Assembly: GCF_003611275.1 (NCBI RefSeq)
Contig: NZ_CP020694.1
Span: forward strand, 2,480,001 to 2,544,000
Source: Sulfitobacter sp. D7
GTDB lineage: Bacteria > Pseudomonadota > Alphaproteobacteria > Rhodobacterales > Rhodobacteraceae
Direction of reading: 5' to 3'
Length of the DNA: 64,000 nucleotides
Part shown: positions 1 through 64,000 of the stretch, one piece after another
Position numbering within the stretch: position 1 is the first letter of the stretch
Layout: every line of letters starts with the position of its first letter
The notes under the pieces: generated by a model
The model's database searches: none
The model's input: the letters and a program-made list of their open reading frames with translations, nothing else
Told to the model about the DNA's origin: nothing
Position numbers and translations under genes: made by a program

Positions 1-741
1 GGGGGTGGGCGTGTCAAACGCTTTGCCCCAACGGTCATTGAAATCCGTCGGCAGGCCCAAGGGATCTTTGCCCGTCAGCGTGGCATATTGCACCATGGCG
101 ACAAAGTAGTGGCCCAGATCGTTCAGGTGGATGTCATCGGCAAAAAGCGCGTCGATCTCATTCAGCCCCGGCACACGTTCGGCGGCGATTTCATCGTAAA
201 GCCGCGCCATCGCTTGCCCGGCGGGGATCACCTCAATCGTCGCAGTGTCAGAGCTGCGCCCATCGCTCACCGCCGCCGCGATCCCCTCCCATGCGGGCAG
301 ATCATTTTGCAACCGTTCGCGCCAAGGGATATGGGCGTGGTCGTCATAGGCCACTGCCTCTCCGCTGCCGCTTTTCAGCGAATGCCATGTCTCTTGCAGA
401 TAGACCTTCACCGTCGCATTGGCCGCCGCAGCAAGGCCAAAGAAAGCCTGCGCATAGACTTCGGTATCCGACCAACGGGTGTGATTGGCCAGCGGGATCG
501 CCTCGGTCAGGATCAGATGGGTGGTCTGCCCTTCGGGCAAGACAGTGCGGGCATCCACGCCCTCGGCCCGGTCAGATTCGTCCCAATTATAACGCAGGGG
601 CGCGCCGTTGATGATCTGCGCGCGCACCTCGCCCTGCCCCACCCCGGCGCGCAGCGCCTCTTGCAACATATCCGGCCCGTCCGCCCCAAAAAGGCTGTGG
701 CCCACCATCAAGACCGAGAACAGCCCGCCCAGACCGCTCAT
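1..741 (-). CDS. SGNH/GDSL-like hydrolase, C-terminus cut by window edge
   Basis: Open from an ATG at 741 to the first base of the window (247 codons, no stop), so the C-terminal end is missing. An early GHS motif (about residues 14-16) and a late D-D-I-H-L-N-D motif resemble the Ser block and the Asp/His block of SGNH esterases. It is a recognisable paralog of the next gene upstream (738-1682): both share GHSL, ETWH, IPAGQ and the IH.ND block. Its start codon overlaps that gene's stop as ATGA, so the two are translationally coupled. No clear signal peptide is visible. Inference: an acyl- or acetylesterase acting on the glycan or lipid product of this locus. Substrate unknown. Confidence 0.72.
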   Translation of the reverse strand, partial: MSGLGGLFSVLMVGHSLFGADGPDMLQEALRAGVGQGEVRAQIINGAPLRYNWDESDRAEGVDARTVLPEGQTTHLILTEAIPLANHTRWSDTEVYAQAFFGLAAAANATVKVYLQETWHSLKSGSGEAVAYDDHAHIPWRERLQNDLPAWEGIAAAVSDGRSSDTATIEVIPAGQAMARLYDEIAAERVPGLNEIDALFADDIHLNDLGHYFVAMVQYATLTGKDPLGLPTDFNDRWGKAFDTPTP

Positions 742-1682
742 GCCGCGACCCCGCTGTCGGGATGGGCGCGGACCACGTCCCAGACCACGCGCTGCATCAG
801 TGCTGCGGCCTCTGCACTTGGTGTGTCAGCCGGGGTGCCATCCGCGCGGGTCAACTGATGCGGCAGCCCCGCCGGGTCGCGGTGATAGAGCGTTGCGTAA
901 TGGGTCAGCGCCACAAGATAGGCCCCCTGATCGTTGAAGTGAATCGTATCGCGGCGGCCTTGCTCATCGCGCGAAAAGAGGTTCTGCAGGCTGATGATGC
1001 CGCCCACCCCTCCGGCCGCATCGACTGCGCGGGCAAAGGCCGCCATGACCTGCCCGGCGGGGATCAGATGAATGGGCCGGTCCGATTGCTGCAAAGCGGG
1101 GTAGATCACCTGCTGCCGCCAGTATTGATCGAGGTCACGGTCGATGCGGTTCAGCCACCCCTTGCCATCGTCGGTGTGATGCCATGTCTCATAAAGATAG
1201 ACGCGCGTGTCGGGCCGGGCCGCCTGCGCCAGATCGGCCCAGCGGGCAAGGTAGTCGGGGCTGTCGTGGTAGCGGATGGCGTCGGCAAGCTCGACCATCT
1301 CGGTCAAAACCAGGGCGTCGTAATCGCCCGAACCGATCGCCGCCCGGGCGGGCCGGTGCTGCGCATGGTCATTAGAGCGCTCAAACCCATTCACCGGCAC
1401 ATTCGGCTCCCAATGGTCGCGCAGCGAACTGCCCCAGCCGGTTTGACTGTGATAGCTGTGCCCGGCCCCCGCCATCTGCGCCAGCATCGCGGGCATGTCT
1501 CGGCCCACCAGTGAATGCCCCAGATGGTAGACCTGCATCGGCCCCGTCGGCGGGGTCAGCGGCGTGGCATAGAGTTGTTCCGCGCGGTCCTGCACCTGCG
1601 CCCGGCGAAAGACCCAAGTCCCGCCGCCGAGGCTGGCAAGAGCGGCGCCCCCCAGAAAGGCACGGCGAGAGAGTGCGACCAT
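738..1682 (-). CDS. Exported SGNH-like hydrolase with twin-arginine signal
   Basis: 314 aa from the ATG at 1682. An earlier in-frame start would overlap the phosphopantetheinyl transferase gene, and this one directly precedes the twin-arginine sequence SRRAFLGGAALASLGGG, a Tat-type signal. The mature part has GHSLVG (Ser block), ETWHHTDDG, IPAGQVMAAF and DTIHFNDQGAYL (Asp/His block), as in GDSL/SGNH esterases. Seen: tandem paralogy with the downstream partial gene and a 4-base ATGA overlap with it. Inferred: an exported esterase that removes or transfers an acyl group on the product of the NRPS/PKS/glycosyltransferase locus. The family assignment rests on these short blocks only. Confidence 0.75.
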   Translation of the reverse strand: MVALSRRAFLGGAALASLGGGTWVFRRAQVQDRAEQLYATPLTPPTGPMQVYHLGHSLVGRDMPAMLAQMAGAGHSYHSQTGWGSSLRDHWEPNVPVNGFERSNDHAQHRPARAAIGSGDYDALVLTEMVELADAIRYHDSPDYLARWADLAQAARPDTRVYLYETWHHTDDGKGWLNRIDRDLDQYWRQQVIYPALQQSDRPIHLIPAGQVMAAFARAVDAAGGVGGIISLQNLFSRDEQGRRDTIHFNDQGAYLVALTHYATLYHRDPAGLPHQLTRADGTPADTPSAEAAALMQRVVWDVVRAHPDSGVAA

Positions 1683-1686
1683 GAGA

Positions 1687-2367
1687 TCAAGCTCCTTTGC
1701 GATCAATCTGCCCAATCGCCACCCCGCTGACAAGGTGGCCCGCCACCGAAACGATCCGCCCCGGCAGCTTCTCGCCGCGCTTAAAGCGTTCAGTGTCTTG
1801 GGTAAATTGCGCGTCAAAAGCGGGGTTTTCGGCGGATAGGGTTACGTCCAACCGATCAAAGCCAAAGAGCGTTTTGGTGAGCGGATATTGCGCCTTATAG
1901 GCCGCCTCCTTGGCGCAGAAGATGCGTTTGGCGGCGGCGAGATCAGCCCCACCGAGGCGGGTAATCTCGGACGGAAGACAGATTTCTGCAATCAGGTCGT
2001 CGGGCAGCGGGCTGTCTTCTTCGATGTCGACGCCCAGTGCCACCACATCAGAGCACCGCGCCAGCACGGCGATGCACCACACATCGGAATGGCTGATCGA
2101 ACCGGTCAGGCCCTGCGGCCAAATCGGCGCGCGGTCGGTGCTGGCCAGCACCGGCGCAGGCGGGTGGCCAAGGGCCTGCATCGCTTCGCGTGCGGCGTGG
2201 CGTCCGGCGGTGAATTCGGCGACCCGCTTGGGCCGTGCACGTGCGATGACGGCGGCTTCGTCCCCCAGCAATGGCGGATGGGGCCTGTCGATCTGGGTTA
2301 CAGCAACGGCGACTGGCAGATCGAACAGACTGCGGACTGCGGTCTTGATCTCGGCCTCTGCCGTCAC
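1687..2367 (-). CDS. 4'-phosphopantetheinyl transferase, Sfp/EntD type
   Basis: 226 aa from a GTG at 2367, one base after the NRPS stop (TGA at 2371-2369), with a GGCGGGG ribosome-binding site 5 bases before it; an alternative GTG at 2397 would overlap the NRPS gene. Family motifs are visible: GSISHSDVW, ALGVDIE (Mg-binding acidic residues) and IFCAKEAAYKAQYP, the W/F-S/C-x-KE-A-x-x-K signature. The enzyme transfers the phosphopantetheine arm of CoA to a carrier-protein serine. Its location right behind the NRPS and in one operon with the PKS makes their two carrier domains (the GGHSL motifs) the likely substrates. Confidence 0.9.
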   Translation of the reverse strand: MTAEAEIKTAVRSLFDLPVAVAVTQIDRPHPPLLGDEAAVIARARPKRVAEFTAGRHAAREAMQALGHPPAPVLASTDRAPIWPQGLTGSISHSDVWCIAVLARCSDVVALGVDIEEDSPLPDDLIAEICLPSEITRLGGADLAAAKRIFCAKEAAYKAQYPLTKTLFGFDRLDVTLSAENPAFDAQFTQDTERFKRGEKLPGRIVSVAGHLVSGVAIGQIDRKGA

Positions 2368-2368
2368 C

Positions 2369-5300
2369 TCAACCCCGCCCGCGGGCGCGCTCGGCACGCA
2401 TGAGGCGACGTTTCGACATGGTTTCGGTCCGGGCAGGCGTTTCGGCGGCTGGGGGCGCCTTGGGCGGTTCGGCTTTCTGGCCGTCCAATCCATCAATATG
2501 CGCCGCCAATCCCGCAAGGGTCGGGAAACGGAAGATATCGGTGATCGACAGCGCGCTGGCGCCCAAGGCCGCCTTGATATCGCGATGCGCCTGCACCGCC
2601 AGCAGCGAATGCCCCCCAAGAGCAAAGAAGTTATCGCCGCCGCGAATGTCCCCGATGCCCAAAAGCGCGCCCCAGACCTGCGCGATGGCGGCTTGGCTGT
2701 TGCCGTCTTGCGTGGCCGTCTGTGGCGCGGCGGCAGGTGCAGCACTGCGTTTGACCGGGGCGGGCAAGGCCTTGCGGTCAATTTTCTTGTTGGGCGTCAA
2801 GGGCATGGCGGGCAACGTTACGATGGCCTGTGGCACCATGATATCGGGCAGATGGGCGGCCAGTTGCCGCCGCGCCGCGTCGCTGTCGACCGCCGCATCG
2901 GCGACCACATAGCCGACCAGTTGCGCACCCCCCGGCCCCGCATCATCGCGCAGCAGGGCCACGGCCTGACCCACCCCCGGCAGATCGGCCAGCCGTGCTT
3001 CGACTTCCCCAAGCTCAATCCGGTGGCCGCGTATCTTGACCTGCGCATCGGCGCGGCCTTCGAAATGCAGCACGCCTTCGGCGTTCATGCGCACCAGATC
3101 GCCCGTGCCATAGAGACGCCCGTGGCCCGCGAAGGGATCGTCGATGAAACGCGCGGCGGTCATCTCGGCCCGTTGCCAATAGCCCTGTGTCACGCCAGCG
3201 CCCCCGATCCAAAGTTCACCCGCCGCACCGATCGGCAGCACCTGCCGCGCGGCGTCAAGGACATGAACCTGCGTGTTGGCAATCGGTGTGCCGATGGGGG
3301 CCGTGGTGCTGTGGGTGTCTTGTAGCACATGGGTGGTCGACCAGATCGTCGTCTCGGTCGGGCCGTACATGTTCTGGATCTGCGCCTGCGTCGCCGCACG
3401 CAAAGCGCGTGACAACGTGCCGGGCAACGCCTCCCCCCCGACCATCAGCGCCTTTACCCGCGCCAAAGCGCCACGTGCCTCATCGTTCATCACCATCATC
3501 TGCGCCATCGAGGGCGTGCATTGCAGATGGGTCACGCCATGGCGCACGATCTGCGCGGCGATTGAGTGGTCGTCCTCTGCCGGTTGCCCACCCGCATTGG
3601 CGCGGCGCAGCACATCGGCCAGCGGCTTCAGCCCCGCCATCACCTTGTCGGTGGGAATGCCATAGTCGATCAGGCAGGCGATCTCATCGACACCGATCCG
3701 CTTGAGTTGCTCGGCCCGCGCCAGCCCATCTGCCACGGTGCCAAACATGCCACTGTCGTTGAAATAGCGTTGAAAGGCGAACTCTAGGATCGCATCCATT
3801 TCTTCGGCCGAGAGCCCTTCGAGGTCGATCTCAAACGGGTTTGTCGTGCCGGCCGGTTTCTTGAAGGCCGGAAAGGCCCAAGCGTATTGTTTGATCAGCC
3901 CCGCCGCCGAGCGCAGGTAGTCCTTCATGGGCGCGCGGGCGATTTCCTCGGCCTCGGCGCGGGTCTCGGCGAGATAGCTGTGCAACATGACGGTGACCCG
4001 GTGAACCGCCGGGTCATGGCCCGCACCGCGCAGGGCGTCGTGGTAGATCTTGATCTTGTCCGCCACCTCTTCCACCGATTGGCCGAGCAGGTGGGTCAGC
4101 ACATTGGCCCCGATCTCTCCTGCTTCTTTCCACGTTTGTGGATTGCCCGCCGTGGTGACCCAGATCGGCAGCCTGTTCGAGACGGGGCGCGGCTGCGTTA
4201 CCACCGCGTGGGGCGTGCCATCGGCACGGGGGAATTCCACCGGCTCCCCGGCCCAGAGTTTGCGCAACTGGTCGATGGCGTCATACATCGCGGGCTTGTT
4301 CTGCGGCGGCGTGTTCTCCGGGCGCAGCACGAAGTCATCGGGCTGCCATCCGCTGGCGATGGCCAGTCCCACGCGCCCGTTTGTCAGGTTGTCGATCACC
4401 GCCCATTCCTCGGCGATCCGCGCGGGGTGATGCAGCGGGGCGACGCAAGACCCGGCCCGCACATCAAGGTTCTGCGTCACCGCGGCCACGGCAGCGCCTG
4501 TGACAGAGGGGTTCGGATAGGGGCCGCCGAAGGCATGGAAATGCCGCTCGGGCGTCCAGACCGCGTTGAAGCCATTGGCATCGGCGAATCGCGCACCTTC
4601 CAGCAGCAGCTCGTATTTCTTGGGGCCGACCCCGTCGTCATTGCCCCAGTAAAACAGGTTGAAGTCGATCTTGCGGTCGCTGGTGGCAATCGGCCCGTTC
4701 GACATCAGCGCCCGGCTATCGTCGCCGGCCAGCACCAGTTTGCCCCCCCGTGCGAGGGTCCAGAACAGTTCCAGCACCGAGATATCGAAACTGAGGCTGG
4801 TGACAGCGAGCCAGACAGCGCCCGCCTCATGATCGATCCGGTCGTCCATCCCGGCAAAGAAATTCGCCACATTGCCGTGGCTGACCATCACGCCCTTGGG
4901 CGTCCCGGTCGAGCCGGAGGTATAGATCAGATAGGCAAGGTCATCCGGCCCCGCGCTGGCGGCAGGGTTCACGTCCGAAGCCGTGGCGAGGCGCGGGTCG
5001 CGGTCCAGCTCCAACACCTGCGCGCCTTGCGCGGGCAGGCTGGCGGAAAGGACCGATTGCGTGACCACGACCGCAGCGCCACTGTCTGAAAGGTAATGTG
5101 CCAGACGGTCCGCCGGATAGGCCGGATCAAGCGGCACATAGGCGGCGCCAGCTTTCAGGATGCCAAGCGTGCCCACCAGCAGGTCCACCCCCCGTGCAAC
5201 GCAAAGCGCCACCGGCATCCCCGGCCCGGCCCCCATGTCACCCAGCACATGCGCCAATTGATTGGCGCAGGCGTTCAGCGCGGCATAGCTAAGCGTCTCC

Positions 5301-6973
5301 CCCTCGAACACCAGCGCGGGGGCCTCGGGTGTGCGCGCCACCTGCGCCTCAAAAGCGGCATGGATGGTGAGGTGTTCATAGTCGCGCGTCGTCGCGTTAA
5401 CGCGGGTCAGGAGCTGCATCTCGGTCTCTGGAAGGGCCCAGAGGGTGCCGCAATCTGCAGCCTCGGAGATGTTGGCGAAAGCCGCCGCAAACCGCGCGGC
5501 GAGGAGGTTGATCGCGGCATCGGTCAGTCGCGTGCTATCCGCAAAGAGGCGCGCGCCCCCCGCCCCGAGGCAGAGGGTCAGCGCCGCACCCGCGAGCGGT
5601 TCACTGTCAAAGGACAACGCAAAATCCGGAGTGCCAAGCGCTTCAATCGCCGGGTCGCGCAGCGGCAGATCACGCGCGAAACCTGCCGCGTCCTTCGCGC
5701 GGGCAAGTTGTGGTTCTACCTGTGCGATCAGTTCCGCCACGGGCAAGCCCGCCTCTGCCGCGATGGTGACCGGCAACCAATCGGCGATCAGCGGCGCGGA
5801 TTCCCCTTTGCGGCTGAGGGCGATGCCGCCTTCTGTTGCCCCGGCGCTGCGCAGCGCGACGAGGGCTGCGGCTGCGGCCTGCTGCGAAAGGTCACTCCCC
5901 TGCGGCAGCGCGATCTCTCGCTCTGCCCATGTCGTTGTCGTTTCAACTGCGGTGGCCAAGGGGACCGGCAGCGCCTCAAACCCGGTCAAAGCGCGCCGCC
6001 AATGTGCCTCCTCAGCCGAAGCCGGAGCGCTGCCCGCCGTGTGTGGCACTTTATCACCGGGGGCAAAAAACTGGGCCGGAGCAATACTCTCACCCGCCAT
6101 ATCGCGCAGATCATAGAGGGCGATATGGGCATCGCGCGCCGCCACGACCACCCGCGTGCTGTCGACCTCGACAACCTCGCCGGGGGTGCCGCCTTGGCCC
6201 GCCAGCACCTCGACGCGGGAAACGGCCAGCACCGCGCCTGCCGCGCCTGCCGCGCCTGCCGCGCCTGCGAGTTTTGCCGTGGTCAAAGGGTTCCAATAGG
6301 CCCCGAAATCCAAGCCACGGACCAGCGCGCTGATCTCTCCTGCGGTCTTGGTAAAGTCGATCAGCCCGCAGTTCTCGGGCCGTTTGTCCTTCGCGAAATA
6401 GCTGCGCTGACGCAGGTCTTGGGCGGTGCCTTGCAGCTTGCCGCTTTCCAACTGGGCCAGCACTGCGCCAAAGCTTTCCATCCCGGCGGCGTAGCATTTA
6501 GAGTTGAGGCTAAAGGCCGTCTCATCGGGCGCGATCTCTACCTCCCGCTGCGCCAGCAGGTCACCGGTATCAACGCCCGCTTCAATCAGATGCCAACTGA
6601 CCCCATGCTGCGCCTCGCCGTTGATGATTGCCCAAGCGGGCGTGTTCAGCCCAGCATAGCGCGGCAGGGGCCCATCGTGGAAATTGACCGCGCCACGTGT
6701 GGGCAGGGCCAAAACCGTCTGAGGGATCAGCCGCAGGTTGGCGATGCTCAAAAGCCAGTCGGCGGCCAGACCCATGGGCAGCAGATCTTCCGCATCGCGG
6801 CGAAGGACCAGCCCCTGCCCTTCGGCCCAAGCGCGCACCGCGTCATCTCGGGTGATTACGGCGGCGATCCGATGGCCGCCCGCCAGCAGCATGTCGCCGC
6901 AGGCAATGGTCAGAGATTCGTCGCCCATCAAGAGCGCGGAAAACGGTTCTGTCTTGAAGCTGGCGGTCATCAA
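2369..6973 (-). CDS. NRPS-like starter protein: formyltransferase - partial C - A (split by luciferase-like monooxygenase) - PCP
   Basis: 1534 aa. Residues about 10-300 resemble methionyl-tRNA formyltransferase, with NFHDGPLP (near 95) and AGVDTGD supplying the N/H/D triad. Residues about 330-510 look like the second half of a condensation domain with no HHxxxDG. The adenylation domain starts near 530: LSYAALN (A1), YTSGSTGTPKG (A3, near 682), FDISVLE (A4). A luciferase-like, FMN-dependent monooxygenase (about 757-1124; FYWGNDDG, TPERHFH, IASGWQPDDF) is then inserted, after which adenylation resumes with NMYGPTETT (A5, near 1197), TGDLVRM, KIRGHRIELGE and NKKIDRKALP (A10). The carrier Ser lies in FALGGHSLL near 1455. 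No thioesterase. The hand-aligned specificity code reads DILQMGMIWK, two residues from the known glycine code DILQLGLIWK. Inference: it loads, and perhaps formylates and oxidises, glycine for the PKS. Confidence 0.93.
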   Translation of the reverse strand: MMTASFKTEPFSALLMGDESLTIACGDMLLAGGHRIAAVITRDDAVRAWAEGQGLVLRRDAEDLLPMGLAADWLLSIANLRLIPQTVLALPTRGAVNFHDGPLPRYAGLNTPAWAIINGEAQHGVSWHLIEAGVDTGDLLAQREVEIAPDETAFSLNSKCYAAGMESFGAVLAQLESGKLQGTAQDLRQRSYFAKDKRPENCGLIDFTKTAGEISALVRGLDFGAYWNPLTTAKLAGAAGAAGAAGAVLAVSRVEVLAGQGGTPGEVVEVDSTRVVVAARDAHIALYDLRDMAGESIAPAQFFAPGDKVPHTAGSAPASAEEAHWRRALTGFEALPVPLATAVETTTTWAEREIALPQGSDLSQQAAAAALVALRSAGATEGGIALSRKGESAPLIADWLPVTIAAEAGLPVAELIAQVEPQLARAKDAAGFARDLPLRDPAIEALGTPDFALSFDSEPLAGAALTLCLGAGGARLFADSTRLTDAAINLLAARFAAAFANISEAADCGTLWALPETEMQLLTRVNATTRDYEHLTIHAAFEAQVARTPEAPALVFEGETLSYAALNACANQLAHVLGDMGAGPGMPVALCVARGVDLLVGTLGILKAGAAYVPLDPAYPADRLAHYLSDSGAAVVVTQSVLSASLPAQGAQVLELDRDPRLATASDVNPAASAGPDDLAYLIYTSGSTGTPKGVMVSHGNVANFFAGMDDRIDHEAGAVWLAVTSLSFDISVLELFWTLARGGKLVLAGDDSRALMSNGPIATSDRKIDFNLFYWGNDDGVGPKKYELLLEGARFADANGFNAVWTPERHFHAFGGPYPNPSVTGAAVAAVTQNLDVRAGSCVAPLHHPARIAEEWAVIDNLTNGRVGLAIASGWQPDDFVLRPENTPPQNKPAMYDAIDQLRKLWAGEPVEFPRADGTPHAVVTQPRPVSNRLPIWVTTAGNPQTWKEAGEIGANVLTHLLGQSVEEVADKIKIYHDALRGAGHDPAVHRVTVMLHSYLAETRAEAEEIARAPMKDYLRSAAGLIKQYAWAFPAFKKPAGTTNPFEIDLEGLSAEEMDAILEFAFQRYFNDSGMFGTVADGLARAEQLKRIGVDEIACLIDYGIPTDKVMAGLKPLADVLRRANAGGQPAEDDHSIAAQIVRHGVTHLQCTPSMAQMMVMNDEARGALARVKALMVGGEALPGTLSRALRAATQAQIQNMYGPTETTIWSTTHVLQDTHSTTAPIGTPIANTQVHVLDAARQVLPIGAAGELWIGGAGVTQGYWQRAEMTAARFIDDPFAGHGRLYGTGDLVRMNAEGVLHFEGRADAQVKIRGHRIELGEVEARLADLPGVGQAVALLRDDAGPGGAQLVGYVVADAAVDSDAARRQLAAHLPDIMVPQAIVTLPAMPLTPNKKIDRKALPAPVKRSAAPAAAPQTATQDGNSQAAIAQVWGALLGIGDIRGGDNFFALGGHSLLAVQAHRDIKAALGASALSITDIFRFPTLAGLAAHIDGLDGQKAEPPKAPPAAETPARTETMSKRRLMRAERARGRG
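6232..6267. repeat. Four perfect 9-bp tandem copies (CCGCGCCTG) in the NRPS gene
   Basis: Four identical units, 6232-6240, 6241-6249, 6250-6258 and 6259-6267. On the coding (minus) strand they give a Gly-Ala-Ala-type tract in the C-terminal subdomain of the formyltransferase part, near residue 240. Unit length is a multiple of three, so copy-number change would keep the frame. Confidence 0.9.
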
Positions 6974-7980
6974 CGGTCCTCCGTGGCGGGGCTACGGCTT
7001 GGGTCTTGGACGGCGGGGGCCGCGCGCCTCGCGGTGAGCGCATGGGCCGCGAGGTCACGGTAAAAACCGGGGGCGTCTTCTGGCTGGCGTCCGGTCAGCA
7101 GGCAGCGCAGGCGGTGCAATCCGCCCCCGGCAAGCCGAGCACAGGTGGCCAAAGCGGCATAGGCGCGGCCATGGTTCTTGGCGAAATAGCGGTGGCGACT
7201 GTCGAACCAATAGCGCGGCATCCGGCGCCATTCCTTCATCCCGGTCGAGACCGAGCCAACGTGAACGCAGCGCGCCTGAGGCACATACCAGCAGTCCCAC
7301 CCAGCCCGCGCGGCACGCAGGCAAAAATCAGTTTCCTCATAATAAAGGAAATACGCTTCGTCGAAGAGACCGACATCAGCCAGCATATCCCACCGCATCA
7401 TGACACTGGCACCGGCCACCCAATCGACCTCTGCGGCCTCTTCCGGCAAGGGCGGGGCCACCACGGCAGAGGACAGCAGTCGCGTCAGTGGGCCCAACCG
7501 CGCGGCAGCTTCCAACTCGCCCGCGGCAGAGGGGAACCGGAAGGCCGTGGCATGGGGCAGATCATCCTCGCCGCGCACATGGCTTCCGGCCAACCCGGCG
7601 CGGGGGTGGTTCTGTAGATGATCCAACAGCGTCCCGATACAGCCCCGATCAAGGAAGGCATCCGAGTTCACCACATGCACGAAATCCGGCGCTGCCCCGT
7701 CGGACATCCCCGCCCGCATGGCAATGTTGTTGCCCGCCCCGAAGCCACCGTTGCGGGGCGATGTGATCAGCCGCACCCGATTGCCCGCACCCCAGCCCCG
7801 CGCGGCAATCTCCTGCGCCAAGAGCGCGGCAGAACCGTCGCCGCTGTCGTTGTCAACGATCACCAGTTCGGCATGGGTCTGGGGCATATCGGCCAAAGCG
7901 GCCTCAGCCGCGCGCAGGGTCATCTCTGCGGTGCGGTAGTTGAGAATAATGACCAAAAGGCGGGGTGATTGTTGCATCAT
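6970..7980 (-). CDS. Family 2 glycosyltransferase, rhamnosyltransferase-like
   Basis: 336 aa, sandwiched between the PKS and NRPS genes with ATGA overlaps on both sides. GT-A features are seen: VIILNYRT at the start, VIVDNDSGDGS, NGGFGAGNN, VVNSDAF in place of the DxD, VDWVAGASVMMR and YYEETDFCLRAARAGW, the usual C-terminal signature of GT2 enzymes related to rhamnosyltransferases. No membrane segment stands out. Its tight coupling with the NRPS and PKS genes suggests glycosylation of the assembly-line product, or attachment of that product's scaffold to a glycan. Donor sugar unknown. Confidence 0.88.
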   Translation of the reverse strand: MMQQSPRLLVIILNYRTAEMTLRAAEAALADMPQTHAELVIVDNDSGDGSAALLAQEIAARGWGAGNRVRLITSPRNGGFGAGNNIAMRAGMSDGAAPDFVHVVNSDAFLDRGCIGTLLDHLQNHPRAGLAGSHVRGEDDLPHATAFRFPSAAGELEAAARLGPLTRLLSSAVVAPPLPEEAAEVDWVAGASVMMRWDMLADVGLFDEAYFLYYEETDFCLRAARAGWDCWYVPQARCVHVGSVSTGMKEWRRMPRYWFDSRHRYFAKNHGRAYAALATCARLAGGGLHRLRCLLTGRQPEDAPGFYRDLAAHALTARRAAPAVQDPSRSPATEDR

Positions 7981-10900
7981 TCCGCCGCCGTGGCCTGAGG
8001 CTGATCAGCGGGCTGGTCGTGGCTGGCGTCTATTGGCAGGGCCGCCGCGATCACCTCGGCCAGCTCTTGCGCCAAGACAGTCACATTGGGCGCCAGCACC
8101 ATGCTCACATGGTCGCCCGGCACTTCGATCACCTGCAAGCGCGGCGCATATTGCCGCCACTGGTTGTCCTCATAGACATATTCTTTTTCCGCGGTGACAT
8201 ATTGCCCGGCAGAAACAGCCCAATGCCGATCCAGCGGTGGTCGGAAGAGTGTCATCGGCCCGTCCCACTGGGGCGTTTCATAGCGCTCCATCGCGCGCAG
8301 GAAGGCCGCCTGAATGCGCAGACTGTTGAAGGAAGCCCCCCCCTCACCATCGCCGACCGCCTCCTGAGGCCCCCGGCGGCGCGCGCGCTCCCACGCCCAG
8401 CGGTTGCGCGCCCATTCAAGCAGATAGGCCGGACCCTTACGCCGCAGCTCTGCCAATTTGATATGCGCCTTGTCGATCTTGCTGAGCGTCGGGCGGACGG
8501 GCAGCGGCGTGTCGAGCATCGCTAGAACGGCCACCTCTTGCCCTGCCGCCTGCAACTGCTGCGCCATCTCATAGGCCGTGATCCCGCCGCCGGAGTATCC
8601 GGCCAACAGATAGGGCCCTTGGGGCTGCAGCGCACGGATCTCTGCGATGTAGTCAGCCGCAGCGGCCTGCACCTCTTCGTGGGGGGCAGCGTCGCCGATC
8701 AACCCACGGGCCTGCACACCATAGACCGCGCGTTCGCCGCTAAAGGGCAAGGCAAGGTGGCGCAGGTTCAGCACATTGCCGAACATCCCCGCCACCACGA
8801 AAAGCGGCGTCGCATCCTGCGGCGATTGATTGAGCGGTACAAGGTGGTCAAAGCGCTGCTGCGGGGCCGCCGCTGCCGTATCAGCCACTTCCGTCTGCGC
8901 CAAATCTCCGCGCTCCGCCGCGATGAGCGCTGCGCATTTGGCGATCGTGGGAGCCTCGAACAGAACGGAGATCGGGAATTCCACCTTGAACTCGCGCTTG
9001 ACCGCCGCAAACAGGCGGACAGCGATCAGGGAATGCCCGCCGAGGTCAAAGAAACTATCCTCGACCCCCACCGGGCTAACGCCCAAAAGGTTCGACCAAA
9101 TCTCGGCCAGCTTTTCTTCGATCCCGTTGCGGGGGGCGACGAAAGAACCGTCCAGATCGGGCCGCTCAAAGCTTTGCCCTTGGGCGGAGGCATCGGTCAG
9201 CGGCGCGTCGGCTTGGGCAATCAATGTCTGCAAGGGCAGTGAGGACACCATGACCTGTGGCGCATCCAGCGCCAGCGCACGGCGCAGGGCCTCTGGCCCT
9301 TCCTGCGCGCGGATACCTTGGCGCACCAGACGGGCCAAACGCTCTTCGGCGGGGCTGAGGCTGTCGGCGCTTTGGGCATCCTCAAAGACCACTTCGCGGG
9401 CGTCGGGCGGCGGCACTTCGGCAAAGGGCCCTTCGAGCCGTTTCATCGCGAAATCGCGCACATCGACAAGGACCGCTCCCTGCGCATCGGTGATCGTCAC
9501 ATTGAACCGGGCCAAGCCCTCCGCCGCCGATCCTTCGGCAAGCCGGACGTGCGAGCGGACCTCGGCAGGCAGCGCCGCGTGAAGCGTGATCTCACCATAA
9601 GACAGCGGCACCCAAAGGTGACGCGCGGCATAGCCGGGGATCAGCGCCATGGCCCAACCGGTGGCGATGTCCATCAGACCGGGGTGCAGCACATAGCCAT
9701 CGGCCAGATCACCCTGCGCGGCCTCGGGCAGCCGTAGCGCGGCGAGCCCCTCTCCCTGTCCCATGGCGGTGCGTTGCAGCACATGCCAGCGCGGGCCGAA
9801 TTTCAGATGCGCCTCTTGAACGGCGGGCAGACGGCCCCCGGGCGCGGCTTCGGCCACGTCCTCGCAACGGGCCGCGAGGGCAGCAAGATCGAGAGGGGTG
9901 GCTGTGCGCCCCGTGGGGGTCAAACGCGCTTGAACATGCAACTGCCACGCGGGCCTGCCATTGACCACACAGGCGCTGCGCAACTCGGCGGCGAAACCTG
10001 CGCCCTCGGGGGTCAGGGTGATCTTGATCTTGCGCCGCGCCCCATCGGCCAGCGGCAGGGGACGCAGAAAATAGAGGTCTTGCAGCGTGAACCCCTGCAG
10101 CCCTTGAGCCTGCGCGGCCTCGGCCAAAAGCTCAATATAGCCTGTCCCCGGCATGATGGCGCGGCCATCCAAGGTGCGGTGCTGGTCGAGCAGCCAATGT
10201 GAGGTGGCGATCTCGGTGGTGAATTCCGGTACGCCGCTGTCGCCTGACCCTGCGGTTTCAAGCAGCGCCGCATTGATCACGCGGGCAGGCAGCGCCACGG
10301 CACCGCCCCCCGCAAGCGTGTCAGCGGCCATGCCCACATCGGCCCAAACGCCCCAGTTCACCGCGACCACGCGGGTCTTCGCGCCGCGCCGCGATTGCGC
10401 AAAGGCATTGAGCCAGGCGTTCGCCGCCACATAGTCCACCTGCCCCGCCGCGCGACTGGCGGTAGAGGTCGAGGAAAAGAGCACCATCAGGTCAAGCGCG
10501 CCATCGGGCAACAGTTGGTCCAAGACCCGCAGCCCCTGCACCTTGGGGGCCAGCACCGCGTCAATGCCCGCGTCGGATTTGGCCAAGAGCGGCGCATCGT
10601 CCAGCACCCCGGCGGCATGGATCACCCCTGTCAGCCCCCCATGGCGGGCGGTCAGATCGTCGATCACCCGGCGCATCTGCGCAAGGTTGGTGACATCCGC
10701 GCGGGCAACTTCGACCGCCCCGCCCGACTGCGCCGCCTGCGCTTCAAGTCGCAGAACGGCACGCAAGCGGCGGGCCGTGGCGTCGGCGGGGCCGTGACTG
10801 GCAAGGTAGCTGTCCCATTCGTGGCGCATCGGAAGCGCAGCGCGGCTCAGCAGGATGACACGGGTGCCCGGCGTCTCAAGAATGTCTGCCGCAAGGGTCA

Positions 10901-13900
10901 GCCCGATGCCCCCGAAACCGCCGGTGATGAGGTAATGTCCCTCCGGCTTCCACCCCGGCAAATCGCTTGGCGGTAGGCTGGCTGCGCGGTAGCCCAATTC
11001 ATAGCGGCGGCCAGCACGATGGGCGACCTGAAGGTTGGCCGGGCTGGCCAAAAGCTCTTCGATCAGGTCACCGGGATCAATCACCGGCGCGGGGTCGACT
11101 GGCTTCGCGAACCATCTTGCCGGTGCCACGGGTGCTGCGACGGGCAGGTCAATCTGGCTCGCCGTCAGCCCCGGCACCTCTCGTGCCATGACGCCGACGG
11201 GGCCAGAGATCAGCGCCTTTTCGGGATAGGCCAGCCCCTCTTCCGCGATCTGCGCCCCACCGGTGGTGAAGACGTCAAGGTGCAGCGGCGCGTCAATCTC
11301 GGCCTCGGCCAAGGACTGCGCGAGCCACGTCAGGCTCCAGAACCCCTGTTCAATATTGCGGTCAAACCTGCTGGAACCGGGGCGCGGGGCGACCTGATCA
11401 TCGGTCAGCCAGAAATGCGCGATCCGGTCGGGCATTTGCCTTTCGGCCTGAAGCGTCGCGATCAACTGGTCATAGCCCGACCGTCCCTGTTCTGGGGCCA
11501 GCGTGAAATGATCTGTGGTGACGCGGGCAAAGGCATCCCCCGCCGTGACCTGCACCACGCGATACCCTTTGGCACGCAACCGCGCGGCGGCCTCGGCCCC
11601 CGGCCCCGCCGTATCGGCGAAGATAAGCCAGTTCACCGGGCCGGAGAGCGCCATATCCCCTTCGGCGTAGCGCGGTTGCCAATGCGGCAGCGCGCCCCAA
11701 TCGCTGATGTCATCCAGCCGTTGCAGCGGTTGCTCTGCGGGGCGGGTCGCGGCCTCTCCCGGTTCGATGAAATAACGCGCACGTTGGAATTGATAGGTCG
11801 GCAGCACCACGCGGTTGCGCCGTGCCTCGCCCCAGATCTGCGCCCAGTCAGCTTCGACCCCCGAGGCCCAAAGCCGCCCGATCACGCTGAGGAAATAGAC
11901 ATCATCCGCAATTTCTTGCTCGGGGTGGCGCAACGAAGACATCACCTGCCCCGGTGCCACATCCGCGTTCATCTGCGCCAAGGCGGAAAGCGCCTTGCCC
12001 GGTCCGACCTCTAGGAAGACCCGCCGCGCGTCAGCGCTCAACGTGCTGATACAATCGGCGAAATTCACCGTGTTGCGCAGCTGTTCGACCCAATAGTCGG
12101 GGTCCGCCGCCATCTGCGCCGTGATCATCTTGCCTGTTCGGTTGGACAAAAAGGGCATCTGCGGCGCGCGCAGGTCAAGCGTGGCAAGGAAAGCGCGGTA
12201 TCGGTCAAGGATCGGGTCCAGCATCCGCGAGTGGGCGGCGATGTCGATGGCGATGCGCTGGTGGTCGAGAACGGCTGCATCCAACCGTGCTTGCAGCGCC
12301 TTTAGCGCGTCGTCCGGGCCAGAGACCGCGATCAGTTCCGGGCCGTTGACGCTGGCGATATCAAGCCCTTCGCCCAGAAGTGGCGTGATCTGATCCAGCG
12401 GAGCGGAGATGCTGATCATCCCGCCTGCTGGCACCTCATCAAAGAGCCGCCCGCGCAGCAGGACAAGGTCGATGCATTCCTCAAAGCGCATCACCCCGGC
12501 AAGGCAGGCGGCGACATTTTCGCCCATGGAATGCCCCACCATCGCCGCGGGTTTCACCCCCCAAGAGAGCCAAAGCTGCGCCAGCGCGTATTCGACGATC
12601 ATGATCAGCGGCAATTGCACCGAAGGCCGTTTCAGCTTGGCTTCTGCCGCCGCGCGGTCTTCGGGTTCCGGCAGCCAGATCGCGCGGATGTCATACTCAA
12701 GCTGCGGCGCGAGATGGTCGAGCCCCCGGTCCATCCATTCGGCAAAGACCGGCTCGGTTTCATAAAGGTCGCGGGCCATATCGGCATATTGCGCGCCGCC
12801 GCCGGGGAACATGAAAACGACCTCAGCCTCGGGGCCAAGGTGGTCATGGGTAAAGACACGGCGGCTGTCGCCGCCTTCCAAAAGGGCTGCGGCTTCTTCA
12901 TGGGTTTCGGCGACCAAGATGCGGCGTTTGTCGAAACCCCGACGGCCCTCTTTCAGGGTGAAGGAGACATCGGCTAAGGGCTGTTCGGGATGCGCGCGCA
13001 AATGCGCCGCGAGGGCGGCGCTGTTGGCGTCCAACGCCGCTTTGTTCCGGCCCGAGAGGCAGAGCACATGGAACGGGAAATCGCTTTCTTCCGACGCCGC
13101 GCGGGCGGGCGCCTCTTCCAAGATCATATGCGCGTTGGTCCCGCCAACGCCAAGCGCATTGACCGCGGCACGCCGGGGTGCGGCTTGGGCGGGCCAGTCA
13201 TAAAGCCGGTCGTTCACGCGGAAAGGCGAGCCTTCGAAGGGGATCGCCGGGTTCGGCGCTTCATAGCCCAGCGAGGGGGGGATTTGCTGGTGGTGCAACG
13301 CCAGCGCCGCCTTGGCCAGCCCCGCCACACCCGCCGCAGTGTCGAGATGGCCGATGTTGGTTTTGACCGACCCGATGCGGCAGAAATCTTCGGCCTGCGT
13401 CTCGGCCCGGTAGGCTTGGGTCAGGGCGGCGACCTCAATCGGATCGCCTAGATAGGTGCCGGTGCCGTGGCATTCGACCATGCCGATGCTCTGCGCCGCC
13501 ACGCCTGCATTGTCGAGCGCGCGGGCAATGGCCGCCGTCTGCCCATCAACCGAAGGGGCCAGATAGCCCGCCTTGGCCGCGCCGTCGTTGTTGACCGCCG
13601 AGCCTTTGATGACCGCCCAAATAGGATCGCCATCCGCAATGGCATCTTCCAACCGCCGCAGCGCCACCGCCCCCGCGCCAGAGCCAAAGACGGTGCCCTG
13701 TGCGCGGTGGTCGAAAGCGTGGCATTCGCCGTCGGGAGAGAGGATTTCATTCTCTTTAAATTCATAGCCCCGGCCCTGAGGCAGCTCGATCGTCACCCCA
13801 CCCGCCAGTGCCATGTTGATCTCACCCGCGCGCAGCGCCTGCGCCGCATAGTGGATCGCCACCAGCGAGGTCGAACAGGCGGTTTGCAGGTTGATCGACG

Positions 13901-14426
13901 GGCCTTTGAGGTCAAACACATGGCTGACCCGGGTCGAGAGGAAATCTTTGTCATTGCCGGTATGCCGCAGCAGAAACATGCCCACGTCATCAACCAGATC
14001 GGGGTTCGAGCAGATGTTGAAATAGAAATAGCTGCCCATGCCACAGCCCGCATAGACACCGACGGGGCCGGAAAGGCTTTCGGGCATATGCCCCGCCTGC
14101 TCCATCGCCTCCCAAGCGACCTCAAGAAATTTGCGGTGCTGCGGGTCGAGGATGGCGGCGTCTTTTGGGGAAAAGCCGAAGAACTCGGCGTCGAACATGT
14201 CGAAACCGGGCATCTCGGCGGTGACGGGCACGTAGTTTGGCCGGGCCATACGTTCGGCGCTCTCTCCGGCGGCGCGCAGCTCGGCCGCGTCGCGCCGCTT
14301 GAGCGCGCTCACGCCATCGCGCAGGTTCGCCCAATAGGCGTCGACTCCTTCGGCCCCCGGCACGTTCACCGATATGCCGACAATCGCGATATCATCGCGT
14401 GCAAGAGTTTTGTCTGTGCTATTCAT
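7977..14426 (-). CDS. Type I polyketide synthase, KS-AT-KR-DH-ACP-TE
   Basis: 2149 aa from the ATG at 14426; the reading frame is open further upstream, but only to a TTG. Ketosynthase about 10-430 (QTACSTSL, Cys near 180; ECHGTGT; KTNIGHLDTAAG). Acyltransferase about 510-830 (GHSMGEN, Ser near 632; IDIAAHSR), probably malonyl-type. Ketoreductase about 960-1380 (YLITGGFGGIG near 1165; VDYVAANAWLNAF, Tyr near 1331). Dehydratase about 1395-1680 (HRTLDGRAIMPGTGY). Carrier domain with Ser in DLGGHSLIAV near 1797. Thioesterase from about 1870 (AGYSGGG, Ser near 1945). KR before DH is the reverse of the common order. First of the five genes joined by ATGA or near-zero spacing; the trailing TE implies release from this protein. 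Confidence 0.95.
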   Translation of the reverse strand: MNSTDKTLARDDIAIVGISVNVPGAEGVDAYWANLRDGVSALKRRDAAELRAAGESAERMARPNYVPVTAEMPGFDMFDAEFFGFSPKDAAILDPQHRKFLEVAWEAMEQAGHMPESLSGPVGVYAGCGMGSYFYFNICSNPDLVDDVGMFLLRHTGNDKDFLSTRVSHVFDLKGPSINLQTACSTSLVAIHYAAQALRAGEINMALAGGVTIELPQGRGYEFKENEILSPDGECHAFDHRAQGTVFGSGAGAVALRRLEDAIADGDPIWAVIKGSAVNNDGAAKAGYLAPSVDGQTAAIARALDNAGVAAQSIGMVECHGTGTYLGDPIEVAALTQAYRAETQAEDFCRIGSVKTNIGHLDTAAGVAGLAKAALALHHQQIPPSLGYEAPNPAIPFEGSPFRVNDRLYDWPAQAAPRRAAVNALGVGGTNAHMILEEAPARAASEESDFPFHVLCLSGRNKAALDANSAALAAHLRAHPEQPLADVSFTLKEGRRGFDKRRILVAETHEEAAALLEGGDSRRVFTHDHLGPEAEVVFMFPGGGAQYADMARDLYETEPVFAEWMDRGLDHLAPQLEYDIRAIWLPEPEDRAAAEAKLKRPSVQLPLIMIVEYALAQLWLSWGVKPAAMVGHSMGENVAACLAGVMRFEECIDLVLLRGRLFDEVPAGGMISISAPLDQITPLLGEGLDIASVNGPELIAVSGPDDALKALQARLDAAVLDHQRIAIDIAAHSRMLDPILDRYRAFLATLDLRAPQMPFLSNRTGKMITAQMAADPDYWVEQLRNTVNFADCISTLSADARRVFLEVGPGKALSALAQMNADVAPGQVMSSLRHPEQEIADDVYFLSVIGRLWASGVEADWAQIWGEARRNRVVLPTYQFQRARYFIEPGEAATRPAEQPLQRLDDISDWGALPHWQPRYAEGDMALSGPVNWLIFADTAGPGAEAAARLRAKGYRVVQVTAGDAFARVTTDHFTLAPEQGRSGYDQLIATLQAERQMPDRIAHFWLTDDQVAPRPGSSRFDRNIEQGFWSLTWLAQSLAEAEIDAPLHLDVFTTGGAQIAEEGLAYPEKALISGPVGVMAREVPGLTASQIDLPVAAPVAPARWFAKPVDPAPVIDPGDLIEELLASPANLQVAHRAGRRYELGYRAASLPPSDLPGWKPEGHYLITGGFGGIGLTLAADILETPGTRVILLSRAALPMRHEWDSYLASHGPADATARRLRAVLRLEAQAAQSGGAVEVARADVTNLAQMRRVIDDLTARHGGLTGVIHAAGVLDDAPLLAKSDAGIDAVLAPKVQGLRVLDQLLPDGALDLMVLFSSTSTASRAAGQVDYVAANAWLNAFAQSRRGAKTRVVAVNWGVWADVGMAADTLAGGGAVALPARVINAALLETAGSGDSGVPEFTTEIATSHWLLDQHRTLDGRAIMPGTGYIELLAEAAQAQGLQGFTLQDLYFLRPLPLADGARRKIKITLTPEGAGFAAELRSACVVNGRPAWQLHVQARLTPTGRTATPLDLAALAARCEDVAEAAPGGRLPAVQEAHLKFGPRWHVLQRTAMGQGEGLAALRLPEAAQGDLADGYVLHPGLMDIATGWAMALIPGYAARHLWVPLSYGEITLHAALPAEVRSHVRLAEGSAAEGLARFNVTITDAQGAVLVDVRDFAMKRLEGPFAEVPPPDAREVVFEDAQSADSLSPAEERLARLVRQGIRAQEGPEALRRALALDAPQVMVSSLPLQTLIAQADAPLTDASAQGQSFERPDLDGSFVAPRNGIEEKLAEIWSNLLGVSPVGVEDSFFDLGGHSLIAVRLFAAVKREFKVEFPISVLFEAPTIAKCAALIAAERGDLAQTEVADTAAAAPQQRFDHLVPLNQSPQDATPLFVVAGMFGNVLNLRHLALPFSGERAVYGVQARGLIGDAAPHEEVQAAAADYIAEIRALQPQGPYLLAGYSGGGITAYEMAQQLQAAGQEVAVLAMLDTPLPVRPTLSKIDKAHIKLAELRRKGPAYLLEWARNRWAWERARRRGPQEAVGDGEGGASFNSLRIQAAFLRAMERYETPQWDGPMTLFRPPLDRHWAVSAGQYVTAEKEYVYEDNQWRQYAPRLQVIEVPGDHVSMVLAPNVTVLAQELAEVIAAALPIDASHDQPADQPQATAAE

Positions 14427-14595
14427 TGCGACACATGTCCCATCGCCCGTTCGACTACAGTGATGAGCCTTCAAGGTTCAATTTAAGCTTCGGGTGCAGC
14501 ATACAACAGGCAAATCTGTCAAAAATGAGCCAAGAGCGTGCCCTTGGGTCTATTCTGGACAAAATCGCTTCACGGAACGGTGAGCAGATGCCAGT

Positions 14596-16038
14596 TCAGA
14601 AAACCGTCCGCTTTGCCTGCAGCGCAGGATTTGCGCTGGCATCAAGTGCGGTCTGCCCCCTGCGCGCCGCCGCCAGACCCTCGGCATGACCGAGGATCGC
14701 CCCGGCCGTAAGCCAAGTAAGCGGCGTCAGCGTGGCATTAAGCAACATGTCCATCATGGTAATGCCAAGGATCAAAAGCAGCGGCGCGACCCAAGGGGAT
14801 AGGCCCGCATCCCCCTGCCGGTAGAGGTGTAGCCCCATAAGAAAGATCGGCAGCGCCAAAAGACCCATCTCGCAAAGATACCCGACCCAGCCGAAGGTGC
14901 CGAAAACGATGATCCAACGTCCGTCCGGGACGGAAAGGATATTGCCGTTGGTCGCATCCCGGATCAGGTTGCGCCCCCATCCGCCCCAGCCGAACCATGG
15001 TTTTTCGGCGGCTCTTGCCAGCAGCCGTTCTTCGTTCATGAAACGATAGCCAAGCGATTGCGCCCGGTCCGCGCTGATCGCCTCGGCCTGCGCGAGGATG
15101 GCATCAAGCGGGATCAACCCCGCGTTGCGCAGCATCGGATAGATCACCGCCACCGCCGCAAAGACCACCGCCAGACGGATCTGCCAGCGCGCCGGGACCA
15201 GCAGCACCATCGGCACCAAAAGCAGCGCATAGGCGATGGAGGCAAGGCTTTTGCACAGCAGCAGGACCACGCCCAAAAAGGCCGCCAACAGCAGCATTTT
15301 CCAACGGTCGATCACCGGGGTCTGCCGCGCCAGCGCAACCGCCGACAACAGCGCGATACACATGAAAATCGCCAGCCACAGCGCGTGCGGCAGAAACACG
15401 ATGGGCCGGAAGCCACCATTGCGCATCATCTGCTCAAAGGAGTGCTGAAAGAATCCGTAGATCCAGGTGTTTAGCTGCGGAGAGAAACGAATTTCGAAGA
15501 GCGAGGGCACGGAATAGATAAGCCCGCCGATCATGAAGGCCAGCAAAAGCTCGCGCAGGCCCTCTTCGTCCGCAAGGAACTGCCGCGCCAACAAGAAGGG
15601 CACCAGCATCAGCATCTGGCCGATCAAGACCGACCCGATGTCGCGGATCGACAGCCCCGGCAGGGCGTCCACGGGAAAGAGGATCGGCTCGAACCCTCGG
15701 ATTGCCTGAAACAGGATCGGATCGCCATTGGTCAGCACCGTGGGCACAGCGGAAAAGACCAGCCCCACCACCAAGAACCCCGCCAAACGAGAGGCGGGCC
15801 AAAGCTGCAGTTTCTCTTGCGTGCCCAGCCAGATGATCAACAAAACGCTCAGGTTCGGGATCGACACTTTGTCGAGGCCCGGCACCAGCGGCAGGTTAAA
15901 TTCGGCCAGCGGCGGCAGGAAAAGATAGCCCCCCAAGATCGACCAGATCAGCGCCCGCTGCAGCGGCAGGTTGCGAAACAGCCCCAGACAGACGAAGGGC
16001 CAGATCAGCAGCATCAGATAGGCGACGGGATTTGGCAT
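14596..16038 (-). CDS. O-antigen ligase/polymerase-like membrane protein
   Basis: 480 aa starting at the ATG at 16038, which has AAGGA five bases upstream; an earlier ATG at 16098 has no such site. About ten hydrophobic membrane segments alternate with short loops, and a larger polar stretch near residues 330-390 contains ERLLARAAEKPWFGWGGWGRN, as in the periplasmic loop of O-antigen ligase/Wzy-like (O-Ag_lig) proteins. It lies 169 bp upstream of the PKS on the same strand and is divergent from the WecG-like gene. Inference: it polymerises or ligates lipid-linked glycan made by the neighbouring glycosyltransferases. The family is sequence-variable, so ligase versus polymerase cannot be decided here. 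Confidence 0.8.
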   Translation of the reverse strand: MPNPVAYLMLLIWPFVCLGLFRNLPLQRALIWSILGGYLFLPPLAEFNLPLVPGLDKVSIPNLSVLLIIWLGTQEKLQLWPASRLAGFLVVGLVFSAVPTVLTNGDPILFQAIRGFEPILFPVDALPGLSIRDIGSVLIGQMLMLVPFLLARQFLADEEGLRELLLAFMIGGLIYSVPSLFEIRFSPQLNTWIYGFFQHSFEQMMRNGGFRPIVFLPHALWLAIFMCIALLSAVALARQTPVIDRWKMLLLAAFLGVVLLLCKSLASIAYALLLVPMVLLVPARWQIRLAVVFAAVAVIYPMLRNAGLIPLDAILAQAEAISADRAQSLGYRFMNEERLLARAAEKPWFGWGGWGRNLIRDATNGNILSVPDGRWIIVFGTFGWVGYLCEMGLLALPIFLMGLHLYRQGDAGLSPWVAPLLLILGITMMDMLLNATLTPLTWLTAGAILGHAEGLAAARRGQTALDASANPALQAKRTVF

Positions 16039-16248
16039 GATGTCCTTCACGAAAGCCGGACGAATGCGCGGCAGGATGGGGCGGGGCGAAAATACCATCT
16101 GGCCCCAGCCCTGTCATCCCGCTAGTTTTGCGGCAGGTTCAATCTGGCACGGGCGTGGTTGATAGATGGCATGTGAAATCAATTACATAAAGCGTGCGCC
16201 TTCCCCCCTTGCGCCTGCCTGTGGCAGCCCAGAGGCGGGGCGCGCGGT

Positions 16249-16995
16249 ATGAAGTATGGCAAGGGCGATGCCGCGGTGGTGGTTAATGTGGCGACAAGGG
16301 CCGCATTGTTTCAGGCCCTGCGCGCGCGCTTTGCCAAGGGCCAAGGATTCGCGCTTGCCACGCTCAACCTCGACCATCTGACCAAACTGCCCCGCAATGC
16401 GGGTTTTGCCGCTGCCTATCATGCGCAGGATCTGATCGTGGCCGATGGCCGCCCCGTTGTCTGGCTGTCGCAACTGGCCAAGCAGCCGGTTGCCTTGATG
16501 CCCGGCTCTGATCTGATCATCCCGCTTTGCGAATTGGCCGCCGAGCAATCGTTGCCCATCGCGTTCTTCGGCAGTGATGAGGAAGCCCTTCACGGGGCCG
16601 CAGCAGCCCTGCGGGCCCGTGTGCCGGGGCTGGAGATTTGCCACATCGCCGCCCCGCCGATGGGCTTTGACCCCGAAAGCGCCGAAGCGGATACCGCCCT
16701 GCGCAACATCGCCAACAGCGGGGCGCGTCTGTGTTTTCTGGCACTAGGTGCGCCCAAACAAGAGATGCTCGCCGCGCGCGGGCGTGAGGTTGCGCCGGGG
16801 GTGGGGTTCGCCTCTGTCGGGGCAGGATTGGATTTTTTGGCCGGGCGGCAGCGCCGTGCGCCGAAATGGATGCGGATGCTGGCTTTGGAATGGTTTTGGC
16901 GTGCCCTGCAGAGCCCGGCGCGGATGGTGCCGCGCTATGCGCGCTGTTTCGCGATCCTCCCGCGCCTGACGCTTGAGGCTTGGCGGACGCGCTAG
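16249..16995 (+). CDS. WecG/TagA/CpsF family glycosyltransferase (GT26)
   Basis: 248 aa. Blocks of the family are visible: TLNLDHL near the N-terminus, LIVADGRPVVWLS with the key Asp, PGSDLI, IAFFGSDEEAL, a helix with GFDPES, CFLALGAPKQE, and VGAGLDFLAGRQRRAPKWM. These enzymes add ManNAc(A) or related sugars to an undecaprenyl-pyrophosphate-linked acceptor at the inner face of the membrane. It is divergent from the O-antigen-ligase-like gene across a 210-bp gap that probably holds promoters for both. It faces the next glycosyltransferase gene end to end with a 3-bp spacer. Confidence 0.9.
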   Translation: MKYGKGDAAVVVNVATRAALFQALRARFAKGQGFALATLNLDHLTKLPRNAGFAAAYHAQDLIVADGRPVVWLSQLAKQPVALMPGSDLIIPLCELAAEQSLPIAFFGSDEEALHGAAAALRARVPGLEICHIAAPPMGFDPESAEADTALRNIANSGARLCFLALGAPKQEMLAARGREVAPGVGFASVGAGLDFLAGRQRRAPKWMRMLALEWFWRALQSPARMVPRYARCFAILPRLTLEAWRTR

Positions 16996-16998
16996 GCG

Positions 16999-17931
16999 TC
17001 AGCGGTATTCGATGATCCGCCCATCGCGGCGCATGTGATACTTCAGCACGCCCAAGGCTTCGGGGAATTTGCCCAGCAGGGTGAAAAAGCCCCAAGCCGC
17101 CCCCCCGCGCCAGATCAACCGCAAGAGTTGCAGTGGGTAGAGCAGCATCAGCCCGACTGCGGCCCACGGCGTCAACAGCGCCAGCAGCAAAATCACCGCA
17201 GGCAAAAGCGCGCCCCAAAGCACGGCGCGGCGCGTCTCGGCCACCCAATGGCGATCGGGACCAGCGCCATGCAGCGCCGCCCCTTCGGCAAAGGCGTGAC
17301 CAGCACGCAGGCTGCGCCGCCACCACTGGCTGAACCGGGTGATCTGCGCGTCATGCCATGTCATCTCGGCGTCGAGCCGCCATATCTGCCAACCCGCCCG
17401 GCGCAGCCGCTGGCACAGTTCTGGTTCTTCTCCGGCGATCATCTCTGCCCGGTAGCCACCCACGGCGCGGAGCGCCTCAAGCCGTATCAGCGCATCGCCA
17501 CCACAGGCGCGCGCCTCGCCCGGCGGCGTGTCCCATTCTGCGTCGATCAGACTGTTGTAAATCGAGGTTTGGGGATGTTCCTCGCGACGTCTGCCGCAGA
17601 CCACGGCGAGTTGAGGATGCGCGTTCAGATGGGCCTCAGCCGCCGCCAGCCAACCGTCCCGCAGGATGCAATCGCCATCAAGGAATTGCACCAGCGTAAT
17701 CCCTTCGCCCAATGCCGCCACGCCCGCATTGCGGGCCCGCGCGGCGGTGAAGGGCTGCTGCATGTCCAGTTCGACCACTTCCGCGCCCAGCCCCCGCGCC
17801 GCAGCGACGGACCCATCGGTTGAGCCGCTGTCGACATAGACAATCTGCGCCACCTGCCCCGCCAAAGCCTGCAAGGACCGCTCCAGCCGGGCGCCTTCAT
17901 TGCGTCCGATGACAACGGCGCCGATGCTCAT
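16999..17931 (-). CDS. Family 2 glycosyltransferase with C-terminal membrane segments
   Basis: 310 aa. The N-terminal GT-A domain shows AVVIGRNEG, IVYVDSGSTDGS, ARNAG, FLDGDC (the DxD), a GGDALIR block and EEPELCQRLRRAGW. Residues about 225-270 form two hydrophobic segments (VILLLALLTPWAAVGLMLL), so the protein is probably membrane-anchored. The start overlaps the stop of the upstream glycosyltransferase as ATGA. Likely role: cytoplasmic-face sugar transfer to a lipid acceptor in surface-glycan synthesis. Substrate not predictable. Confidence 0.88.
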   Translation of the reverse strand: MSIGAVVIGRNEGARLERSLQALAGQVAQIVYVDSGSTDGSVAAARGLGAEVVELDMQQPFTAARARNAGVAALGEGITLVQFLDGDCILRDGWLAAAEAHLNAHPQLAVVCGRRREEHPQTSIYNSLIDAEWDTPPGEARACGGDALIRLEALRAVGGYRAEMIAGEEPELCQRLRRAGWQIWRLDAEMTWHDAQITRFSQWWRRSLRAGHAFAEGAALHGAGPDRHWVAETRRAVLWGALLPAVILLLALLTPWAAVGLMLLYPLQLLRLIWRGGAAWGFFTLLGKFPEALGVLKYHMRRDGRIIEYR

Positions 17932-18983
17932 GCGGCATGCTCATCACGCCAAGCGGCGACATGGGCGCTGTAGCTGTCGGAGGGTACCAGAAAGCCCGCG
18001 CGGTACAGAAGTTCGACCCGGTTCCAACGCCGCGCGTCCAGCGAGAAGAGCGAGACATCGGGGTTTTGCCCGATCACCGCCATGCGGCGTGCGTCTTCGC
18101 CATGCGCCAGATTGCCCGCGCCCAGCGTCTCGGCATCCCGCGCGGCGGCGTCATTGGCGAACTTGTAGTGTTTGATCACTGCCGTCATATCCGCCACGCG
18201 CAGCCCGCAGGACAGATGCGGATGCGGCGCCGGTGTGACCTCTGGCCCGTTGAAGATCAGCGGATGTTTCGTCAGGCAACAGTTCTCTCCAAAGACCTTG
18301 CCGCGCACGCCGCCAAAGGCGAACTTCACCGCATCGTTGGAAAGATCATTATCGGCCAGCAGCGCGGAGAACGGAATTTCCGGACTGTGGTAGTCGGTTT
18401 TGCGCACCGCGCTGATGTCATAATAGAGAAAGGATTGCAGCGCTTGTTTATAGGGCACCCCCGCCGCGGCAGCGAGGCTGGTTTTGGGGAACATCTCAAG
18501 CATCTGCGCCATTAAGGCGGTATAGCCCTGCTGTTCGAGATAGGCGGTCAGCCCCTTGATGCCAATCTGGCTGCGCCCTTCGAAATCGAAAATCTCGTCC
18601 ATATCGACATAGAGACACCAGCGATTTCTGCCATAGGTCTGCGCGGGATACTGGCGGATCAGGTCTTCGTACTCGGCCAGCGGCAGGGTGCAGCGGTCGA
18701 TCACAGTGCCTTTCTGCGCTTTGATCCGGGCGATGGTGTCATCGCGCGAGCCGTTGTCGATGAAAACGAAATGTTGCACGCCCATCGCGCGGTAATGGCG
18801 AAAAAAGGCGTCGAGGTAATAGCTGCCGTCGCGCACCAAGGCGATCAGCACCACCTCCCCCAGGGCCACGTCCAGTTTGCTCGGCCCGTGCAGATGCTGC
18901 AAGGAAGCGGCAAAGCGCGCCCGGCGGCGGGCGTCGTGCAGGCGTTGGCGCAGGCGGCGGAGCAGATGCAGGGGCGATTTCAT
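17928..18983 (-). CDS. Glycosyltransferase of the Glyco_tranf_2_4/GT92-like group
   Basis: 351 aa from the ATG at 18983; the open frame continues to 19316 but would overlap the diguanylate cyclase gene and is low in recognisable sequence. Seen: VVLIALVRDGSYYLDAFFRHY, FVFIDNGSRDDT, RWCLYVDMDEIFDFEG (a DxD-type block) and a tail ending before ATGA, the overlap with the next glycosyltransferase. The N-terminus is basic (RRLRQRLHDARRRARF). This family is common in alphaproteobacterial polysaccharide loci, with few characterised members. It probably works with the two neighbouring glycosyltransferases. Confidence 0.8.
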   Translation of the reverse strand: MKSPLHLLRRLRQRLHDARRRARFAASLQHLHGPSKLDVALGEVVLIALVRDGSYYLDAFFRHYRAMGVQHFVFIDNGSRDDTIARIKAQKGTVIDRCTLPLAEYEDLIRQYPAQTYGRNRWCLYVDMDEIFDFEGRSQIGIKGLTAYLEQQGYTALMAQMLEMFPKTSLAAAAGVPYKQALQSFLYYDISAVRKTDYHSPEIPFSALLADNDLSNDAVKFAFGGVRGKVFGENCCLTKHPLIFNGPEVTPAPHPHLSCGLRVADMTAVIKHYKFANDAAARDAETLGAGNLAHGEDARRMAVIGQNPDVSLFSLDARRWNRVELLYRAGFLVPSDSYSAHVAAWRDEHAA

Positions 18984-19062
18984 GCCGTTGTGATACGACA
19001 GGCAATCTGCGCGGTCCACTGCCGCCATGGCTTTCTGATCCGCGTGACTGTGCCCCGAGCGA

Positions 19063-20088
19063 TTAGCTGCCACCGTTTTGACCGGGCGCGGCAGCAGGCC
19101 CGGCCACGGCCCGCAGGGCGGGGTCAAAGAACGTGTGGCGCGCACGGCCAGCGTGTTTCGAGGCATAGAGCGCGGCATCTGCATTGGCCAGAACCACCTC
19201 ACGCGGTCGCCGATCGCCGCGCTGGATCCAGACCGTGCCGATGCTGGCGGAAACCTTGCAAACTTCCCCCTTGTAGCGGATTGGCTCTTCCAGCCGGTCG
19301 ATGATCCGCTGGCCAATCCGCCTCAATATGCCCTCGCCGCGCACATCGGGCAGAACCACGGTGAACTCATCTCCGCCCAACCGCACCACCATGTCAGAGC
19401 TTCGGGTTTCTTGTTGCATGATCCGGGCGACAACTTGCAGCACATGATCGCCCGCGGCATGGCCCAGACTGTCATTCACCGCCTTGAAGTAATCGAGATC
19501 GACATGCATCACCGCGAACCCCTCTCCGGCGGTGATCAACCGCTCCAGCACCGCGTTCAGCGCGCGGCGGTTTTTCAGCCCCGTCAGCGTATCGGTAAAG
19601 GCCTGTTCCTCTGCAGTGATTCGCGCCTCTTGCAGGCGCAGGTTCAGGCGGCGGGAGGCCTCCATCGCGGCTGATTTCGCCTCCATCAGATAGAGCATCT
19701 CGATCGCCAGATCGGTGGCGGCGAAATCCGCATTGGTCAATGCATAGTCCTGCACCCCGTCGAAAATCGAAATCCCGAAAGAGAGGTTCACGATCAGCCG
19801 CCGATCCCCCAAGGGCACCAGCAGCCCCTTAAGCTCGGTCCGGGGGGAATCGCGAAAGGCGAGGTGCAGCTTTACCCCCGTGGCCCGGTGCAGGTCTTTC
19901 ATCCCGTCAATCCCGCGGGGCCGCTTAACGGTGACGGTTTCCAGAAAATGCCGCCCCGCCAACGGGGACTGCGGGCGCAGCTTTTGGATCGTCGGCCCGG
20001 CGTGGCGGATCTCGCCATTGGCAGACAACAGCAGATGCATCGGACATAGTTTGTCCAGAACCGCCGGATCATGGCACCCTACGCTCAT
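19063..20088 (-). CDS. Diguanylate cyclase with H-NOX-associated N-terminal domain
   Basis: 341 aa. Residues about 1-130 resemble the H-NOX-associated (HNOBA, PAS-like) domain: MHLLLSANGEIRHAGPTI, GRHFLETV, LHLAFRD, and LVPLGDRRLIVNLSFGIS. A coiled helix (about 135-160) leads into a GGDEF domain with DTLTGLKNRRAL, HVDLDYFKAVND and the intact RLGGDEF active site; RSSD five residues before it is a complete inhibitory I-site. It synthesises cyclic di-GMP. The start codon overlaps the H-NOX-like gene stop (ATGA), as in the hnoX-hnoD pair described in Dinoroseobacter, where the H-NOX protein controls the cyclase. Confidence 0.9.
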   Translation of the reverse strand: MSVGCHDPAVLDKLCPMHLLLSANGEIRHAGPTIQKLRPQSPLAGRHFLETVTVKRPRGIDGMKDLHRATGVKLHLAFRDSPRTELKGLLVPLGDRRLIVNLSFGISIFDGVQDYALTNADFAATDLAIEMLYLMEAKSAAMEASRRLNLRLQEARITAEEQAFTDTLTGLKNRRALNAVLERLITAGEGFAVMHVDLDYFKAVNDSLGHAAGDHVLQVVARIMQQETRSSDMVVRLGGDEFTVVLPDVRGEGILRRIGQRIIDRLEEPIRYKGEVCKVSASIGTVWIQRGDRRPREVVLANADAALYASKHAGRARHTFFDPALRAVAGPAAAPGQNGGS

Positions 20089-20669
20089 GCCCGCGCCCCA
20101 AGCTCAAACCGGCGCCCTTCCGAGAATTCGGCCTCGACCAAAATGATCTTCAGCACCTCGATGCCATCCGATCGCCCACAGTGTTCCAACAGCACCAGCG
20201 CGCCATAGTCATCGGCCATGGCCCGCAAGACCCCCATCATAAGGTAGCCATAGCCAACGAGCGGGGCTTCGCAGATCAAGGAATACTGGCCATCGGGGTC
20301 TTCGCGCAGTTCGACCCAAGGCAAATGCAGTTCGGATAGGGCAAGGCGCGTCCGGTCCGGCAAATCGTCGAGCGATTGCAAAAAGTCACTGAAGCTCACC
20401 CCGCCAAAGCGCAGCAAACGCCGCACAGCCTCATAGCCCGGTTGCGCCACAAGAAAGGTGCCGACGTCTTCCATCACCTCGGCCCGGGGTCGGTCCAGCA
20501 CGTCGCAGACCGCCTCAAGGACAGCCGGGGTGACATGATCCGAATAGGTCAGCATCGCCTCGAATTCGGTAAAGTCCAACCCGGCCCGAGAGGCCACCTC
20601 GGCCCAAAGTCTCTGCCCGTAGTTGGCACAAAAGTAGTTCTGAATGCTGCGGTTGATAAGCCCGTGCAT
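20085..20669 (-). CDS. H-NOX-like protein lacking the heme ligand
   Basis: 194 aa, the normal length of an H-NOX (heme-nitric oxide/oxygen-binding) domain. The start MHGLINRSIQNYF and the downstream FGGVSFSDFLQSLDDLP and YLMMGVLRAM blocks align by eye with the family. The position of the proximal heme His (D-E-V-H-L in Thermoanaerobacter) reads D-D-L-P-D here, and the Y-x-S-x-R heme-propionate motif is replaced by E-A-P-L-V. Seen: both heme-defining motifs are gone. Inferred: it no longer binds heme and is either a constitutive partner or a sensor of something else for the coupled diguanylate cyclase. The family call is good; loss of heme rests on a manual alignment. Confidence 0.82.
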   Translation of the reverse strand: MHGLINRSIQNYFCANYGQRLWAEVASRAGLDFTEFEAMLTYSDHVTPAVLEAVCDVLDRPRAEVMEDVGTFLVAQPGYEAVRRLLRFGGVSFSDFLQSLDDLPDRTRLALSELHLPWVELREDPDGQYSLICEAPLVGYGYLMMGVLRAMADDYGALVLLEHCGRSDGIEVLKIILVEAEFSEGRRFELGARA

Positions 20670-20878
20670 GACTGCCTCATTCCCATTTTTCCCGAGAGCA
20701 GATTGCCGTTGCAGTGGTTAAGATTGGCCTGATGAATACAGTTGTCAGGAAATTGCGTTGCCCGTCCGGCCACGCCAAGCCCGGAATCGCACCCGGAACC
20801 GCCGCCACATTCCGCGCGTTCGGTATTGGAGAGAAGAGGCGACGCCCCGCCTCTCCCCAGCCAGTGAGGAGCATATCC

Positions 20879-21025
20879 ATGAGCGATGATCCCAAACACC
20901 CGAAAGACGAAGACAAGACACCGCCCAAGAAACCTCAAAAAGACCTGCACCGCCCCGAGGCCACATTGGACGAAGCCCCCGCAGGAAGCCCCAACGCCGA
21001 AGAACGCTCGCGGCTATCGGACTGA
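20879..21025 (+). CDS. Small hydrophilic hypothetical protein
   Basis: 48 aa, with a strong GTGAGGAG site about eight bases before the ATG. Composition is Lys/Asp/Glu/Pro-rich (PKHPKDEDKTPPKKPQK) and probably disordered, with no Cys and no hydrophobic segment. A hairpin follows at 21033-21054. The good ribosome-binding site and typical codon use support a real gene. Function unknown. Confidence 0.6.
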   Translation: MSDDPKHPKDEDKTPPKKPQKDLHRPEATLDEAPAGSPNAEERSRLSD

Positions 21026-21032
21026 GGGTCTG

Positions 21033-21054
21033 GGTCTGACCTTGGTGTCAGACC
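21033..21054. terminator. 8-bp perfect hairpin between the small gene and the DUF998 gene
   Basis: GGTCTGAC, six-base loop, GTCAGACC. No T-run follows, so a rho-independent terminator is uncertain; it may be a pause or mRNA-end structure. Confidence 0.4.
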
Positions 21055-21078
21055 TCAAGTAAAAAAGGGTGTCTAAAT

Positions 21079-21726
21079 ATGAGCAATGACGTCACAGCCC
21101 CCCGGCAGCACAGCGCGCCGGGGTTTATGATTTGTCTGGGCTGGGTCGCCATCCTTGGCTGTGTGATATTCGCCGTCTCGATCCTGATCGCGGATTTTGT
21201 GGTGCCGAATCATGACTGGATCGCCGACACGATCAGCGATTTAGGTGCGGGGCGGTATGAATTCATCGTCGACATCGGCATCTATGCCTTCTCCGCCGCG
21301 CTGATTGCCTGCGCCCTGCTTTGTGCCCATGTGCATTTCGGCGATCGGTGGTGGAGCATCGCCACCATTGGCCTTGCCCTTCTGGGGCTCATCGTTTTTC
21401 TGGTCGGCGCAAGAAACGAATACGGGGACCGCGATTCCGATGGCGTGGTGATCCATGTCTATCTGGTCTACGCGCTTGGGCTGATTATGCTCACCGTGCC
21501 TTGGCTGCTGTCGAAAGGTTTCGCTGATATCTCTGCGTTCCTTGCCAAGGCGCTCAAGGTGATCTCGCTTCTGTGGCTGGTCTCCGCCCCGCCGTTCTTC
21601 TTCCTGCCCACCGGGATCGACGGCATCTATGAGCGCTATCTGGGGCTGATTGCCATGGCGATGGTGGTGCTTTTGGGGCGGTTCTTTATCCAGCGGGGCA
21701 AGGCATTGAACGGGGGGCACGGGTGA
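21079..21726 (+). CDS. DUF998 family membrane protein
   Basis: 215 aa with six predicted membrane segments. The features of DUF998 proteins are present: an early long helix (CLGWVAILGCVIFAVSILIA), the loop NHDWIADTISDLGAGRYEF, and a GARNEYGDRDSDG loop in mid-protein. AGGGTG precedes the ATG. The stop and the next start share a base (TGATG), so it is coupled to the DUF421 gene. No established biochemical role for the family; the pair suggests an inner-membrane function. Confidence 0.85.
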   Translation: MSNDVTAPRQHSAPGFMICLGWVAILGCVIFAVSILIADFVVPNHDWIADTISDLGAGRYEFIVDIGIYAFSAALIACALLCAHVHFGDRWWSIATIGLALLGLIVFLVGARNEYGDRDSDGVVIHVYLVYALGLIMLTVPWLLSKGFADISAFLAKALKVISLLWLVSAPPFFFLPTGIDGIYERYLGLIAMAMVVLLGRFFIQRGKALNGGHG

Positions 21727-22247
21727 TGTTTTTCGACCACGTTCCGCTCGATATCCTCGCCCGGGCGCTCTTGCTTTCCGCCATTCCGCTGACTTGGGTG
21801 ATCTTTGTGGTCCGCGTGATCGGGCTGCGCACTTTTTCAAAGATGACCGCCTTTGACTTCGTCGCCACGGTCGCCACAGGCTCGCTGCTTGCCGGGGCCT
21901 GTCAGGCCACCACTTGGCCAGAGTTTGCGCAGCCGACCTTAGCCATTTCCGCCCTGCTTGGTGCGCAATTCGTCATCGCGCGGATACGGCAAGCCTCTGA
22001 CCAATTCGAAAAAGTCGTGCAGAACGAGCCCGTGATCCTGATGCGGGATGGTGAGATATTCGACGCCGCCCTAAGCGAAACCCGCGTCGCGCGCGCCGAC
22101 CTGATTGCCAAGTTGCGGGAGGCCAATGCGCTGCGCTTTTCGGAGGTGCGTGCCGTTGTGTTGGAGACGACGGGCGATATCTCGGTCCTGCGTGGGGATA
22201 CCCTCGAAGAGGGAATTCTTGAAGGCGCGCGGGTGATCAAGGATTAA
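21726..22247 (+). CDS. DUF421 family membrane protein (YetF-like)
   Basis: 173 aa. Three N-terminal membrane segments (about 8-28, 42-60, 65-85) are followed by a small soluble domain with NEPVILMRDGEI, a helix ADLIAKLREAN, FSEVRAVVLETTGDISVL and a short tail, which is the usual DUF421/YetF plan. A GTG immediately before the ATG is an alternative start. Translation is coupled to DUF998 through TGATG. Some family members affect spore or envelope traits, but the molecular function is not known. Confidence 0.85.
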   Translation: MFFDHVPLDILARALLLSAIPLTWVIFVVRVIGLRTFSKMTAFDFVATVATGSLLAGACQATTWPEFAQPTLAISALLGAQFVIARIRQASDQFEKVVQNEPVILMRDGEIFDAALSETRVARADLIAKLREANALRFSEVRAVVLETTGDISVLRGDTLEEGILEGARVIKD

Positions 22248-22254
22248 GCCGGCC

Positions 22255-22950
22255 TTAAATCAACCGCCCCGGCAAATGGCCGATATCCGGCAAGACCAGA
22301 TCGGCGTGCGGGGCGAGATCTTCCGCTGTGGCCGGTCCGGTCAACACCGCGATCCGCCCCATGCCCGCCACGCGCGCGGCTGCTAGATCATGAATGCTGT
22401 CGCCGACCATCGCGATGGAGGAGGCCGGCAGGCCCACATGCGTCGCAAAGGCGTGCAACTGCCCCGGAGATGGCTTGCCCCCATGCCCACTGTCGAACCC
22501 TGCGATAAAGTCGAACATATCAACCACCCCCGCCGCCAGCAGGTGCGCGCGCGCGGGGTGTTCCGCATCATTGGTCGCCACGCCGAGGCGCAGCCCCCGG
22601 TCGCGCAGTCCCTGCAAAAACGGTCTGAGCGGCACCGCCTCGCGCTGCGGCGCACGGGCCGCCTCGGCATTGATTAATTCTAGAAGGTCCGAAGGCGGCC
22701 GTTCAGGGAAATGCGGGGCCAAGGCATCGACCACCTGCTGCGGTGTGCCAGCGATGGCGATACTGTCTGGGGCAAAGCGGCGGGTGGCAAGGTCAAAGCC
22801 AATGTCTGCGCCGACCCGCGCGGCCATTTCACGCTCCCCATCACAGACCCGCAGCAAGAAGGCTTCGGCCCAAGGTTCCCAAGTCGCGGCAAAGTCAAAA
22901 AGGGTGCCGTCCTTGTCAAAGAGCAGACCCTTAACGTTTCTTAAGTCCAA
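22255..22950 (-). CDS. HAD-superfamily phosphatase, phosphoglycolate-phosphatase-like
   Basis: 231 aa. Motif I FDKDGTLFD with nucleophile and acid-base Asp, motif II VATND, motif III region GKPSPGQL with the conserved Lys, and motif IV MVGDSIHDLAAARVAG. The helical cap (residues about 20-90) fits the Gph/subclass IA type. The start is a TTG with GGGGAG eight bases upstream and overlaps the stop of the upstream DUF3572 gene by 10 bases, so the two form an operon. The natural substrate cannot be read from sequence. Confidence 0.88.
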   Translation of the reverse strand: MDLRNVKGLLFDKDGTLFDFAATWEPWAEAFLLRVCDGEREMAARVGADIGFDLATRRFAPDSIAIAGTPQQVVDALAPHFPERPPSDLLELINAEAARAPQREAVPLRPFLQGLRDRGLRLGVATNDAEHPARAHLLAAGVVDMFDFIAGFDSGHGGKPSPGQLHAFATHVGLPASSIAMVGDSIHDLAAARVAGMGRIAVLTGPATAEDLAPHADLVLPDIGHLPGRLI

Positions 22951-23225
22951 TGCACCTGCTCCCCACCGGGCAGCGCCGCGCGGGCTTGCATGATCCGTTC
23001 ATAGGGTATCGCCAGATGGTCGCAAAACCCGATGACCCAGGCGTCGTCCATCATCAGAAAATCCAGCACAGCGCCCAGAAAAATAGGGTCGCTGGCCTGT
23101 TTCGTTAGGTCCGCTTCGGACGCGCCCGTACTGCCCAGAAACACCGGCAATAGATCATCATTCGCCGCGAGCCAGCCCAGCGCCTGAAGTGCCAAAGTTT
23201 CGGCGGAATCTTGGGTATAGGACAT
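22941..23225 (-). CDS. DUF3572 family protein
   Basis: 94 aa from the ATG at 23225, encoding MSYTQDSAETLALQALGWL. The sequence AETLALQALGWLA, LPVFLGSTGAS, DPIFLGAVLDFLMMDD and the acidic/hydrophobic pattern are typical of this small alphaproteobacterial family of unknown function. It is divergent from the PleD-like gene across a 97-bp gap and is followed, with a 10-bp overlap, by the HAD phosphatase gene. Confidence 0.85.
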   Translation of the reverse strand: MSYTQDSAETLALQALGWLAANDDLLPVFLGSTGASEADLTKQASDPIFLGAVLDFLMMDDAWVIGFCDHLAIPYERIMQARAALPGGEQVHWT

Positions 23226-23322
23226 TGAAAACCGTCTTTTGCTGAAGGTTGGAAACCCTTTGTTAACCATTAAGGGGCAAAGACAGTCTCATCAAACTGA
23301 TTTGTACGGTGAAGGAGCTGTC

Positions 23323-24729
23323 GTGCAAGGGACCATCCTTATTGCAGATGCGATTGCAACCAATCGGATCGCCCTCAAGGTCAAGCTCTGTGCGGCATAC
23401 TATCACGTCGTGCAGGCAGAGAATATGGAAGAGGCTTTGACCTGCGTGCGGGCCAACCCGCCGGATCTGGTGATCTGCGCCCTGACCCTGCCGGGTGGCG
23501 GGGCGGCGGACCTATGCCGCGCGCTCAAAGCCTCTGGCGATAGCGCGCAGCTTCCGGTGCTGGCCATCGGCAACGGCGATCAGGCGGTGGATAGGTTTGC
23601 CGCGCTCGAAGCGGGGGCAAACGACGTGTTGCTCAAACCGCTTGATTGCACGCTATTGCTAGGCCGGGCGCGCAGTCTCATCCGTGCCCGCAATGCGGCT
23701 GACGAATGGGAGATGCGCGATGACACGTCACGCGCGCTTGGGTTGGCGGAACCCGCGGCTCAATTTACGGCGGAATTCACAGCCCGCAGCCACTGTGTGA
23801 TCATCCATTCCGACAGCGCGATGAGCGTGAATTGGGCCAAACACCTCCGCCCCCAACTGCGCGCGCGCCTCACCCTCGCCAACCCGGAGGAGGCCATTCG
23901 CGCCGCCGCCGCAAACGGGCCGCCAGACGCCTTTGTATTGGTCCTGCCTCAAGATCCCGTGCCTGCCACGGCGGCTCTGCGCCTAATCTCGACCCTACGC
24001 GCCAATGCGCAAACCCGCCATACCGGGCTGCTGGTGGTGCAACTGGCCCCGGATGCGGCGCTTGCTGCCACTGCCCTAGATCTGGGGGCAGACGATCTGA
24101 TGACCGAAGGCTTCAACCCCGCGGAAATGGCCCTGCGTCTTCATGCGATCTTGCGGCGCAAACGGATGACGGACCAACTTCGCGATACGGTACGCACAGG
24201 ACTGAAGGCTGCCGTTTTCGACCCTCTGACGGGGCTGCACAATCGCCGCTATGCCCTGCCCCATCTGGATCACATCGCGGAACATGCACTTGAAACCGCC
24301 CGCCCTTTTTCGGTGATGGTCGCCGATCTGGATCATTTCAAAGGCATCAATGACCGCTATGGCCATGCCGCGGGGGATTCGGTGCTGGTGCAAACGGCGG
24401 AACGGCTGCGCAACAATCTGCGCGGCATGGACCTTGTCGCGCGGATTGGCGGGGAGGAATTCCTTATCGTCATGCCGGGGACCAACCTTGCGGATGCCGA
24501 AAAAACGGCGGCGGCGATCTGTGCCGATATCGGCAATCGCGGCTTCGTCGTTCCCGGCACTCCCCTACCGATACATGTGACCATCAGCATCGGTCTCTCC
24601 GTCGGCCCGATGGAGGAAGAGGGCCGCCCGCTATCCTCGGAAGCGTTGATGGCTCAGGCGGATCAGGCCCTCTACGCTGCGAAAACCCACGGTCGAAACC
24701 GGGTGAACCTGAGCCGCCCCGCGGCTTGA
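23323..24729 (+). CDS. PleD-like diguanylate cyclase with two degenerate receiver domains
   Basis: 468 aa from a GTG at 23323 preceded by GAAGGAG. Two receiver-like domains (about 1-125 and 150-275) lead to a C-terminal GGDEF domain with DPLTGLHNRRYAL, VADLDHFKGINDRYGH and ARIGGEEFLIV; the I-site RGMD lies five residues upstream of GGEEF. The enzymatic half is intact. The first receiver has VICALTLPGGG where the phospho-accepting Asp is expected, and the second has VLVLPQDPVP, so neither shows the usual Asp. PleD in Caulobacter is activated by phosphorylation of receiver 1. Here activity may depend on another partner or be constitutive. Confidence 0.9.
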   Translation: MQGTILIADAIATNRIALKVKLCAAYYHVVQAENMEEALTCVRANPPDLVICALTLPGGGAADLCRALKASGDSAQLPVLAIGNGDQAVDRFAALEAGANDVLLKPLDCTLLLGRARSLIRARNAADEWEMRDDTSRALGLAEPAAQFTAEFTARSHCVIIHSDSAMSVNWAKHLRPQLRARLTLANPEEAIRAAAANGPPDAFVLVLPQDPVPATAALRLISTLRANAQTRHTGLLVVQLAPDAALAATALDLGADDLMTEGFNPAEMALRLHAILRRKRMTDQLRDTVRTGLKAAVFDPLTGLHNRRYALPHLDHIAEHALETARPFSVMVADLDHFKGINDRYGHAAGDSVLVQTAERLRNNLRGMDLVARIGGEEFLIVMPGTNLADAEKTAAAICADIGNRGFVVPGTPLPIHVTISIGLSVGPMEEEGRPLSSEALMAQADQALYAAKTHGRNRVNLSRPAA

Positions 24730-25094
24730 ACCTGAGGCCCGGAACGAAACCGGGACCACAGGCGCCGGACGCCCTTCTGTCGGGCAAGTGTCAGTCGCAT
24801 TCGCGGCGCTGGTTGCGTTTAGGACAAGACGAAAGTCCTTTTGGGGGTACTAGGTTTGCATAGTCCACTGTCCACCGCCGGGTCTTCGTAAGCAGGCAAT
24901 CGCAATCAACGTCCCCTTCGATGCCAGTCCTTTTGTCAGCCTTTCCACCCGCATCCTGCCTCTGCCTCTGCCTCTGCCTCTGCCTCTGCCTCTGCCTCTG
25001 CCTCTGCCTCTGCCTCTGCGAAAAGGACGCGATACAAATGAGCCAGCCTCAACCAAAGATTGCATTAAGCACAAACCTTCCTTAGCGTAACGCA
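24730..25094. other. Intergenic stretch between the PleD-like and DMT genes
   Basis: 365 bp with no convincing gene. It holds the TCTGCC hexanucleotide array at 24961-25020 and probably the promoter of the following exporter gene. A minus-strand open frame through the array encodes a Gly-Arg tract and is judged spurious. Confidence 0.6.
24961..25020. repeat. Hexanucleotide microsatellite (TCTGCC)n
   Basis: Nine perfect TCTGCC units (24961-25014) followed by TCTGCG; a near-unit (CCTGCC) precedes them at 24955. It ends 74 bp before the start codon of the DMT exporter gene, so unit gain or loss could alter promoter or operator spacing. Confidence 0.95.
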
Positions 25095-26021
25095 ATGCAA
25101 CAGGATCGGCCCCTTATCGGAATAGCCCTGATGATGGGCTTCTGCATCGTAGCGCCCGTGGGCGATGCGGTGGCCAAGCTACTGGGCGCTTCGGTCCCCT
25201 TGGGACAGGTGGTGCTGCTCCGCTTCGCCCTTCAGGCGCTGATCCTGTTTCCAATCGTGTGGTACTCTGGCCGCGTCTGGCACATGCGCGGGCGGGTGTT
25301 TCGGCTGACCCTTCTGCGCACCCTGCTGCATATGGCGGGCATTGCCGCCATGTTCACCGCGTTGAAATACCTGCCCCTCGCCGATGCCGTTGCCATTGCT
25401 TTCGTCATGCCTTTTTTCATGTTGCTGCTCGGCAAACTCATCTTAAAGGAAGAGGTCGGCCCAAGACGTTTGGGCGCGAGCATCGTTGGGTTTCTCGGTA
25501 CGCTTCTCATCGTGCAGCCGAGTTTCGTGGACGTCGGCTGGCCCGCACTGCTGCCGATCGTCGTGGCGGTCGTCTTTTCATTCTTCATGCTGGTCACCCG
25601 CCAGGTCGCCAAGGAGACGGACCCGATCAGCCTGCAGGCCGTGAGCGGGGTGATGGCTGTCGTGATGATCCTGCCGTTGCTGGCGCTCGGCGCCATCACG
25701 GAGTTCGCGCCTTTGCAGATCATACAACCCGATGCCTTCGACTGGACCCTGCTGCTCGGCATCGGGGTTCTCGGTACGATCGCGCATCTGCTGATGACAT
25801 GGTCCTTGCGCTTTGCCCCATCGGCCACATTGGCGCCGATGCAATACCTTGAAATCCCCTTCGCCACGCTGCTTGGTTTGCTCATCTTCTCCGACCTGCC
25901 CAATCCACTCGCAGGTTTGGGCATTCTGATCAGCGTCAGCGCGGGTCTCTACGTGATCATGCGCGAGCGGGCCACTGCGCGTGATCTGGCCGCAGCAGTT
26001 GTGCCGCCAGTGGCGCCATAA
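25095..26021 (+). CDS. DMT superfamily transporter, EamA type
   Basis: 308 aa with ten membrane segments arranged as two repeats. Each repeat contains an EamA-type signature, e.g. ALKYLPLADAVAIAFVMPFF in the first and LRFAPSATLAPMQYLEIPFA in the second, followed by GLLIFSDLPN. Close relatives are called RhaT/RarD-like or drug/metabolite exporters; substrate not predictable. The last 65 bp overlap, tail to tail, the thiamine pyrophosphokinase gene on the other strand. Confidence 0.9.
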   Translation: MQQDRPLIGIALMMGFCIVAPVGDAVAKLLGASVPLGQVVLLRFALQALILFPIVWYSGRVWHMRGRVFRLTLLRTLLHMAGIAAMFTALKYLPLADAVAIAFVMPFFMLLLGKLILKEEVGPRRLGASIVGFLGTLLIVQPSFVDVGWPALLPIVVAVVFSFFMLVTRQVAKETDPISLQAVSGVMAVVMILPLLALGAITEFAPLQIIQPDAFDWTLLLGIGVLGTIAHLLMTWSLRFAPSATLAPMQYLEIPFATLLGLLIFSDLPNPLAGLGILISVSAGLYVIMRERATARDLAAAVVPPVAP

Positions 26022-26652
26022 GACGACGCGGCAGGATCAGCAGCATATCGGGGCCGTCCATCTCAAGCGCGACGGGCCCCAAAGCGCGGTTCGACGTGCC
26101 AACTCGGCCACCAGGCGCAAAATCCAGCCCGTCAATCGGCCATTCCAATCTACGACTGCGCCCCGTCACCGGCGCCAATGGCATGAGAGAGACCACATCC
26201 CCCGCCTCCGTCGGTAGGGTGATGCGCGGCTGCGCGAGCAGCACGATCTCATGCGCGCCCAACAAGATGCAGGGCCGATCCGGATAGGTGGCGAGCGTAT
26301 TAAAGGCCGCAAGCTGATGGTCCAGCCGCGCCCCGGTAAAACCAACCCCCAGCACCAGCGGCGCGTCGATCCGGGTCAGCGCCTTGTCGAAATCCGTGCT
26401 CTCTTGCTCGGCGACCCGGTGACACCGCTCTGATGGGATCCGTGCCAACACCTCTGCCGGGGCGGAATCGAAATCGCCGATGACCGCCGCCAATTCCACC
26501 CCTGCCGCCAGAGCCAGCGCGGCGCCACTGTCGGCCGCAACGCAGGTGGGTGCCAGCGCCAGTGCCGCGCCGATGTCTCCCTCAAAGACCTCTCCGCCGC
26601 CGAGCAGCGTGACTGGTTTGTGGTCCCGCACGATTTGGTCTGAAGTGGTCAA
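25957..26652 (-). CDS. Thiamine pyrophosphokinase
   Basis: 231 aa. Starts at a TTG with AAGGGG eight bases upstream; a GTG at 26631 lacks a site. Motifs: LLGGGEVF, CVAADSGAALALAAG, VIGDFDS (catalytic Asp pair), EQESTDFDKAL and GFTGARLDHQLAAFNTL, which together define the TPK catalytic domain. The C-terminal part (GTSNRALG, LLILPRR) matches the vitamin-B1-binding domain. It converts thiamine and ATP to thiamine diphosphate. Its 3' end overlaps the exporter gene by 65 bp in the opposite direction. Confidence 0.9.
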   Translation of the reverse strand: MTTSDQIVRDHKPVTLLGGGEVFEGDIGAALALAPTCVAADSGAALALAAGVELAAVIGDFDSAPAEVLARIPSERCHRVAEQESTDFDKALTRIDAPLVLGVGFTGARLDHQLAAFNTLATYPDRPCILLGAHEIVLLAQPRITLPTEAGDVVSLMPLAPVTGRSRRLEWPIDGLDFAPGGRVGTSNRALGPVALEMDGPDMLLILPRRLMAPLAAQLLRPDHAQWPARA

Positions 26653-26783
26653 TTAGTGCCCCTTTCGGAAATCTGCCTTAATCTTGCCTTGAAATCATAC
26701 GTTGAATGGCACAGATTCGAGCCGCTTTGGTCTTGGACATCGTGGTAAACGATACCTGCAACACCGCAGAGGACGAGCATCCG

Positions 26784-28907
26784 ATGATGAACAGCAACAA
26801 AATCTTGACGGTCTCCTATGGCACTTTTTCGTGTACGCTGGAAGGCTTCGACGATTCCTTCGGCACCATGAAGGCCATTGCCGAGTATTTCCGCGATCTG
26901 GCCTCGGATGACCGTTACTTCGGTGCCGAGCCGCCACAACCGGATGCTGAGATGCTCACCCGGATCGCGCAGCGCGAAGTCTCCCGCCGGGTGCAAGCCC
27001 GTGAGCAGGAAGGCAAGATCGTGCTGAGCGCGCTGGAGAACCAAAGCGCCGAGGCTCCGGCCCAAGCGCCCCCGGCAGCAGCACCTGCCGCAGCCGCTCC
27101 GGCTCAGGCCGAAACCGCAGCGCCGCAAGCACCCGCCGCGGCAGAGCCTGCGCCCGTCCAAGAAGAAGCGCCAGCCCCCCTTAAGGCTGAGATCGCCGAC
27201 ACCGCCGCCGTGGAAGCCCCAGCAGCAGCCGAACCTCAGATCGCTGAAGCCGTCGAAAAGGCGGAGCCCGCCCCTGCCGCCGAGCCTGCACCGGCAGCCG
27301 AAGCAGAGGAAGAAGACACCAGCGACGCCGAGGCGTTCTTTGCCGCCAGCCCGCAGCCGCAGTCCCACTACGAGGATGAAGCGCAGGCCGCCAGCGTCGA
27401 AGAGACGCCCGCCGCAAGCGCCGCCCCCGCCGACAGCATCGCCGCCAAACTGCAGCGCATCCGCGCCGTGGTCGCCCAGCAGGACGAGGATGAGGCCGCA
27501 AGCTACGACGAGGAAGAAGCAGCCGCGCCCCAAGTGGCCCGTGCCACCGCCGAAACGCAGGTCGAATCCGAAGAGAGCCAAGCCGCCATCGACGCCGCAC
27601 GTCGCGACATCGAAGATGCGCTGGACGCCGATGAAGCCACAGAGATGGCGCAAGACGAAGCGGAAGAGGACGACGACGATCTCGCTGACATCCTCAACCG
27701 TCTTGAGGCCGAAGAAGAAGACGAAGCAGAAGTCGCCGAGACGGATGAGAGCCTGTTCGACGCAGAGGACGAAGAGGAACCTAAAGCCGAAGCCGCACCG
27801 GAGATCGACGCCGCCGACCTGCCCCGCAAAGGGCGCGTGATCAAGGTCAAACGCGCAGATCTCGAAGCCGCCGTGGCCCGGGGCGATCTGGAAGAAGTCT
27901 CTGACCCGGCACCGCAAGAGGCACCCGCCGCGCAAGCCGAGAAAGCGCGCAGCTCTTCGCTGTCGCCCGAGGATGAAGACGAACTGGCCCGCGAATTGGC
28001 CGCGTTGGAGGCCGAACTTGGCGCGTCCACCCCGGCAGAGGCCGAGGAAACGCCCGCCCCCGCGGTCGAGATGACCGAGCCGGAAGCCGCGCCTGTTGAA
28101 GACGAACCCGCAGGCGAAGAGCCCGAAGAGGTTAAAGCCGCAGAGCAGGAACCAGCAGAGGTTGAAGCCGCAGCGGAACAGATCGAAGAGCAAGCCGAGC
28201 CTGCGCAAGCGGCCCGTCACAGCCTGCCCACCATCGACGATGAGACCGGCCCCGACATGTCGCGTCTGATGGCGGAAACCGACAGCAAGATGGACGAGGC
28301 CGAAAGCACCACGCGCCGCGATGCCTTTGCCCATCTTCGCGCCGCCGTCGCCGCGAAGAAAGCCGATGAGGCGATGGGTGGCCGCGCCACCACCGCGACC
28401 TCGGATGACGCCTACCGTGAAGACTTGGCCGATGTGGTCCGTCCGCGCCGCCCCGTGAGCCGTTCGGCCCGGACCGAGCGGCCAAAGGCCGACGCCCGTT
28501 CTGCTCCGCTGAAACTGGTAGCCGAGCAGCGCATCGACGTCGACAAGCTGCGCAGCGCTGGCCCCGTGCGTCCGCGCCGTGTGGCGGCCGTGGTCGAGCC
28601 GGTCAAAACCAACCCCGATGCCGAAAGCTTTGCCGATTTCGCCGCCGACATGGGCGCTACCAAGCTGCCCGAACTGCTTGAGGCGGCGGCGTCTTACATG
28701 TCCTTTGTCGAGGGGCGCGACCAGTTCTCTCGCCCGCAGTTGATGGGCAAGGTCCGCTCGATCGGGCTGCCGGACTTCACCCGCGAAGACGGGCTGCGCT
28801 CCTTCGGTCAACTGCTGCGCGCAGGCAAGATCGAGAAAATCAAAGGCGGGCGGTTCACCGTCTCCGATGAGATTGGCTACCGCCCCGATCACCGCGCCGT
28901 GGGTTAA
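26784..28907 (+). CDS. Large acidic low-complexity protein with conserved ends
   Basis: 707 aa from the ATG at 26784 (GAGGA about ten bases upstream; the next codon is also ATG). The N-terminal 85 residues look folded: KILTVSYGTFSCTLEGFDD, MKAIAEYFRDLASDD and EMLTRIAQREVSRRVQ. Residues about 90-480 are Ala/Glu/Pro/Asp-rich and probably disordered. The last 80 residues look folded again (FADFAADMGATKLPELLEAAA, QLLRAGKIEKIKGGRF), resembling a small winged-helix-like domain. No signal peptide or membrane segment. Such proteins occur across Rhodobacterales without a known function. An adaptor or scaffold in the cytoplasm is a guess. Confidence 0.8.
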   Translation: MMNSNKILTVSYGTFSCTLEGFDDSFGTMKAIAEYFRDLASDDRYFGAEPPQPDAEMLTRIAQREVSRRVQAREQEGKIVLSALENQSAEAPAQAPPAAAPAAAAPAQAETAAPQAPAAAEPAPVQEEAPAPLKAEIADTAAVEAPAAAEPQIAEAVEKAEPAPAAEPAPAAEAEEEDTSDAEAFFAASPQPQSHYEDEAQAASVEETPAASAAPADSIAAKLQRIRAVVAQQDEDEAASYDEEEAAAPQVARATAETQVESEESQAAIDAARRDIEDALDADEATEMAQDEAEEDDDDLADILNRLEAEEEDEAEVAETDESLFDAEDEEEPKAEAAPEIDAADLPRKGRVIKVKRADLEAAVARGDLEEVSDPAPQEAPAAQAEKARSSSLSPEDEDELARELAALEAELGASTPAEAEETPAPAVEMTEPEAAPVEDEPAGEEPEEVKAAEQEPAEVEAAAEQIEEQAEPAQAARHSLPTIDDETGPDMSRLMAETDSKMDEAESTTRRDAFAHLRAAVAAKKADEAMGGRATTATSDDAYREDLADVVRPRRPVSRSARTERPKADARSAPLKLVAEQRIDVDKLRSAGPVRPRRVAAVVEPVKTNPDAESFADFAADMGATKLPELLEAAASYMSFVEGRDQFSRPQLMGKVRSIGLPDFTREDGLRSFGQLLRAGKIEKIKGGRFTVSDEIGYRPDHRAVG

Positions 28908-28932
28908 ACCCCCGACAAAAGTGCGGATACGA

Positions 28933-28957
28933 AAAAGCGCCCCGAGGGGCGCTTTTT
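28933..28957. terminator. Bidirectional rho-independent terminator
   Basis: Perfect inverted repeat AAGCGCCCC / GGGGCGCTT with A-run on one side and T6 on the other, between the acidic-protein gene and the convergent DUF2842 gene. It can serve both strands. Confidence 0.9.
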
Positions 28958-28966
28958 TATTAGCTG

Positions 28967-29194
28967 TTACTGATCGTCGCCCGCATCCGGGTCTGCCTGT
29001 CCGATGCCCTTAAAGACAAATTTGAACGGAAGCGCCCAGACGATGCCAAGGGCGACATAGATGCCAAGCTCAAGCAGCACCGGCGGGCGGTCGAACTGGG
29101 CCACCGTCCAGACCGCCACGGCAATATAGCTCGGCAGTCCGATCAGTAGGATGACCAGCGCCCAACGGCGGCGTGCCTTATAGCTCAGCGCCAT
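28967..29194 (-). CDS. DUF2842 family membrane protein
   Basis: 75 aa with two membrane segments (about 11-32 and 42-60) and the blocks MALSYKARRRWALVIL, PSYIAVAVW and GIVWALPFKFVFKGIG. It is a short family found next to purA in many Rhodobacterales, of unknown function. It starts 4 bp after the purA stop, so co-transcription with purA is very likely. The convergent terminator at 28933-28957 ends this operon. Confidence 0.88.
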   Translation of the reverse strand: MALSYKARRRWALVILLIGLPSYIAVAVWTVAQFDRPPVLLELGIYVALGIVWALPFKFVFKGIGQADPDAGDDQ

Positions 29195-29198
29195 CAGA

Positions 29199-30494
29199 TC
29201 AGTCCGCGAAAGGGTCGGTCACCAGAATGGTGTCCTCCCGCTCTGGCGAGGTTGAGACCAGCGCGACCGGGCATTGAATCAATTCTTCGACCCGGCGCAC
29301 ATATTTGATCGCATTGGCAGGCAGGTCGGCCCAGCTGCGCGCGCCTTCGGTCGATTCGGACCAGCCCGGCAGTTCTTCATAGATTGGCACGCAGCGCGCC
29401 TGCTGTTCGGCAGCGGTCGGCAGATAGTCGAGTCGTTCGCCATCCAGCTCATAGCCCACGCAGACCTTCAGCGTCTCAAACCCGTCGAGCACGTCGAGCT
29501 TGGTCAGGCATATGCCGGTTATGCCAGAGGTGGCACAGGTCTGGCGCAGCAGGGCCGCGTCAAACCAACCGCAGCGGCGCTTGCGCCCGGTGGTGGTGCC
29601 AAATTCATGGCCCCGCTCACCCAAACGCTGGCCGTCGGCGTCTTCCAATTCGGTCGGGAACGGGCCTTCACCGACGCGTGTGGTATAGGCTTTGACGATG
29701 CCCAGCACATAATCGATGGCGGTGGGGCCAAGGCCCACGCCAGTCGCCGCCTGCCCTGCAATCACATTGGAAGACGTGACAAAAGGATAGGTGCCGAAGT
29801 CGATGTCCAGCAGAGCGCCCTGCGCCCCTTCGAACAGGATGCGTTTGCCAGCCTTGCGCTTCTCGGCCAACACTTTCCAAACCGGCGCGGCGAAGGGCAG
29901 GATTTTCGGCGCAATCTCTTGCAGTTGCGCGATCAGCGCGTCGCGGTCGATGGCCTCAACGCCCAAACCTTTGCGCAGCGGATCGTGATGCTGCAGGGCA
30001 CGATCGACGCGGGCTTCCAAGGTCGCGGGGTCGGCCAGATCGGCAACGCGGATGGCGCGGCGGCCAACTTTGTCTTCGTAACAGGGGCCGATGCCACGAC
30101 CGGTGGTGCCGATCTTGGTGCCCTTGCTGGCCGCTTCTTCGCGGGCGCGGTCCAATTCGCCGTGGAACGGCAGGATCAGCGGCGTGTTTTCCGCGATCAT
30201 CAGGTTCTCGGGGCTAATCTCGACGCCCTGACCTTCGATCGTCTCGATCTCTTTCAGCAGGTGCCACGGGTCCAGCACCACGCCATTGCCGATGACCGAC
30301 AGCTTACCGCCGCGCACCACGCCCGAAGGCAGCGCATGCAGCTTGTAAACCTTGCCGTCGATGACCAGAGTGTGGCCCGCGTTATGCCCGCCTTGAAAGC
30401 GTGCGATCACATCGGCACGTTCGCTGAGCCAGTCAACGATCTTGCCTTTTCCCTCGTCACCCCATTGGGCGCCGACAACGACGACATTGGCCAT
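29199..30494 (-). CDS. purA: Adenylosuccinate synthase
   Basis: 431 aa, full length. The GTP-binding [10 protein letters not shown] motif near residue 12, [20 protein letters not shown], the switch [18 protein letters not shown] and [14 protein letters not shown] are all present. It joins IMP and aspartate with GTP to give adenylosuccinate, the first committed step to AMP. ATG with a nearby AAAGGA. Cotranscribed with the DUF2842 gene. Confidence 0.97.
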
Positions 30495-30584
30495 GATATA
30501 TTCCTTTGCGATGTCCCGCGCCCGTATAGCGACAGTGGCAGGCGTGTGAAACTCGAAAAACGCGCTGAGCGCCAGCGAGGGGGT

Positions 30585-30911
30585 TTAGACGTTTCCTGCC
30601 GCGCTCAAACGCACCGGATCGCCATGTGGCGTGCTGAGATAGGCGGCCTCCCACCCGTCGCGCAGGCTGCGCAGATCACCGGGGCGGGCATGGCCTGCGT
30701 CGATCAGCAGGGTTTCGAGGGTTTCCAGCCAAGCGTTGAAGTAGTCCTCTCCGCCGTTCAACTCTCGCCTCAGCCCATGCCGTGCCAAAGTCGCGCCAAA
30801 GCGGTCGGCCCAAAAGGGCCAATCGAAAAGACCACTCTCGTTCAGATGCACCGTCAGCGCGAAGAGATGCGCGTGCCATGGCGCCTCAAAGACGGGTTCC
30901 GGGGCGCTCAT
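30585..30911 (-). CDS. Nitrile hydratase accessory protein (activator)
   Basis: 108 aa starting at the ATG that overlaps the beta-subunit stop as ATGA. The sequence FEAPWHAHLFALTVHLNE, GLFDWPFWADRFG and YFNAWLETLETLL is typical of the small activator/metallochaperone family that resembles the N-terminal part of the beta subunit and helps insert cobalt into the alpha subunit by subunit exchange. Third gene of the alpha-beta-activator operon. No amidase or cobalt transporter follows in the window. Confidence 0.87.
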   Translation of the reverse strand: MSAPEPVFEAPWHAHLFALTVHLNESGLFDWPFWADRFGATLARHGLRRELNGGEDYFNAWLETLETLLIDAGHARPGDLRSLRDGWEAAYLSTPHGDPVRLSAAGNV

Positions 30912-31582
30912 GGGGCCTCCAGATAGCTTTGCCACAGGTCGAGCACGACCTCATCGCGGGGGTGTTCGGGATGCGCCCAAAGCTCAGAGGCCGGAAAGGC
31001 TACGGCATAAAGCGGCTCAGGGGCTTCGCCCAGATCATGGGCGTTGCTGTCGGGCAAGACATGCGTGCCATGCAGCCGCAGCACCCGGCCCTTCGCGCCC
31101 GCGGCATAGGCGGGCAGCCGGGTGTGGCCGCCCGGAACAATTGTGTTTTCAGGCTGCTTGCGGGTGACGACCGCATCGCCGGGCGCAAAGATCGCTGCGA
31201 TGTCCGAAGGGCGATCCGCCGGGCCGCCACGGGCCAGCACCCCAGCCACCTGCGGCGCTTTCATCGCCTTTTCCGCCAGCGGGCTGGGCGCAGGATCGGC
31301 CTTGCCTGCCAGTTCCTCACGGCTGACCACCCCGCGGGCGACCAACATATCAGCCACCCCGGCGAGCCACTTTTCGTAATAGCTGAACCGCATGTAATCA
31401 GTGGGGGCGAGACATTCGCGGGCATGGCGCGACACGTCGATGTTCCATTTGCCTAAGGTGCCGGTGGCCAAGGTCAGCGCCAGCGCGCGGCGGTGCCACT
31501 CGGCGTGAAAGATCACGTCTTCGGCCTCGGGCGTGACCGGGCCATCGCCGAAACGCCCGCCCATATCATGCACGCGGGTCAT
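30908..31582 (-). CDS. nthB: Nitrile hydratase beta subunit
   Basis: 224 aa. [13 protein letters not shown] at the start, [37 protein letters not shown], and the C-terminal SH3-like part with [25 protein letters not shown] and [12 protein letters not shown] are all family blocks. Together with the alpha subunit it forms the enzyme that hydrates nitriles to amides; the beta arginines hold the oxidised Cys ligands. ATGA overlaps on both sides show a tight operon. Confidence 0.93.
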
Positions 31583-32196
31583 GGCGCTTTGGCCAATCCG
31601 GTGCCGATCATACTGTCGCGGGTGACAAGGTCGGCCAGCGCCGCGACATCCAAGCCCTCGCTTCCCGCCGGGCGCTGCGGGATCACCAGATAGCGCACCT
31701 CGGCTGTTGAATCCCAGACCCGTACGGCGGTGTCTGCGGGCAGGTCCACCCCGAATTCCGCCAGCACCTTGCGCGGTTCGCGCACCACGCGGGCGCGGTA
31801 GGCGTCGGATTTATACCAACCCGGCGGAATGCCCAGAAGCGGCCAAGGGTAGCAGGAGCACAGCGTGCAGACGACGATGTTATGCACCTCATCCGTATTC
31901 TCGACCGCGACCATATGCTCGCCTTGCCGCCCGAAGAAACCCATCTCGGCCACCACGGCGGTCGCATCCTTGAGCAGCGCCGCGCGAAAATCAGGATCGC
32001 TCCACGCGCGGGCGACGACCTCGGCCCCGTTGCGCGGGCCGATGCGGTTCTCATAGGTGTCGATGATCTCATCCAATGCGGCGGGGTCAATCAGCCCCTT
32101 GGCCGTCAACAGCGTTTCCAGCGCCTTGACCCTGAGCGCAGGCTCGGGCGGCAGCAGGGCATGGGGGTGGTCGTGGTCTGGATGATCATGAGGCAT
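31579..32196 (-). CDS. nthA: Nitrile hydratase alpha subunit, cobalt type
   Basis: 205 aa from the ATG at 32196; another ATG at 32232 is possible. The metal site [14 protein letters not shown] has Thr in the second position, as in non-corrin cobalt enzymes (iron enzymes have VCSLCSC). The Cys ligands are normally oxidised to sulfenic and sulfinic acids. [19 protein letters not shown] and [14 protein letters not shown] are further family blocks. The start is His-rich ([12 protein letters not shown]), which could help capture metal. First gene of the operon, with beta and activator following. Confidence 0.93.
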
Positions 32197-32549
32197 GGCG
32201 GCAGACTGCCCCAGAGGGGATCGGCTGTCCATCGCCGATCAAGGCCAATTCCTTCATTTCTCTGCAAAGAAAATGGGCGAATTTGCCCGCATTTCATGCT
32301 ATAGTATTCCTACGAAGCGAGTCTGCACCACCTTAATTCCAGGATAACCCTCTTACATATTGTGGTTGAGTACTGCTTCAAAAGACCGTCGCCCCCATGC
32401 GGCGGTCTTTGCTCGTGCCTTTCATCCGTCTGGTGCCCCCTCCCCGCTTTTCACCCCAGTCCGATCGCTGCTCGGCGGCAATCCACCCTTGCCCCCATGG
32501 GCAAAGACGAATAGATACCCGCCAACCAAAACCGAAAGCTGTCGTACCC
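32197..32549. other. Divergent intergenic region upstream of nthA and secG
   Basis: 353 bp without a supported gene. It holds a 12-bp hairpin at 32381-32410 and an AT-richer stretch near 32290-32310 (GCTATAGTATT) that could contain a minus-10 element. No tRNA fold was found. Confidence 0.55.
32381..32410. terminator. 12-bp hairpin before secG
   Basis: AAAGACCG pairs with CGGTCTTT, extended inward by four further pairs (one G-T), six-base loop. Only TTT follows on the plus strand, so it may be a weak terminator or a leader structure of secG. Confidence 0.45.
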
Positions 32550-32915
32550 ATGGAAAATGTCGTTCTGATCATTCACCTGATTCTGGCCCTCGGCCTGATC
32601 GCCGTGGTACTGCTGCAACGGTCTGAGGGCGGTGGCCTTGGCATGGGTGGTGGCGGCGGCGGTGCCGTTTCGGGCCGCTCTGCCGCGACGGCACTGGGTA
32701 AGGTGACATGGATCCTTGCCGCTGGTTTCATCGCCACCTCGATCACGCTGACCATCATCGCGGCGGAAAAATCCGCAGGCTCGTCGGTCATCGACCGGCT
32801 GAGCGCGACACCGCCCGCCCAGAACCAAGATGGCAGCCCTGCCCTGCCTGCGGGCGACGATCTGCTGCCGCCTTCCGCGGATGGCAACTCACCGCTGGTC
32901 CCTGCGGCCGATTAA
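32550..32915 (+). CDS. secG: Preprotein translocase subunit SecG
   Basis: 121 aa starting at MENVVLIIHLILALGLIAVV; the frame is open upstream but without family sequence. Two membrane segments (about 3-23 and 50-70) flank QRSEGGGLGMGGGGGG and the SGRSAATALGKVTWIL loop, the canonical SecG plan. The C-terminal 45 residues are Pro/Ala/Asp-rich and variable. SecG joins SecYE to increase protein export. Upstream of pyrG, as in many Rhodobacterales. Confidence 0.93.
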   Translation: MENVVLIIHLILALGLIAVVLLQRSEGGGLGMGGGGGGAVSGRSAATALGKVTWILAAGFIATSITLTIIAAEKSAGSSVIDRLSATPPAQNQDGSPALPAGDDLLPPSADGNSPLVPAAD

Positions 32916-32935
32916 GCTAACGAACACAAAACCTT

Positions 32936-32983
32936 GAGGCACGGCCTTGTTCCGCAACTGCATGTTGCGGCAGGCCTTGCCTC
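32936..32983. promoter_or_regulatory. Long imperfect hairpin between secG and pyrG
   Basis: GAGGCACGGCC pairs with GGCCTTGCCTC (one mismatch) and an inner CCGCAAC / GTTGCGG stem closes a 5-base loop. No T-run follows, so it is not a standard terminator. It sits in the transcript leader of pyrG or at the 3' end of secG. Confidence 0.5.
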
Positions 32984-33019
32984 ACACGCACGAATCCTGT
33001 AAGGCTTAAATCCCGTGGT

Positions 33020-33037
33020 GCTGCGGTTTTCCGCAGC
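33020..33037. promoter_or_regulatory. 7-bp hairpin with TTTT loop in the pyrG leader
   Basis: GCTGCGG-TTTT-CCGCAGC, perfect, ending 57 bp before the pyrG start codon. It is the second stem-loop of the secG-pyrG gap. Confidence 0.5.
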
Positions 33038-33094
33038 GCGTTTGGCTGGTTTTTGCCTGCAACAAACTTTGATTTCACGGGGGTCTCCGATCAC

Positions 33095-34738
33095 ATGGCA
33101 CGCTATATCTTCATCACAGGCGGTGTGGTCTCGTCGCTGGGCAAGGGTCTGGCCTCGGCGGCCTTGGGCGCCTTGCTTCAGGCACGCGGTTTTTCGGTTC
33201 GTCTGCGCAAGCTGGACCCCTACCTGAACGTCGACCCCGGCACGATGTCGCCATTTGAGCATGGCGAAGTCTTCGTCACCGATGATGGCGCGGAAACCGA
33301 TCTTGATCTTGGGCACTATGAGCGCTTCACCGGCGTGGCCGCGCGCAAGACCGACAGCATCAGTTCGGGCCGGGTCTATTCCACCGTGCTGGAGAAAGAA
33401 CGCCGCGGCGACTATCTGGGAAAGACCATTCAGGTTATCCCCCACGTCACCAATGAAATCAAAGACTTCATCGATATCGGCGATGATGAGGTCGATTTCA
33501 TGCTCTGCGAAATCGGCGGCACCGTGGGCGATATCGAAGGTCTGCCCTTCTTTGAAGCGATCCGCCAGTTCAGCCAAGACAAGCCGCGCGGGCAGTGTAT
33601 TTTCATGCACCTCACGCTGCTGCCCTACGTCAAAGCCAGCGGCGAATTGAAGACCAAGCCGACGCAGCACTCGGTCAAAGAGCTGCGCTCCATCGGCATC
33701 GCGCCCGACATTCTGGTCTGCCGTTCCGAGGGGCCGATCCCCGCGAAAGAACGCGAGAAGCTGGCGCTCTTTTGCAACGTGCGCCCGGATTCGGTGATCG
33801 CTGCGCAAGACCTTAAATCGATCTACGAAGCGCCCTTGGCCTACCACCGCGAGGGGCTGGATCAGGCGGTTCTGGATGCCTTCCAGATCACCCCTGCCCC
33901 CAAGCCGAACCTGCGCCGTTGGGAAGACGTGGCCGACCGCATCTACAACCCCGAAGGCGAAGTCAAAGTCGCCATTGTCGGCAAATACACCCAGCTTGAA
34001 GACGCCTATAAATCCATCGCCGAGGCGCTGACCCATGGCGGCATGGCCAACCGGGTCAAGGTTAACGTGGAATGGGTCGACGCCGAGATTTTCGACAGTG
34101 AAGACCCCGCGCCGCATCTTGAAGGTTTCCACGCGATCCTCGTCCCCGGCGGCTTTGGCGAGCGTGGCACCGAAGGCAAGATCAAGGCCGCGCAATATGC
34201 CCGCGAGCACAAGGTCCCCTACCTCGGTATCTGCCTTGGCATGCAGATGGCGGTGATCGAAGCCGCGCGAAACGTGGCCGGACTGAAATCTGCGGGGTCA
34301 GAAGAGTTTGACCATGAGGCAGGCAAAAAGCGTTTCGAGCCGGTGGTTTACCACCTGAAAGAATGGGTGCAGGGCAACCACAAGGTGGCGCGGAAGGTCG
34401 ATGACGACAAAGGCGGCACCATGCGTTTGGGCGCCTATGACGCGACGCTGGCCGAAGGCTCGCGCGTGGCCGAAGCCTATGGCACCACTACGATCGATGA
34501 ACGTCACCGTCACCGTTATGAGGTCGACATCGCCTATAAGGAACAGCTTGAGAAGGCTGGGCTGAAATTCTCGGGCATGTCGCCGGATGGCAAGCTGCCA
34601 GAGATCGTGGAATGGTCGGATCACCCGTGGTTCATCGGCGTGCAGTTCCACCCTGAGCTGAAGTCAAAGCCGTTTGATCCGCATCCCCTTTTCAAGGATT
34701 TCGTGCGCGCCGCGAAGGATGTGTCGCGGTTGGTATAA
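33095..34738 (+). CDS. pyrG: CTP synthase
   Basis: 547 aa from [18 protein letters not shown]. The synthetase half carries the P-loop-like [25 protein letters not shown], and [12 protein letters not shown]; the glutaminase half (from about 290) carries [21 protein letters not shown], the nucleophile block YLGICLGMQ and VQFHPEL. It aminates UTP to CTP using glutamine. Full length for the family. A strong terminator follows. Confidence 0.97.
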
Positions 34739-34743
34739 GATCG

Positions 34744-34776
34744 AAGGCCCGAGCGTTAAACGCCGGGCCTTTTTTC
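34744..34776 (+). terminator. Rho-independent terminator of pyrG
   Basis: AAGGCCCG / CGGGCCTT stem with an inner GCGT / ACGC stem, followed by T6, just after the pyrG stop. Confidence 0.92.
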
Positions 34777-34792
34777 TGTCTGGCAGCCATCA

Positions 34793-34887
34793 ACAGGCCC
34801 GGAATCAAGCCGCAGGCGCCGGGCCATCGCCTGCCCGCCCGCCACGCCGCAGGCGTGCCATCATTCATTCGCCGCACCTGCGGTGCG
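34793..34887. repeat. Cluster of short palindromes (REP-like)
   Basis: Between the pyrG terminator and rlmJ there are at least two perfect palindromes, CACGCC-GCA-GGCGTG (34843-34857) and CGCACC-TGC-GGTGCG (34873-34887), within a GC-rich stretch. They resemble dispersed intergenic palindromes of rhodobacterial genomes. Whether the unit is repeated elsewhere cannot be told from this window. Confidence 0.5.
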
Positions 34888-34955
34888 ACGGGTAGGCTAT
34901 GGCCCTCTCCGCTCTTTCGCGTTGCACCCGCCAACCACTCCGCTACAGCTAGGCC

Positions 34956-35747
34956 ATGCTGAGCTATCAACACATCTACCACGCCGGAAACCTTGCAGAC
35001 GTGCAGAAACACGCACTTTTGGCGTGGATGCTGTCGTATCTCACCCGCAAGGACAAACCGCTCACCTATCTGGAAACCCACGCAGGCCGGGCGCTCTATG
35101 ACCTGTCGGACGCGGCGGCCGAAAAGACCGGCGAGGCGCGGCAGGGCATCGACAAGGTGGCCCATTGGTTCGCCCCCGATCACCCCTATTCCCAAGTCTT
35201 GCAAGCGTTGCGCGAGACCCACGGCCCCCGCGCCTATCCCGGCTCTCCTCTGCTGGCTGCGAAACTGCTGCGCCCCGATGACCGCATCCATCTGGCCGAG
35301 TTGCACCCCCAAGAGCACAGCGCCCTTGATCTGGCAATGTCGCCCTACCCGGCGAAATGCCACCTCAGCGATGGGTTCAAGATGGCCTTTGCCCTCACTC
35401 CGCCTACGCCGCGCCGGGGGATGCTGCTGATTGATCCCTCCTATGAGATCAAGACAGATTACGAGACCATCCCGCGCCAGATCGCCAAGCTTAGCCGCGC
35501 GTGGAACGTCGGGATCATAGCCCTGTGGTATCCGATCCTGACCAACCGCGCACATGTACCCATGCTCGACACGCTCACCGCCAACCACCCCGATGCGCTG
35601 CGCCACGAAGTGCGCTTCCCGCCAGCGCGCCCCGGTCATGGCATGGTCGGCTCGGGCATGTTCGTGATCAATCCCCCCTACGGGCTGGCAACTGAGGCGC
35701 AGAACCTCACCGCCCGTTTCGCCACTTTGACCCAACAGGAGAGATAA
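34956..35747 (+). CDS. rlmJ: 23S rRNA (adenine-2030-N6)-methyltransferase
   Basis: 263 aa. MLSYQHIYHAGNLADVQKHALLAW is the conserved start of RlmJ; the SAM-binding region has YLETHAGRALYDL, and the catalytic motif reads LLIDPSYE (family DPPYE/DPSYE). HAEL-like LAELHPQE and GSGMFVINPPYGL follow. It methylates A2030 of 23S rRNA. Followed 3 bp later by the DUF1330 gene, so probably co-transcribed. Confidence 0.94.
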   Translation: MLSYQHIYHAGNLADVQKHALLAWMLSYLTRKDKPLTYLETHAGRALYDLSDAAAEKTGEARQGIDKVAHWFAPDHPYSQVLQALRETHGPRAYPGSPLLAAKLLRPDDRIHLAELHPQEHSALDLAMSPYPAKCHLSDGFKMAFALTPPTPRRGMLLIDPSYEIKTDYETIPRQIAKLSRAWNVGIIALWYPILTNRAHVPMLDTLTANHPDALRHEVRFPPARPGHGMVGSGMFVINPPYGLATEAQNLTARFATLTQQER

Positions 35748-35750
35748 CAG

Positions 35751-36044
35751 ATGCCAAAGGGCTATTGGATCGCCACCATGGATATCCACGACACCGCGAT
35801 TTATGATAAATACCGCGCCGCCAATGCCAAACCATTCGCGGATTACGGCGCGCGTTTCCTCGTGCGCGGCGGCACCCAACAAGTCCGCGAAGGCCAGATG
35901 CGCGCCCGCACTGTTGTCTTGGAATTCGACAGTTATGCCGACGCGGTCGCCTGCTACGAAAGCCCCGGCTACCAGCGTGCCAAAGACATCCGCCTGAACG
36001 TGGCCGATGGGTCTTTGGTGATCGTAGAAGGCTATGACAGCTAA
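35751..36044 (+). CDS. DUF1330 family protein
   Basis: 97 aa. PKGYWIATMDIHD, YDKYRAANAKPFADYGARFLVRGG and ALVLEFDSYADAV-like blocks (VVLEFDSYADAVACYESPGYQ) identify this small ferredoxin-like-fold (dimeric alpha/beta barrel) family. AGGAGA precedes the ATG. Function of the family is not established. It lies immediately behind rlmJ. Confidence 0.9.
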   Translation: MPKGYWIATMDIHDTAIYDKYRAANAKPFADYGARFLVRGGTQQVREGQMRARTVVLEFDSYADAVACYESPGYQRAKDIRLNVADGSLVIVEGYDS

Positions 36045-36129
36045 ATCCATGCGGACCATTGCAGGAACCAGCGCGCCCCACGCGCAGTTTCCTCTATGGC
36101 GACCCTGTTTCCTGCGATAAGTGAGCCCC

Positions 36130-36567
36130 ATGCTGAACCGACTGTTCCCCCGCCGTAAGGCACAGCCGAAACCTTTGCCGCAGCCCAATGCCCAACTGGC
36201 ACTGGGCGCGCTTTTGGTCCGTGTGGCCTTTGCGGATCGTACCTACCGCGCCTCCGAGATCGGCCAGATCGACCAGATTCTGGCGCGGACCTTTGGATTG
36301 AAACCGATCGAGGCCGCCAAGCTGCGCGCCACGTGCGAGGCGCTGGAACGTGACGCCCCCGGCACGCCTGAGTTCACCCGCATCCTGCGCGAAGAGGTCG
36401 ACTATGCCGACCGCAAAGCACTGGGCGAGGCGATGTGGCAGGTGGCCCTCTCGGACGGGGCGCGCAATGATGACGAGGAAATCCAGCTTGTCGCCATCGA
36501 AACCGCGCTTGGCCTATCGGATGAGGATATGGCCGCAGCCCGCGCCAACGCTCTAAATACGCTCTGA
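36130..36567 (+). CDS. TerB-like protein, first of a tandem pair
   Basis: 145 aa from the ATG at 36130; an in-frame GTG at 36121 is an alternative. All-helical: ALGALLVRVAFADRTYRASEI, IDQILARTFGL, DYADRKALGEAMWQVALSDGARNDDEE and LVAIETALGLSDEDM. The acidic SDGARNDDEE repeat next to helices is typical of the TerB/DjlA-type metal-binding fold. Function of stand-alone TerB-like proteins in this group is unknown. It is a clear paralog of the gene that follows 36 bp later. Confidence 0.82.
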   Translation: MLNRLFPRRKAQPKPLPQPNAQLALGALLVRVAFADRTYRASEIGQIDQILARTFGLKPIEAAKLRATCEALERDAPGTPEFTRILREEVDYADRKALGEAMWQVALSDGARNDDEEIQLVAIETALGLSDEDMAAARANALNTL

Positions 36568-36603
36568 CATTCCCTTTCCCCGCAGCAGGATGATAACGCA
36601 CTT

Positions 36604-37044
36604 ATGTTTGGTGACTTTCTCAAACGGCTGACCCAGCCCGAACCCGACCCATTGGCCGACAACGATGCCCGCCTCGCGCTGACCGCGCTCTTGGTCCGCA
36701 TCGCCAGGTCCGACAATGACTACGCGATGAGCGAACGGCGCTTGATCGACCGGATCGCGGCTGAACGCTACGGGCTGAATGAGGCTGACGCCACCGCCCT
36801 GCGCGAAGAAGCCGAGGCGCTTGAGGCGCAAGCCCCCGACACCGTGCGCTTTACCCGCGCGATCAAAGACGCGGTGCCCTATGAGCGTCGGCTGGAGGTG
36901 ATCGAAGCGCTTTGGCAGGTGGTTTTGGCCGATGGCAGCCGCTCTGACGAAGAAGACGCGCTGCTGCGGTTGGTGTCGAACCTATTGGGCGTCACCGATA
37001 CCGACAGCGCCATGGCGCGCCAGCGTGTCGCCAAGGAAAGCTGA
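36604..37044 (+). CDS. TerB-like protein, second of a tandem pair
   Basis: 146 aa. Same plan as its neighbour: ALTALLVRIARSDNDYAMSE, IDRIAAERYGL, RLEVIEALWQVVLADGSRSDEED and LVSNLLGVTD. The shared spacing and the ADGSRSDEED acidic block show gene duplication. Both proteins are soluble and acidic with no signal. Inference: a helical, possibly metal-responsive, adaptor pair. Confidence 0.82.
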   Translation: MFGDFLKRLTQPEPDPLADNDARLALTALLVRIARSDNDYAMSERRLIDRIAAERYGLNEADATALREEAEALEAQAPDTVRFTRAIKDAVPYERRLEVIEALWQVVLADGSRSDEEDALLRLVSNLLGVTDTDSAMARQRVAKES

Positions 37045-37092
37045 CCTAGCGTCAGCACCGGTACTGCGATGCAACGCGGGCCAAACTCTGCG

Positions 37093-37122
37093 TTGCAATT
37101 TCCGTCGATTCGTCGCTTTATA
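37093..37122 (+). promoter_or_regulatory. Possible sigma-70-type promoter of the ABC transporter operon
   Basis: TTGCAA (37093-37098) and TTTATA (37117-37122) separated by 18 bases, 34 bp upstream of the likely start of the ATPase gene. Seen by eye only. Confidence 0.35.
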
Positions 37123-37155
37123 GCGCACTGAAATGACAGATTGGCGACAGTTTCC

Positions 37156-37932
37156 GTGACGACAGATACCCCGGTTCTCCAGATCAAGAACCTTCACAAA
37201 GCCTATGGCTCGCTGGAGGTTCTCAAAGGGGTCGATCTGACCGCCCCGCGTGGCCATGTGATCTCGCTGATCGGCTCTTCAGGCTCTGGTAAATCGACCT
37301 TGCTGCGCTGCTGCAACCTGTTGGAAGACAGCCAACAGGGCGAGGTGATTTTCAAAGGCGAACCGGTGCGGTGGAAAGGCAACGGCCACCACCGCTGCCC
37401 GGCGGATGCCAAACAGGTGCTGCGCATCCGCACCAACCTGTCGATGGTCTTCCAGCAGTTCAACCTCTGGGCGCATATGTCGATCCTGCAAAACGTCATG
37501 GAAGCGCCGCTGACCGTGCTGGGCCGCGACCGGGCAGAGGTAGAGCGCGCCGCGCGCGGCTATCTTGAAAAGGTCGGGATCGGTGACAAATGCGATGTCT
37601 ACCCCGCCCAACTGTCCGGCGGCCAGCAACAGCGCGCCGCCATTGCCCGTGCACTCTGCATGGAGCCCGAGGCGCTGCTGTTTGATGAGCCGACCAGCGC
37701 GCTCGACCCCGAGCTGGAGCAGGAAGTCGTCAAAGTTATCAAGGATCTGGCCGCAGAGGGGCGCACGATGGTGATCGTGACCCACGATATGAAACTGGCG
37801 GCTGACGTCAGCGATCATGTCGTCTTTTTGCACAAAGGTCTGATCGAAGAACAAGGGACGCCGGAAGAAGTCTTCGGCGCGCCCAAATCGGAACGTCTGC
37901 GTGGGTTCCTTTCGGCAACCCAGCCTGCGTAA
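37156..37932 (+). CDS. Amino-acid/polyamine ABC transporter ATP-binding protein
   Basis: 258 aa from the GTG at 37156; a TTG at 37141 is possible, and neither has a good ribosome-binding site. Walker A GSSGSGKST, Q-loop VFQQFNLW, signature LSGGQQQR, Walker B ALLFDEPTSALD and switch VIVTHDM are intact. The SALDPE and the HisP/GlnQ-like length place it in the polar amino acid (HisP) family. It powers import with the binding protein and two permeases that follow. Confidence 0.94.
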   Translation: MTTDTPVLQIKNLHKAYGSLEVLKGVDLTAPRGHVISLIGSSGSGKSTLLRCCNLLEDSQQGEVIFKGEPVRWKGNGHHRCPADAKQVLRIRTNLSMVFQQFNLWAHMSILQNVMEAPLTVLGRDRAEVERAARGYLEKVGIGDKCDVYPAQLSGGQQQRAAIARALCMEPEALLFDEPTSALDPELEQEVVKVIKDLAAEGRTMVIVTHDMKLAADVSDHVVFLHKGLIEEQGTPEEVFGAPKSERLRGFLSATQPA

Positions 37933-37956
37933 ACAAAAACCAAAGGGAGTTACCAA

Positions 37957-38694
37957 ATGAAAAAGATTCTACTGGCAAGCGCCGCGCTCAGCATGACTGC
38001 TGGTTTCGCGATGGCCGAAGCTCATGGCAAAACCATCCGCATGGGCACCGAGGGCGCCTACCCCCCCTACAACTTCATCAACGACGCCGGCGAAGTCGAC
38101 GGTTTCGAGCGTGAGCTGGGCGACGAGCTGTGCAAACGCGCCGAGCTGACCTGCGAATGGGTCAAAAACGACTGGGACAGCATCATCCCCAACCTCGTGT
38201 CGGGCAACTACGACAACATCATGGCCGGGATGAGCATCACCGACGAGCGGAAGGAAGTCATCTCCTTCACGCAGAACTACTATCCGCCGACCGCTTCCGC
38301 TTATGTTGCGGCCTCTGAGGATGCGGACATCGAAGGCGGTGTTGTTGCAGGTCAGACAGCGACCATCCAAGCTGGTCACGTTGCCGAAAGCGGTGCCACG
38401 CTGATCGAATTCGCGACCCCCGAAGAAACCGTCGCGGCCGTGCGCAACGGCGAAGCCGACGCGGTATTCGCTGACAAAGATTACCTCGTTCCGATCGTCG
38501 AGGAATCCGGCGGTGAGCTGATGTTCGTGGGCGACGATGTCCCGCTTGGCGATGGCATCGGCATGGGTCTGCGCCAGTCCGACACCGAACTGCGTGACAC
38601 ATTCGACGCTGTCATCACCGAGATGAAAGAAGACGGCTCGCTGAACGAGATGCTTAAAAAGTGGTTCGGCGAAGACACCAATACCTACGAGTGA
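37957..38694 (+). CDS. Periplasmic amino-acid/polyamine-binding protein
   Basis: 245 aa with a Sec signal (MKKILLASAALSMTAGFAMA-EAHG). The mature part has MGTEGAYPPYNF, GFERELGDELCKRA, WDSIIPNLVSGNYDNIMAGM and SITDERK, the HisJ/ArgT cluster pattern. The ligand is probably a basic amino acid or related amine; the puu-like genes downstream make agmatine, putrescine or a gamma-glutamyl derivative conceivable. AGGGAG lies nine bases before the ATG. Confidence 0.93.
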   Translation: MKKILLASAALSMTAGFAMAEAHGKTIRMGTEGAYPPYNFINDAGEVDGFERELGDELCKRAELTCEWVKNDWDSIIPNLVSGNYDNIMAGMSITDERKEVISFTQNYYPPTASAYVAASEDADIEGGVVAGQTATIQAGHVAESGATLIEFATPEETVAAVRNGEADAVFADKDYLVPIVEESGGELMFVGDDVPLGDGIGMGLRQSDTELRDTFDAVITEMKEDGSLNEMLKKWFGEDTNTYE

Positions 38695-38774
38695 TCCAAC
38701 CTCAGGCGCGCCCCTCGCGGCGCGCCTGACCTTCCCTGCGCGGCACCCTCGCGCGGATTAGCCCATGGGGGCCC

Positions 38775-39659
38775 ATGTTTTCTTTCTGCTCTGACCCATC
38801 GATCCTGAACGACTGGTTCTGGACCGCCTGTTACCTGACAACCGGCGTTCATATGTCGTTCTACATGTCCTTCCTCAAGGTCTTGATGCTGCTTGCCGTG
38901 ACCGCGCCTGTGGCGCTGGCCTTCGGCTTTGGCGGGGCCATGATGGCGCGTGCGCGTTTCGCGCCGCTGAGTTGGGTCGGCAAAGGCTATATCGCACTGG
39001 TGCGCGGTGTGCCGGATATCGCCTTCTTTCTGTTTTTCGTCATCGCCTTGGATCAGGGCATCGAATACCTGCGTCACAAGGCGCTCTGTTCCGATTGGGA
39101 CATGCCGGTCCGCCAAGGCAGTGATTTCGTGGTCTGTCAGGCCGCCAAAATGCCTTTGGGCAATGCCGCGCAATGGGTGCATGAGACCTATGGTTTCGGC
39201 CTTGCGGTCTTTACCTTTGCCATCGTCTTCGGCGCTTTTGCGGCCAACGTCCTGTTCGGTGCCATGCGCGCCGTGCCCCGGGCGCAGCTTGAAACCGCCG
39301 AGGCTTACGGCATGAACCACCGCCAGACCTTCTGGCGGGTACTGGTGCCGCAGATGTGGGTCTATGCCCTGCCCGGTCTCAGCAACCTGTGGATGGTGCT
39401 GATCAAGGCCACGCCGCTGCTGTTTCTCCTGGGCGTCGAGGATATCGTCTATTGGGCGCGCGAACTGGGCGGCACCAAGACGCCACGCTTCACCGACTAT
39501 CCGCACCCCGATTGGCGCATGTGGTACTTCCTCGGGCTGCTGGTATTCTACCTGCTCTTTACCCGGATTTCCGAGATTTCGTTGGACCGCCTGATGAAAC
39601 GACTGACACGCGGCCAAGCCACCACCGGCGGCGAAGCCCAGCGGAGGGCCGGCGCATGA
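38775..39659 (+). CDS. ABC transporter permease, HisM/HisQ family
   Basis: 294 aa, with about five to six membrane segments. The EAA loop is seen as ETAEAYGMNHRQTFWRVLVP. The central loop (about residues 95-135) is longer than in HisQ of E. coli, with RHKALCSDWDMPVRQG. Its stop overlaps the next permease start (ATGA), so the two form the heteromeric membrane part of the importer. Confidence 0.9.
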   Translation: MFSFCSDPSILNDWFWTACYLTTGVHMSFYMSFLKVLMLLAVTAPVALAFGFGGAMMARARFAPLSWVGKGYIALVRGVPDIAFFLFFVIALDQGIEYLRHKALCSDWDMPVRQGSDFVVCQAAKMPLGNAAQWVHETYGFGLAVFTFAIVFGAFAANVLFGAMRAVPRAQLETAEAYGMNHRQTFWRVLVPQMWVYALPGLSNLWMVLIKATPLLFLLGVEDIVYWARELGGTKTPRFTDYPHPDWRMWYFLGLLVFYLLFTRISEISLDRLMKRLTRGQATTGGEAQRRAGA

Positions 39660-40462
39660 GCTGTCTGCAAACGATTCAGGACTACGGTCTGCGCTCTCTT
39701 GGCTATGGTGAACGCCTGCTGCCGCGCGAGGGTTTCACGCTCTGCGAACAGTTCACGCTGATCGGCTCAGGGATGCTGTGGAACATCTACTTCGGCGTCA
39801 TCGCCCTGCTGACAGGGTTCTTCTTTGCCACGGCGCTTGGCGTTGGAAAGGCCAGTCCGAACCCTTGGTTCCGCAAACCGGCGGAATGGTTCATCTTCAT
39901 CTTCCGTGGCTCGCCGCTCTTCATCCAATTCTTCTTTGGCTACTTCCTGTTTCTGTCGCTAAAGTCCGAATACGCCTTTTTCGCTCCCTTCACCGCGGCA
40001 TGGTTGGGGGCGCTGATCGTGCTCTTTCTCAACACTGCCGCATATTCGGGCGAAATTTTTTACGGCGCGCTGCAGTCCATCCCCAAGGGCGATGTCGAGG
40101 CCGCAGATGCCTATGGTCTGTCGGGCTGGTCGCGCTTTCGCCGGGTGATCTGGCCCACCTCGCTGCGCCTTGCCTGGCCCGCCTATACGAACGAGGCGAT
40201 TTTTCTGTTTCACGCCACGACACTGGTGTTTTTCAGCGGTTTCCCGGCCTGGCAACAGCGCGGAGATGCGCTCTATTACGCCAGCTATTTTGCCGACAAA
40301 ACCTTCAATCCCTTCGTGCCCTATCCCATTCTTGCCGGTTATTTCATCCTTCTGACGCTCTGCATCATTGGCGTCTTCGGTTTGATCAATTCCCGCCTAA
40401 ACCGGCACCTGCCACAGGCCCAACGCCGTAAAATTCGCTTGCGTCCTAATTTGATCCGGTAG
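39656..40462 (+). CDS. ABC transporter permease, HisM/HisQ family
   Basis: 268 aa from the ATG that overlaps the previous stop. Membrane segments and the EAA loop (VEAADAYGLSGWSRFRRVIWP) identify the second permease. FRGSPLFIQFFFGYFLF is the conserved N-terminal region of the family. Forms the pore with the first permease. Confidence 0.9.
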   Translation: MSCLQTIQDYGLRSLGYGERLLPREGFTLCEQFTLIGSGMLWNIYFGVIALLTGFFFATALGVGKASPNPWFRKPAEWFIFIFRGSPLFIQFFFGYFLFLSLKSEYAFFAPFTAAWLGALIVLFLNTAAYSGEIFYGALQSIPKGDVEAADAYGLSGWSRFRRVIWPTSLRLAWPAYTNEAIFLFHATTLVFFSGFPAWQQRGDALYYASYFADKTFNPFVPYPILAGYFILLTLCIIGVFGLINSRLNRHLPQAQRRKIRLRPNLIR

Positions 40463-40563
40463 TATCCATTATTTGATCAAATTACGCGGCGCGTGGGCGC
40501 CAACTGCTTTTGCCCCCCGGGTGAACCGCTCTGTGACATGCCCACCGCCTTTGCAGGTGACGT

Positions 40564-41898
40564 ATGAACAACTGGCTTCGCAAAAACCCTCAGGTCCGCA
40601 CCATTCGTGTGGCCGCCGCCGACCTCAATGGCCAAGCCCGCGGCAAGCGCATTCCGTCGCGTTTTGCCGATAAGGTAACCACCGAAGGCACCCGCTTTCC
40701 GGTCTCGGTGCTGAACCTCGACATCTGGGGCGAGGATATCGACGACAGCCCGCTGGTGTTTGAGAGCGGCGATGCGGACGGCGTGCTGAAACCGACCGAG
40801 CGGGGCTTCATGCCGATGCCATGGCTCGACGCGCCCTCGGCCCTGCTGCCGATTTGGATGTTCCGCGAAGATGGCCGCCCCTACCCCGGCGATCCGCGCC
40901 ACGCGCTGCGTGCCGTGCTTGACCGCTACAAAGCGCGCGGCCTCACGCCCGTCTGCGCGGTGGAACTGGAATTCTTCCTGATCGACGATTCGGGCCGCAA
41001 CCTTCAGGTGCCGATCTCGCCCCGCTCGGGCAAACGACGCAAGGCGGCCGAGACCATGTCGATCCGCGCGCTCGACCAGTTCGATCTGTTCTTCACCGAT
41101 CTCTATGACGCCTGCGAAGAGATGGACATCCCCGCCGATACCGCCATTTCCGAGGCGGGTCTGGGCCAGTTCGAAATCAACTTGATGCATTGCGACGATG
41201 CGCTGCGCGCCGCCGACGACGCATGGCTGTTCAAGATGCTGGTCAAAGGGCTGGCGCGGCGGCACGGCTTTGCCGCAAGCTTTATGGCGAAACCCTATGA
41301 GGATTACTCCGGCTCTGGCCTGCACACGCATTTTTCGGTGCTGGATGAAAATGGCGACAACATCTTTGACGATGGCGGGCCCAAGGGGACCGCCACGCTG
41401 CGCCACGCCGTGGCGGGCTGCATGAACGCGATGCGGGGCTCGGCGCTGGTGTTCTGTCCGCACGCCAACAGCTTTGACCGGATGGTGCCGGAATCCCATG
41501 CGCCCACCGGGGTATGCTGGGCCTATGAAAACCGCACCGCCGCGATCCGCATCCCTTCGGGCAGCCACAAGGCGCGGCGGATCGAACATCGGGTCTCTGG
41601 CGGCGACGTGAACCCCTATCTGATGCTGGCCGCCGTTCTGGGCGCGGCGCTTAACGGGATCGAAGATGGAGCAGAGCCGCCTGCCCCGATCACCGGCAAC
41701 GCCTATGCCGCCGATCTGCCGCGCATGCCCAGCGATTGGAAAACCGCTATCGACTTGTTTGAAAGCTGCCCCCATGTCGCACGGATCTTTGCCCCCGAGA
41801 TGGTCCGCAACTTCGTGCTGACGAAACGCCAAGAATTGCATTACATGCAGGAATTGACCCCAGAGGAACAGGTCGAGATCTATCTCGACACTGTGTAA
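40564..41898 (+). CDS. Glutamine synthetase-like ligase (gamma-glutamylpolyamine synthetase type)
   Basis: 444 aa. Metal and ATP sites of the GS fold are seen: AVELEFFLIDDSG, EAGLGQFEINLMHCD, GSGLHTHFSVLD and ENRTAAIRIPSG. It lacks the Tyr-containing adenylylation loop of housekeeping GlnA. In the Puu pathway such enzymes join glutamate to putrescine or spermidine at the expense of ATP. It starts the second half of this operon, 102 bp after the permease, and is one of two related ligases here; their identities differ, so they may act on different amines. Confidence 0.88.
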   Translation: MNNWLRKNPQVRTIRVAAADLNGQARGKRIPSRFADKVTTEGTRFPVSVLNLDIWGEDIDDSPLVFESGDADGVLKPTERGFMPMPWLDAPSALLPIWMFREDGRPYPGDPRHALRAVLDRYKARGLTPVCAVELEFFLIDDSGRNLQVPISPRSGKRRKAAETMSIRALDQFDLFFTDLYDACEEMDIPADTAISEAGLGQFEINLMHCDDALRAADDAWLFKMLVKGLARRHGFAASFMAKPYEDYSGSGLHTHFSVLDENGDNIFDDGGPKGTATLRHAVAGCMNAMRGSALVFCPHANSFDRMVPESHAPTGVCWAYENRTAAIRIPSGSHKARRIEHRVSGGDVNPYLMLAAVLGAALNGIEDGAEPPAPITGNAYAADLPRMPSDWKTAIDLFESCPHVARIFAPEMVRNFVLTKRQELHYMQELTPEEQVEIYLDTV

Positions 41899-41908
41899 CA
41901 GGTGACAC

Positions 41909-42598
41909 ATGAAAATCGGCATTCTTCAAACCGGCCATTCTCCCGACGACTTCCGCGAACAGCTGGGCGACTATGGCGAAATGTTCACCAAGCTGCTGGA
42001 CGGTCATGACTTTGACTTTCAAATCTGGTCGGTCGTCGATGGGATCTTGCCCGAAGGGGTGGATGAAGCCGATGGCTGGCTCATCACCGGGTCCAAACAC
42101 GGCGCTTACGAGGATCACGACTGGATCCCGCCGCTGGAAGACTTCATCCGCGAAACCTATGCCGATGGCCGCCCGATGATTGGCGTCTGTTTTGGCCATC
42201 AGGTCATCGCCCAAGCGCTTGGCGGCAAGGTCGAAAAGTTCACCGGCGGCTGGTCGATCGGCCGCACTGAATACGACATGGACGGAGACAAGCTGGCCCT
42301 CAACGCATGGCATCAGGATCAGGTTGTCGAACTGCCCGAAGGTGCCAAGGTCGTCGCCTCATCTGATTTCTGCCCCTATGCGGCGCTGGCCTATGACAAC
42401 CGCATCTGGACGGTTCAGCCTCACCCCGAGTTCGGTCATGATTTCATCGACGGCTTGATCAAAACCCGTGGCAAAGGCGTGGTGCCGGACCACCAGCTTG
42501 AACAGGCGACCGCCGCGCTTGGTGGCCCCATTGATAACCAAAAAATCGCGGACCAAATGGCCGCATTCTTCAAAGACAACAGGAAAGAGAGGGCCTGA
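41909..42598 (+). CDS. Class I glutamine amidotransferase-like protein
   Basis: 229 aa with the triad blocks GVCFGHQ (Cys), VQPHPEF (His and Glu). GSKHGAYEDHDWIPPLE precedes the nucleophile. It resembles GMP-synthase-like stand-alone amidotransferases found with GS-like genes in polyamine and amino-acid catabolic loci. In the Puu pathway PuuD hydrolyses gamma-glutamyl-GABA; PuuD is a different type of this superfamily, so a hydrolytic role is inferred from position. The stop and the next start share a base (TGATG). Confidence 0.83.
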   Translation: MKIGILQTGHSPDDFREQLGDYGEMFTKLLDGHDFDFQIWSVVDGILPEGVDEADGWLITGSKHGAYEDHDWIPPLEDFIRETYADGRPMIGVCFGHQVIAQALGGKVEKFTGGWSIGRTEYDMDGDKLALNAWHQDQVVELPEGAKVVASSDFCPYAALAYDNRIWTVQPHPEFGHDFIDGLIKTRGKGVVPDHQLEQATAALGGPIDNQKIADQMAAFFKDNRKERA

Positions 42599-43959
42599 TG
42601 GCCGAGGATTGGACAGAAGCACTACCCGAAGCGGCGCGCGCCTATCTTGAGGGCCGGCGTCTGGACGAAGTGGAATGTATCATCCCCGACCTGCCCGGCA
42701 TCGCCCGCGGCAAGGCTGTCCCGGCGTCGAAATTCGCGCGGCAGGATTACTTTCACCTGCCCGACAGCATCTTTTACCAGACCATCACCGGTGAATGGGG
42801 CGAAGCGGCAGGCGACGATGGGTTCATTGAAAAAGACATGATCCTGCGCCCGGATATGGACACGGCCACCGCCGCCCCATGGACCGGCGACTGGACACTT
42901 CAGGTGATCCACGACGCTTTCGACCGCAACAATGAGCCAGTGCCCTATTCGCCGCGCAATGTGCTTAAACGGGTGGTGCAACTGTACCGCGACAAGGGAT
43001 GGGAGCCTGTGGTGGCCCCTGAGATGGAATTTTTCCTTGTGGCCCGCAACATCGACCCGGCCAAGGAAATTCAGCCGATGATGGGCCGCTCGGGCCGCCC
43101 CGCAGCGGCGCGGCAGGCCTATTCGATGACCGCCGTGGATGAGTTCGGCCCCGTCATCGACGACATCTATGACTTTGCCGAGGCACAGGGTTTTGAGATT
43201 GACGGCATCACCCAAGAAGGCGGTGCTGGCCAGCTTGAGATCAACCTGCAGCACGGCGATCCGGTGCGTCTGGCCGATGAGGTCTTCTACTTCAAACGGC
43301 TGATCCGAGAAGCGGCGATGCGGCACGAGTGCTATGCCACCTTCATGGCCAAACCCATCGCCGATGAGCCGGGCAGCGCGATGCACATCCACCACTCGGT
43401 GCTGGACGTGAAAACCGGCGAAAACATCTTTGTCGATGCGGATGGGGAAGAGACTGCGCCCTTCAAGCACTTCATCGCCGGGCTGCAAAACCACATGCCC
43501 TCGGCGCTGGCCGTGATCGCGCCCTACGTCAACTCCTACCGCCGCTACGTCAAGGATCACGCCGCGCCGATCAACCTTGAGTGGGGCCGCGACAACCGGA
43601 CCACAGGCATCCGCGTGCCGCTCTCGGGGCCAAAATCGCGCCGGGTTGAGAACCGCCTTGCGGGGATGGATTGCAACCCCTACCTCGGCATCGCCGCCAG
43701 CCTCGCCTGCGGCTATCTGGGATTGATCCAGCAAAAAGACCCGCTGCCCGAATTCAAGGGCGACGCCTATGTCGGCGAAGGGGACATCCCCCAAGTTCTG
43801 GGCCAAGCGCTTGATCTGTTTGAAGAAGCCACGGAGCTGCATGAGGCTTTGGGGCCCGATTTCGCCCGCGTTTACTCCATCGTCAAGCGGGCCGAATACG
43901 AAGAGTTCCTTCAGGTCATCTCGCCCTGGGAACGTGAACATCTGCTGATGAACGTCTAA
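42598..43959 (+). CDS. Glutamine synthetase-like ligase, second paralog
   Basis: 453 aa. GS blocks: APEMEFFLVARN, EGGAGQLEINLQHGD, PGSAMHIHHSVLD and DNRTTGIRVPLSG. The N-terminal domain has ECIIPDLPGIARGKAVPASKFA, which matches the PuuA-like group. Coupled to the amidotransferase by TGATG and followed 14 bp later by the amine oxidase gene. Likely a gamma-glutamylputrescine synthetase. Confidence 0.88.
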   Translation: MAEDWTEALPEAARAYLEGRRLDEVECIIPDLPGIARGKAVPASKFARQDYFHLPDSIFYQTITGEWGEAAGDDGFIEKDMILRPDMDTATAAPWTGDWTLQVIHDAFDRNNEPVPYSPRNVLKRVVQLYRDKGWEPVVAPEMEFFLVARNIDPAKEIQPMMGRSGRPAAARQAYSMTAVDEFGPVIDDIYDFAEAQGFEIDGITQEGGAGQLEINLQHGDPVRLADEVFYFKRLIREAAMRHECYATFMAKPIADEPGSAMHIHHSVLDVKTGENIFVDADGEETAPFKHFIAGLQNHMPSALAVIAPYVNSYRRYVKDHAAPINLEWGRDNRTTGIRVPLSGPKSRRVENRLAGMDCNPYLGIAASLACGYLGLIQQKDPLPEFKGDAYVGEGDIPQVLGQALDLFEEATELHEALGPDFARVYSIVKRAEYEEFLQVISPWEREHLLMNV

Positions 43960-43973
43960 CGCCCGGAGGCCCG

Positions 43974-45278
43974 ATGAACCTGCTTTACGCCAACGACACG
44001 CCCGGCCAGTACCCCACCAGCTGGTATGCCGCCACCGCCACGAAGCACACGGCCTACCCGCCGCTTCAGGGGGACGCAAAAGCCGACGTATGTGTGGTTG
44101 GCGGGGGCTATACCGGCCTTTCGGCAGCACTGCATCTGGCCGAGGCGGGCTATGACGTGGTGCTTTTGGACGCGCAGCGCGTGGGCTTCGGTGCGTCGGG
44201 CCGCAACGGCGGGCAGTTGGGGTCGGGCCAGCGGGTTGAACAGGACGGTCTGGAGAAGATGCTGGGTCAAGAGCACGCCAGCAAGCTTTGGGAGATGGGG
44301 CAAGAGGCCAAGGCGCTGGTCAAATCGTTGATCGAAAAGCATGAGATTGACTGCCATCTGAAACCCGGCGTGGCATGGACAGGATCGACCGCCTCGGACG
44401 TGCGGCACTTGCACGAGTATGCAGAGCATCTGCAAAAGCACTACGGCTATGATGAGATCGAGGTGCTGGATCACGCCGCGCTGCAATCGGTTTGCCCCTC
44501 GCCCGACTACAAAGGCGGTGTGCTGGATATGGGTGCGGCGCATCTGCATCCGCTGAACTATGCGCTCGGCCTTGCCCGCGCCGCCGCCGCCGCGGGGGTG
44601 CGCATTCATGAGACAAGCCCCGCCGAGAATATCGTCGAAGGCAGCAAGGCACTGGTGCAGACCGCCACCGGCAGCGTTTCTGCCGACCATGTGGTGCTGG
44701 CCTGCAACGGCTATCTGGGCAAGTTGAACGGCGACGTGGCCGCGCGGGTCATGCCGATCAACAACTTCATTGCCGCGACCGAACCCTTGGGCGACCGCGT
44801 AAACGATGTGCTGCCCCGCGACGTGGCGGTGGCTGACAGCCGGTTCGTGGTGAATTACTTCCGGCTGTCGCACGACGGGCGCCTGCTTTTCGGGGGGGGC
44901 GAAAGCTATGGCTACCGGTTCCCGCAGGACATCGCCGCTAAGGTGCGCAAACCGATGTCGCAGGTCTTTCCGCAGTTGAAGGATGTGAAGATCGACTATG
45001 CTTGGGGCGGCACCTTGGGCATCACGATGAAGCGCCTGCCCTATGTCGCGCGGCTGGCGCCGAACATCTTATCGGCTTCCGGCTATTCTGGCCACGGGGT
45101 CGGCACCGCGACCCATGCGGGCTATCTGATGGCCAAGGCGATCGAGGGCGATGCTGCTGGGTTCGACACGATGGCCGCGATCCCGACGCAGGCATTTCCG
45201 GGTGGCGCCTCTCTGCGCAGCCCGCTGCTGGTGCTGGCCATGCTTTGGTATGCGACGCGGGATCGGCTGGGTCTTTGA
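43974..45278 (+). CDS. FAD-dependent amine oxidoreductase, PuuB-like
   Basis: 434 aa. A Rossmann dinucleotide site VCVVGGGYTGLSAALHLAEAG, the FAD-contacting ASGRNGGQ block, ACNGYLG and a C-terminal SGYSGHGVGTATHAGYL identify the DAO family. Gamma-glutamylputrescine oxidase (PuuB) is the best contextual match, because two GS-like ligases and an amidotransferase precede it. A CGGAGG site lies before the ATG. The PuuC aldehyde dehydrogenase is not in the window. Confidence 0.88.
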   Translation: MNLLYANDTPGQYPTSWYAATATKHTAYPPLQGDAKADVCVVGGGYTGLSAALHLAEAGYDVVLLDAQRVGFGASGRNGGQLGSGQRVEQDGLEKMLGQEHASKLWEMGQEAKALVKSLIEKHEIDCHLKPGVAWTGSTASDVRHLHEYAEHLQKHYGYDEIEVLDHAALQSVCPSPDYKGGVLDMGAAHLHPLNYALGLARAAAAAGVRIHETSPAENIVEGSKALVQTATGSVSADHVVLACNGYLGKLNGDVAARVMPINNFIAATEPLGDRVNDVLPRDVAVADSRFVVNYFRLSHDGRLLFGGGESYGYRFPQDIAAKVRKPMSQVFPQLKDVKIDYAWGGTLGITMKRLPYVARLAPNILSASGYSGHGVGTATHAGYLMAKAIEGDAAGFDTMAAIPTQAFPGGASLRSPLLVLAMLWYATRDRLGL

Positions 45279-45333
45279 CTTCTCCAGCGTGAGCGGCAAT
45301 GGCGGGGGGCTCGTTTTGGGCGGGCCTTTGAAA

Positions 45334-45402
45334 AGCGGGGGCGCTGCCCCCATCGCGCCGGGGGCGCGATTCCCCCGCGGGTATTTGAGAAAGAATGAAG
45401 GA
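45334..45402. repeat. REP-like double palindrome after the amine oxidase gene
   Basis: GGGGGC-GCT-GCCCCC (45337-45351) and CGCGCC-GGG-GGCGCG (45354-45368) are adjacent perfect palindromes, followed by GTATTTGAGAAAGAATGAAG. This arrangement (G-rich palindromes then a GTATTT...AATGAAG tail) is common in intergenic regions of Rhodobacteraceae. It may also help end transcription of the operon. Confidence 0.65.
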
Positions 45403-45493
45403 AGAACTGGGGTGCGGGTTGAGCTGGTCTTCTCTTGGCCTGAGCGGCGCGTTGTTTTACAATTCTGGAAATCATTATTCAGGATTTTGAAAT

Positions 45494-46672
45494 ATGGCTT
45501 TGCCCGACATGCACCGCGCCGAACATATCCCCGCTGAAGCCGAGGCTGCCATTGCGGCGCTTTTGCAAAGCGGCGATCTTTTTCGCTACACTGCGGCAAA
45601 GGACGCGCCCGTTTCCTTGCTGGAGGTCGAATTTGCACAGATGATGGGCAGCGAATATGCGCTGGCCGTTTCTTCATGCTCTGCCGCGCTGTTTCTGTCC
45701 TTGCTCGCCTTGGACCTGTCGAAAGAGGCGTCGGTGCTGATCCCCGGGTTTACTTTCGCCGCCGTGCCCTCTGCGGTGATCCACGCAGGCTGCAAGCCGG
45801 TGCTTTGCGAGGTGGGCGAGAATTACCGCGTCGATCTTGAGGATTTCGCCGCCAAATTGCCCGGTGTTCAGGCTGTGATCATCAGCCATATGCGCGGGCA
45901 CACTTCGGATATGGATGCGATCATGGCGCTTTGCGAAGCCGCCGATGTGCCGGTGATCGAAGACGCCGCCCATTCGCTGGGTACGCTTTGGCAGGGGCGA
46001 AAGATTGGCACGATTGGCAAAATCGGCTGTTTCTCTTTTCAGTCCTACAAGATGATCAACGCCGGCGAAGGGGGCATCCTGATCACCGATGATGCCGATT
46101 TGGTGGCCCGTGCCATCATCATGTCGGGCGCCTATGAGCATAATTGGAAGAAACACGCAGCCCTGCAAGACAGCTTTGCCACGTGGCAGAACCGACTGCC
46201 GCTTTACAATCTGCGCATGTCGAACCTGTCGGCGGCGATCATCCGCCCGCAACTGTCGCATCTGCCGCGCCGGGTGGCGGATGGGCTGCGCAATCATGAT
46301 CACATGGCCGCGCGGCTGGCGGCCTCACCGTTGATCGATGTGCCAAGCCCCCTGCCCGGAGAGACCCGCGCGCCGGATTCGATCCAGTTCAATCTGGTGG
46401 GCCTGCCCGATGCCACGATCCGCGCCTTCGCCGCGGCGGCTGAAGCGACGGGTGTGAAGGTGCAGGTCTTTGGCCAGAGCAGCGATAACGCCCGGGCTTT
46501 TTGGAACTGGCAATTCATCGAAGACCTGCCTGACCTGCCGCGTACCCGCGCCATGTTGATGCGGGCCTGTGACGTGCGCCTGCCGGTTCAGTTGACGCTG
46601 GATGAGATCGACGCTGTGGCGGATGTGATCTTGGCGGCGCTGGCCGATGTGGTTGATGCGCAGGCTGCATAG
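45494..46672 (+). CDS. DegT/DnrJ/EryC1/StrS-type aminotransferase
   Basis: 392 aa. VSSCSAALFLSLLALD (cofactor phosphate region), PGFTFAAVPSAVIHAG, VIEDAAHSLGT (Asp pairing with the PLP nitrogen) and SFQSYKMINAGEGG, whose Lys (near 187) forms the Schiff base. These enzymes aminate keto-sugars for lipopolysaccharide or antibiotics. No sugar-nucleotide genes flank it, so its pathway is unclear. A few aminotransferases of this group work on other substrates. Confidence 0.88.
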   Translation: MALPDMHRAEHIPAEAEAAIAALLQSGDLFRYTAAKDAPVSLLEVEFAQMMGSEYALAVSSCSAALFLSLLALDLSKEASVLIPGFTFAAVPSAVIHAGCKPVLCEVGENYRVDLEDFAAKLPGVQAVIISHMRGHTSDMDAIMALCEAADVPVIEDAAHSLGTLWQGRKIGTIGKIGCFSFQSYKMINAGEGGILITDDADLVARAIIMSGAYEHNWKKHAALQDSFATWQNRLPLYNLRMSNLSAAIIRPQLSHLPRRVADGLRNHDHMAARLAASPLIDVPSPLPGETRAPDSIQFNLVGLPDATIRAFAAAAEATGVKVQVFGQSSDNARAFWNWQFIEDLPDLPRTRAMLMRACDVRLPVQLTLDEIDAVADVILAALADVVDAQAA

Positions 46673-46718
46673 GGTGCACCGAAAGGAGGGAGCGCAGGGC
46701 TCCCTCACCGGTGGTGGG

Positions 46719-47267
46719 TCAGTTCAGCTTTGACAGTTTGTCTTGCAATTCGGCCAACTGCTTTTTGATCGCATCCAGATCGTCGCCCTGCTCGGCCTGC
46801 TGCTTGGGTGGTTCCGGCGCGGTCGATTTGGCCCAGCCCCCTGTCATCGCTTTCATGAAGGCTTCTTGCTGCGCCTGCATCGCTTCCATGCCGGGCATTT
46901 TGGCCATCGGGTTCATCGCGCTCATGTTTTCGACCACTTTGCTCTGCCCATCGCGGAGCATGTCGAAAGAGGCCTGCAAGAACTGCGGCACCACCGAAAC
47001 ATTGCCCGACATATAGCTGCGGACCAGATCGGTCAGCACATCGACCGGCAAGACGGCTTCGCCCCGACTTTCGTGTTCGGCGATGATTTGCAACAGATAT
47101 TGCCGTGTCAGGTCATCGCCAGACTTCAGGTCGACGATCTGAACCTCACGGCCATCGCGGATGAAACCGGCGATATCCTCCAAGGTGACGTAATCGCTTG
47201 TCTCGGTATTGTAGAGCCTGCGGCTGGCATAGCGTTTTATCAGCAAGGGCTTCGGTTTGTCCGCCAT
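46719..47267 (-). CDS. phaR: PHA synthesis repressor PhaR
   Basis: 182 aa from MADKPKPLLIKRYASRRLYNT; the open frame extends to 47336, but not with family sequence. The N-terminal DNA-binding region (LIKRYASRRLYN, YVTLEDIAGFIRDGREVQIVD) and the PHB-accumulation helical part are present, and a Gln/Met/Ala-rich tail ends in a coiled coil. It represses phaP and itself until PHA granules titrate it. An exact CTGCN3GCAG operator lies at 47291-47301. Confidence 0.94.
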   Translation of the reverse strand: MADKPKPLLIKRYASRRLYNTETSDYVTLEDIAGFIRDGREVQIVDLKSGDDLTRQYLLQIIAEHESRGEAVLPVDVLTDLVRSYMSGNVSVVPQFLQASFDMLRDGQSKVVENMSAMNPMAKMPGMEAMQAQQEAFMKAMTGGWAKSTAPEPPKQQAEQGDDLDAIKKQLAELQDKLSKLN

Positions 47268-47290
47268 GATGTTACTCCCGACCAGTGGTG

Positions 47291-47301
47291 CTGCATCGCA
47301 G
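47291..47301. promoter_or_regulatory. PhaR operator upstream of phaR
   Basis: CTGCATCGCAG fits the CTGCN3GCAG consensus reported for PhaR in Rhodobacter/Paracoccus. It lies 24-34 bases before the phaR start, consistent with autoregulation. Confidence 0.75.
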
Positions 47302-47340
47302 CTTAGGACAGGGATCGGCAAATAGAAAGAGCGCATGACA

Positions 47341-47372
47341 AAAGGGCAGGTCCGATTGGACCTGCCCTTTTT
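47341..47372. terminator. Strong rho-independent terminator between phaP and phaR
   Basis: AAAGGGCAGGTCC / GGACCTGCCCTTT, a perfect 13-bp stem with a GATT loop, followed by T5 on the plus strand and by TTTTG on the minus strand. It ends phaP transcription and insulates phaR, which then has its own promoter. Confidence 0.93.
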
Positions 47373-47410
47373 CTAGGCATCATGCCGAGAAGATAAAACC
47401 GACGGGCGGT

Positions 47411-47854
47411 TTACTTCACGGTGGATTTCTTAGCAGCAGCCTGAGCGTTCTCGGCTGTCTTGGTCGCTGCGGCAGTCGCGTCGCTCTGGAACTCTTTGCC
47501 AGCCGACATCATCAGCTCAACAGTGTCCATCTGCACCTTTTTCGCGATCTCGGCGAAGGCGGCCATATGCTCGGCCGCGGATTCAGCGGAGGCGGAAGCG
47601 AAATCGGTCATCGCTTTGGCGTAGTCTGTAGGCTCGGCTTTGACTTTGGTCATCTCGGTCAGGCGGGACAGAGTTTCTTTGGTCCAGGCGGTGGAGATAT
47701 CAGCCGATTTTTCAGCCGCGTCAAAAGCAACGCCCGAGAGTTTCTCGTTCAGGGAGGCGGTGTTTTTGAATGCGTCTTGCATGGCGGCGTTATCCACGGG
47801 GAAAGCGCCCATAATGTCTTTGAACATCGCGGTCATGTCAGGTGTCTTGGTCAT
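47411..47854 (-). CDS. phaP: Phasin PhaP
   Basis: 147 aa, fully helical and Ala/Lys/Glu-rich, e.g. NAAMQDAFKNTASLNEKLSG and ASAESAAEHMAAFAEIAKK, ending in AAAKKSTVK. The length, composition and location match granule-coating phasins that limit granule size. The promoter region carries two PhaR-type sites. Confidence 0.92.
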   Translation of the reverse strand: MTKTPDMTAMFKDIMGAFPVDNAAMQDAFKNTASLNEKLSGVAFDAAEKSADISTAWTKETLSRLTEMTKVKAEPTDYAKAMTDFASASAESAAEHMAAFAEIAKKVQMDTVELMMSAGKEFQSDATAAATKTAENAQAAAKKSTVK

Positions 47855-47931
47855 GTCTCAATCCTTTTACTGCTACTGTGGCAAGGGAGCGGGAAGACCC
47901 GTCCGTTTCGCGTCTGACCACAATATAGATG

Positions 47932-47942
47932 CCGCAGTGCAG
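47932..47942. promoter_or_regulatory. Second, one-mismatch PhaR-type site upstream of phaP
   Basis: On the minus strand CTGCACTGCGG, one base off the CTGCN3GCAG consensus, 27 bp from the exact site. A pair with nearly the same spacing has been reported upstream of phaP in Rhodobacter. Confidence 0.6.
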
Positions 47943-47958
47943 CATTTCAAGGTTTTTT

Positions 47959-47969
47959 CTGCATTGCAG
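47959..47969. promoter_or_regulatory. PhaR operator upstream of phaP
   Basis: CTGCATTGCAG, exact match to CTGCN3GCAG, about 105 bp before the phaP start codon. It is between phaP and phaC. Confidence 0.78.
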
Positions 47970-48006
47970 CATAAGCTGCTTAGCGCGCTAAGATTACGTA
48001 AGGTAA

Positions 48007-49812
48007 TCAGTCATTTGCCTTGCGGGCCACATAGGCGCCCGGCGCGTCGCCGAGAACCTCGCGGCCATCATCGCCGGGAAAGCGCGCGGGAATCATAGCG
48101 CCTGCACGTTTGACCAGCCACTTGCCCCACCGCGGCCACCATGACCCCTCGTGATAAGTTGCGGCCTCGCGCCAGGCTGCGTAATCTTGACTAAGATCAC
48201 CGTTCACATAGTGGCCGTATTTATTGCGGCTGGGCGGGTTCACGATGCCCGCGATATGGCCTGATTGCGCCATGATGAAGGTCTTGTCCTTTGAACCCAT
48301 CTGCTGCACGCCACGGTAGCAGTCTTTCCACGGCGCGATATGGTCGGTCTCGCAGGCCACAGCGCAGAGCGGCACCTCGATATCGTCGAGGGTCAGCCGC
48401 TCGCCCAGCAGTTTATACCCGCCCTCGGCCAATTCATTCCGCTGGCACAGGCCGCGCAGATATTGCATCGCCATTTGCCCCGGCAGATTGGCCCCGTCCC
48501 CGTTCCAATAGAGCAGATCAAAGGCCGGTGGGGTCTCTCCCATCATATAGCTGCGCACGGCGGGGCCATAGACCAGATCGTTGGAGCGCAGAAAAGAGAA
48601 TGTCCGCGCCATGACCACGGAGGGCAGGATGCCCTTGTCCGCCGTCTCGGCCTCGATCCCGTCGATGAAGTCATTGGTGAGGAAGGGCTGGAATTCGCCC
48701 TGATCCGAGAAATCGGTGAGCGCGGTGAAGAAGGTCGCGGATTTGATCGACGTGTCGCTGCGTTTTTTCAACAGCGAGAGCGTCAGCGCCAGCGTGGTGC
48801 CTGCAATACAATAGCCGACGACATTCACGCGCTTTTCATCCGTGATCGCCTTCACCTCTTCAATCGCTGCGAGGTAGCCTTCTTCGACGTAATCCTCCAT
48901 GCCGATCTGGGCATAGCTGACATCGGGGTTCACCCATGAGACGACGAACAGCGTGTGCCCCTGATCGACAAGCCATTTGACAAGGCTGTTCTGCGCCTTG
49001 AGGTCGAGGATGTAGAACTTGTTGATCCATGGGGGGAAGATCAGCAACGGGGTCTTGTGCACCTCTTCGGTGCTGGGCGTGTATTGGATCAGCTCGAACA
49101 TGCGGTTGCGAAACACCACCTTGCCGGGCGTGGTGGCGATGTTACGGCCCAACTCAAAGGCGCTGTCATCCGCCAGTTTGACGACCAACTCGCCGTTGTT
49201 GGCCTCCAAATCAGCGATCAGGTTTTCCAGCCCCTTCACAAGACTCTCGCCTTCTGTCTCTACCGCGCGCTCCAAAACATCGGGGTTGGTGGCAAGGAAA
49301 TTGGTCGGCGACATCATCGCGATGATCTGCTGGCTGAAATAGACCAGCCGCTTCTTCTCGGCCGGGTCCATGTCTTGGGCGTCTTCGACCGCTTGGCGCA
49401 GCGCTTCGGCGTTGATCAGATACTGCTGTTTGATGAAGTTGAAATAGGGATGGGTTTGCCACAGCGGATTGGCAAAACGTTTGTCGGTGGGCGCCTCCCC
49501 CTCGACCGGGGCCAGCCCGCCCTTGGCCAGCGCCTGCTGCGCCTCGACGAAATGGGCGACCGATTTGGTCCAATAGCCCATCTGATGCTCCATCAAACGG
49601 GCCGGATTTGTCATCGCCTCGGCCCAGTAAGACTGTGCTGCTTTCGCGAAAAGTTGTTGGTTCGGCCCGTCCAACGCGGGCTGATGGCCCTCGCGCTGCG
49701 ACATCACGCGGGTCAGGCGCTTACTTAATTCTTCAACCTTTTTCAGGTTTTGCGCCATTCGAGACAGGGCTTGAGGCTCAGTGATCTCGGGATTTTCGGA
49801 TTCTGTTGTCAT
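48007..49812 (-). CDS. phaC: Class I polyhydroxyalkanoate synthase
   Basis: 601 aa, the usual size of class I PhaC. The lipase-box-like site is GYCIAG (nucleophile Cys near 333); PWINKFYILDL, FVVSWVNPD and SGHIAGIVNPP carry the remaining catalytic Asp/His neighbourhoods. It polymerises 3-hydroxyacyl-CoA. The N-terminal region is Glu/Lys-rich. Divergent from phaZ with only 50 bp between starts, so both share a regulatory region containing TTGCAGGTGCAG, a near match to the PhaR element. Confidence 0.96.
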   Translation of the reverse strand: MTTESENPEITEPQALSRMAQNLKKVEELSKRLTRVMSQREGHQPALDGPNQQLFAKAAQSYWAEAMTNPARLMEHQMGYWTKSVAHFVEAQQALAKGGLAPVEGEAPTDKRFANPLWQTHPYFNFIKQQYLINAEALRQAVEDAQDMDPAEKKRLVYFSQQIIAMMSPTNFLATNPDVLERAVETEGESLVKGLENLIADLEANNGELVVKLADDSAFELGRNIATTPGKVVFRNRMFELIQYTPSTEEVHKTPLLIFPPWINKFYILDLKAQNSLVKWLVDQGHTLFVVSWVNPDVSYAQIGMEDYVEEGYLAAIEEVKAITDEKRVNVVGYCIAGTTLALTLSLLKKRSDTSIKSATFFTALTDFSDQGEFQPFLTNDFIDGIEAETADKGILPSVVMARTFSFLRSNDLVYGPAVRSYMMGETPPAFDLLYWNGDGANLPGQMAMQYLRGLCQRNELAEGGYKLLGERLTLDDIEVPLCAVACETDHIAPWKDCYRGVQQMGSKDKTFIMAQSGHIAGIVNPPSRNKYGHYVNGDLSQDYAAWREAATYHEGSWWPRWGKWLVKRAGAMIPARFPGDDGREVLGDAPGAYVARKAND

Positions 49813-49833
49813 CTTAACCCTTACCTCCTATCT

Positions 49834-49845
49834 TTGCAGGTGCAG
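49834..49845. promoter_or_regulatory. Possible weak PhaR-type element between phaC and phaZ
   Basis: TTGCAGGTGCAG: TGC-rich with one half of the CTGCN3GCAG motif degenerate. It lies between the divergent start codons. Weak evidence. Confidence 0.35.
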
Positions 49846-49862
49846 CATAAAGGAGCCCCCAC

Positions 49863-51194
49863 ATGCGCTATATGGCCACCTACGACATGATGGAGTCCAT
49901 CCGGAATACCAATCAATGGCTCGGCGCTTCGGCGCTTGCTATGGCATCCTACCCGGCTTTTTCTCTGTTTCCAAACCCTGCGATGGAATGGTTGGCGGCA
50001 TGGGGCGAAGTGACGGAGCGTAGTTTCGCCCGCATGGTCGTGAAACCCGACTGGGACATTCCCCCAGTGGTCGGCCCCACGGGCCAAGATTGTCTGGTCA
50101 GCATCGAGCCGGTGATGGAACGCCCCTTTGGCGATCTGCTGAAATTCTCGGTCCAAGGCCGCAAAGAGACGGGCCGCAAGGTTCTGCTGGTTGCGCCAAT
50201 GTCCGGTCATTATGCCACGCTCCTTCGGTCCACCGTGATCTCCCTGCTGCCTGATTGCGACGTCTATGTGACAGACTGGCACAATGCGCGTGATATTCCA
50301 GTTAGCGCAGGCAAATTCGACATCGAGGATTATACGCTCTACCTCGTTGATTTCATGCACCACCTTGGCCCCGACACCCATGTGATCGCGGTCTGTCAGC
50401 CCGCCCCGCTGACCTTGGCGGCCACCGCCTATCTGGCCGAAGAAGCGCCCGAAGCGCAGCCGCGCACACTGACGCTGATCGGCGGGCCGATCGATCCTGA
50501 TGCCACGCCGACGGATGTGACTGACTTTGGCCATAGCGTGACCATGGGCCAGCTTGAGCAGATGATGATCCAGCGGGTCGGCTTTAAATACGCGGGCGTG
50601 GGCCGCAAGGTCTATCCCGGTCTGTTGCAACTGGCGTCGTTCATTTCGATGAACAACGACACCCACCGCGATGCCTTTACCAATCAGATCACCCGCGTAG
50701 CGCAAAAAGCGGCGCATGAGCACGACAAGCACAACAAGTTCTACGACGAATACCTCGCCGTGATGGACATGCCGGCAGAGTTCTATCTCTCGACCGTGCA
50801 GCGCGTGTTTAAGGAACGTGAGATCGCGCGGAACGTCTTTACCGTGGCGGGCCGTCAGGTCGATATCGGCAAGATTACCACGGTGGCGGTTAAAACGGTT
50901 GAGGGCAGCAAGGATGACATCTCTGCTCCCGGCCAATGCATCGCGGCGCTTGATCTGCTGACCGGTCTGCCTGATTCCAAAAAGGCCAGCCATCTTGAAG
51001 ATGGGGCGGGCCACTACGGGATTTTTGCAGGCAAAAGCTGGCGCAACAATATTCGGCCCTTGGTGCTGGACTTTATCGATGCCAACAATGGCCAGCCCGA
51101 GCCGAAAACGCCCGAGCCTCAGAAATCCGAGTCTCAGAAACCCGTGTCTCAGAAATCTGCGCCCAAGAAGACCGACAAACCGGCAGCGGCCTGA
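49863..51194 (+). CDS. phaZ: Intracellular PHA depolymerase
   Basis: 443 aa from MRYMATYDMMESIRNTNQWLG. AGGAG lies eight bases before the start. ILVAPMSGHYATLLR-type region (LLVAPMSGHYATLLRSTV), VYVTDWHNARDIP and VIAVCQPAPLTLAATAYL, whose Cys (near 178) is the expected nucleophile, identify the intracellular depolymerase of short-chain PHA granules. The C-terminal 35 residues are a Pro/Lys/Gln/Ser repeat tail (EPQKSESQKPVSQKSAPKK), probably disordered. Divergent from phaC. Confidence 0.94.
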   Translation: MRYMATYDMMESIRNTNQWLGASALAMASYPAFSLFPNPAMEWLAAWGEVTERSFARMVVKPDWDIPPVVGPTGQDCLVSIEPVMERPFGDLLKFSVQGRKETGRKVLLVAPMSGHYATLLRSTVISLLPDCDVYVTDWHNARDIPVSAGKFDIEDYTLYLVDFMHHLGPDTHVIAVCQPAPLTLAATAYLAEEAPEAQPRTLTLIGGPIDPDATPTDVTDFGHSVTMGQLEQMMIQRVGFKYAGVGRKVYPGLLQLASFISMNNDTHRDAFTNQITRVAQKAAHEHDKHNKFYDEYLAVMDMPAEFYLSTVQRVFKEREIARNVFTVAGRQVDIGKITTVAVKTVEGSKDDISAPGQCIAALDLLTGLPDSKKASHLEDGAGHYGIFAGKSWRNNIRPLVLDFIDANNGQPEPKTPEPQKSESQKPVSQKSAPKKTDKPAAA

Positions 51195-51203
51195 GCCGCC
51201 GCC

Positions 51204-51914
51204 CTATTGCAGCACCAGAGGTTGATGCAGCCAGTCGCGCAGCGCGGCGGTTGTGGCCTCTGGTGCCTCTAGGCTGGGCCAATGGCCTGCATCCTCCAGC
51301 ACCGTCAGCTTGGCGTAGGGGATCATCTCGGCCATGAAGGCGTGGCGTTTGACGGGGCAGAGCATGTCATGCTCCCCACAAAGCACCAGTGCCGGCACCT
51401 TGCATTTGCGCAGCACCGCTTGCTGGTCCCGCCGCCGTTGCAGGGCACGGGACTGGCGCACAAAGGTATCGCCGCCCAGTGTCTCGGCCATTTCCATCGC
51501 GCGGGTCAGCACCTCGCCCCGTCCCTTGCCGGGGGCGAGAAAGCCCGAGGCCATCCGCGCCTGCATCGCCTCCCCCAGCTTGCCGGATTGCGCCATGATG
51601 ATCTGCGGCTCCCGGTCCGCGGCGATGGCGGGCAGTTCGGCCAGCACCTGCGTCGCCAGCAAGGCAATGCGGCTGATCCGGTCGGGGGCGCGACGCAAAA
51701 GCTCCAGCGCCACCACACCGCCCATGCCCTGCCCCACCAACGCGAAACGCGGTGGCAGTTGATCCAAAAGGCCCGAGGCGATCTCTTCGATCCGTTCCCC
51801 TTGGGTGATCGGAGCCAGCACCACCGTGCTGCGCGGGGAAAGTGCTCGGACCTGTGGCGTAAAGACACGGGCATCGCACATCATGCCGGGCAGCAGAACA
51901 AGCGGCTCAGCCAT
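51204..51914 (-). CDS. Alpha/beta hydrolase-fold protein with missing nucleophile
   Basis: 236 aa with the fold blocks LVLLPGMMCDARVF, SRIALLATQ, LVLCGEHDMLCPVKR and VLEDAGHWPSLEAPEA, where the Asp and His members of the triad are expected. The nucleophile elbow, GHSMGG in active relatives, reads GQGMGG here: the codon at the Ser position is GGC. Esterase chemistry by the usual route is therefore not expected. It may be a binding or regulatory protein, or use another mechanism. The gene follows phaZ convergently with 9 bp between stops. Confidence 0.85.
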   Translation of the reverse strand: MAEPLVLLPGMMCDARVFTPQVRALSPRSTVVLAPITQGERIEEIASGLLDQLPPRFALVGQGMGGVVALELLRRAPDRISRIALLATQVLAELPAIAADREPQIIMAQSGKLGEAMQARMASGFLAPGKGRGEVLTRAMEMAETLGGDTFVRQSRALQRRRDQQAVLRKCKVPALVLCGEHDMLCPVKRHAFMAEMIPYAKLTVLEDAGHWPSLEAPEATTAALRDWLHQPLVLQ

Positions 51915-52056
51915 TGCGCAGGATCCGCTGCGGTATGCGGTTGAAATGACGTGGTTTCATGCCGTCCCCCTTGGGTTTGGCGGTCTCTTAGCATGGGTGG
52001 TTTGGGGTGGCATCGGGGGCGCGACCTTATCGGCGGTTCCATGCCCGCGCCTTGGG

Positions 52057-52809
52057 TCAGCCCTCTTTGCCGGAAACCTCGTTGATCGCCGCGACGATCA
52101 TCGCCAGACAGCGCGCATCTGAGAAGCGGTGATCGGCGTCTTTGACCAGCGTCAGTTGCATATCAGGGCTCTGCGCGTGCTCCAGTAGCCGCTCCGCCGT
52201 GGCCGTGCTGACGGCCGTATCGGCTGTGCCCTGCAGCAAGCGCACGGAGAACGGCAAGTCGAGCGCCTCCCGCAGCACCAGCCGCTTGCGCCCATCCTCG
52301 ATCATGCGGCGGGTGATGACATAGGGCTCCATATAGTCCGACGGCAGTTCGACCTGCCCGACCTCTGCCAGCGTCTGTTTCTGCGCCTCGGTGAAATTCG
52401 CCCAATAACCGTCTTCGGTAAAATCAGGTGCGGCGGCGATGCCGACCAGCCCGGCAATGCGCTCTGGCAGGTGCCGGGCCAAAAGCAGCGCCTGCCAGCC
52501 GCCCATAGACGACCCTACGACGATCAGCGGTCCCTCGGTCAGTGCTGCGACTGCGGCCAGCGTATCTTCGTGCCAATCGCCGATGCAGCCTTCGGTGAAG
52601 CTGCCCGAGGATTCCCCGTGACCGGAGTAGTCGAACCGCAGAAACGCCCGCCCCTCGGCCCGCGCCCAGTCTTCGAGATAGACCGCCTTGGTCCCCATCA
52701 TGTCGGACTTCAGCCCGCCGAGGAAAACCACGCAGGGCCCCGCCCCTTCGGTCTTGTGATAGGCGATGCGCCGCCCCTCTGGGGAGTCGATGAATTTGCT
52801 GTCTGACAT
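52057..52809 (-). CDS. Alpha/beta hydrolase (ABHD10-like)
   Basis: 250 aa. Oxyanion region VVFLGGLKSDMMGTKA, RFDYSGHGESSG, nucleophile elbow VVGSSMGGWQALLLA with intact Ser, an Asp in QGTADTAVS and the catalytic His in DADHRFSDARC. It fits a soluble carboxylesterase/thioesterase-like group. No operon partner is evident: 51 bp separate it from the MFS gene. Substrate unknown. Confidence 0.9.
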   Translation of the reverse strand: MSDSKFIDSPEGRRIAYHKTEGAGPCVVFLGGLKSDMMGTKAVYLEDWARAEGRAFLRFDYSGHGESSGSFTEGCIGDWHEDTLAAVAALTEGPLIVVGSSMGGWQALLLARHLPERIAGLVGIAAAPDFTEDGYWANFTEAQKQTLAEVGQVELPSDYMEPYVITRRMIEDGRKRLVLREALDLPFSVRLLQGTADTAVSTATAERLLEHAQSPDMQLTLVKDADHRFSDARCLAMIVAAINEVSGKEG

Positions 52810-52860
52810 GCTGCCTCCGTCTTTGGCCCAATCATGGGCATCGCCGCGGATGAGGGCAAG

Positions 52861-54147
52861 TCAGTCCTCGGAAAGATGCTCAACCTCGGGCAACCAATGG
52901 GCCAGAACCGCGGCGGCGACCGCCATCACGGCAAAGAGCATCAGCGTCGCCTGCGCCCCGATCAGCGCAGCACTACCGCCCAGCACCCCGGCCAGCAGCA
53001 AAAGCAACCCGATCACCGTATTGCTCACGGCGGCATAGGCGGCGCGGTGGTCTTTCGGGGCCATGTCGACCAGATAGGTCGAGCGCCCCTGCCGTACGCC
53101 GTGATAGGCGATCATCAGGATAAACAGCACGCCGGGCATCGCCCAGACCGCCTGCGCCATGCCAAGGAACCACAGCCCCACCGCCAACGCCATCGCCAGT
53201 GCGCCGACGATGCCTGTCAGCATCAGCACCCGGCGGCTCGACATATCTGACAGCCGCCCCCAGACATAGGAACTGACCAAGGACGCCAATGCCGAGGCCA
53301 GCACCAAGGCGCCCAACTGCCCCAACTGCCCGCCCTCCGACGATCCGGCCAGCACCACCAGATAGGGCGGCGCAAGGGCGGTCGATACCAACAGGCCGCG
53401 CACCAGAATGAACAGCCACAGGTCGCGATTGCCGCGCAGCAGTTTGAAATCCACGCCATCGGCCTTTTCGGTCTCGCTCGGCGTTTCTTTGATCGTTGAG
53501 AAGAGCAGCGCCGCCGCGACCCAAAGCCCCGCCGCCAGCGCAATCGCCACCACGACGACACCGCGGCTTTGAAACAGGCCCGACATCAAGAGCCCGGCAA
53601 AGATCACCACCCCGACCGAGGACACGGACCCCGCCAAACCGGTCACCGATCCACGCCGGGTTTTGCCCACGGTCTTGCCCAGAATTTCCTTGAACGACAC
53701 CGAACAGGCGGCGCGGCAAACGGCCAACAGCGCGAGGGCCGCGCAGATGGCATAGCCCGCCGTGGCCCCCTCAAGGCTCAGCGCGGCGAGGGCGATCAGC
53801 GCCGCCGCCATGCCCTGCCCGACCGAGCCCCACACCCAAGCCCATTTGCGCCGCGCCATGCGCTGCACCACGCCCGCCAGCGCGATCTGCGGCAAAAGCG
53901 ATCCGGCCTCGCGGATCGGCACTAAGGCCCCCGCAAAGACCGCAGGCGCGCCGAGGGCACTCAGCAGCCACGCCAACACCAGCTTGGGATCAATCAGCCC
54001 ATCGGCCACTTTGGTCATCGACAACGACAGGATATGGCGCAGCCCATTGCGTGCCTCGGCCCGCTGCGCCTTGTCGTCCAACCCCGGTGCCGGGTCATCC
54101 GCCCCCGAAATCGTCTCGAAAGCGCGCTGCGCCGTGTCGTCTTGCAT
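52861..54147 (-). CDS. MFS transporter
   Basis: 428 aa from the ATG at 54147 (GAGG eight bases upstream); the open frame starts earlier but without membrane-type sequence. Twelve membrane segments in two bundles. GSVTGLAGSVSSVGVVIFAGL is typical, and the loop around ETPSETEKADGVDFKLLRGNRD separates the halves. Function not predictable beyond small-molecule transport. Divergent from thrS. Confidence 0.85.
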   Translation of the reverse strand: MQDDTAQRAFETISGADDPAPGLDDKAQRAEARNGLRHILSLSMTKVADGLIDPKLVLAWLLSALGAPAVFAGALVPIREAGSLLPQIALAGVVQRMARRKWAWVWGSVGQGMAAALIALAALSLEGATAGYAICAALALLAVCRAACSVSFKEILGKTVGKTRRGSVTGLAGSVSSVGVVIFAGLLMSGLFQSRGVVVVAIALAAGLWVAAALLFSTIKETPSETEKADGVDFKLLRGNRDLWLFILVRGLLVSTALAPPYLVVLAGSSEGGQLGQLGALVLASALASLVSSYVWGRLSDMSSRRVLMLTGIVGALAMALAVGLWFLGMAQAVWAMPGVLFILMIAYHGVRQGRSTYLVDMAPKDHRAAYAAVSNTVIGLLLLLAGVLGGSAALIGAQATLMLFAVMAVAAAVLAHWLPEVEHLSED

Positions 54148-54320
54148 GTGACCCATCCTCGTTGTTGCCCGCCTGACATAGCGCGCCGCCGCAGGGCCGC
54201 AACTTGCCTGCCCAAGGTCCCGCTCGCATTGACAAAACGCCCCCGTCCCGCCACATAGGCGCAACACATAACCCGCAACCGGGCGTCTCGTAGGCGCCAA
54301 ACCGACGAGGAGCGCCCAAG

Positions 54321-56267
54321 ATGGCCCAAATCTCCCTCACCCTTCCCGATGGCAATAGCCGCCAATATGACGCCGGTATCACCGCTGGCGAAGTGGCTGC
54401 CGACATCTCAAAATCCTTGGGCAAAAAGGCCATCAGCGCCACCGTCAATGGCGCGCATTTCGATCTGGCTTGGCCGATTGAAGCAGATGCCGACATCGCG
54501 ATCCACACCATGGCCGACGAAGCGCAGGCAAATGAACTGGTCCGCCACGACCTCGCGCACATCATGGCCCGCGCCGTGCAGGAAATCTGGCCCGACACCA
54601 AGGTCACCATCGGCCCGGTGATCAAAGACGGCTGGTACTACGACTTTGACCGCAAAGAGCCCTTCACTCCAGAAGACCTCGGCGCAATCGAAAAGAAGAT
54701 GAAAGAGATCATTAACAAACGCGATCCCGTCCGGACCGAGGTTTGGGACCGCGCCCGCGCGATCAAACATTACGAGGACTTGAACGAGCCCTATAAAGTC
54801 GAGCTGATCAACGCGATCCCCGGCGATGAGCCTTTGCGGATGTATTGGCACGGCGATTGGCAAGACCTCTGCCGTGGCCCGCACCTGCAACACACCGGCC
54901 AAGTGCCGGGCGATGCCTTCAAGCTGATGTCCATCGCCGGTGCCTATTGGCGCGGCGACAGTGACCGCGCGATGCTGCAACGCATCTACGGCGTGGCCTT
55001 CACCGGCAAGGAAAAGCTGCGCGCGCATCTCAACATGCTCGAAGAAGCCGCCAAGCGCGACCACCGCAAGCTTGGCAAAGAGATGGGCCTGTTCCACATG
55101 CAGGAAGAGGCACCGGGCCAAGTCTTCTGGCACCCCAACGGCTGGCGCATCTACACCACCTTGCAGGACTACATGCGCCGCATGCAGGACCGCGACGGCT
55201 ATGTTGAGGTGAACACCCCGCAGGTCGTCGACCGCAAACTGTGGGAGAAATCCGGCCACTGGGACAAATACCAAGAGAACATGTTCATCGTTGAGGTCGA
55301 CGAGGAACATGCCCGCGAAAAGGCGGTGAACGCGCTCAAGCCGATGAACTGCCCCTGCCACGTGCAGGTCTTCAACCAAGGCTTGAAATCCTATCGCGAC
55401 CTGCCGCTCAGGATGGCCGAGTTCGGATCTTGCGCGCGCTATGAGCCTTCGGGGGCGCTGCATGGCATCATGCGGGTGCGCGGCTTTACCCAAGACGATG
55501 GGCATATCTTCTGCGCCGAGGATCAGATCACCTCGGAAACCGCCAAGTTCATCGCCTTTCTGTCGAAGGTCTATGCCGACCTCGGGTTTGAGAACTGGAC
55601 CATCAAGCTCTCCACCCGCCCCGAAAAGCGGATTGGTTCCGATGAGACATGGGACAACATGGAGCAGGCGCTTGGCGATGCCTGCAAGGCTGCCGGCTAT
55701 GACTTTGAGGTGCTGGAGGGCGAAGGCGCATTCTACGGGCCGAAGCTGGAGTTCACTCTGACCGACGCCATCGGGCGCAACTGGCAATGCGGCACCCTAC
55801 AGGTCGATGCCAACCTGCCCGAGCGGCTGGAGGCCAGCTACATCGGGCAGGACGGCAACAAGCACCGCCCTGTGATGCTGCACCGCGCCACCTTGGGCAG
55901 CTTCGAGCGTTTCATCGGCATTCTGATCGAAGAGCACGCTGGCAAGCTGCCCTTCTGGCTGGCCCCGCGTCAGGTGGTCGTGGCCTCCATCACATCTGAA
56001 GCGGATGACTATGTGGCCGAGGTCGTCGAGACCCTGAAAGCCGCTGGTGTGCGTGCGGAAGCCGACATGCGTAATGAGAAGATCAACTACAAAGTCCGTG
56101 AGCATTCGGTCGGCAAAGTGCCGGTGATCCTCGCCGTCGGGGCGCGTGAGGTTGAAGAGCGTACCGTTTCCGTGCGCCGTCTGGGGCAAAAGCAGACTTC
56201 GGTGCAGCCGCTGGATGCACTCACCGCCGAACTGGCGCAGGACGCGACCCCGCCTGACCTGCGCTAA
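54321..56267 (+). CDS. thrS: Threonyl-tRNA synthetase
   Basis: 648 aa. TGS domain at the start ([21 protein letters not shown]), the editing domain with [17 protein letters not shown] and YYDFD, then the class II catalytic core with zinc ligands in [11 protein letters not shown] and [19 protein letters not shown] blocks ([15 protein letters not shown]) and a C-terminal anticodon-binding domain ([24 protein letters not shown]). It charges tRNA-Thr. Strong GAGGAG before the ATG and a strong terminator behind. Confidence 0.97.
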
Positions 56268-56285
56268 CGGCTTGTAACAAATCTG

Positions 56286-56336
56286 CGCTCCGGCGGTCTT
56301 GCGGGCAGCTTGCCCCCTGCCCGCCGGAGCGTTTTT
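56286..56336 (+). terminator. Rho-independent terminator of thrS
   Basis: CGCTCCGGCGG pairs with CCGCCGGAGCG (11 bp), followed by T5. A near-identical TTGTAACAA stretch lies on each side (56273-56281 and 56335-56343). Confidence 0.85.
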
Positions 56337-56491
56337 GTAACAATCATTCCCTTCCTGCGCGGGAAGGTTACAATTTTCGCTAGTTTTCCGCGTGATTTCT
56401 GACGGGACCGTGACGCACTCCCTCGTGACTGGCTTGTGAGGAAGCAGGCTGCTCTAGTAAACCTGTTCAAACCATCAGGAAGGAAACGACA

Positions 56492-56794
56492 ATGTCCACC
56501 ACACTCAAAACCGCCGCCATCGCAGGGGCCGTCGCCGCCGCGCTGAGCAGCCACGCCACCACCGCTACCGCCGCTTCGCAAGAGAAATGCTTTGGCGTTT
56601 CGCTGGCCGGTGAGAACGACTGCGCAGCGGGCCCCGGCACCACCTGCGCGGGCACCTCTGTGACCGATTACCAAGGCAACGCATGGACCCTCGTTGACGA
56701 AGGCACCTGCGCCGAGATCGACCTGCCCGAGATGGCAGACGGGACCGAGCGGACCGGCTCTTTGGAAGCGCTCGACCGCGACCTGCCCGCTTAA
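56492..56794 (+). CDS. bufA1: DUF2282 precursor, bufferin BufA1-type
   Basis: 100 aa with a Sec signal (about 1-28, ending ATTATA-A). The mature part has four Cys at 33, 44, 52 and 73, in [24 protein letters not shown] and DEGTCAE, the DUF2282 pattern. In described bufferin systems such proteins are ribosomal peptides whose Cys are modified by a DUF692 multinuclear iron oxidase to bind copper. GGAAGGAAACGAC is a good ribosome-binding site. The three next genes are the expected partners. Confidence 0.9.
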
Positions 56795-56857
56795 TCTATA
56801 GCGTTCCGGGCGGCATCCCCGCCCGGAACCCCGCCCCGCAACATGCCGGAGGCCGTT

Positions 56858-57703
56858 ATGCGCGACGATACCCCCCCTGTCACAACACTGCCCAATGCCC
56901 CCGGCGTCGGATTTAAATCTCGACATTTCGATGGCTTGATGGCCGATCCTGGCCCGGTCCGCTGGATCGAGGTGCATGCCGAAAACTACATGGGCGACGG
57001 TGGCCGCCCCCATGCGCAACTACGCGCCTTGCAAGACCGTTTCGCCCTGTCGGTCCATGGTGTCGGCCTGTCGATCGGTGGCGAAGGGCCGCTGGACGCG
57101 GCCCATCTGGCACGGCTCAAAACCCTCTGTGACCGAACGCAGCCCGCGTCCTTCTCCGAACATTTGGCGTGGTCGACCCATGGGATGGAGTATCTCAACG
57201 ATCTCCTTCCGCTGCCCTACACCGAGGAAACGCTGACCCGTGTGGCGTCACATATCAACCAAGTCCAAGATGTCTTGGGTCGGCAAATGCTGCTGGAAAA
57301 CCCCTCCAGCTACCTTGCATTCGCGGAATCCGACTTGTCTGAAACGGACTTTTTGGCAGAGATTATAGCGCGCACCTCTTGCGGTCTCTTGCTGGATGTC
57401 AACAATGTCTTCATTTCGGCCACCAATCTCGGGCTGTCGCCACAGGGTTACATCGACGCCTTCCCGACAGACCATGTGGGCGAGGTTCATGTGGGCGGCC
57501 ATGATGACGACACCGACGATCACGGCGCGCCGCTTTTGATCGACAGCCATGGCAAACCGGTCGTCGATCCTGTTTGGGACCTGTTAAGCTACACGCTGGC
57601 CCAAACCGGGCCAAAGCCGGTGCTGGTCGAGTGGGACAATGACGTGCCCGACTGGTCCGTCCTACGGGCCGAAGCCACCCGCGCCGCTGAGGTGCTGGTG
57701 TGA
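56858..57703 (+). CDS. bufB: DUF692 multinuclear non-heme iron oxidase (MNIO), BufB-type
   Basis: 281 aa from the ATG at 56858, which has GGAGG six bases upstream; an ATG at 56843 is possible. TIM-barrel enzyme with conserved His, Glu and Asp in [67 protein letters not shown] and [11 protein letters not shown], the residues that bind the iron cluster. It is expected to install thiooxazole-type or related Cys modifications on the precursor. The stop overlaps the next GTG start (GTGA). Confidence 0.93.
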
Positions 57704-58458
57704 CCGACCAACACAGCTTTCGCGCGGCCCTGCTTGATCCGTCACGGTCTGCACCCGATGGGCTGCGCGATGGCCGGGGGCAACCGGCGGGCGCGCGCTA
57801 TGGCGTCTATCGCAACAACGTCACGCATTCCCTGATCGCCGCGCTCGAAGTGGCCTTTCCCCTTGTGCGCAAGCTGATCGGCGCCCGCAACTTTGCCGAA
57901 CTGGCCCCCCTCTACGTCCGGGCGCATCCGCCGACATCTCCGATGATGATGCATTACGGCACGGATTTCCCCGCCTTTATCGCGGCTTTCGCCCCTTTGG
58001 CCAAGATTGGCTACCTCGCCGATGCGGCACGGCTCGACATCGCGCTGCGTGCCTCTTACCACGCAGCTGACGCGGCTCCGCTTGATCCGAAGGTCTTCGA
58101 AACGCTTGGCCCCGATGCATTGATGGGGGCAAGGTTCACCATCGCGCCCGCAACCCGCCTCTTGCGGTCAGACTGGCCGCTTTTCGACATCTGGCGCTAT
58201 AGTTTCACCGAGGATGCGCCCAAGCCCCGCAGCGCAGCGCAGGATGTGATAGTCACCCGCCCCGCCTTTGATCCCGCGCCGGATCTGCTGCCGCCCGGTG
58301 CGGCGCTATGGCTATCCCACCTTGCCGACGGCTTGCCCTTCGGGGCGGCCCATGACGCCACGGCGGGCGCCCAGCCCGCGTTTGACCTCGCCGCCGCCTT
58401 GACCCTCGCCCTGAGCCACGGTGTCTTCAGCGCAATTTCCTTGGAGGGCAGTAAATGA
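57700..58458 (+). CDS. bufC: DUF2063 precursor-recognition partner, BufC-type
   Basis: 252 aa starting at a GTG that overlaps the oxidase stop. The N-terminal DUF2063 domain shows [55 protein letters not shown] and [21 protein letters not shown]2063 proteins accompany MNIO enzymes and are thought to bind the precursor leader and present it. The C-terminal part is shorter and less clear. Its stop overlaps the DoxX start. Confidence 0.92.
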
Positions 58459-58988
58459 CCCAGCTTCTCACCCTATACCGCAACGCCGCCGACCGTCTGG
58501 AGCGGGCCGACTGGCTGCTTCCGACCCTCGCCCGGTTCCTCTTTGCCGCAGTGTTGCTGGTCTATTTCCTGAATGCCGGGCTGACCAAACTCGGGCCCGG
58601 CCCCTTGGGCATCTTTACCCCATCCACCGGAGCCTATGCGCAAATCTTCCCCCGCGTGTTTGAGGCCGTGGGCTATGACAGTGACGCGCTTGGGGTGTTC
58701 CATTGGCTCGTCGTCGTCGCCGGAACGGTGGCGGAATTTATCTTGCCGCTGCTCATCGTTATTGGCCTGCTGACCCGACTGGCGGCACTGGCGATGGTGG
58801 GCTTTGTCGTGGTGCAATCCCTCACCGATCTTTACGGCCATGGCAGCGCGCTTGGCGCGTGGTTCGACCGCTTTCCCGATGCCCATATCCTTGACCAGCG
58901 GGCGCTCTGGGTGTTCTTGCTTTTGGTACTCGTCATCAAAGGTGCCGGCCCATTGTCACTGGACCGGCTAATTGCAGGCCGAAGTTAA
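58455..58988 (+). CDS. DoxX family membrane protein
   Basis: 177 aa with four membrane segments and the DoxX blocks [39 protein letters not shown] and [19 protein letters not shown]. DoxX proteins occur at the end of many bufferin operons; a redox role (electron donor to quinone, or to the iron enzyme) is proposed for some. It overlaps BufC by ATGA, and its stop overlaps the convergent ArsC-like gene by four bases. Confidence 0.9.
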
Positions 58989-59305
58989 AGCATCGCATGA
59001 ACGTCGGCTTCTATCTCTTTGTTCCAGCCGAGAAATAGCTTGTCACCCACCGCGATCAGAGGGCGTTTCATTAGCGCTGGATGAGCTTCTATCAGGGCGA
59101 GCGGGGCCTGCTTGCGCGTCTCTTCATCCAGCCCCCGCCAGGTGGTGGAGCGGGTGTTGAGCAAGGCCGCACCAAATTGCTCATGGGCCTGCGTCAAAAC
59201 CGCCCTTGGCACGCCCGCCTCCCGAACATCGACCAACTGCGCCTCTGGCAGCGCCTTTTTCGCCTTGCGACAGCTGTCACAGTTTTTCAGCCCATAAATT
59301 AGCAC
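58985..59305 (-). CDS. ArsC/Spx-like reductase (YffB type)
   Basis: 106 aa from a GTG at 59305 with GAGGGAG six bases upstream; the frame continues upstream with no family sequence. Thioredoxin fold with VLIYGLKNCDSCRKAKKAL (CxxC), GVPRAVL, LNTRSTTWRGLDE and LMKRPLIAVGDKLFLGWNKE. Despite the ArsC name, relatives such as YffB/Spx are thiol oxidoreductases or regulators, and the arsenate role is unproven. Convergent with DoxX. Confidence 0.86.
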   Translation of the reverse strand: MLIYGLKNCDSCRKAKKALPEAQLVDVREAGVPRAVLTQAHEQFGAALLNTRSTTWRGLDEETRKQAPLALIEAHPALMKRPLIAVGDKLFLGWNKEIEADVHAML

Positions 59306-59473
59306 ATCCGTCTCCCTCAGCCACGCGATCGCGCCCCCAATTGCAGGTTTCGCACCTGATCGCTTGATTTTTTCCAAGTCCGCGCGATCTTTCTATTATG
59401 GCGGGTCGCAATTCAATCGCTTTCGCCATTCTGCTCGACGCAGAGACGCAAAGACAAAGGAGGCGCGGAGATT

Positions 59474-59680
59474 ATGCCAACTGGCACCGTGAAATGGTTT
59501 AACACCACCAAAGGCTACGGGTTCATCGCCCCCGAGAGCGGCGGTAACGATGTATTTGTTCATATTTCAGCGGTCGAACGCTCTGGCCTGACCGGCTTGG
59601 CGGATGATCAAAAGGTCAGCTACGAGCTGACCGAAGGCCGCGACGGTCGGCAGATGGCCACCGATCTCGCCCTGCTCTAG
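59474..59680 (+). CDS. cspA: Cold-shock protein
   Basis: 68 aa, single OB-fold. RNP1 KGYGFI and RNP2 VFVHI are intact, the start is TGTVKWFN and the end MATDLAL. Binds single-stranded RNA and acts as an RNA chaperone. A short GC-rich hairpin follows at 59702-59720. Confidence 0.95.
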   Translation: MPTGTVKWFNTTKGYGFIAPESGGNDVFVHISAVERSGLTGLADDQKVSYELTEGRDGRQMATDLALL

Positions 59681-59701
59681 CCACGACATCGCAAAAGAAC
59701 A

Positions 59702-59720
59702 CCCGGCGTCCCGCGCCGGG
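59702..59720 (+). terminator. Hairpin after the cold-shock gene
   Basis: CCCGGCG-TCCCG-CGCCGGG, perfect 7-bp stem; only a weak T-containing tail (CGTTGCTT) follows. Confidence 0.5.
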
Positions 59721-59734
59721 CGTTGCTTGAGAGC

Positions 59735-60040
59735 TCACTGATACGAACAGCCCTTTGCCCCGGCGGGGCAAGGCACGCGGGCTGAACGGCGCAGTGTCAC
59801 TGCGCGGTGCGGGTGGCGATGGCGGTGGACAACCGGATGCGCTTTGACCTCTGCATAGGTCATGGGCTGGTTCGGTGTCCCGCAGCCAATCGCGCCGCCA
59901 AGCGTCACCGGCTGCAATCCAGCCGGGCAATAATTCGCGCTGCTAGGATAGGCATAGAGCTTTGGCTCGGCCGAGACCTGACCGGCCAAGCCCGCAGAAA
60001 GCAGCCCTATCGCCGCTGCAATAGCTGTCGTTAGACGCAT
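59735..60040 (-). CDS. Small secreted Cys/His-containing hypothetical protein
   Basis: 101 aa from the ATG at 60040. A clear Sec signal (MRLTTAIAAAIGLLSAGLAG, cleavage near QVSA-EP). The mature part has four Cys (NYCPAG, IGCGTP, PCPAG, KGCSY) and a basic HRHRHPHRAV tract. No known family recognised. The His/Cys pattern could bind a metal; this is a guess. Sits between a cold-shock gene and a P450. Confidence 0.65.
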   Translation of the reverse strand: MRLTTAIAAAIGLLSAGLAGQVSAEPKLYAYPSSANYCPAGLQPVTLGGAIGCGTPNQPMTYAEVKAHPVVHRHRHPHRAVTLRRSARVPCPAGAKGCSYQ

Positions 60041-60123
60041 GATAATCCTCGCAATTATATACAATATGAACGAAGATTGCCGGGGCGCTTTCATCAAGTC
60101 CAGTCTTTTATGGCAGTGCGCCT

Positions 60124-61308
60124 TTAACTCAACCGCGCCGGAAGCGTCGCATAGCCGTGAAAACGGATGCGCCCGCCGCCCTGACGCGCCGCGCTGATTT
60201 CATAGTCCGGGTAACGGTTCAGAAAGCGTTGGAGGGCGATTTTCCCCTCCATCCGTGCCAAGGTCAGCCCTACGCAGACATGCGGACCGCCGGCAAAGGC
60301 CAGATGCCGATTGGGTTTGCGCCCGATATCGAATTTCGTCGGATCCTCAAAGACTTCCGGGTCGCGGTTGGCCGCTCCGATGCAAAGATGCAGGTTGGTC
60401 CCTGCGGCAATCTCCACCCCGCCGATCGTGACGGGGGCCGTGGTCTCGCGGTTGCCGAACTGGTTGGGCGAGCGGAAGCGCAGCACCTCTTCGATACAGG
60501 GGCCGATCAACGCGGGTTCCGCCAGCAATCGCGCCTTTTGATCCGGGTGGTCATGGAGCAGCGCGAGGGCACTGCCGATCAGGTTGGTGGTCGTCTCATG
60601 GCCAGCGTTGAGAATAAAAATGCAGTTTTGAATCAACTCGATCTCGGTCAACTGGCCGCCGTCATCTCCGGCAATGAGCCGCGTCAGCACGTCGGTTTCA
60701 GGATCCCCCGGATCAGCCCGGCGCCGGGCGATGAGGTCTTGCAGATAGGCTTTGAACGCGCGCACCGCAGTATGGCCCGCCTCCAACTCCGCTTCGCTCA
60801 AGGTAGGCTCCAGCGCGCCGAGAATTGCCAGCGACCAGTCCCGAAGGGGGCCGCGTTCTTCCATCGGCACGTCCAGCAGGTTGCCGATGATCTGCACCGG
60901 AATGCAACTGGCATAGTCCTCAATCAGGTCCGGCGTGGGGCCCAGCCCTTCCAGCAGACGGTCAACCGTGTCGATCAGCCCCGGCTCCATCCGTGCCAGC
61001 GCCTTGGGCGTCAGGGCCGATGTCATGATCCGCCGCACGCGGGTGTGCAACGGTGGGTCATTGAACACGAGGCTTGTGGTGTGATGCTCAAACAGAGGGC
61101 TGCCAGGGCCGAATTTCGGCGCGAAGGCCAGCTTTTTGTCCGAGATATAAAGCGTGGTGTCGCGGTAAATCGCGTTCAGGTCCGCGTGGCGGCAGATCAG
61201 CACAGAGCCATCGGGCTGGCGCAGCACCGGGGTCTCGCGCAGCAGGCGGTCGTAATGGGGGAATGGGTTTTCGACAAACCCCTCAGGCGGTGCGGACAGA
61301 TCAAACAT
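60124..61308 (-). CDS. Cytochrome P450
   Basis: 394 aa, soluble bacterial type. I-helix NAGHETTTNLIG, K-helix EEVLRFRSP (ExxR), and the heme-thiolate loop FAGGPHVCVGLTLAR with the Cys ligand. Resembles CYP families of proteobacteria that hydroxylate fatty acids, terpenes or xenobiotics. No ferredoxin or reductase gene is adjacent. Substrate unknown. Confidence 0.95.
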   Translation of the reverse strand: MFDLSAPPEGFVENPFPHYDRLLRETPVLRQPDGSVLICRHADLNAIYRDTTLYISDKKLAFAPKFGPGSPLFEHHTTSLVFNDPPLHTRVRRIMTSALTPKALARMEPGLIDTVDRLLEGLGPTPDLIEDYASCIPVQIIGNLLDVPMEERGPLRDWSLAILGALEPTLSEAELEAGHTAVRAFKAYLQDLIARRRADPGDPETDVLTRLIAGDDGGQLTEIELIQNCIFILNAGHETTTNLIGSALALLHDHPDQKARLLAEPALIGPCIEEVLRFRSPNQFGNRETTAPVTIGGVEIAAGTNLHLCIGAANRDPEVFEDPTKFDIGRKPNRHLAFAGGPHVCVGLTLARMEGKIALQRFLNRYPDYEISAARQGGGRIRFHGYATLPARLS

Positions 61309-61350
61309 AGGCCGCAGTGATGCGCGGCGCGCGGCCTATGTCAATGGCTG

Positions 61351-61830
61351 TCAGCGGCGGCGCAGCCATTCACGTGCGATGGCGCGGGGGCCCGTCGCGC
61401 GCAGGCAAAGATTGCCAAGCTCAATCCATTCTTCGGGGTCAAACTCGGGGAAAAATGCGTCTGCCGCGTCGATTTCCACGTCGACTTCGGTCACCAAGAG
61501 CCGATCCGCCAAGGGCAAAAGCGCGCGGTAGATGCCTTCGCCACCGATGCCGTAGACCCGGCGATACCCCTCAGCCGCGCAATGGCCCAAGGCCGTCTGC
61601 GGGTCGCGCGCCGCATGGACGCCCTCAATATCAGTACTGGAGACCACGCAATTCAGACGGTTCTTCAAAGGCTTGAACGGCAGGCTTTCCCATGTGCGGC
61701 GCCCCATGATGATGGCACCGCCGGTGGTTTCGCGCCGAAAGAATTTCAGGTCTTCGGGCAGCGACCAAGGGATATCCCCGTCTTTGCCAATGGCACCATT
61801 GCGGGCGCGGGCGACGATCAGGCTCAGCAT
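61351..61830 (-). CDS. folA: Dihydrofolate reductase
   Basis: 159 aa. Start [34 protein letters not shown] with the Asp of the active site, IIMGRRTWESLP (NADPH site) and YGIGGEGIYRALLPLADRLLVTEV. Reduces dihydrofolate to tetrahydrofolate. The start shares a base with the thyA stop, so both are translated from one message. Confidence 0.96.
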   Translation of the reverse strand: MLSLIVARARNGAIGKDGDIPWSLPEDLKFFRRETTGGAIIMGRRTWESLPFKPLKNRLNCVVSSTDIEGVHAARDPQTALGHCAAEGYRRVYGIGGEGIYRALLPLADRLLVTEVDVEIDAADAFFPEFDPEEWIELGNLCLRATGPRAIAREWLRRR

Positions 61831-62663
61831 CAGACGGCCACCGGCGCTTTGATAGCTGGGTCGGGGTCATAGCCTTCGAAGGTGAAATCCTCATAGCGGA
61901 AATCAAAGATCGAGCTCACCTCGCGGTTGATCCGCAGCTTTGGCAGCGGCTTGGGGGTGCGCGCAAGTTGGGTCTGCACCTGTTCCAGATGGTTGGAATA
62001 GATATGCGCGTCGCCCATCGAATGCACGAAATCGCCCGGTGCGTAGCCAGTGACATGGGCCAACATTTCCAGCAGCAGCGCGTAGGAGGCGATGTTGAAC
62101 GGCACGCCAAGGAACATATCCGCCGAGCGCTGATAAAGCTGCAAATGCAGCTTGCCGCCCGCGATGCGTACCTGCCATAGCGTATGGCAGGGCGGCAGCG
62201 CCATCTGATCTACCTCGCCGGGGTTCCACGCCGAAACGATCAGCCGGCGGCTGTCGGGGGTCTTGCGGATCGCCTCGACCAGCTTGGCGATTTGATCGAC
62301 TTGACCGGCCTGATGCAGCACCGTCCCATCGGGCTGCGGCATCGGCTCACCCACCATCGGAAAACGCCGCCATTGATGGCCATAAACCGGGCCGAGGTCA
62401 CCGTTCTCATCGGCCCATTCGTCCCAGATGCGGACGCCATTTTCCTTGAGGTAGCCGATGTTCGTGTCGCCCGAGAGGAACCACAAAAGCTCATGCAGGA
62501 TGGATTTCAGATGCAGCTTCTTCGTCGTCACCAGCGGGAAGCCATCGGCCATCCGGTAGCGCTGTTGCATCCCGAAATGAGAGATCGTCCCCGTTCCCGT
62601 GCGGTCGGTCGAGGTCACCCCCTGCTCCAGCACTTCGCGCAGCGCATCATGGTACTGTTTCAC
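61830..62663 (-). CDS. thyA: Thymidylate synthase
   Basis: 277 aa from a GTG at 62663 preceded by GGAGGGGG. Catalytic Cys in [11 protein letters not shown], plus [24 protein letters not shown] and the folate-binding C-terminus with PAIKAPVAV. Methylates dUMP with methylene-tetrahydrofolate. It is coupled with folA (TGATG). Confidence 0.97.
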
Positions 62664-62922
62664 GCAGCCCCCTCCCGTTATCCGTGGCATTTGTCTTTGC
62701 ATACCCTTCCGCGCCGCGCGCCTCAAGGCGGGCTTTGCGGGGGCAATCGCCTGACAATGCCGTTGCCGCCTTTGACACCGGTGGTTTCGCGCCTAAACTC
62801 TCTATCAAAGCGCGGCGGGCATATTTTGCCGCTTCCCGTTTTGTGACGACTTTTGACGACGAATTTTCGGCCCGAACAGGGTGTTTCATCCCTCCCCAAG
62901 CGGCCCAACTGAAGGAAAACCG

Positions 62923-63357
62923 ATGCCCATCAAATACTTGCATACAATGGTGCGCGTGAAGGATCTGGACGCCTCTATCGCATTTTACAAACTTCTGGGC
63001 CTTGTGGAACGGCGCCGGATCGACAACGATGGGGGCCGGTTCACGCTGGTTTTCCTCTGCCCGCCGGGCATGGACGATGGCCATGCGGATGTGGAGCTGA
63101 CCTATAACTGGGACGGCGATGACGCGCTGCCCAGTGACAGCCGCCATTTTGGTCACCTCGCCTATACGGTCGAGAATATCTATGAGACCTGCCAGCACCT
63201 GCAAGACAACGGCGTGACCATCAACCGCCCGCCGCGGGACGGGCGGATGGCCTTTGTCCGCTCGCCGGACAATATCTCGGTCGAATTGCTACAAGAGGGT
63301 GACGCCCTGCCCGCGCAGGAACCTTGGGCCAGCATGGAAAACACCGGTCATTGGTAA
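62923..63357 (+). CDS. gloA: Lactoylglutathione lyase (glyoxalase I)
   Basis: 144 aa from the ATG preceded by GAAGGAAA. Metal ligands are supplied by LHTMVRV (His), VELTYNW (Glu), HFGHLAYTV (His) and SVELLQEG (Glu). Converts the methylglyoxal-glutathione adduct to S-lactoylglutathione. Complete VOC fold of the normal length. Confidence 0.95.
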   Translation: MPIKYLHTMVRVKDLDASIAFYKLLGLVERRRIDNDGGRFTLVFLCPPGMDDGHADVELTYNWDGDDALPSDSRHFGHLAYTVENIYETCQHLQDNGVTINRPPRDGRMAFVRSPDNISVELLQEGDALPAQEPWASMENTGHW

Positions 63358-63512
63358 GGCTCTGCATCAATGTCCTGCTGGCGCTGATGCTCGCGCCCAT
63401 AGGCGCAGCGCGGGCGGCCCTTTGTCGTCTCGCGCGGCGTCCGGTGCGTGATGTGCCCTCTTCGGTCGCCCCCAAGGAGGGGCCGCCGCGGCTGAGCGGA
63501 TCGCTGGGATGA
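63351..63512 (+). CDS. Small secreted ORF coupled to the DUF1194 gene
   Basis: 53 codons from a TTG at 63351 (an ATG at 63324 would overlap more of gloA). The start VRLCINVLLALMLAPIGAARA resembles a Sec signal and the rest is basic and Pro/Arg-rich. Its stop overlaps the DUF1194 start codon as ATGA. No family recognised; translation is plausible but not certain. Confidence 0.45.
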   Translation: MVRLCINVLLALMLAPIGAARAALCRLARRPVRDVPSSVAPKEGPPRLSGSLG

Positions 63513-64000
63513 TCCGCGCGGCCCTCGCCCTTTTTCTCACGATCAATGCCATCCAATCGGCCGAGGCCGCTTGTCGGCAGGCGCTTGCCTTGGGGCTGGA
63601 TGTCTCTGGCTCGGTCGATGCGCGAGAGTTTCGGTTACAGATCGGTGGTTTGGCCGACGCGCTGAACGATCCGCGTGTGCGGGACGCCCTGCTGGCGCTG
63701 CCGGAGCATGGCGTCGACCTGATGATCTATGAATGGAGCGGATCCAGTGATCAGACGGTGATCTTGCCTTGGACCCCGTTGAGCGACGCGGCGGCGCTTG
63801 ATGGGGCCATCGCACTTTTGCGCAGCACCGAGCGGCGTGAGGCTTCTCCCGGCACGGCATTGGGGGATGCGATGCAGTTTGGCGCGGGCCAGTTGGCGAC
63901 GCGCGCCGCCTGCCAGAAACACACGCTGGATATCTCGGGCGACGGCATCTCGAACTTCGGGCCGCGGCCCCGGGATATACGCGACAGGTTGCAAGCCCAG
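63509..64000 (+). CDS. DUF1194 vWA-domain protein, C-terminus cut by window edge
   Basis: 164 codons are visible from the ATG at 63509 and the frame is open to the last base. A Sec signal (MIRAALALFLTINAIQSAEA) is followed by a von Willebrand factor A-type domain: ALGLDVSGSVDAREF carries the D-x-S-x-S metal-ion site. GTALGDAMQFGAGQL and DISGDGISNFG are later blocks of DUF1194. Exported proteins of this group have no defined role. Confidence 0.85.
   Translation, partial: MIRAALALFLTINAIQSAEAACRQALALGLDVSGSVDAREFRLQIGGLADALNDPRVRDALLALPEHGVDLMIYEWSGSSDQTVILPWTPLSDAAALDGAIALLRSTERREASPGTALGDAMQFGAGQLATRAACQKHTLDISGDGISNFGPRPRDIRDRLQAQ

Follow-up and report, generated by a model that had tools for sequence, protein, structure and literature searches.

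A Buf1-type bufferin operon in Sulfitobacter and a conserved tandem palindrome that may mark an alternative to sigma-F/NrsF control

Architecture of the bufferin locus

We examined a bufferin locus of Sulfitobacter sp. D7 within a 64-kb stretch of DNA, hereafter the window. Four same-strand genes occupy positions 56492-58988. The bufB/bufC junction overlaps as GTGA, with GTG as the bufC start codon, and the bufC/doxX junction as ATGA. Re-reading of the coordinates confirmed this layout, which the original prediction had described, and our recount agrees with its 100-aa first gene product carrying cysteines at positions 33, 44, 52, and 73.

56492..56794, + strand: bufA1, DUF2282 bufferin precursor, 100 aa (ORF reading, Pfam)
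56588..56710, + strand: the four Cys codons of bufA (Cys33/44/52/73)
56843..57703, + strand: bufB, MNIO (DUF692) maturase (NF050167, PF05114, 3BWW, invariant residues)
57700..58458, + strand: bufC, DUF2063 partner, PME-type 1 by profile and length, 252 aa (PF09836)
58455..58988, + strand: doxX-family membrane protein gene (PF07681, 29.9 bits)

Each product exceeds the cut-off of its Pfam family: DUF2282 (80.4 bits, cut-off 22.4), MbnB_TglH_ChrH (344.8, cut-off 25), DUF2063 (83.1, cut-off 27.2), and DoxX (29.9, cut-off 23.6). Genes for a precursor, an MNIO, a DUF2063 protein, and DoxX are described as the core of Buf1 clusters (PMC12452194). The order bufA-bufB-bufC-doxX on one strand recurred by tblastn in 97 of 100 loci (L003-L102, in which some genomes are counted twice through their presence in two collections), which argues that the arrangement is not due to chance. 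The other three (L021, L030, and L031) hold only the leading buf genes, in short stretches. Profiles, gene order, and depth of conservation thus agree with the predicted assignment of a DUF2282 precursor, DUF692 oxidase, DUF2063 partner, and DoxX protein to a bufferin operon, and they support its classification as Buf1-type, which makes it a typical example of an established class. In the sources, proteins closely related to the precursor already bear the name "BufA1", and the nearest named relatives are Sulfitobacter. The genome carries one DUF2282 match and one MNIO match.

By eye, thrS and a transporter gene lie upstream of the operon; an ArsC/Spx-family gene and a cold-shock gene lie downstream. 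Inspection of both flanks revealed no copper regulator or sigma factor gene adjoining the operon, in keeping with the original prediction. The ArsC/Spx-family gene (58985-59377, - strand) is convergent with doxX and overlaps the doxX stop; among the 75 buf loci that span 9 kb or more, 67 have a match to it. By eye, a GC-rich inverted repeat with T's after it lies 3' of thrS at 56287-56335 and is likely a terminator separating thrS from bufA; a terminator scan with a loop limit of 8 did not report it.

Precursor and maturation proteins

The N-terminus of BufA resembles a Sec signal spanning about residues 1-27 as judged by eye (Lys6, a hydrophobic stretch at 8-18, and A-T-A at 25-27), and the spacing of the four cysteines is constant across the complete BufA sequences aligned. 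For Buf1 precursors, the central two cysteines are reported to be modified and the outer two to form a disulphide (PMC12452194). Thiooxazole chemistry is supported for such enzymes (PMC12668002), and Buf1 products are published as copper-binding (PMC12452194, PMC12668002). From this work we infer that the present BufA would undergo Cys modification and bind copper, with Cys44 and Cys52 the likely modified (thiooxazole) residues and Cys33-Cys73 the likely disulphide. The earlier expectation that all four cysteines are oxidized is probably wrong, given that published Buf1 chemistry modifies the central two only (PMC12452194). The C-terminal tail of BufA (56750-56791, of RxGSLxxLxRDLPA type) is strongly conserved beyond the DUF2282 domain in most thrS-linked BufA sequences and might serve as a recognition follower. 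We rejected a tie between this tail and the type of transcriptional control discussed below, since some NrsF-linked BufA sequences also have it.

BufB scores 370.4 bits against the NCBIfam model NF050167 (MNIO_BufB, "MNIO family bufferin maturase"; cut-off 310) and matches the solved MNIO 3BWW at 3.9e-44, with weaker matches to MbnB and the 8HCI protein; the MbnB model gives 49.6 against a cut-off of 325, far below it. Loss of the DUF692 metal ligands would have counted against the original prediction. In HvfB, N175, D242, and H244 are predicted site-3 ligands and are reported as essential (PMC13419390). They correspond to N187, D234, and H236 of BufB through the 3BWW alignment with an assumed one-residue numbering offset, and in this partial test all three, together with other His, Glu, and Asp residues, are identical in each of the 10 sequences aligned. 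The 252-aa length of BufC agrees with that of PME-type 1 partners (PMC12452194). The HvfC model matches BufC weakly over residues 4-165, below its cut-off, and the match of the HvfX model to the DoxX protein is likewise below cut-off.

Across the genus, BufB was matched in 62 of 62 genomes. In one of these (G033) it is divided over two contigs; in another (G055, 84% complete) the match is only 42% identical and belongs to a different cluster type. G055 is the sole genus genome without a close BufB, and its MNIO cluster (L221:2483-6668) encodes a ferritin-like protein, a 189-aa Cys-rich protein with no Pfam match, an MNIO, and a DUF2063 protein.

By analogy with published systems, BufC would present BufA, with its putative Sec signal, to BufB, a multi-iron oxidase that would turn the central Cys44 and Cys52 into copper-binding thiooxazoles. 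The modified BufA would then be exported by Sec and buffer copper in the periplasm, with DoxX as a probable accessory membrane protein. Among better-known relatives, the HvfABC oxazolin/fontiphorin operons (Lys-Cys captophorins) have in common an MNIO, a PME1 partner, and a Cys-rich precursor, and thiooxazole chemistry is reported for them (PMC12668002); their precursors are of EGKCG-repeat type, unlike BufA, and the HvfB, HvfC, and HvfX models score below cut-off here. Methanobactin MbnBC shares the MNIO family and Cys oxidation but is described with a precursor that has no Sec signal and with another partner (PMC12452194).

A conserved tandem palindrome upstream of bufA

Between thrS and bufA lies a conserved 31-bp element that the original prediction had not listed.

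56400..56430, + strand: conserved upstream element and proposed operator, TGACGGGACCGTGACGCACTCCCTCGTGACT, 31 bp, between thrS and bufA
56400..56413, + strand: distal palindrome TnACG-N4-CGTGA (from the logo)
56415..56428, + strand: proximal palindrome nCACg-N4-CGTGA, offset 15 bp from the distal one (from the logo)
56453..56458, + strand: weak -10-like hexamer TCTAGT (alignment consensus TTaagT; weak conservation, logo positions 50-58), a tentative promoter assignment

The element is a strongly conserved block about 100 bp before bufA, and 89 of 91 distinct upstream regions score above 10 with a matrix trained on them. Its logo, TnACg-N4-cGTGA-nn-CAC-N5-yCGTGA-n-T, reads as two tandem 14-bp palindromes 15 bp apart; most half-site positions carry close to 2 bits of information, and the flanking positions mostly stay under 0.5. 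Within the window, the exact match at 56400-56430 is the sole match at up to three mismatches (0.15 expected), and the whole genome holds no further site at up to two. Among the open-licence papers retrieved by literature searches, none describes such an element for bufferin operons in its title or the opening lines of its abstract.

The sequence TnACG-N4-CGTGA could also fold as a short RNA hairpin, and expression might then be controlled by a structured RNA with two small hairpins in the bufA leader. Among 85 distinct elements, however, 18% permit the second pair of the distal arm; in the proximal arm, 11% permit the outer pair and 36% the inner one. Most other hairpin pairs hardly vary and therefore lend no covariation support, and Rfam returned no match at E up to 1. 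The pairing percentages and the absent Rfam match make hairpin control highly improbable.

Distribution of the element

The element is present at the buf locus in 59 of 60 genus genomes, as an exact copy in 53 and with a single mismatch in 6, and precedes bufB there by 413-573 bp. All 60 have some match at up to two mismatches; the sole exception at the locus, G055, has only a two-mismatch match, located away from buf. Some genus genomes contain extra two-mismatch sites, a looseness at which a reversed-pattern control also yields some.

Among 292 order-level genomes, DUF2282 was found in 217, the element (at up to one mismatch) in 138, and NrsF above cut-off in 34; the reversed pattern gave 6 hits in 5 of the same genomes. 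The element occurs in 138 of the 217 genomes with DUF2282 versus none of the 75 without it. It precedes the DUF2282 domain by 151-198 bp in 98 of the 99 order-level genomes whose positions were compared. In one genome (G226), a one-mismatch element lies between bufA and bufB (L223, G226:C9:6219-6249), together with a weaker copy before bufA. Two loci (L059 and L100) have no thrS match in the fetched flank and keep the element. Given these loci and its absence from genomes without DUF2282, the element follows bufA rather than thrS.

Outside the family, one-mismatch hits occurred in 6 of 380 genomes of the class (7 hits), and the reversed control gave about as many (6 hits in 6 genomes), so these hits represent background. 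One locus outside the family (L242, G653:C1:21782-21814) has a nearly palindromic stretch built from the same half-sites, with one mismatch on both strands.

A broader possibility is that some known global regulator acts through the element on a wider set of copper or stress genes, with only the strict double site being nearly unique to bufA; weaker single sites would escape the patterns used. The neighbourhood offers one candidate, an LdtR-type MarR gene located 5.3 kb beyond doxX on its downstream side, just right of the window (L253:1250-1768, - strand; 236.4 bits, cut-off 250). It is a weak one, since LdtR has a published site rich in A/T (PMC5481520), unlike the element. The absence of the element from all 75 sampled genomes without DUF2282 likewise argues against a wider regulon, as do Cu-ATPase genes: the element was not found at 30 such loci (of 36 hits; one of the 30 below the family cut-off) from 10 genomes, each covering about 4.7 kb, where the best score was 3.3 versus 41.2 at bufA. 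We rejected an element common to Cu-ATPase genes on these grounds and regard membership in a wider regulon as unlikely.

Proposed replacement of sigma-F/NrsF control

In Caulobacter, two DUF2282 operons are reported to depend on the ECF factor sigma-F, with a GTAACC-N16-CGAA box and the negative regulator NrsF (PMC3511200); this is the control of bufferin operons that we found in print. Caulobacter CC3254-CC3257 (PMC3511200) resembles the Sulfitobacter operon in its four families, their order, and a four-Cys precursor, whose N-terminus in Sulfitobacter looks Sec-like by eye. The present operon differs in being thrS-linked, in having no NrsF in the genus sample, and in carrying the tandem palindrome where Caulobacter has its sigma-F box. 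A search that recovered the Caulobacter control found NrsF in none of 60 genus genomes, this one included. In the 300 bp before bufA, the best match to the box with N16 spacing has four mismatches, and none lies at the usual place; with N15 spacing, one two-mismatch sigma-F-like site at -35 of bufA was judged to be chance. Given the absence of NrsF and of a box at the usual position, we rejected a sigma-F box in this genome.

At the order level, the element was present in 2 of 31 DUF2282 genomes with NrsF versus 136 of 186 without it (Fisher p = 9e-13, uncorrected for kinship, as are the order-level counts). In both genomes with the element and NrsF (G121 and G126), NrsF is located elsewhere in the genome. 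In a further 50 of the 217 genomes with DUF2282, both NrsF and the element (at up to one mismatch) are missing.

We also read 37 further buf loci, most of them picked for want of an element match at up to one mismatch. In 13 of the 37, buf and NrsF share a contig and are separated by about 5 kb or less, and 12 of these 13 operons show, with up to two mismatches, a sigma-F-like box of the form GTAA(C/T)(A/G)-N16-CG between -73 and -98 relative to bufA, the exception being L237. Two loci with NrsF elsewhere in the genome (L208 and L216) have looser sigma-F-like boxes at -77 and -80. In the rest of the 37, the best box never falls at -73 to -98 with up to two mismatches. Six have boxes at other distances, presumably by chance: five with two mismatches (L217, L218, L228, L235, and L238) and one with a single mismatch (L239).

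The NrsF-linked Buf1 operons of other Rhodobacterales and Shinella have homologous bufA, bufB, and bufC genes, with BufB proteins 55-65% identical; doxX was matched in 7 of the 12 NrsF-linked loci without thrS. They differ from the present operon in having an NrsF/DUF1109 gene close by and, mostly, a sigma-F-like box, and in the absence of the tandem palindrome. Two annotated records (L251 and L252) also show an ECF sigma gene near the buf operon.

Among the thrS-linked loci in this set, 16 of 21 score above 0 with the element matrix. The remaining five comprise two with a sigma-F-like box (L214 and L216) and three with neither signal (L210, L225, and L238). One locus of the same BufB clade without a thrS match (L233) also has neither the element nor a sigma-F-like box. 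In L214 (G156), the thrS-bufA interval contains an NrsF gene and an ECF-like one, and a sigma-F-like box takes the place of the element. In a BufB tree of 68 rows, whose control types we assigned on the basis of these results, one side is fully supported and consists of 14 sigma-F-type rows; L214, L216, and L232, also sigma-F-type, fall among the other 54. The simplest reading, with direction read informally, is that sigma-F control is the older state and that control through the element was gained in the thrS-linked lineage, with a few exceptions.

The element could instead be the promoter of another ECF sigma factor rather than an operator. TnACG and CGTGA lie 19 bp apart, the Caulobacter operon is under an ECF factor, and among the six sigma-70 region 2 hits of this genome, length and profile mark three as ECF-type. 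The strongest conservation, however, takes in the CGTGAnnCAC block in the middle, the arrangement of the half-sites as two palindromes is unlike a two-box promoter, and weak -10-like conservation appears further downstream. NrsF is absent throughout the genus sample, and of the three ECF factors one adjoins PhyR and another an RskA-type anti-sigma. An ECF promoter is, on balance, distinctly improbable.

A change of control in the thrS-linked lineage might also mean that the substance buffered differs, for example, another metal or thiol stress instead of copper; the Caulobacter sigma-F targets, including both DUF2282 operons, are reported to respond to chromium and cadmium (PMC3511200). The copper binding reported for Buf1 products (PMC12452194, PMC12668002) and the four-Cys spacing kept in BufA argue against such a shift, which we consider quite unlikely.

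Candidate regulator and promoter

The proximal palindrome ends about 25 bp before the weakly conserved -10-like stretch, a distance that suits an activator touching the -35 region. A consensus sigma-70 scan found no promoter before bufA, so activation is suggested tentatively, by the position of the element. Adjacent regulator genes were likewise sought among the sites where one might hide. Of 97 thrS-bufA gaps measured, ten exceed 420 bp; by eye none of the ten shows a recognisable regulator gene except for the sigma-F/NrsF genes of L214, and on this reading we rejected a regulator concealed in the gap. A regulator carried alongside plasmid copies of the operon was sought in 4 of 351 matching plasmid records. 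In the Tritonibacter copy (L249), buf is accompanied by thrS and the element with no recognised adjacent regulator, the Pseudorhodobacter locus (L250) has neither the element nor a sigma-F-like box, and the Shinella and Paracoccus copies (L251 and L252) carry sigma and DUF1109 genes.

The original statement that control must come from elsewhere fits these observations: the operon has no adjacent regulator gene and has a candidate target site upstream of bufA. We propose that a DNA-binding regulator, largely dedicated to this operon and encoded away from it, took over from sigma-F/NrsF in the thrS-linked lineage. It would act through the tandem pair of 14-bp palindromes a short way upstream of bufA and would most likely activate transcription. 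Buf1 chemistry combined with this unusual mode of control is our preferred overall explanation, with a probability of about 0.7. At even odds, we place the more specific proposal that a putative dedicated transcription factor, with a tandem TNACG-N4-CGTGA operator almost only at bufA, replaced sigma-F/NrsF in the thrS-linked bufferin lineage of Rhodobacterales, that this factor may have a novel way of sensing copper or Cys/redox state, and that sigma-F was retained or regained in a few nested lineages.

Implications

Published work describes bufferins as a RiPP class that is both large and widespread (PMC12452194, PMC12668002). The peptide operon itself is routine; its control is the new part. 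What merits follow-up is the conserved element, together with the exchange of one control system for another. A conserved element nearly exclusive to bufA in a large bacterial order provides bait for a second control system, and the nested sigma-F cases would let regulatory replacement be tested directly.
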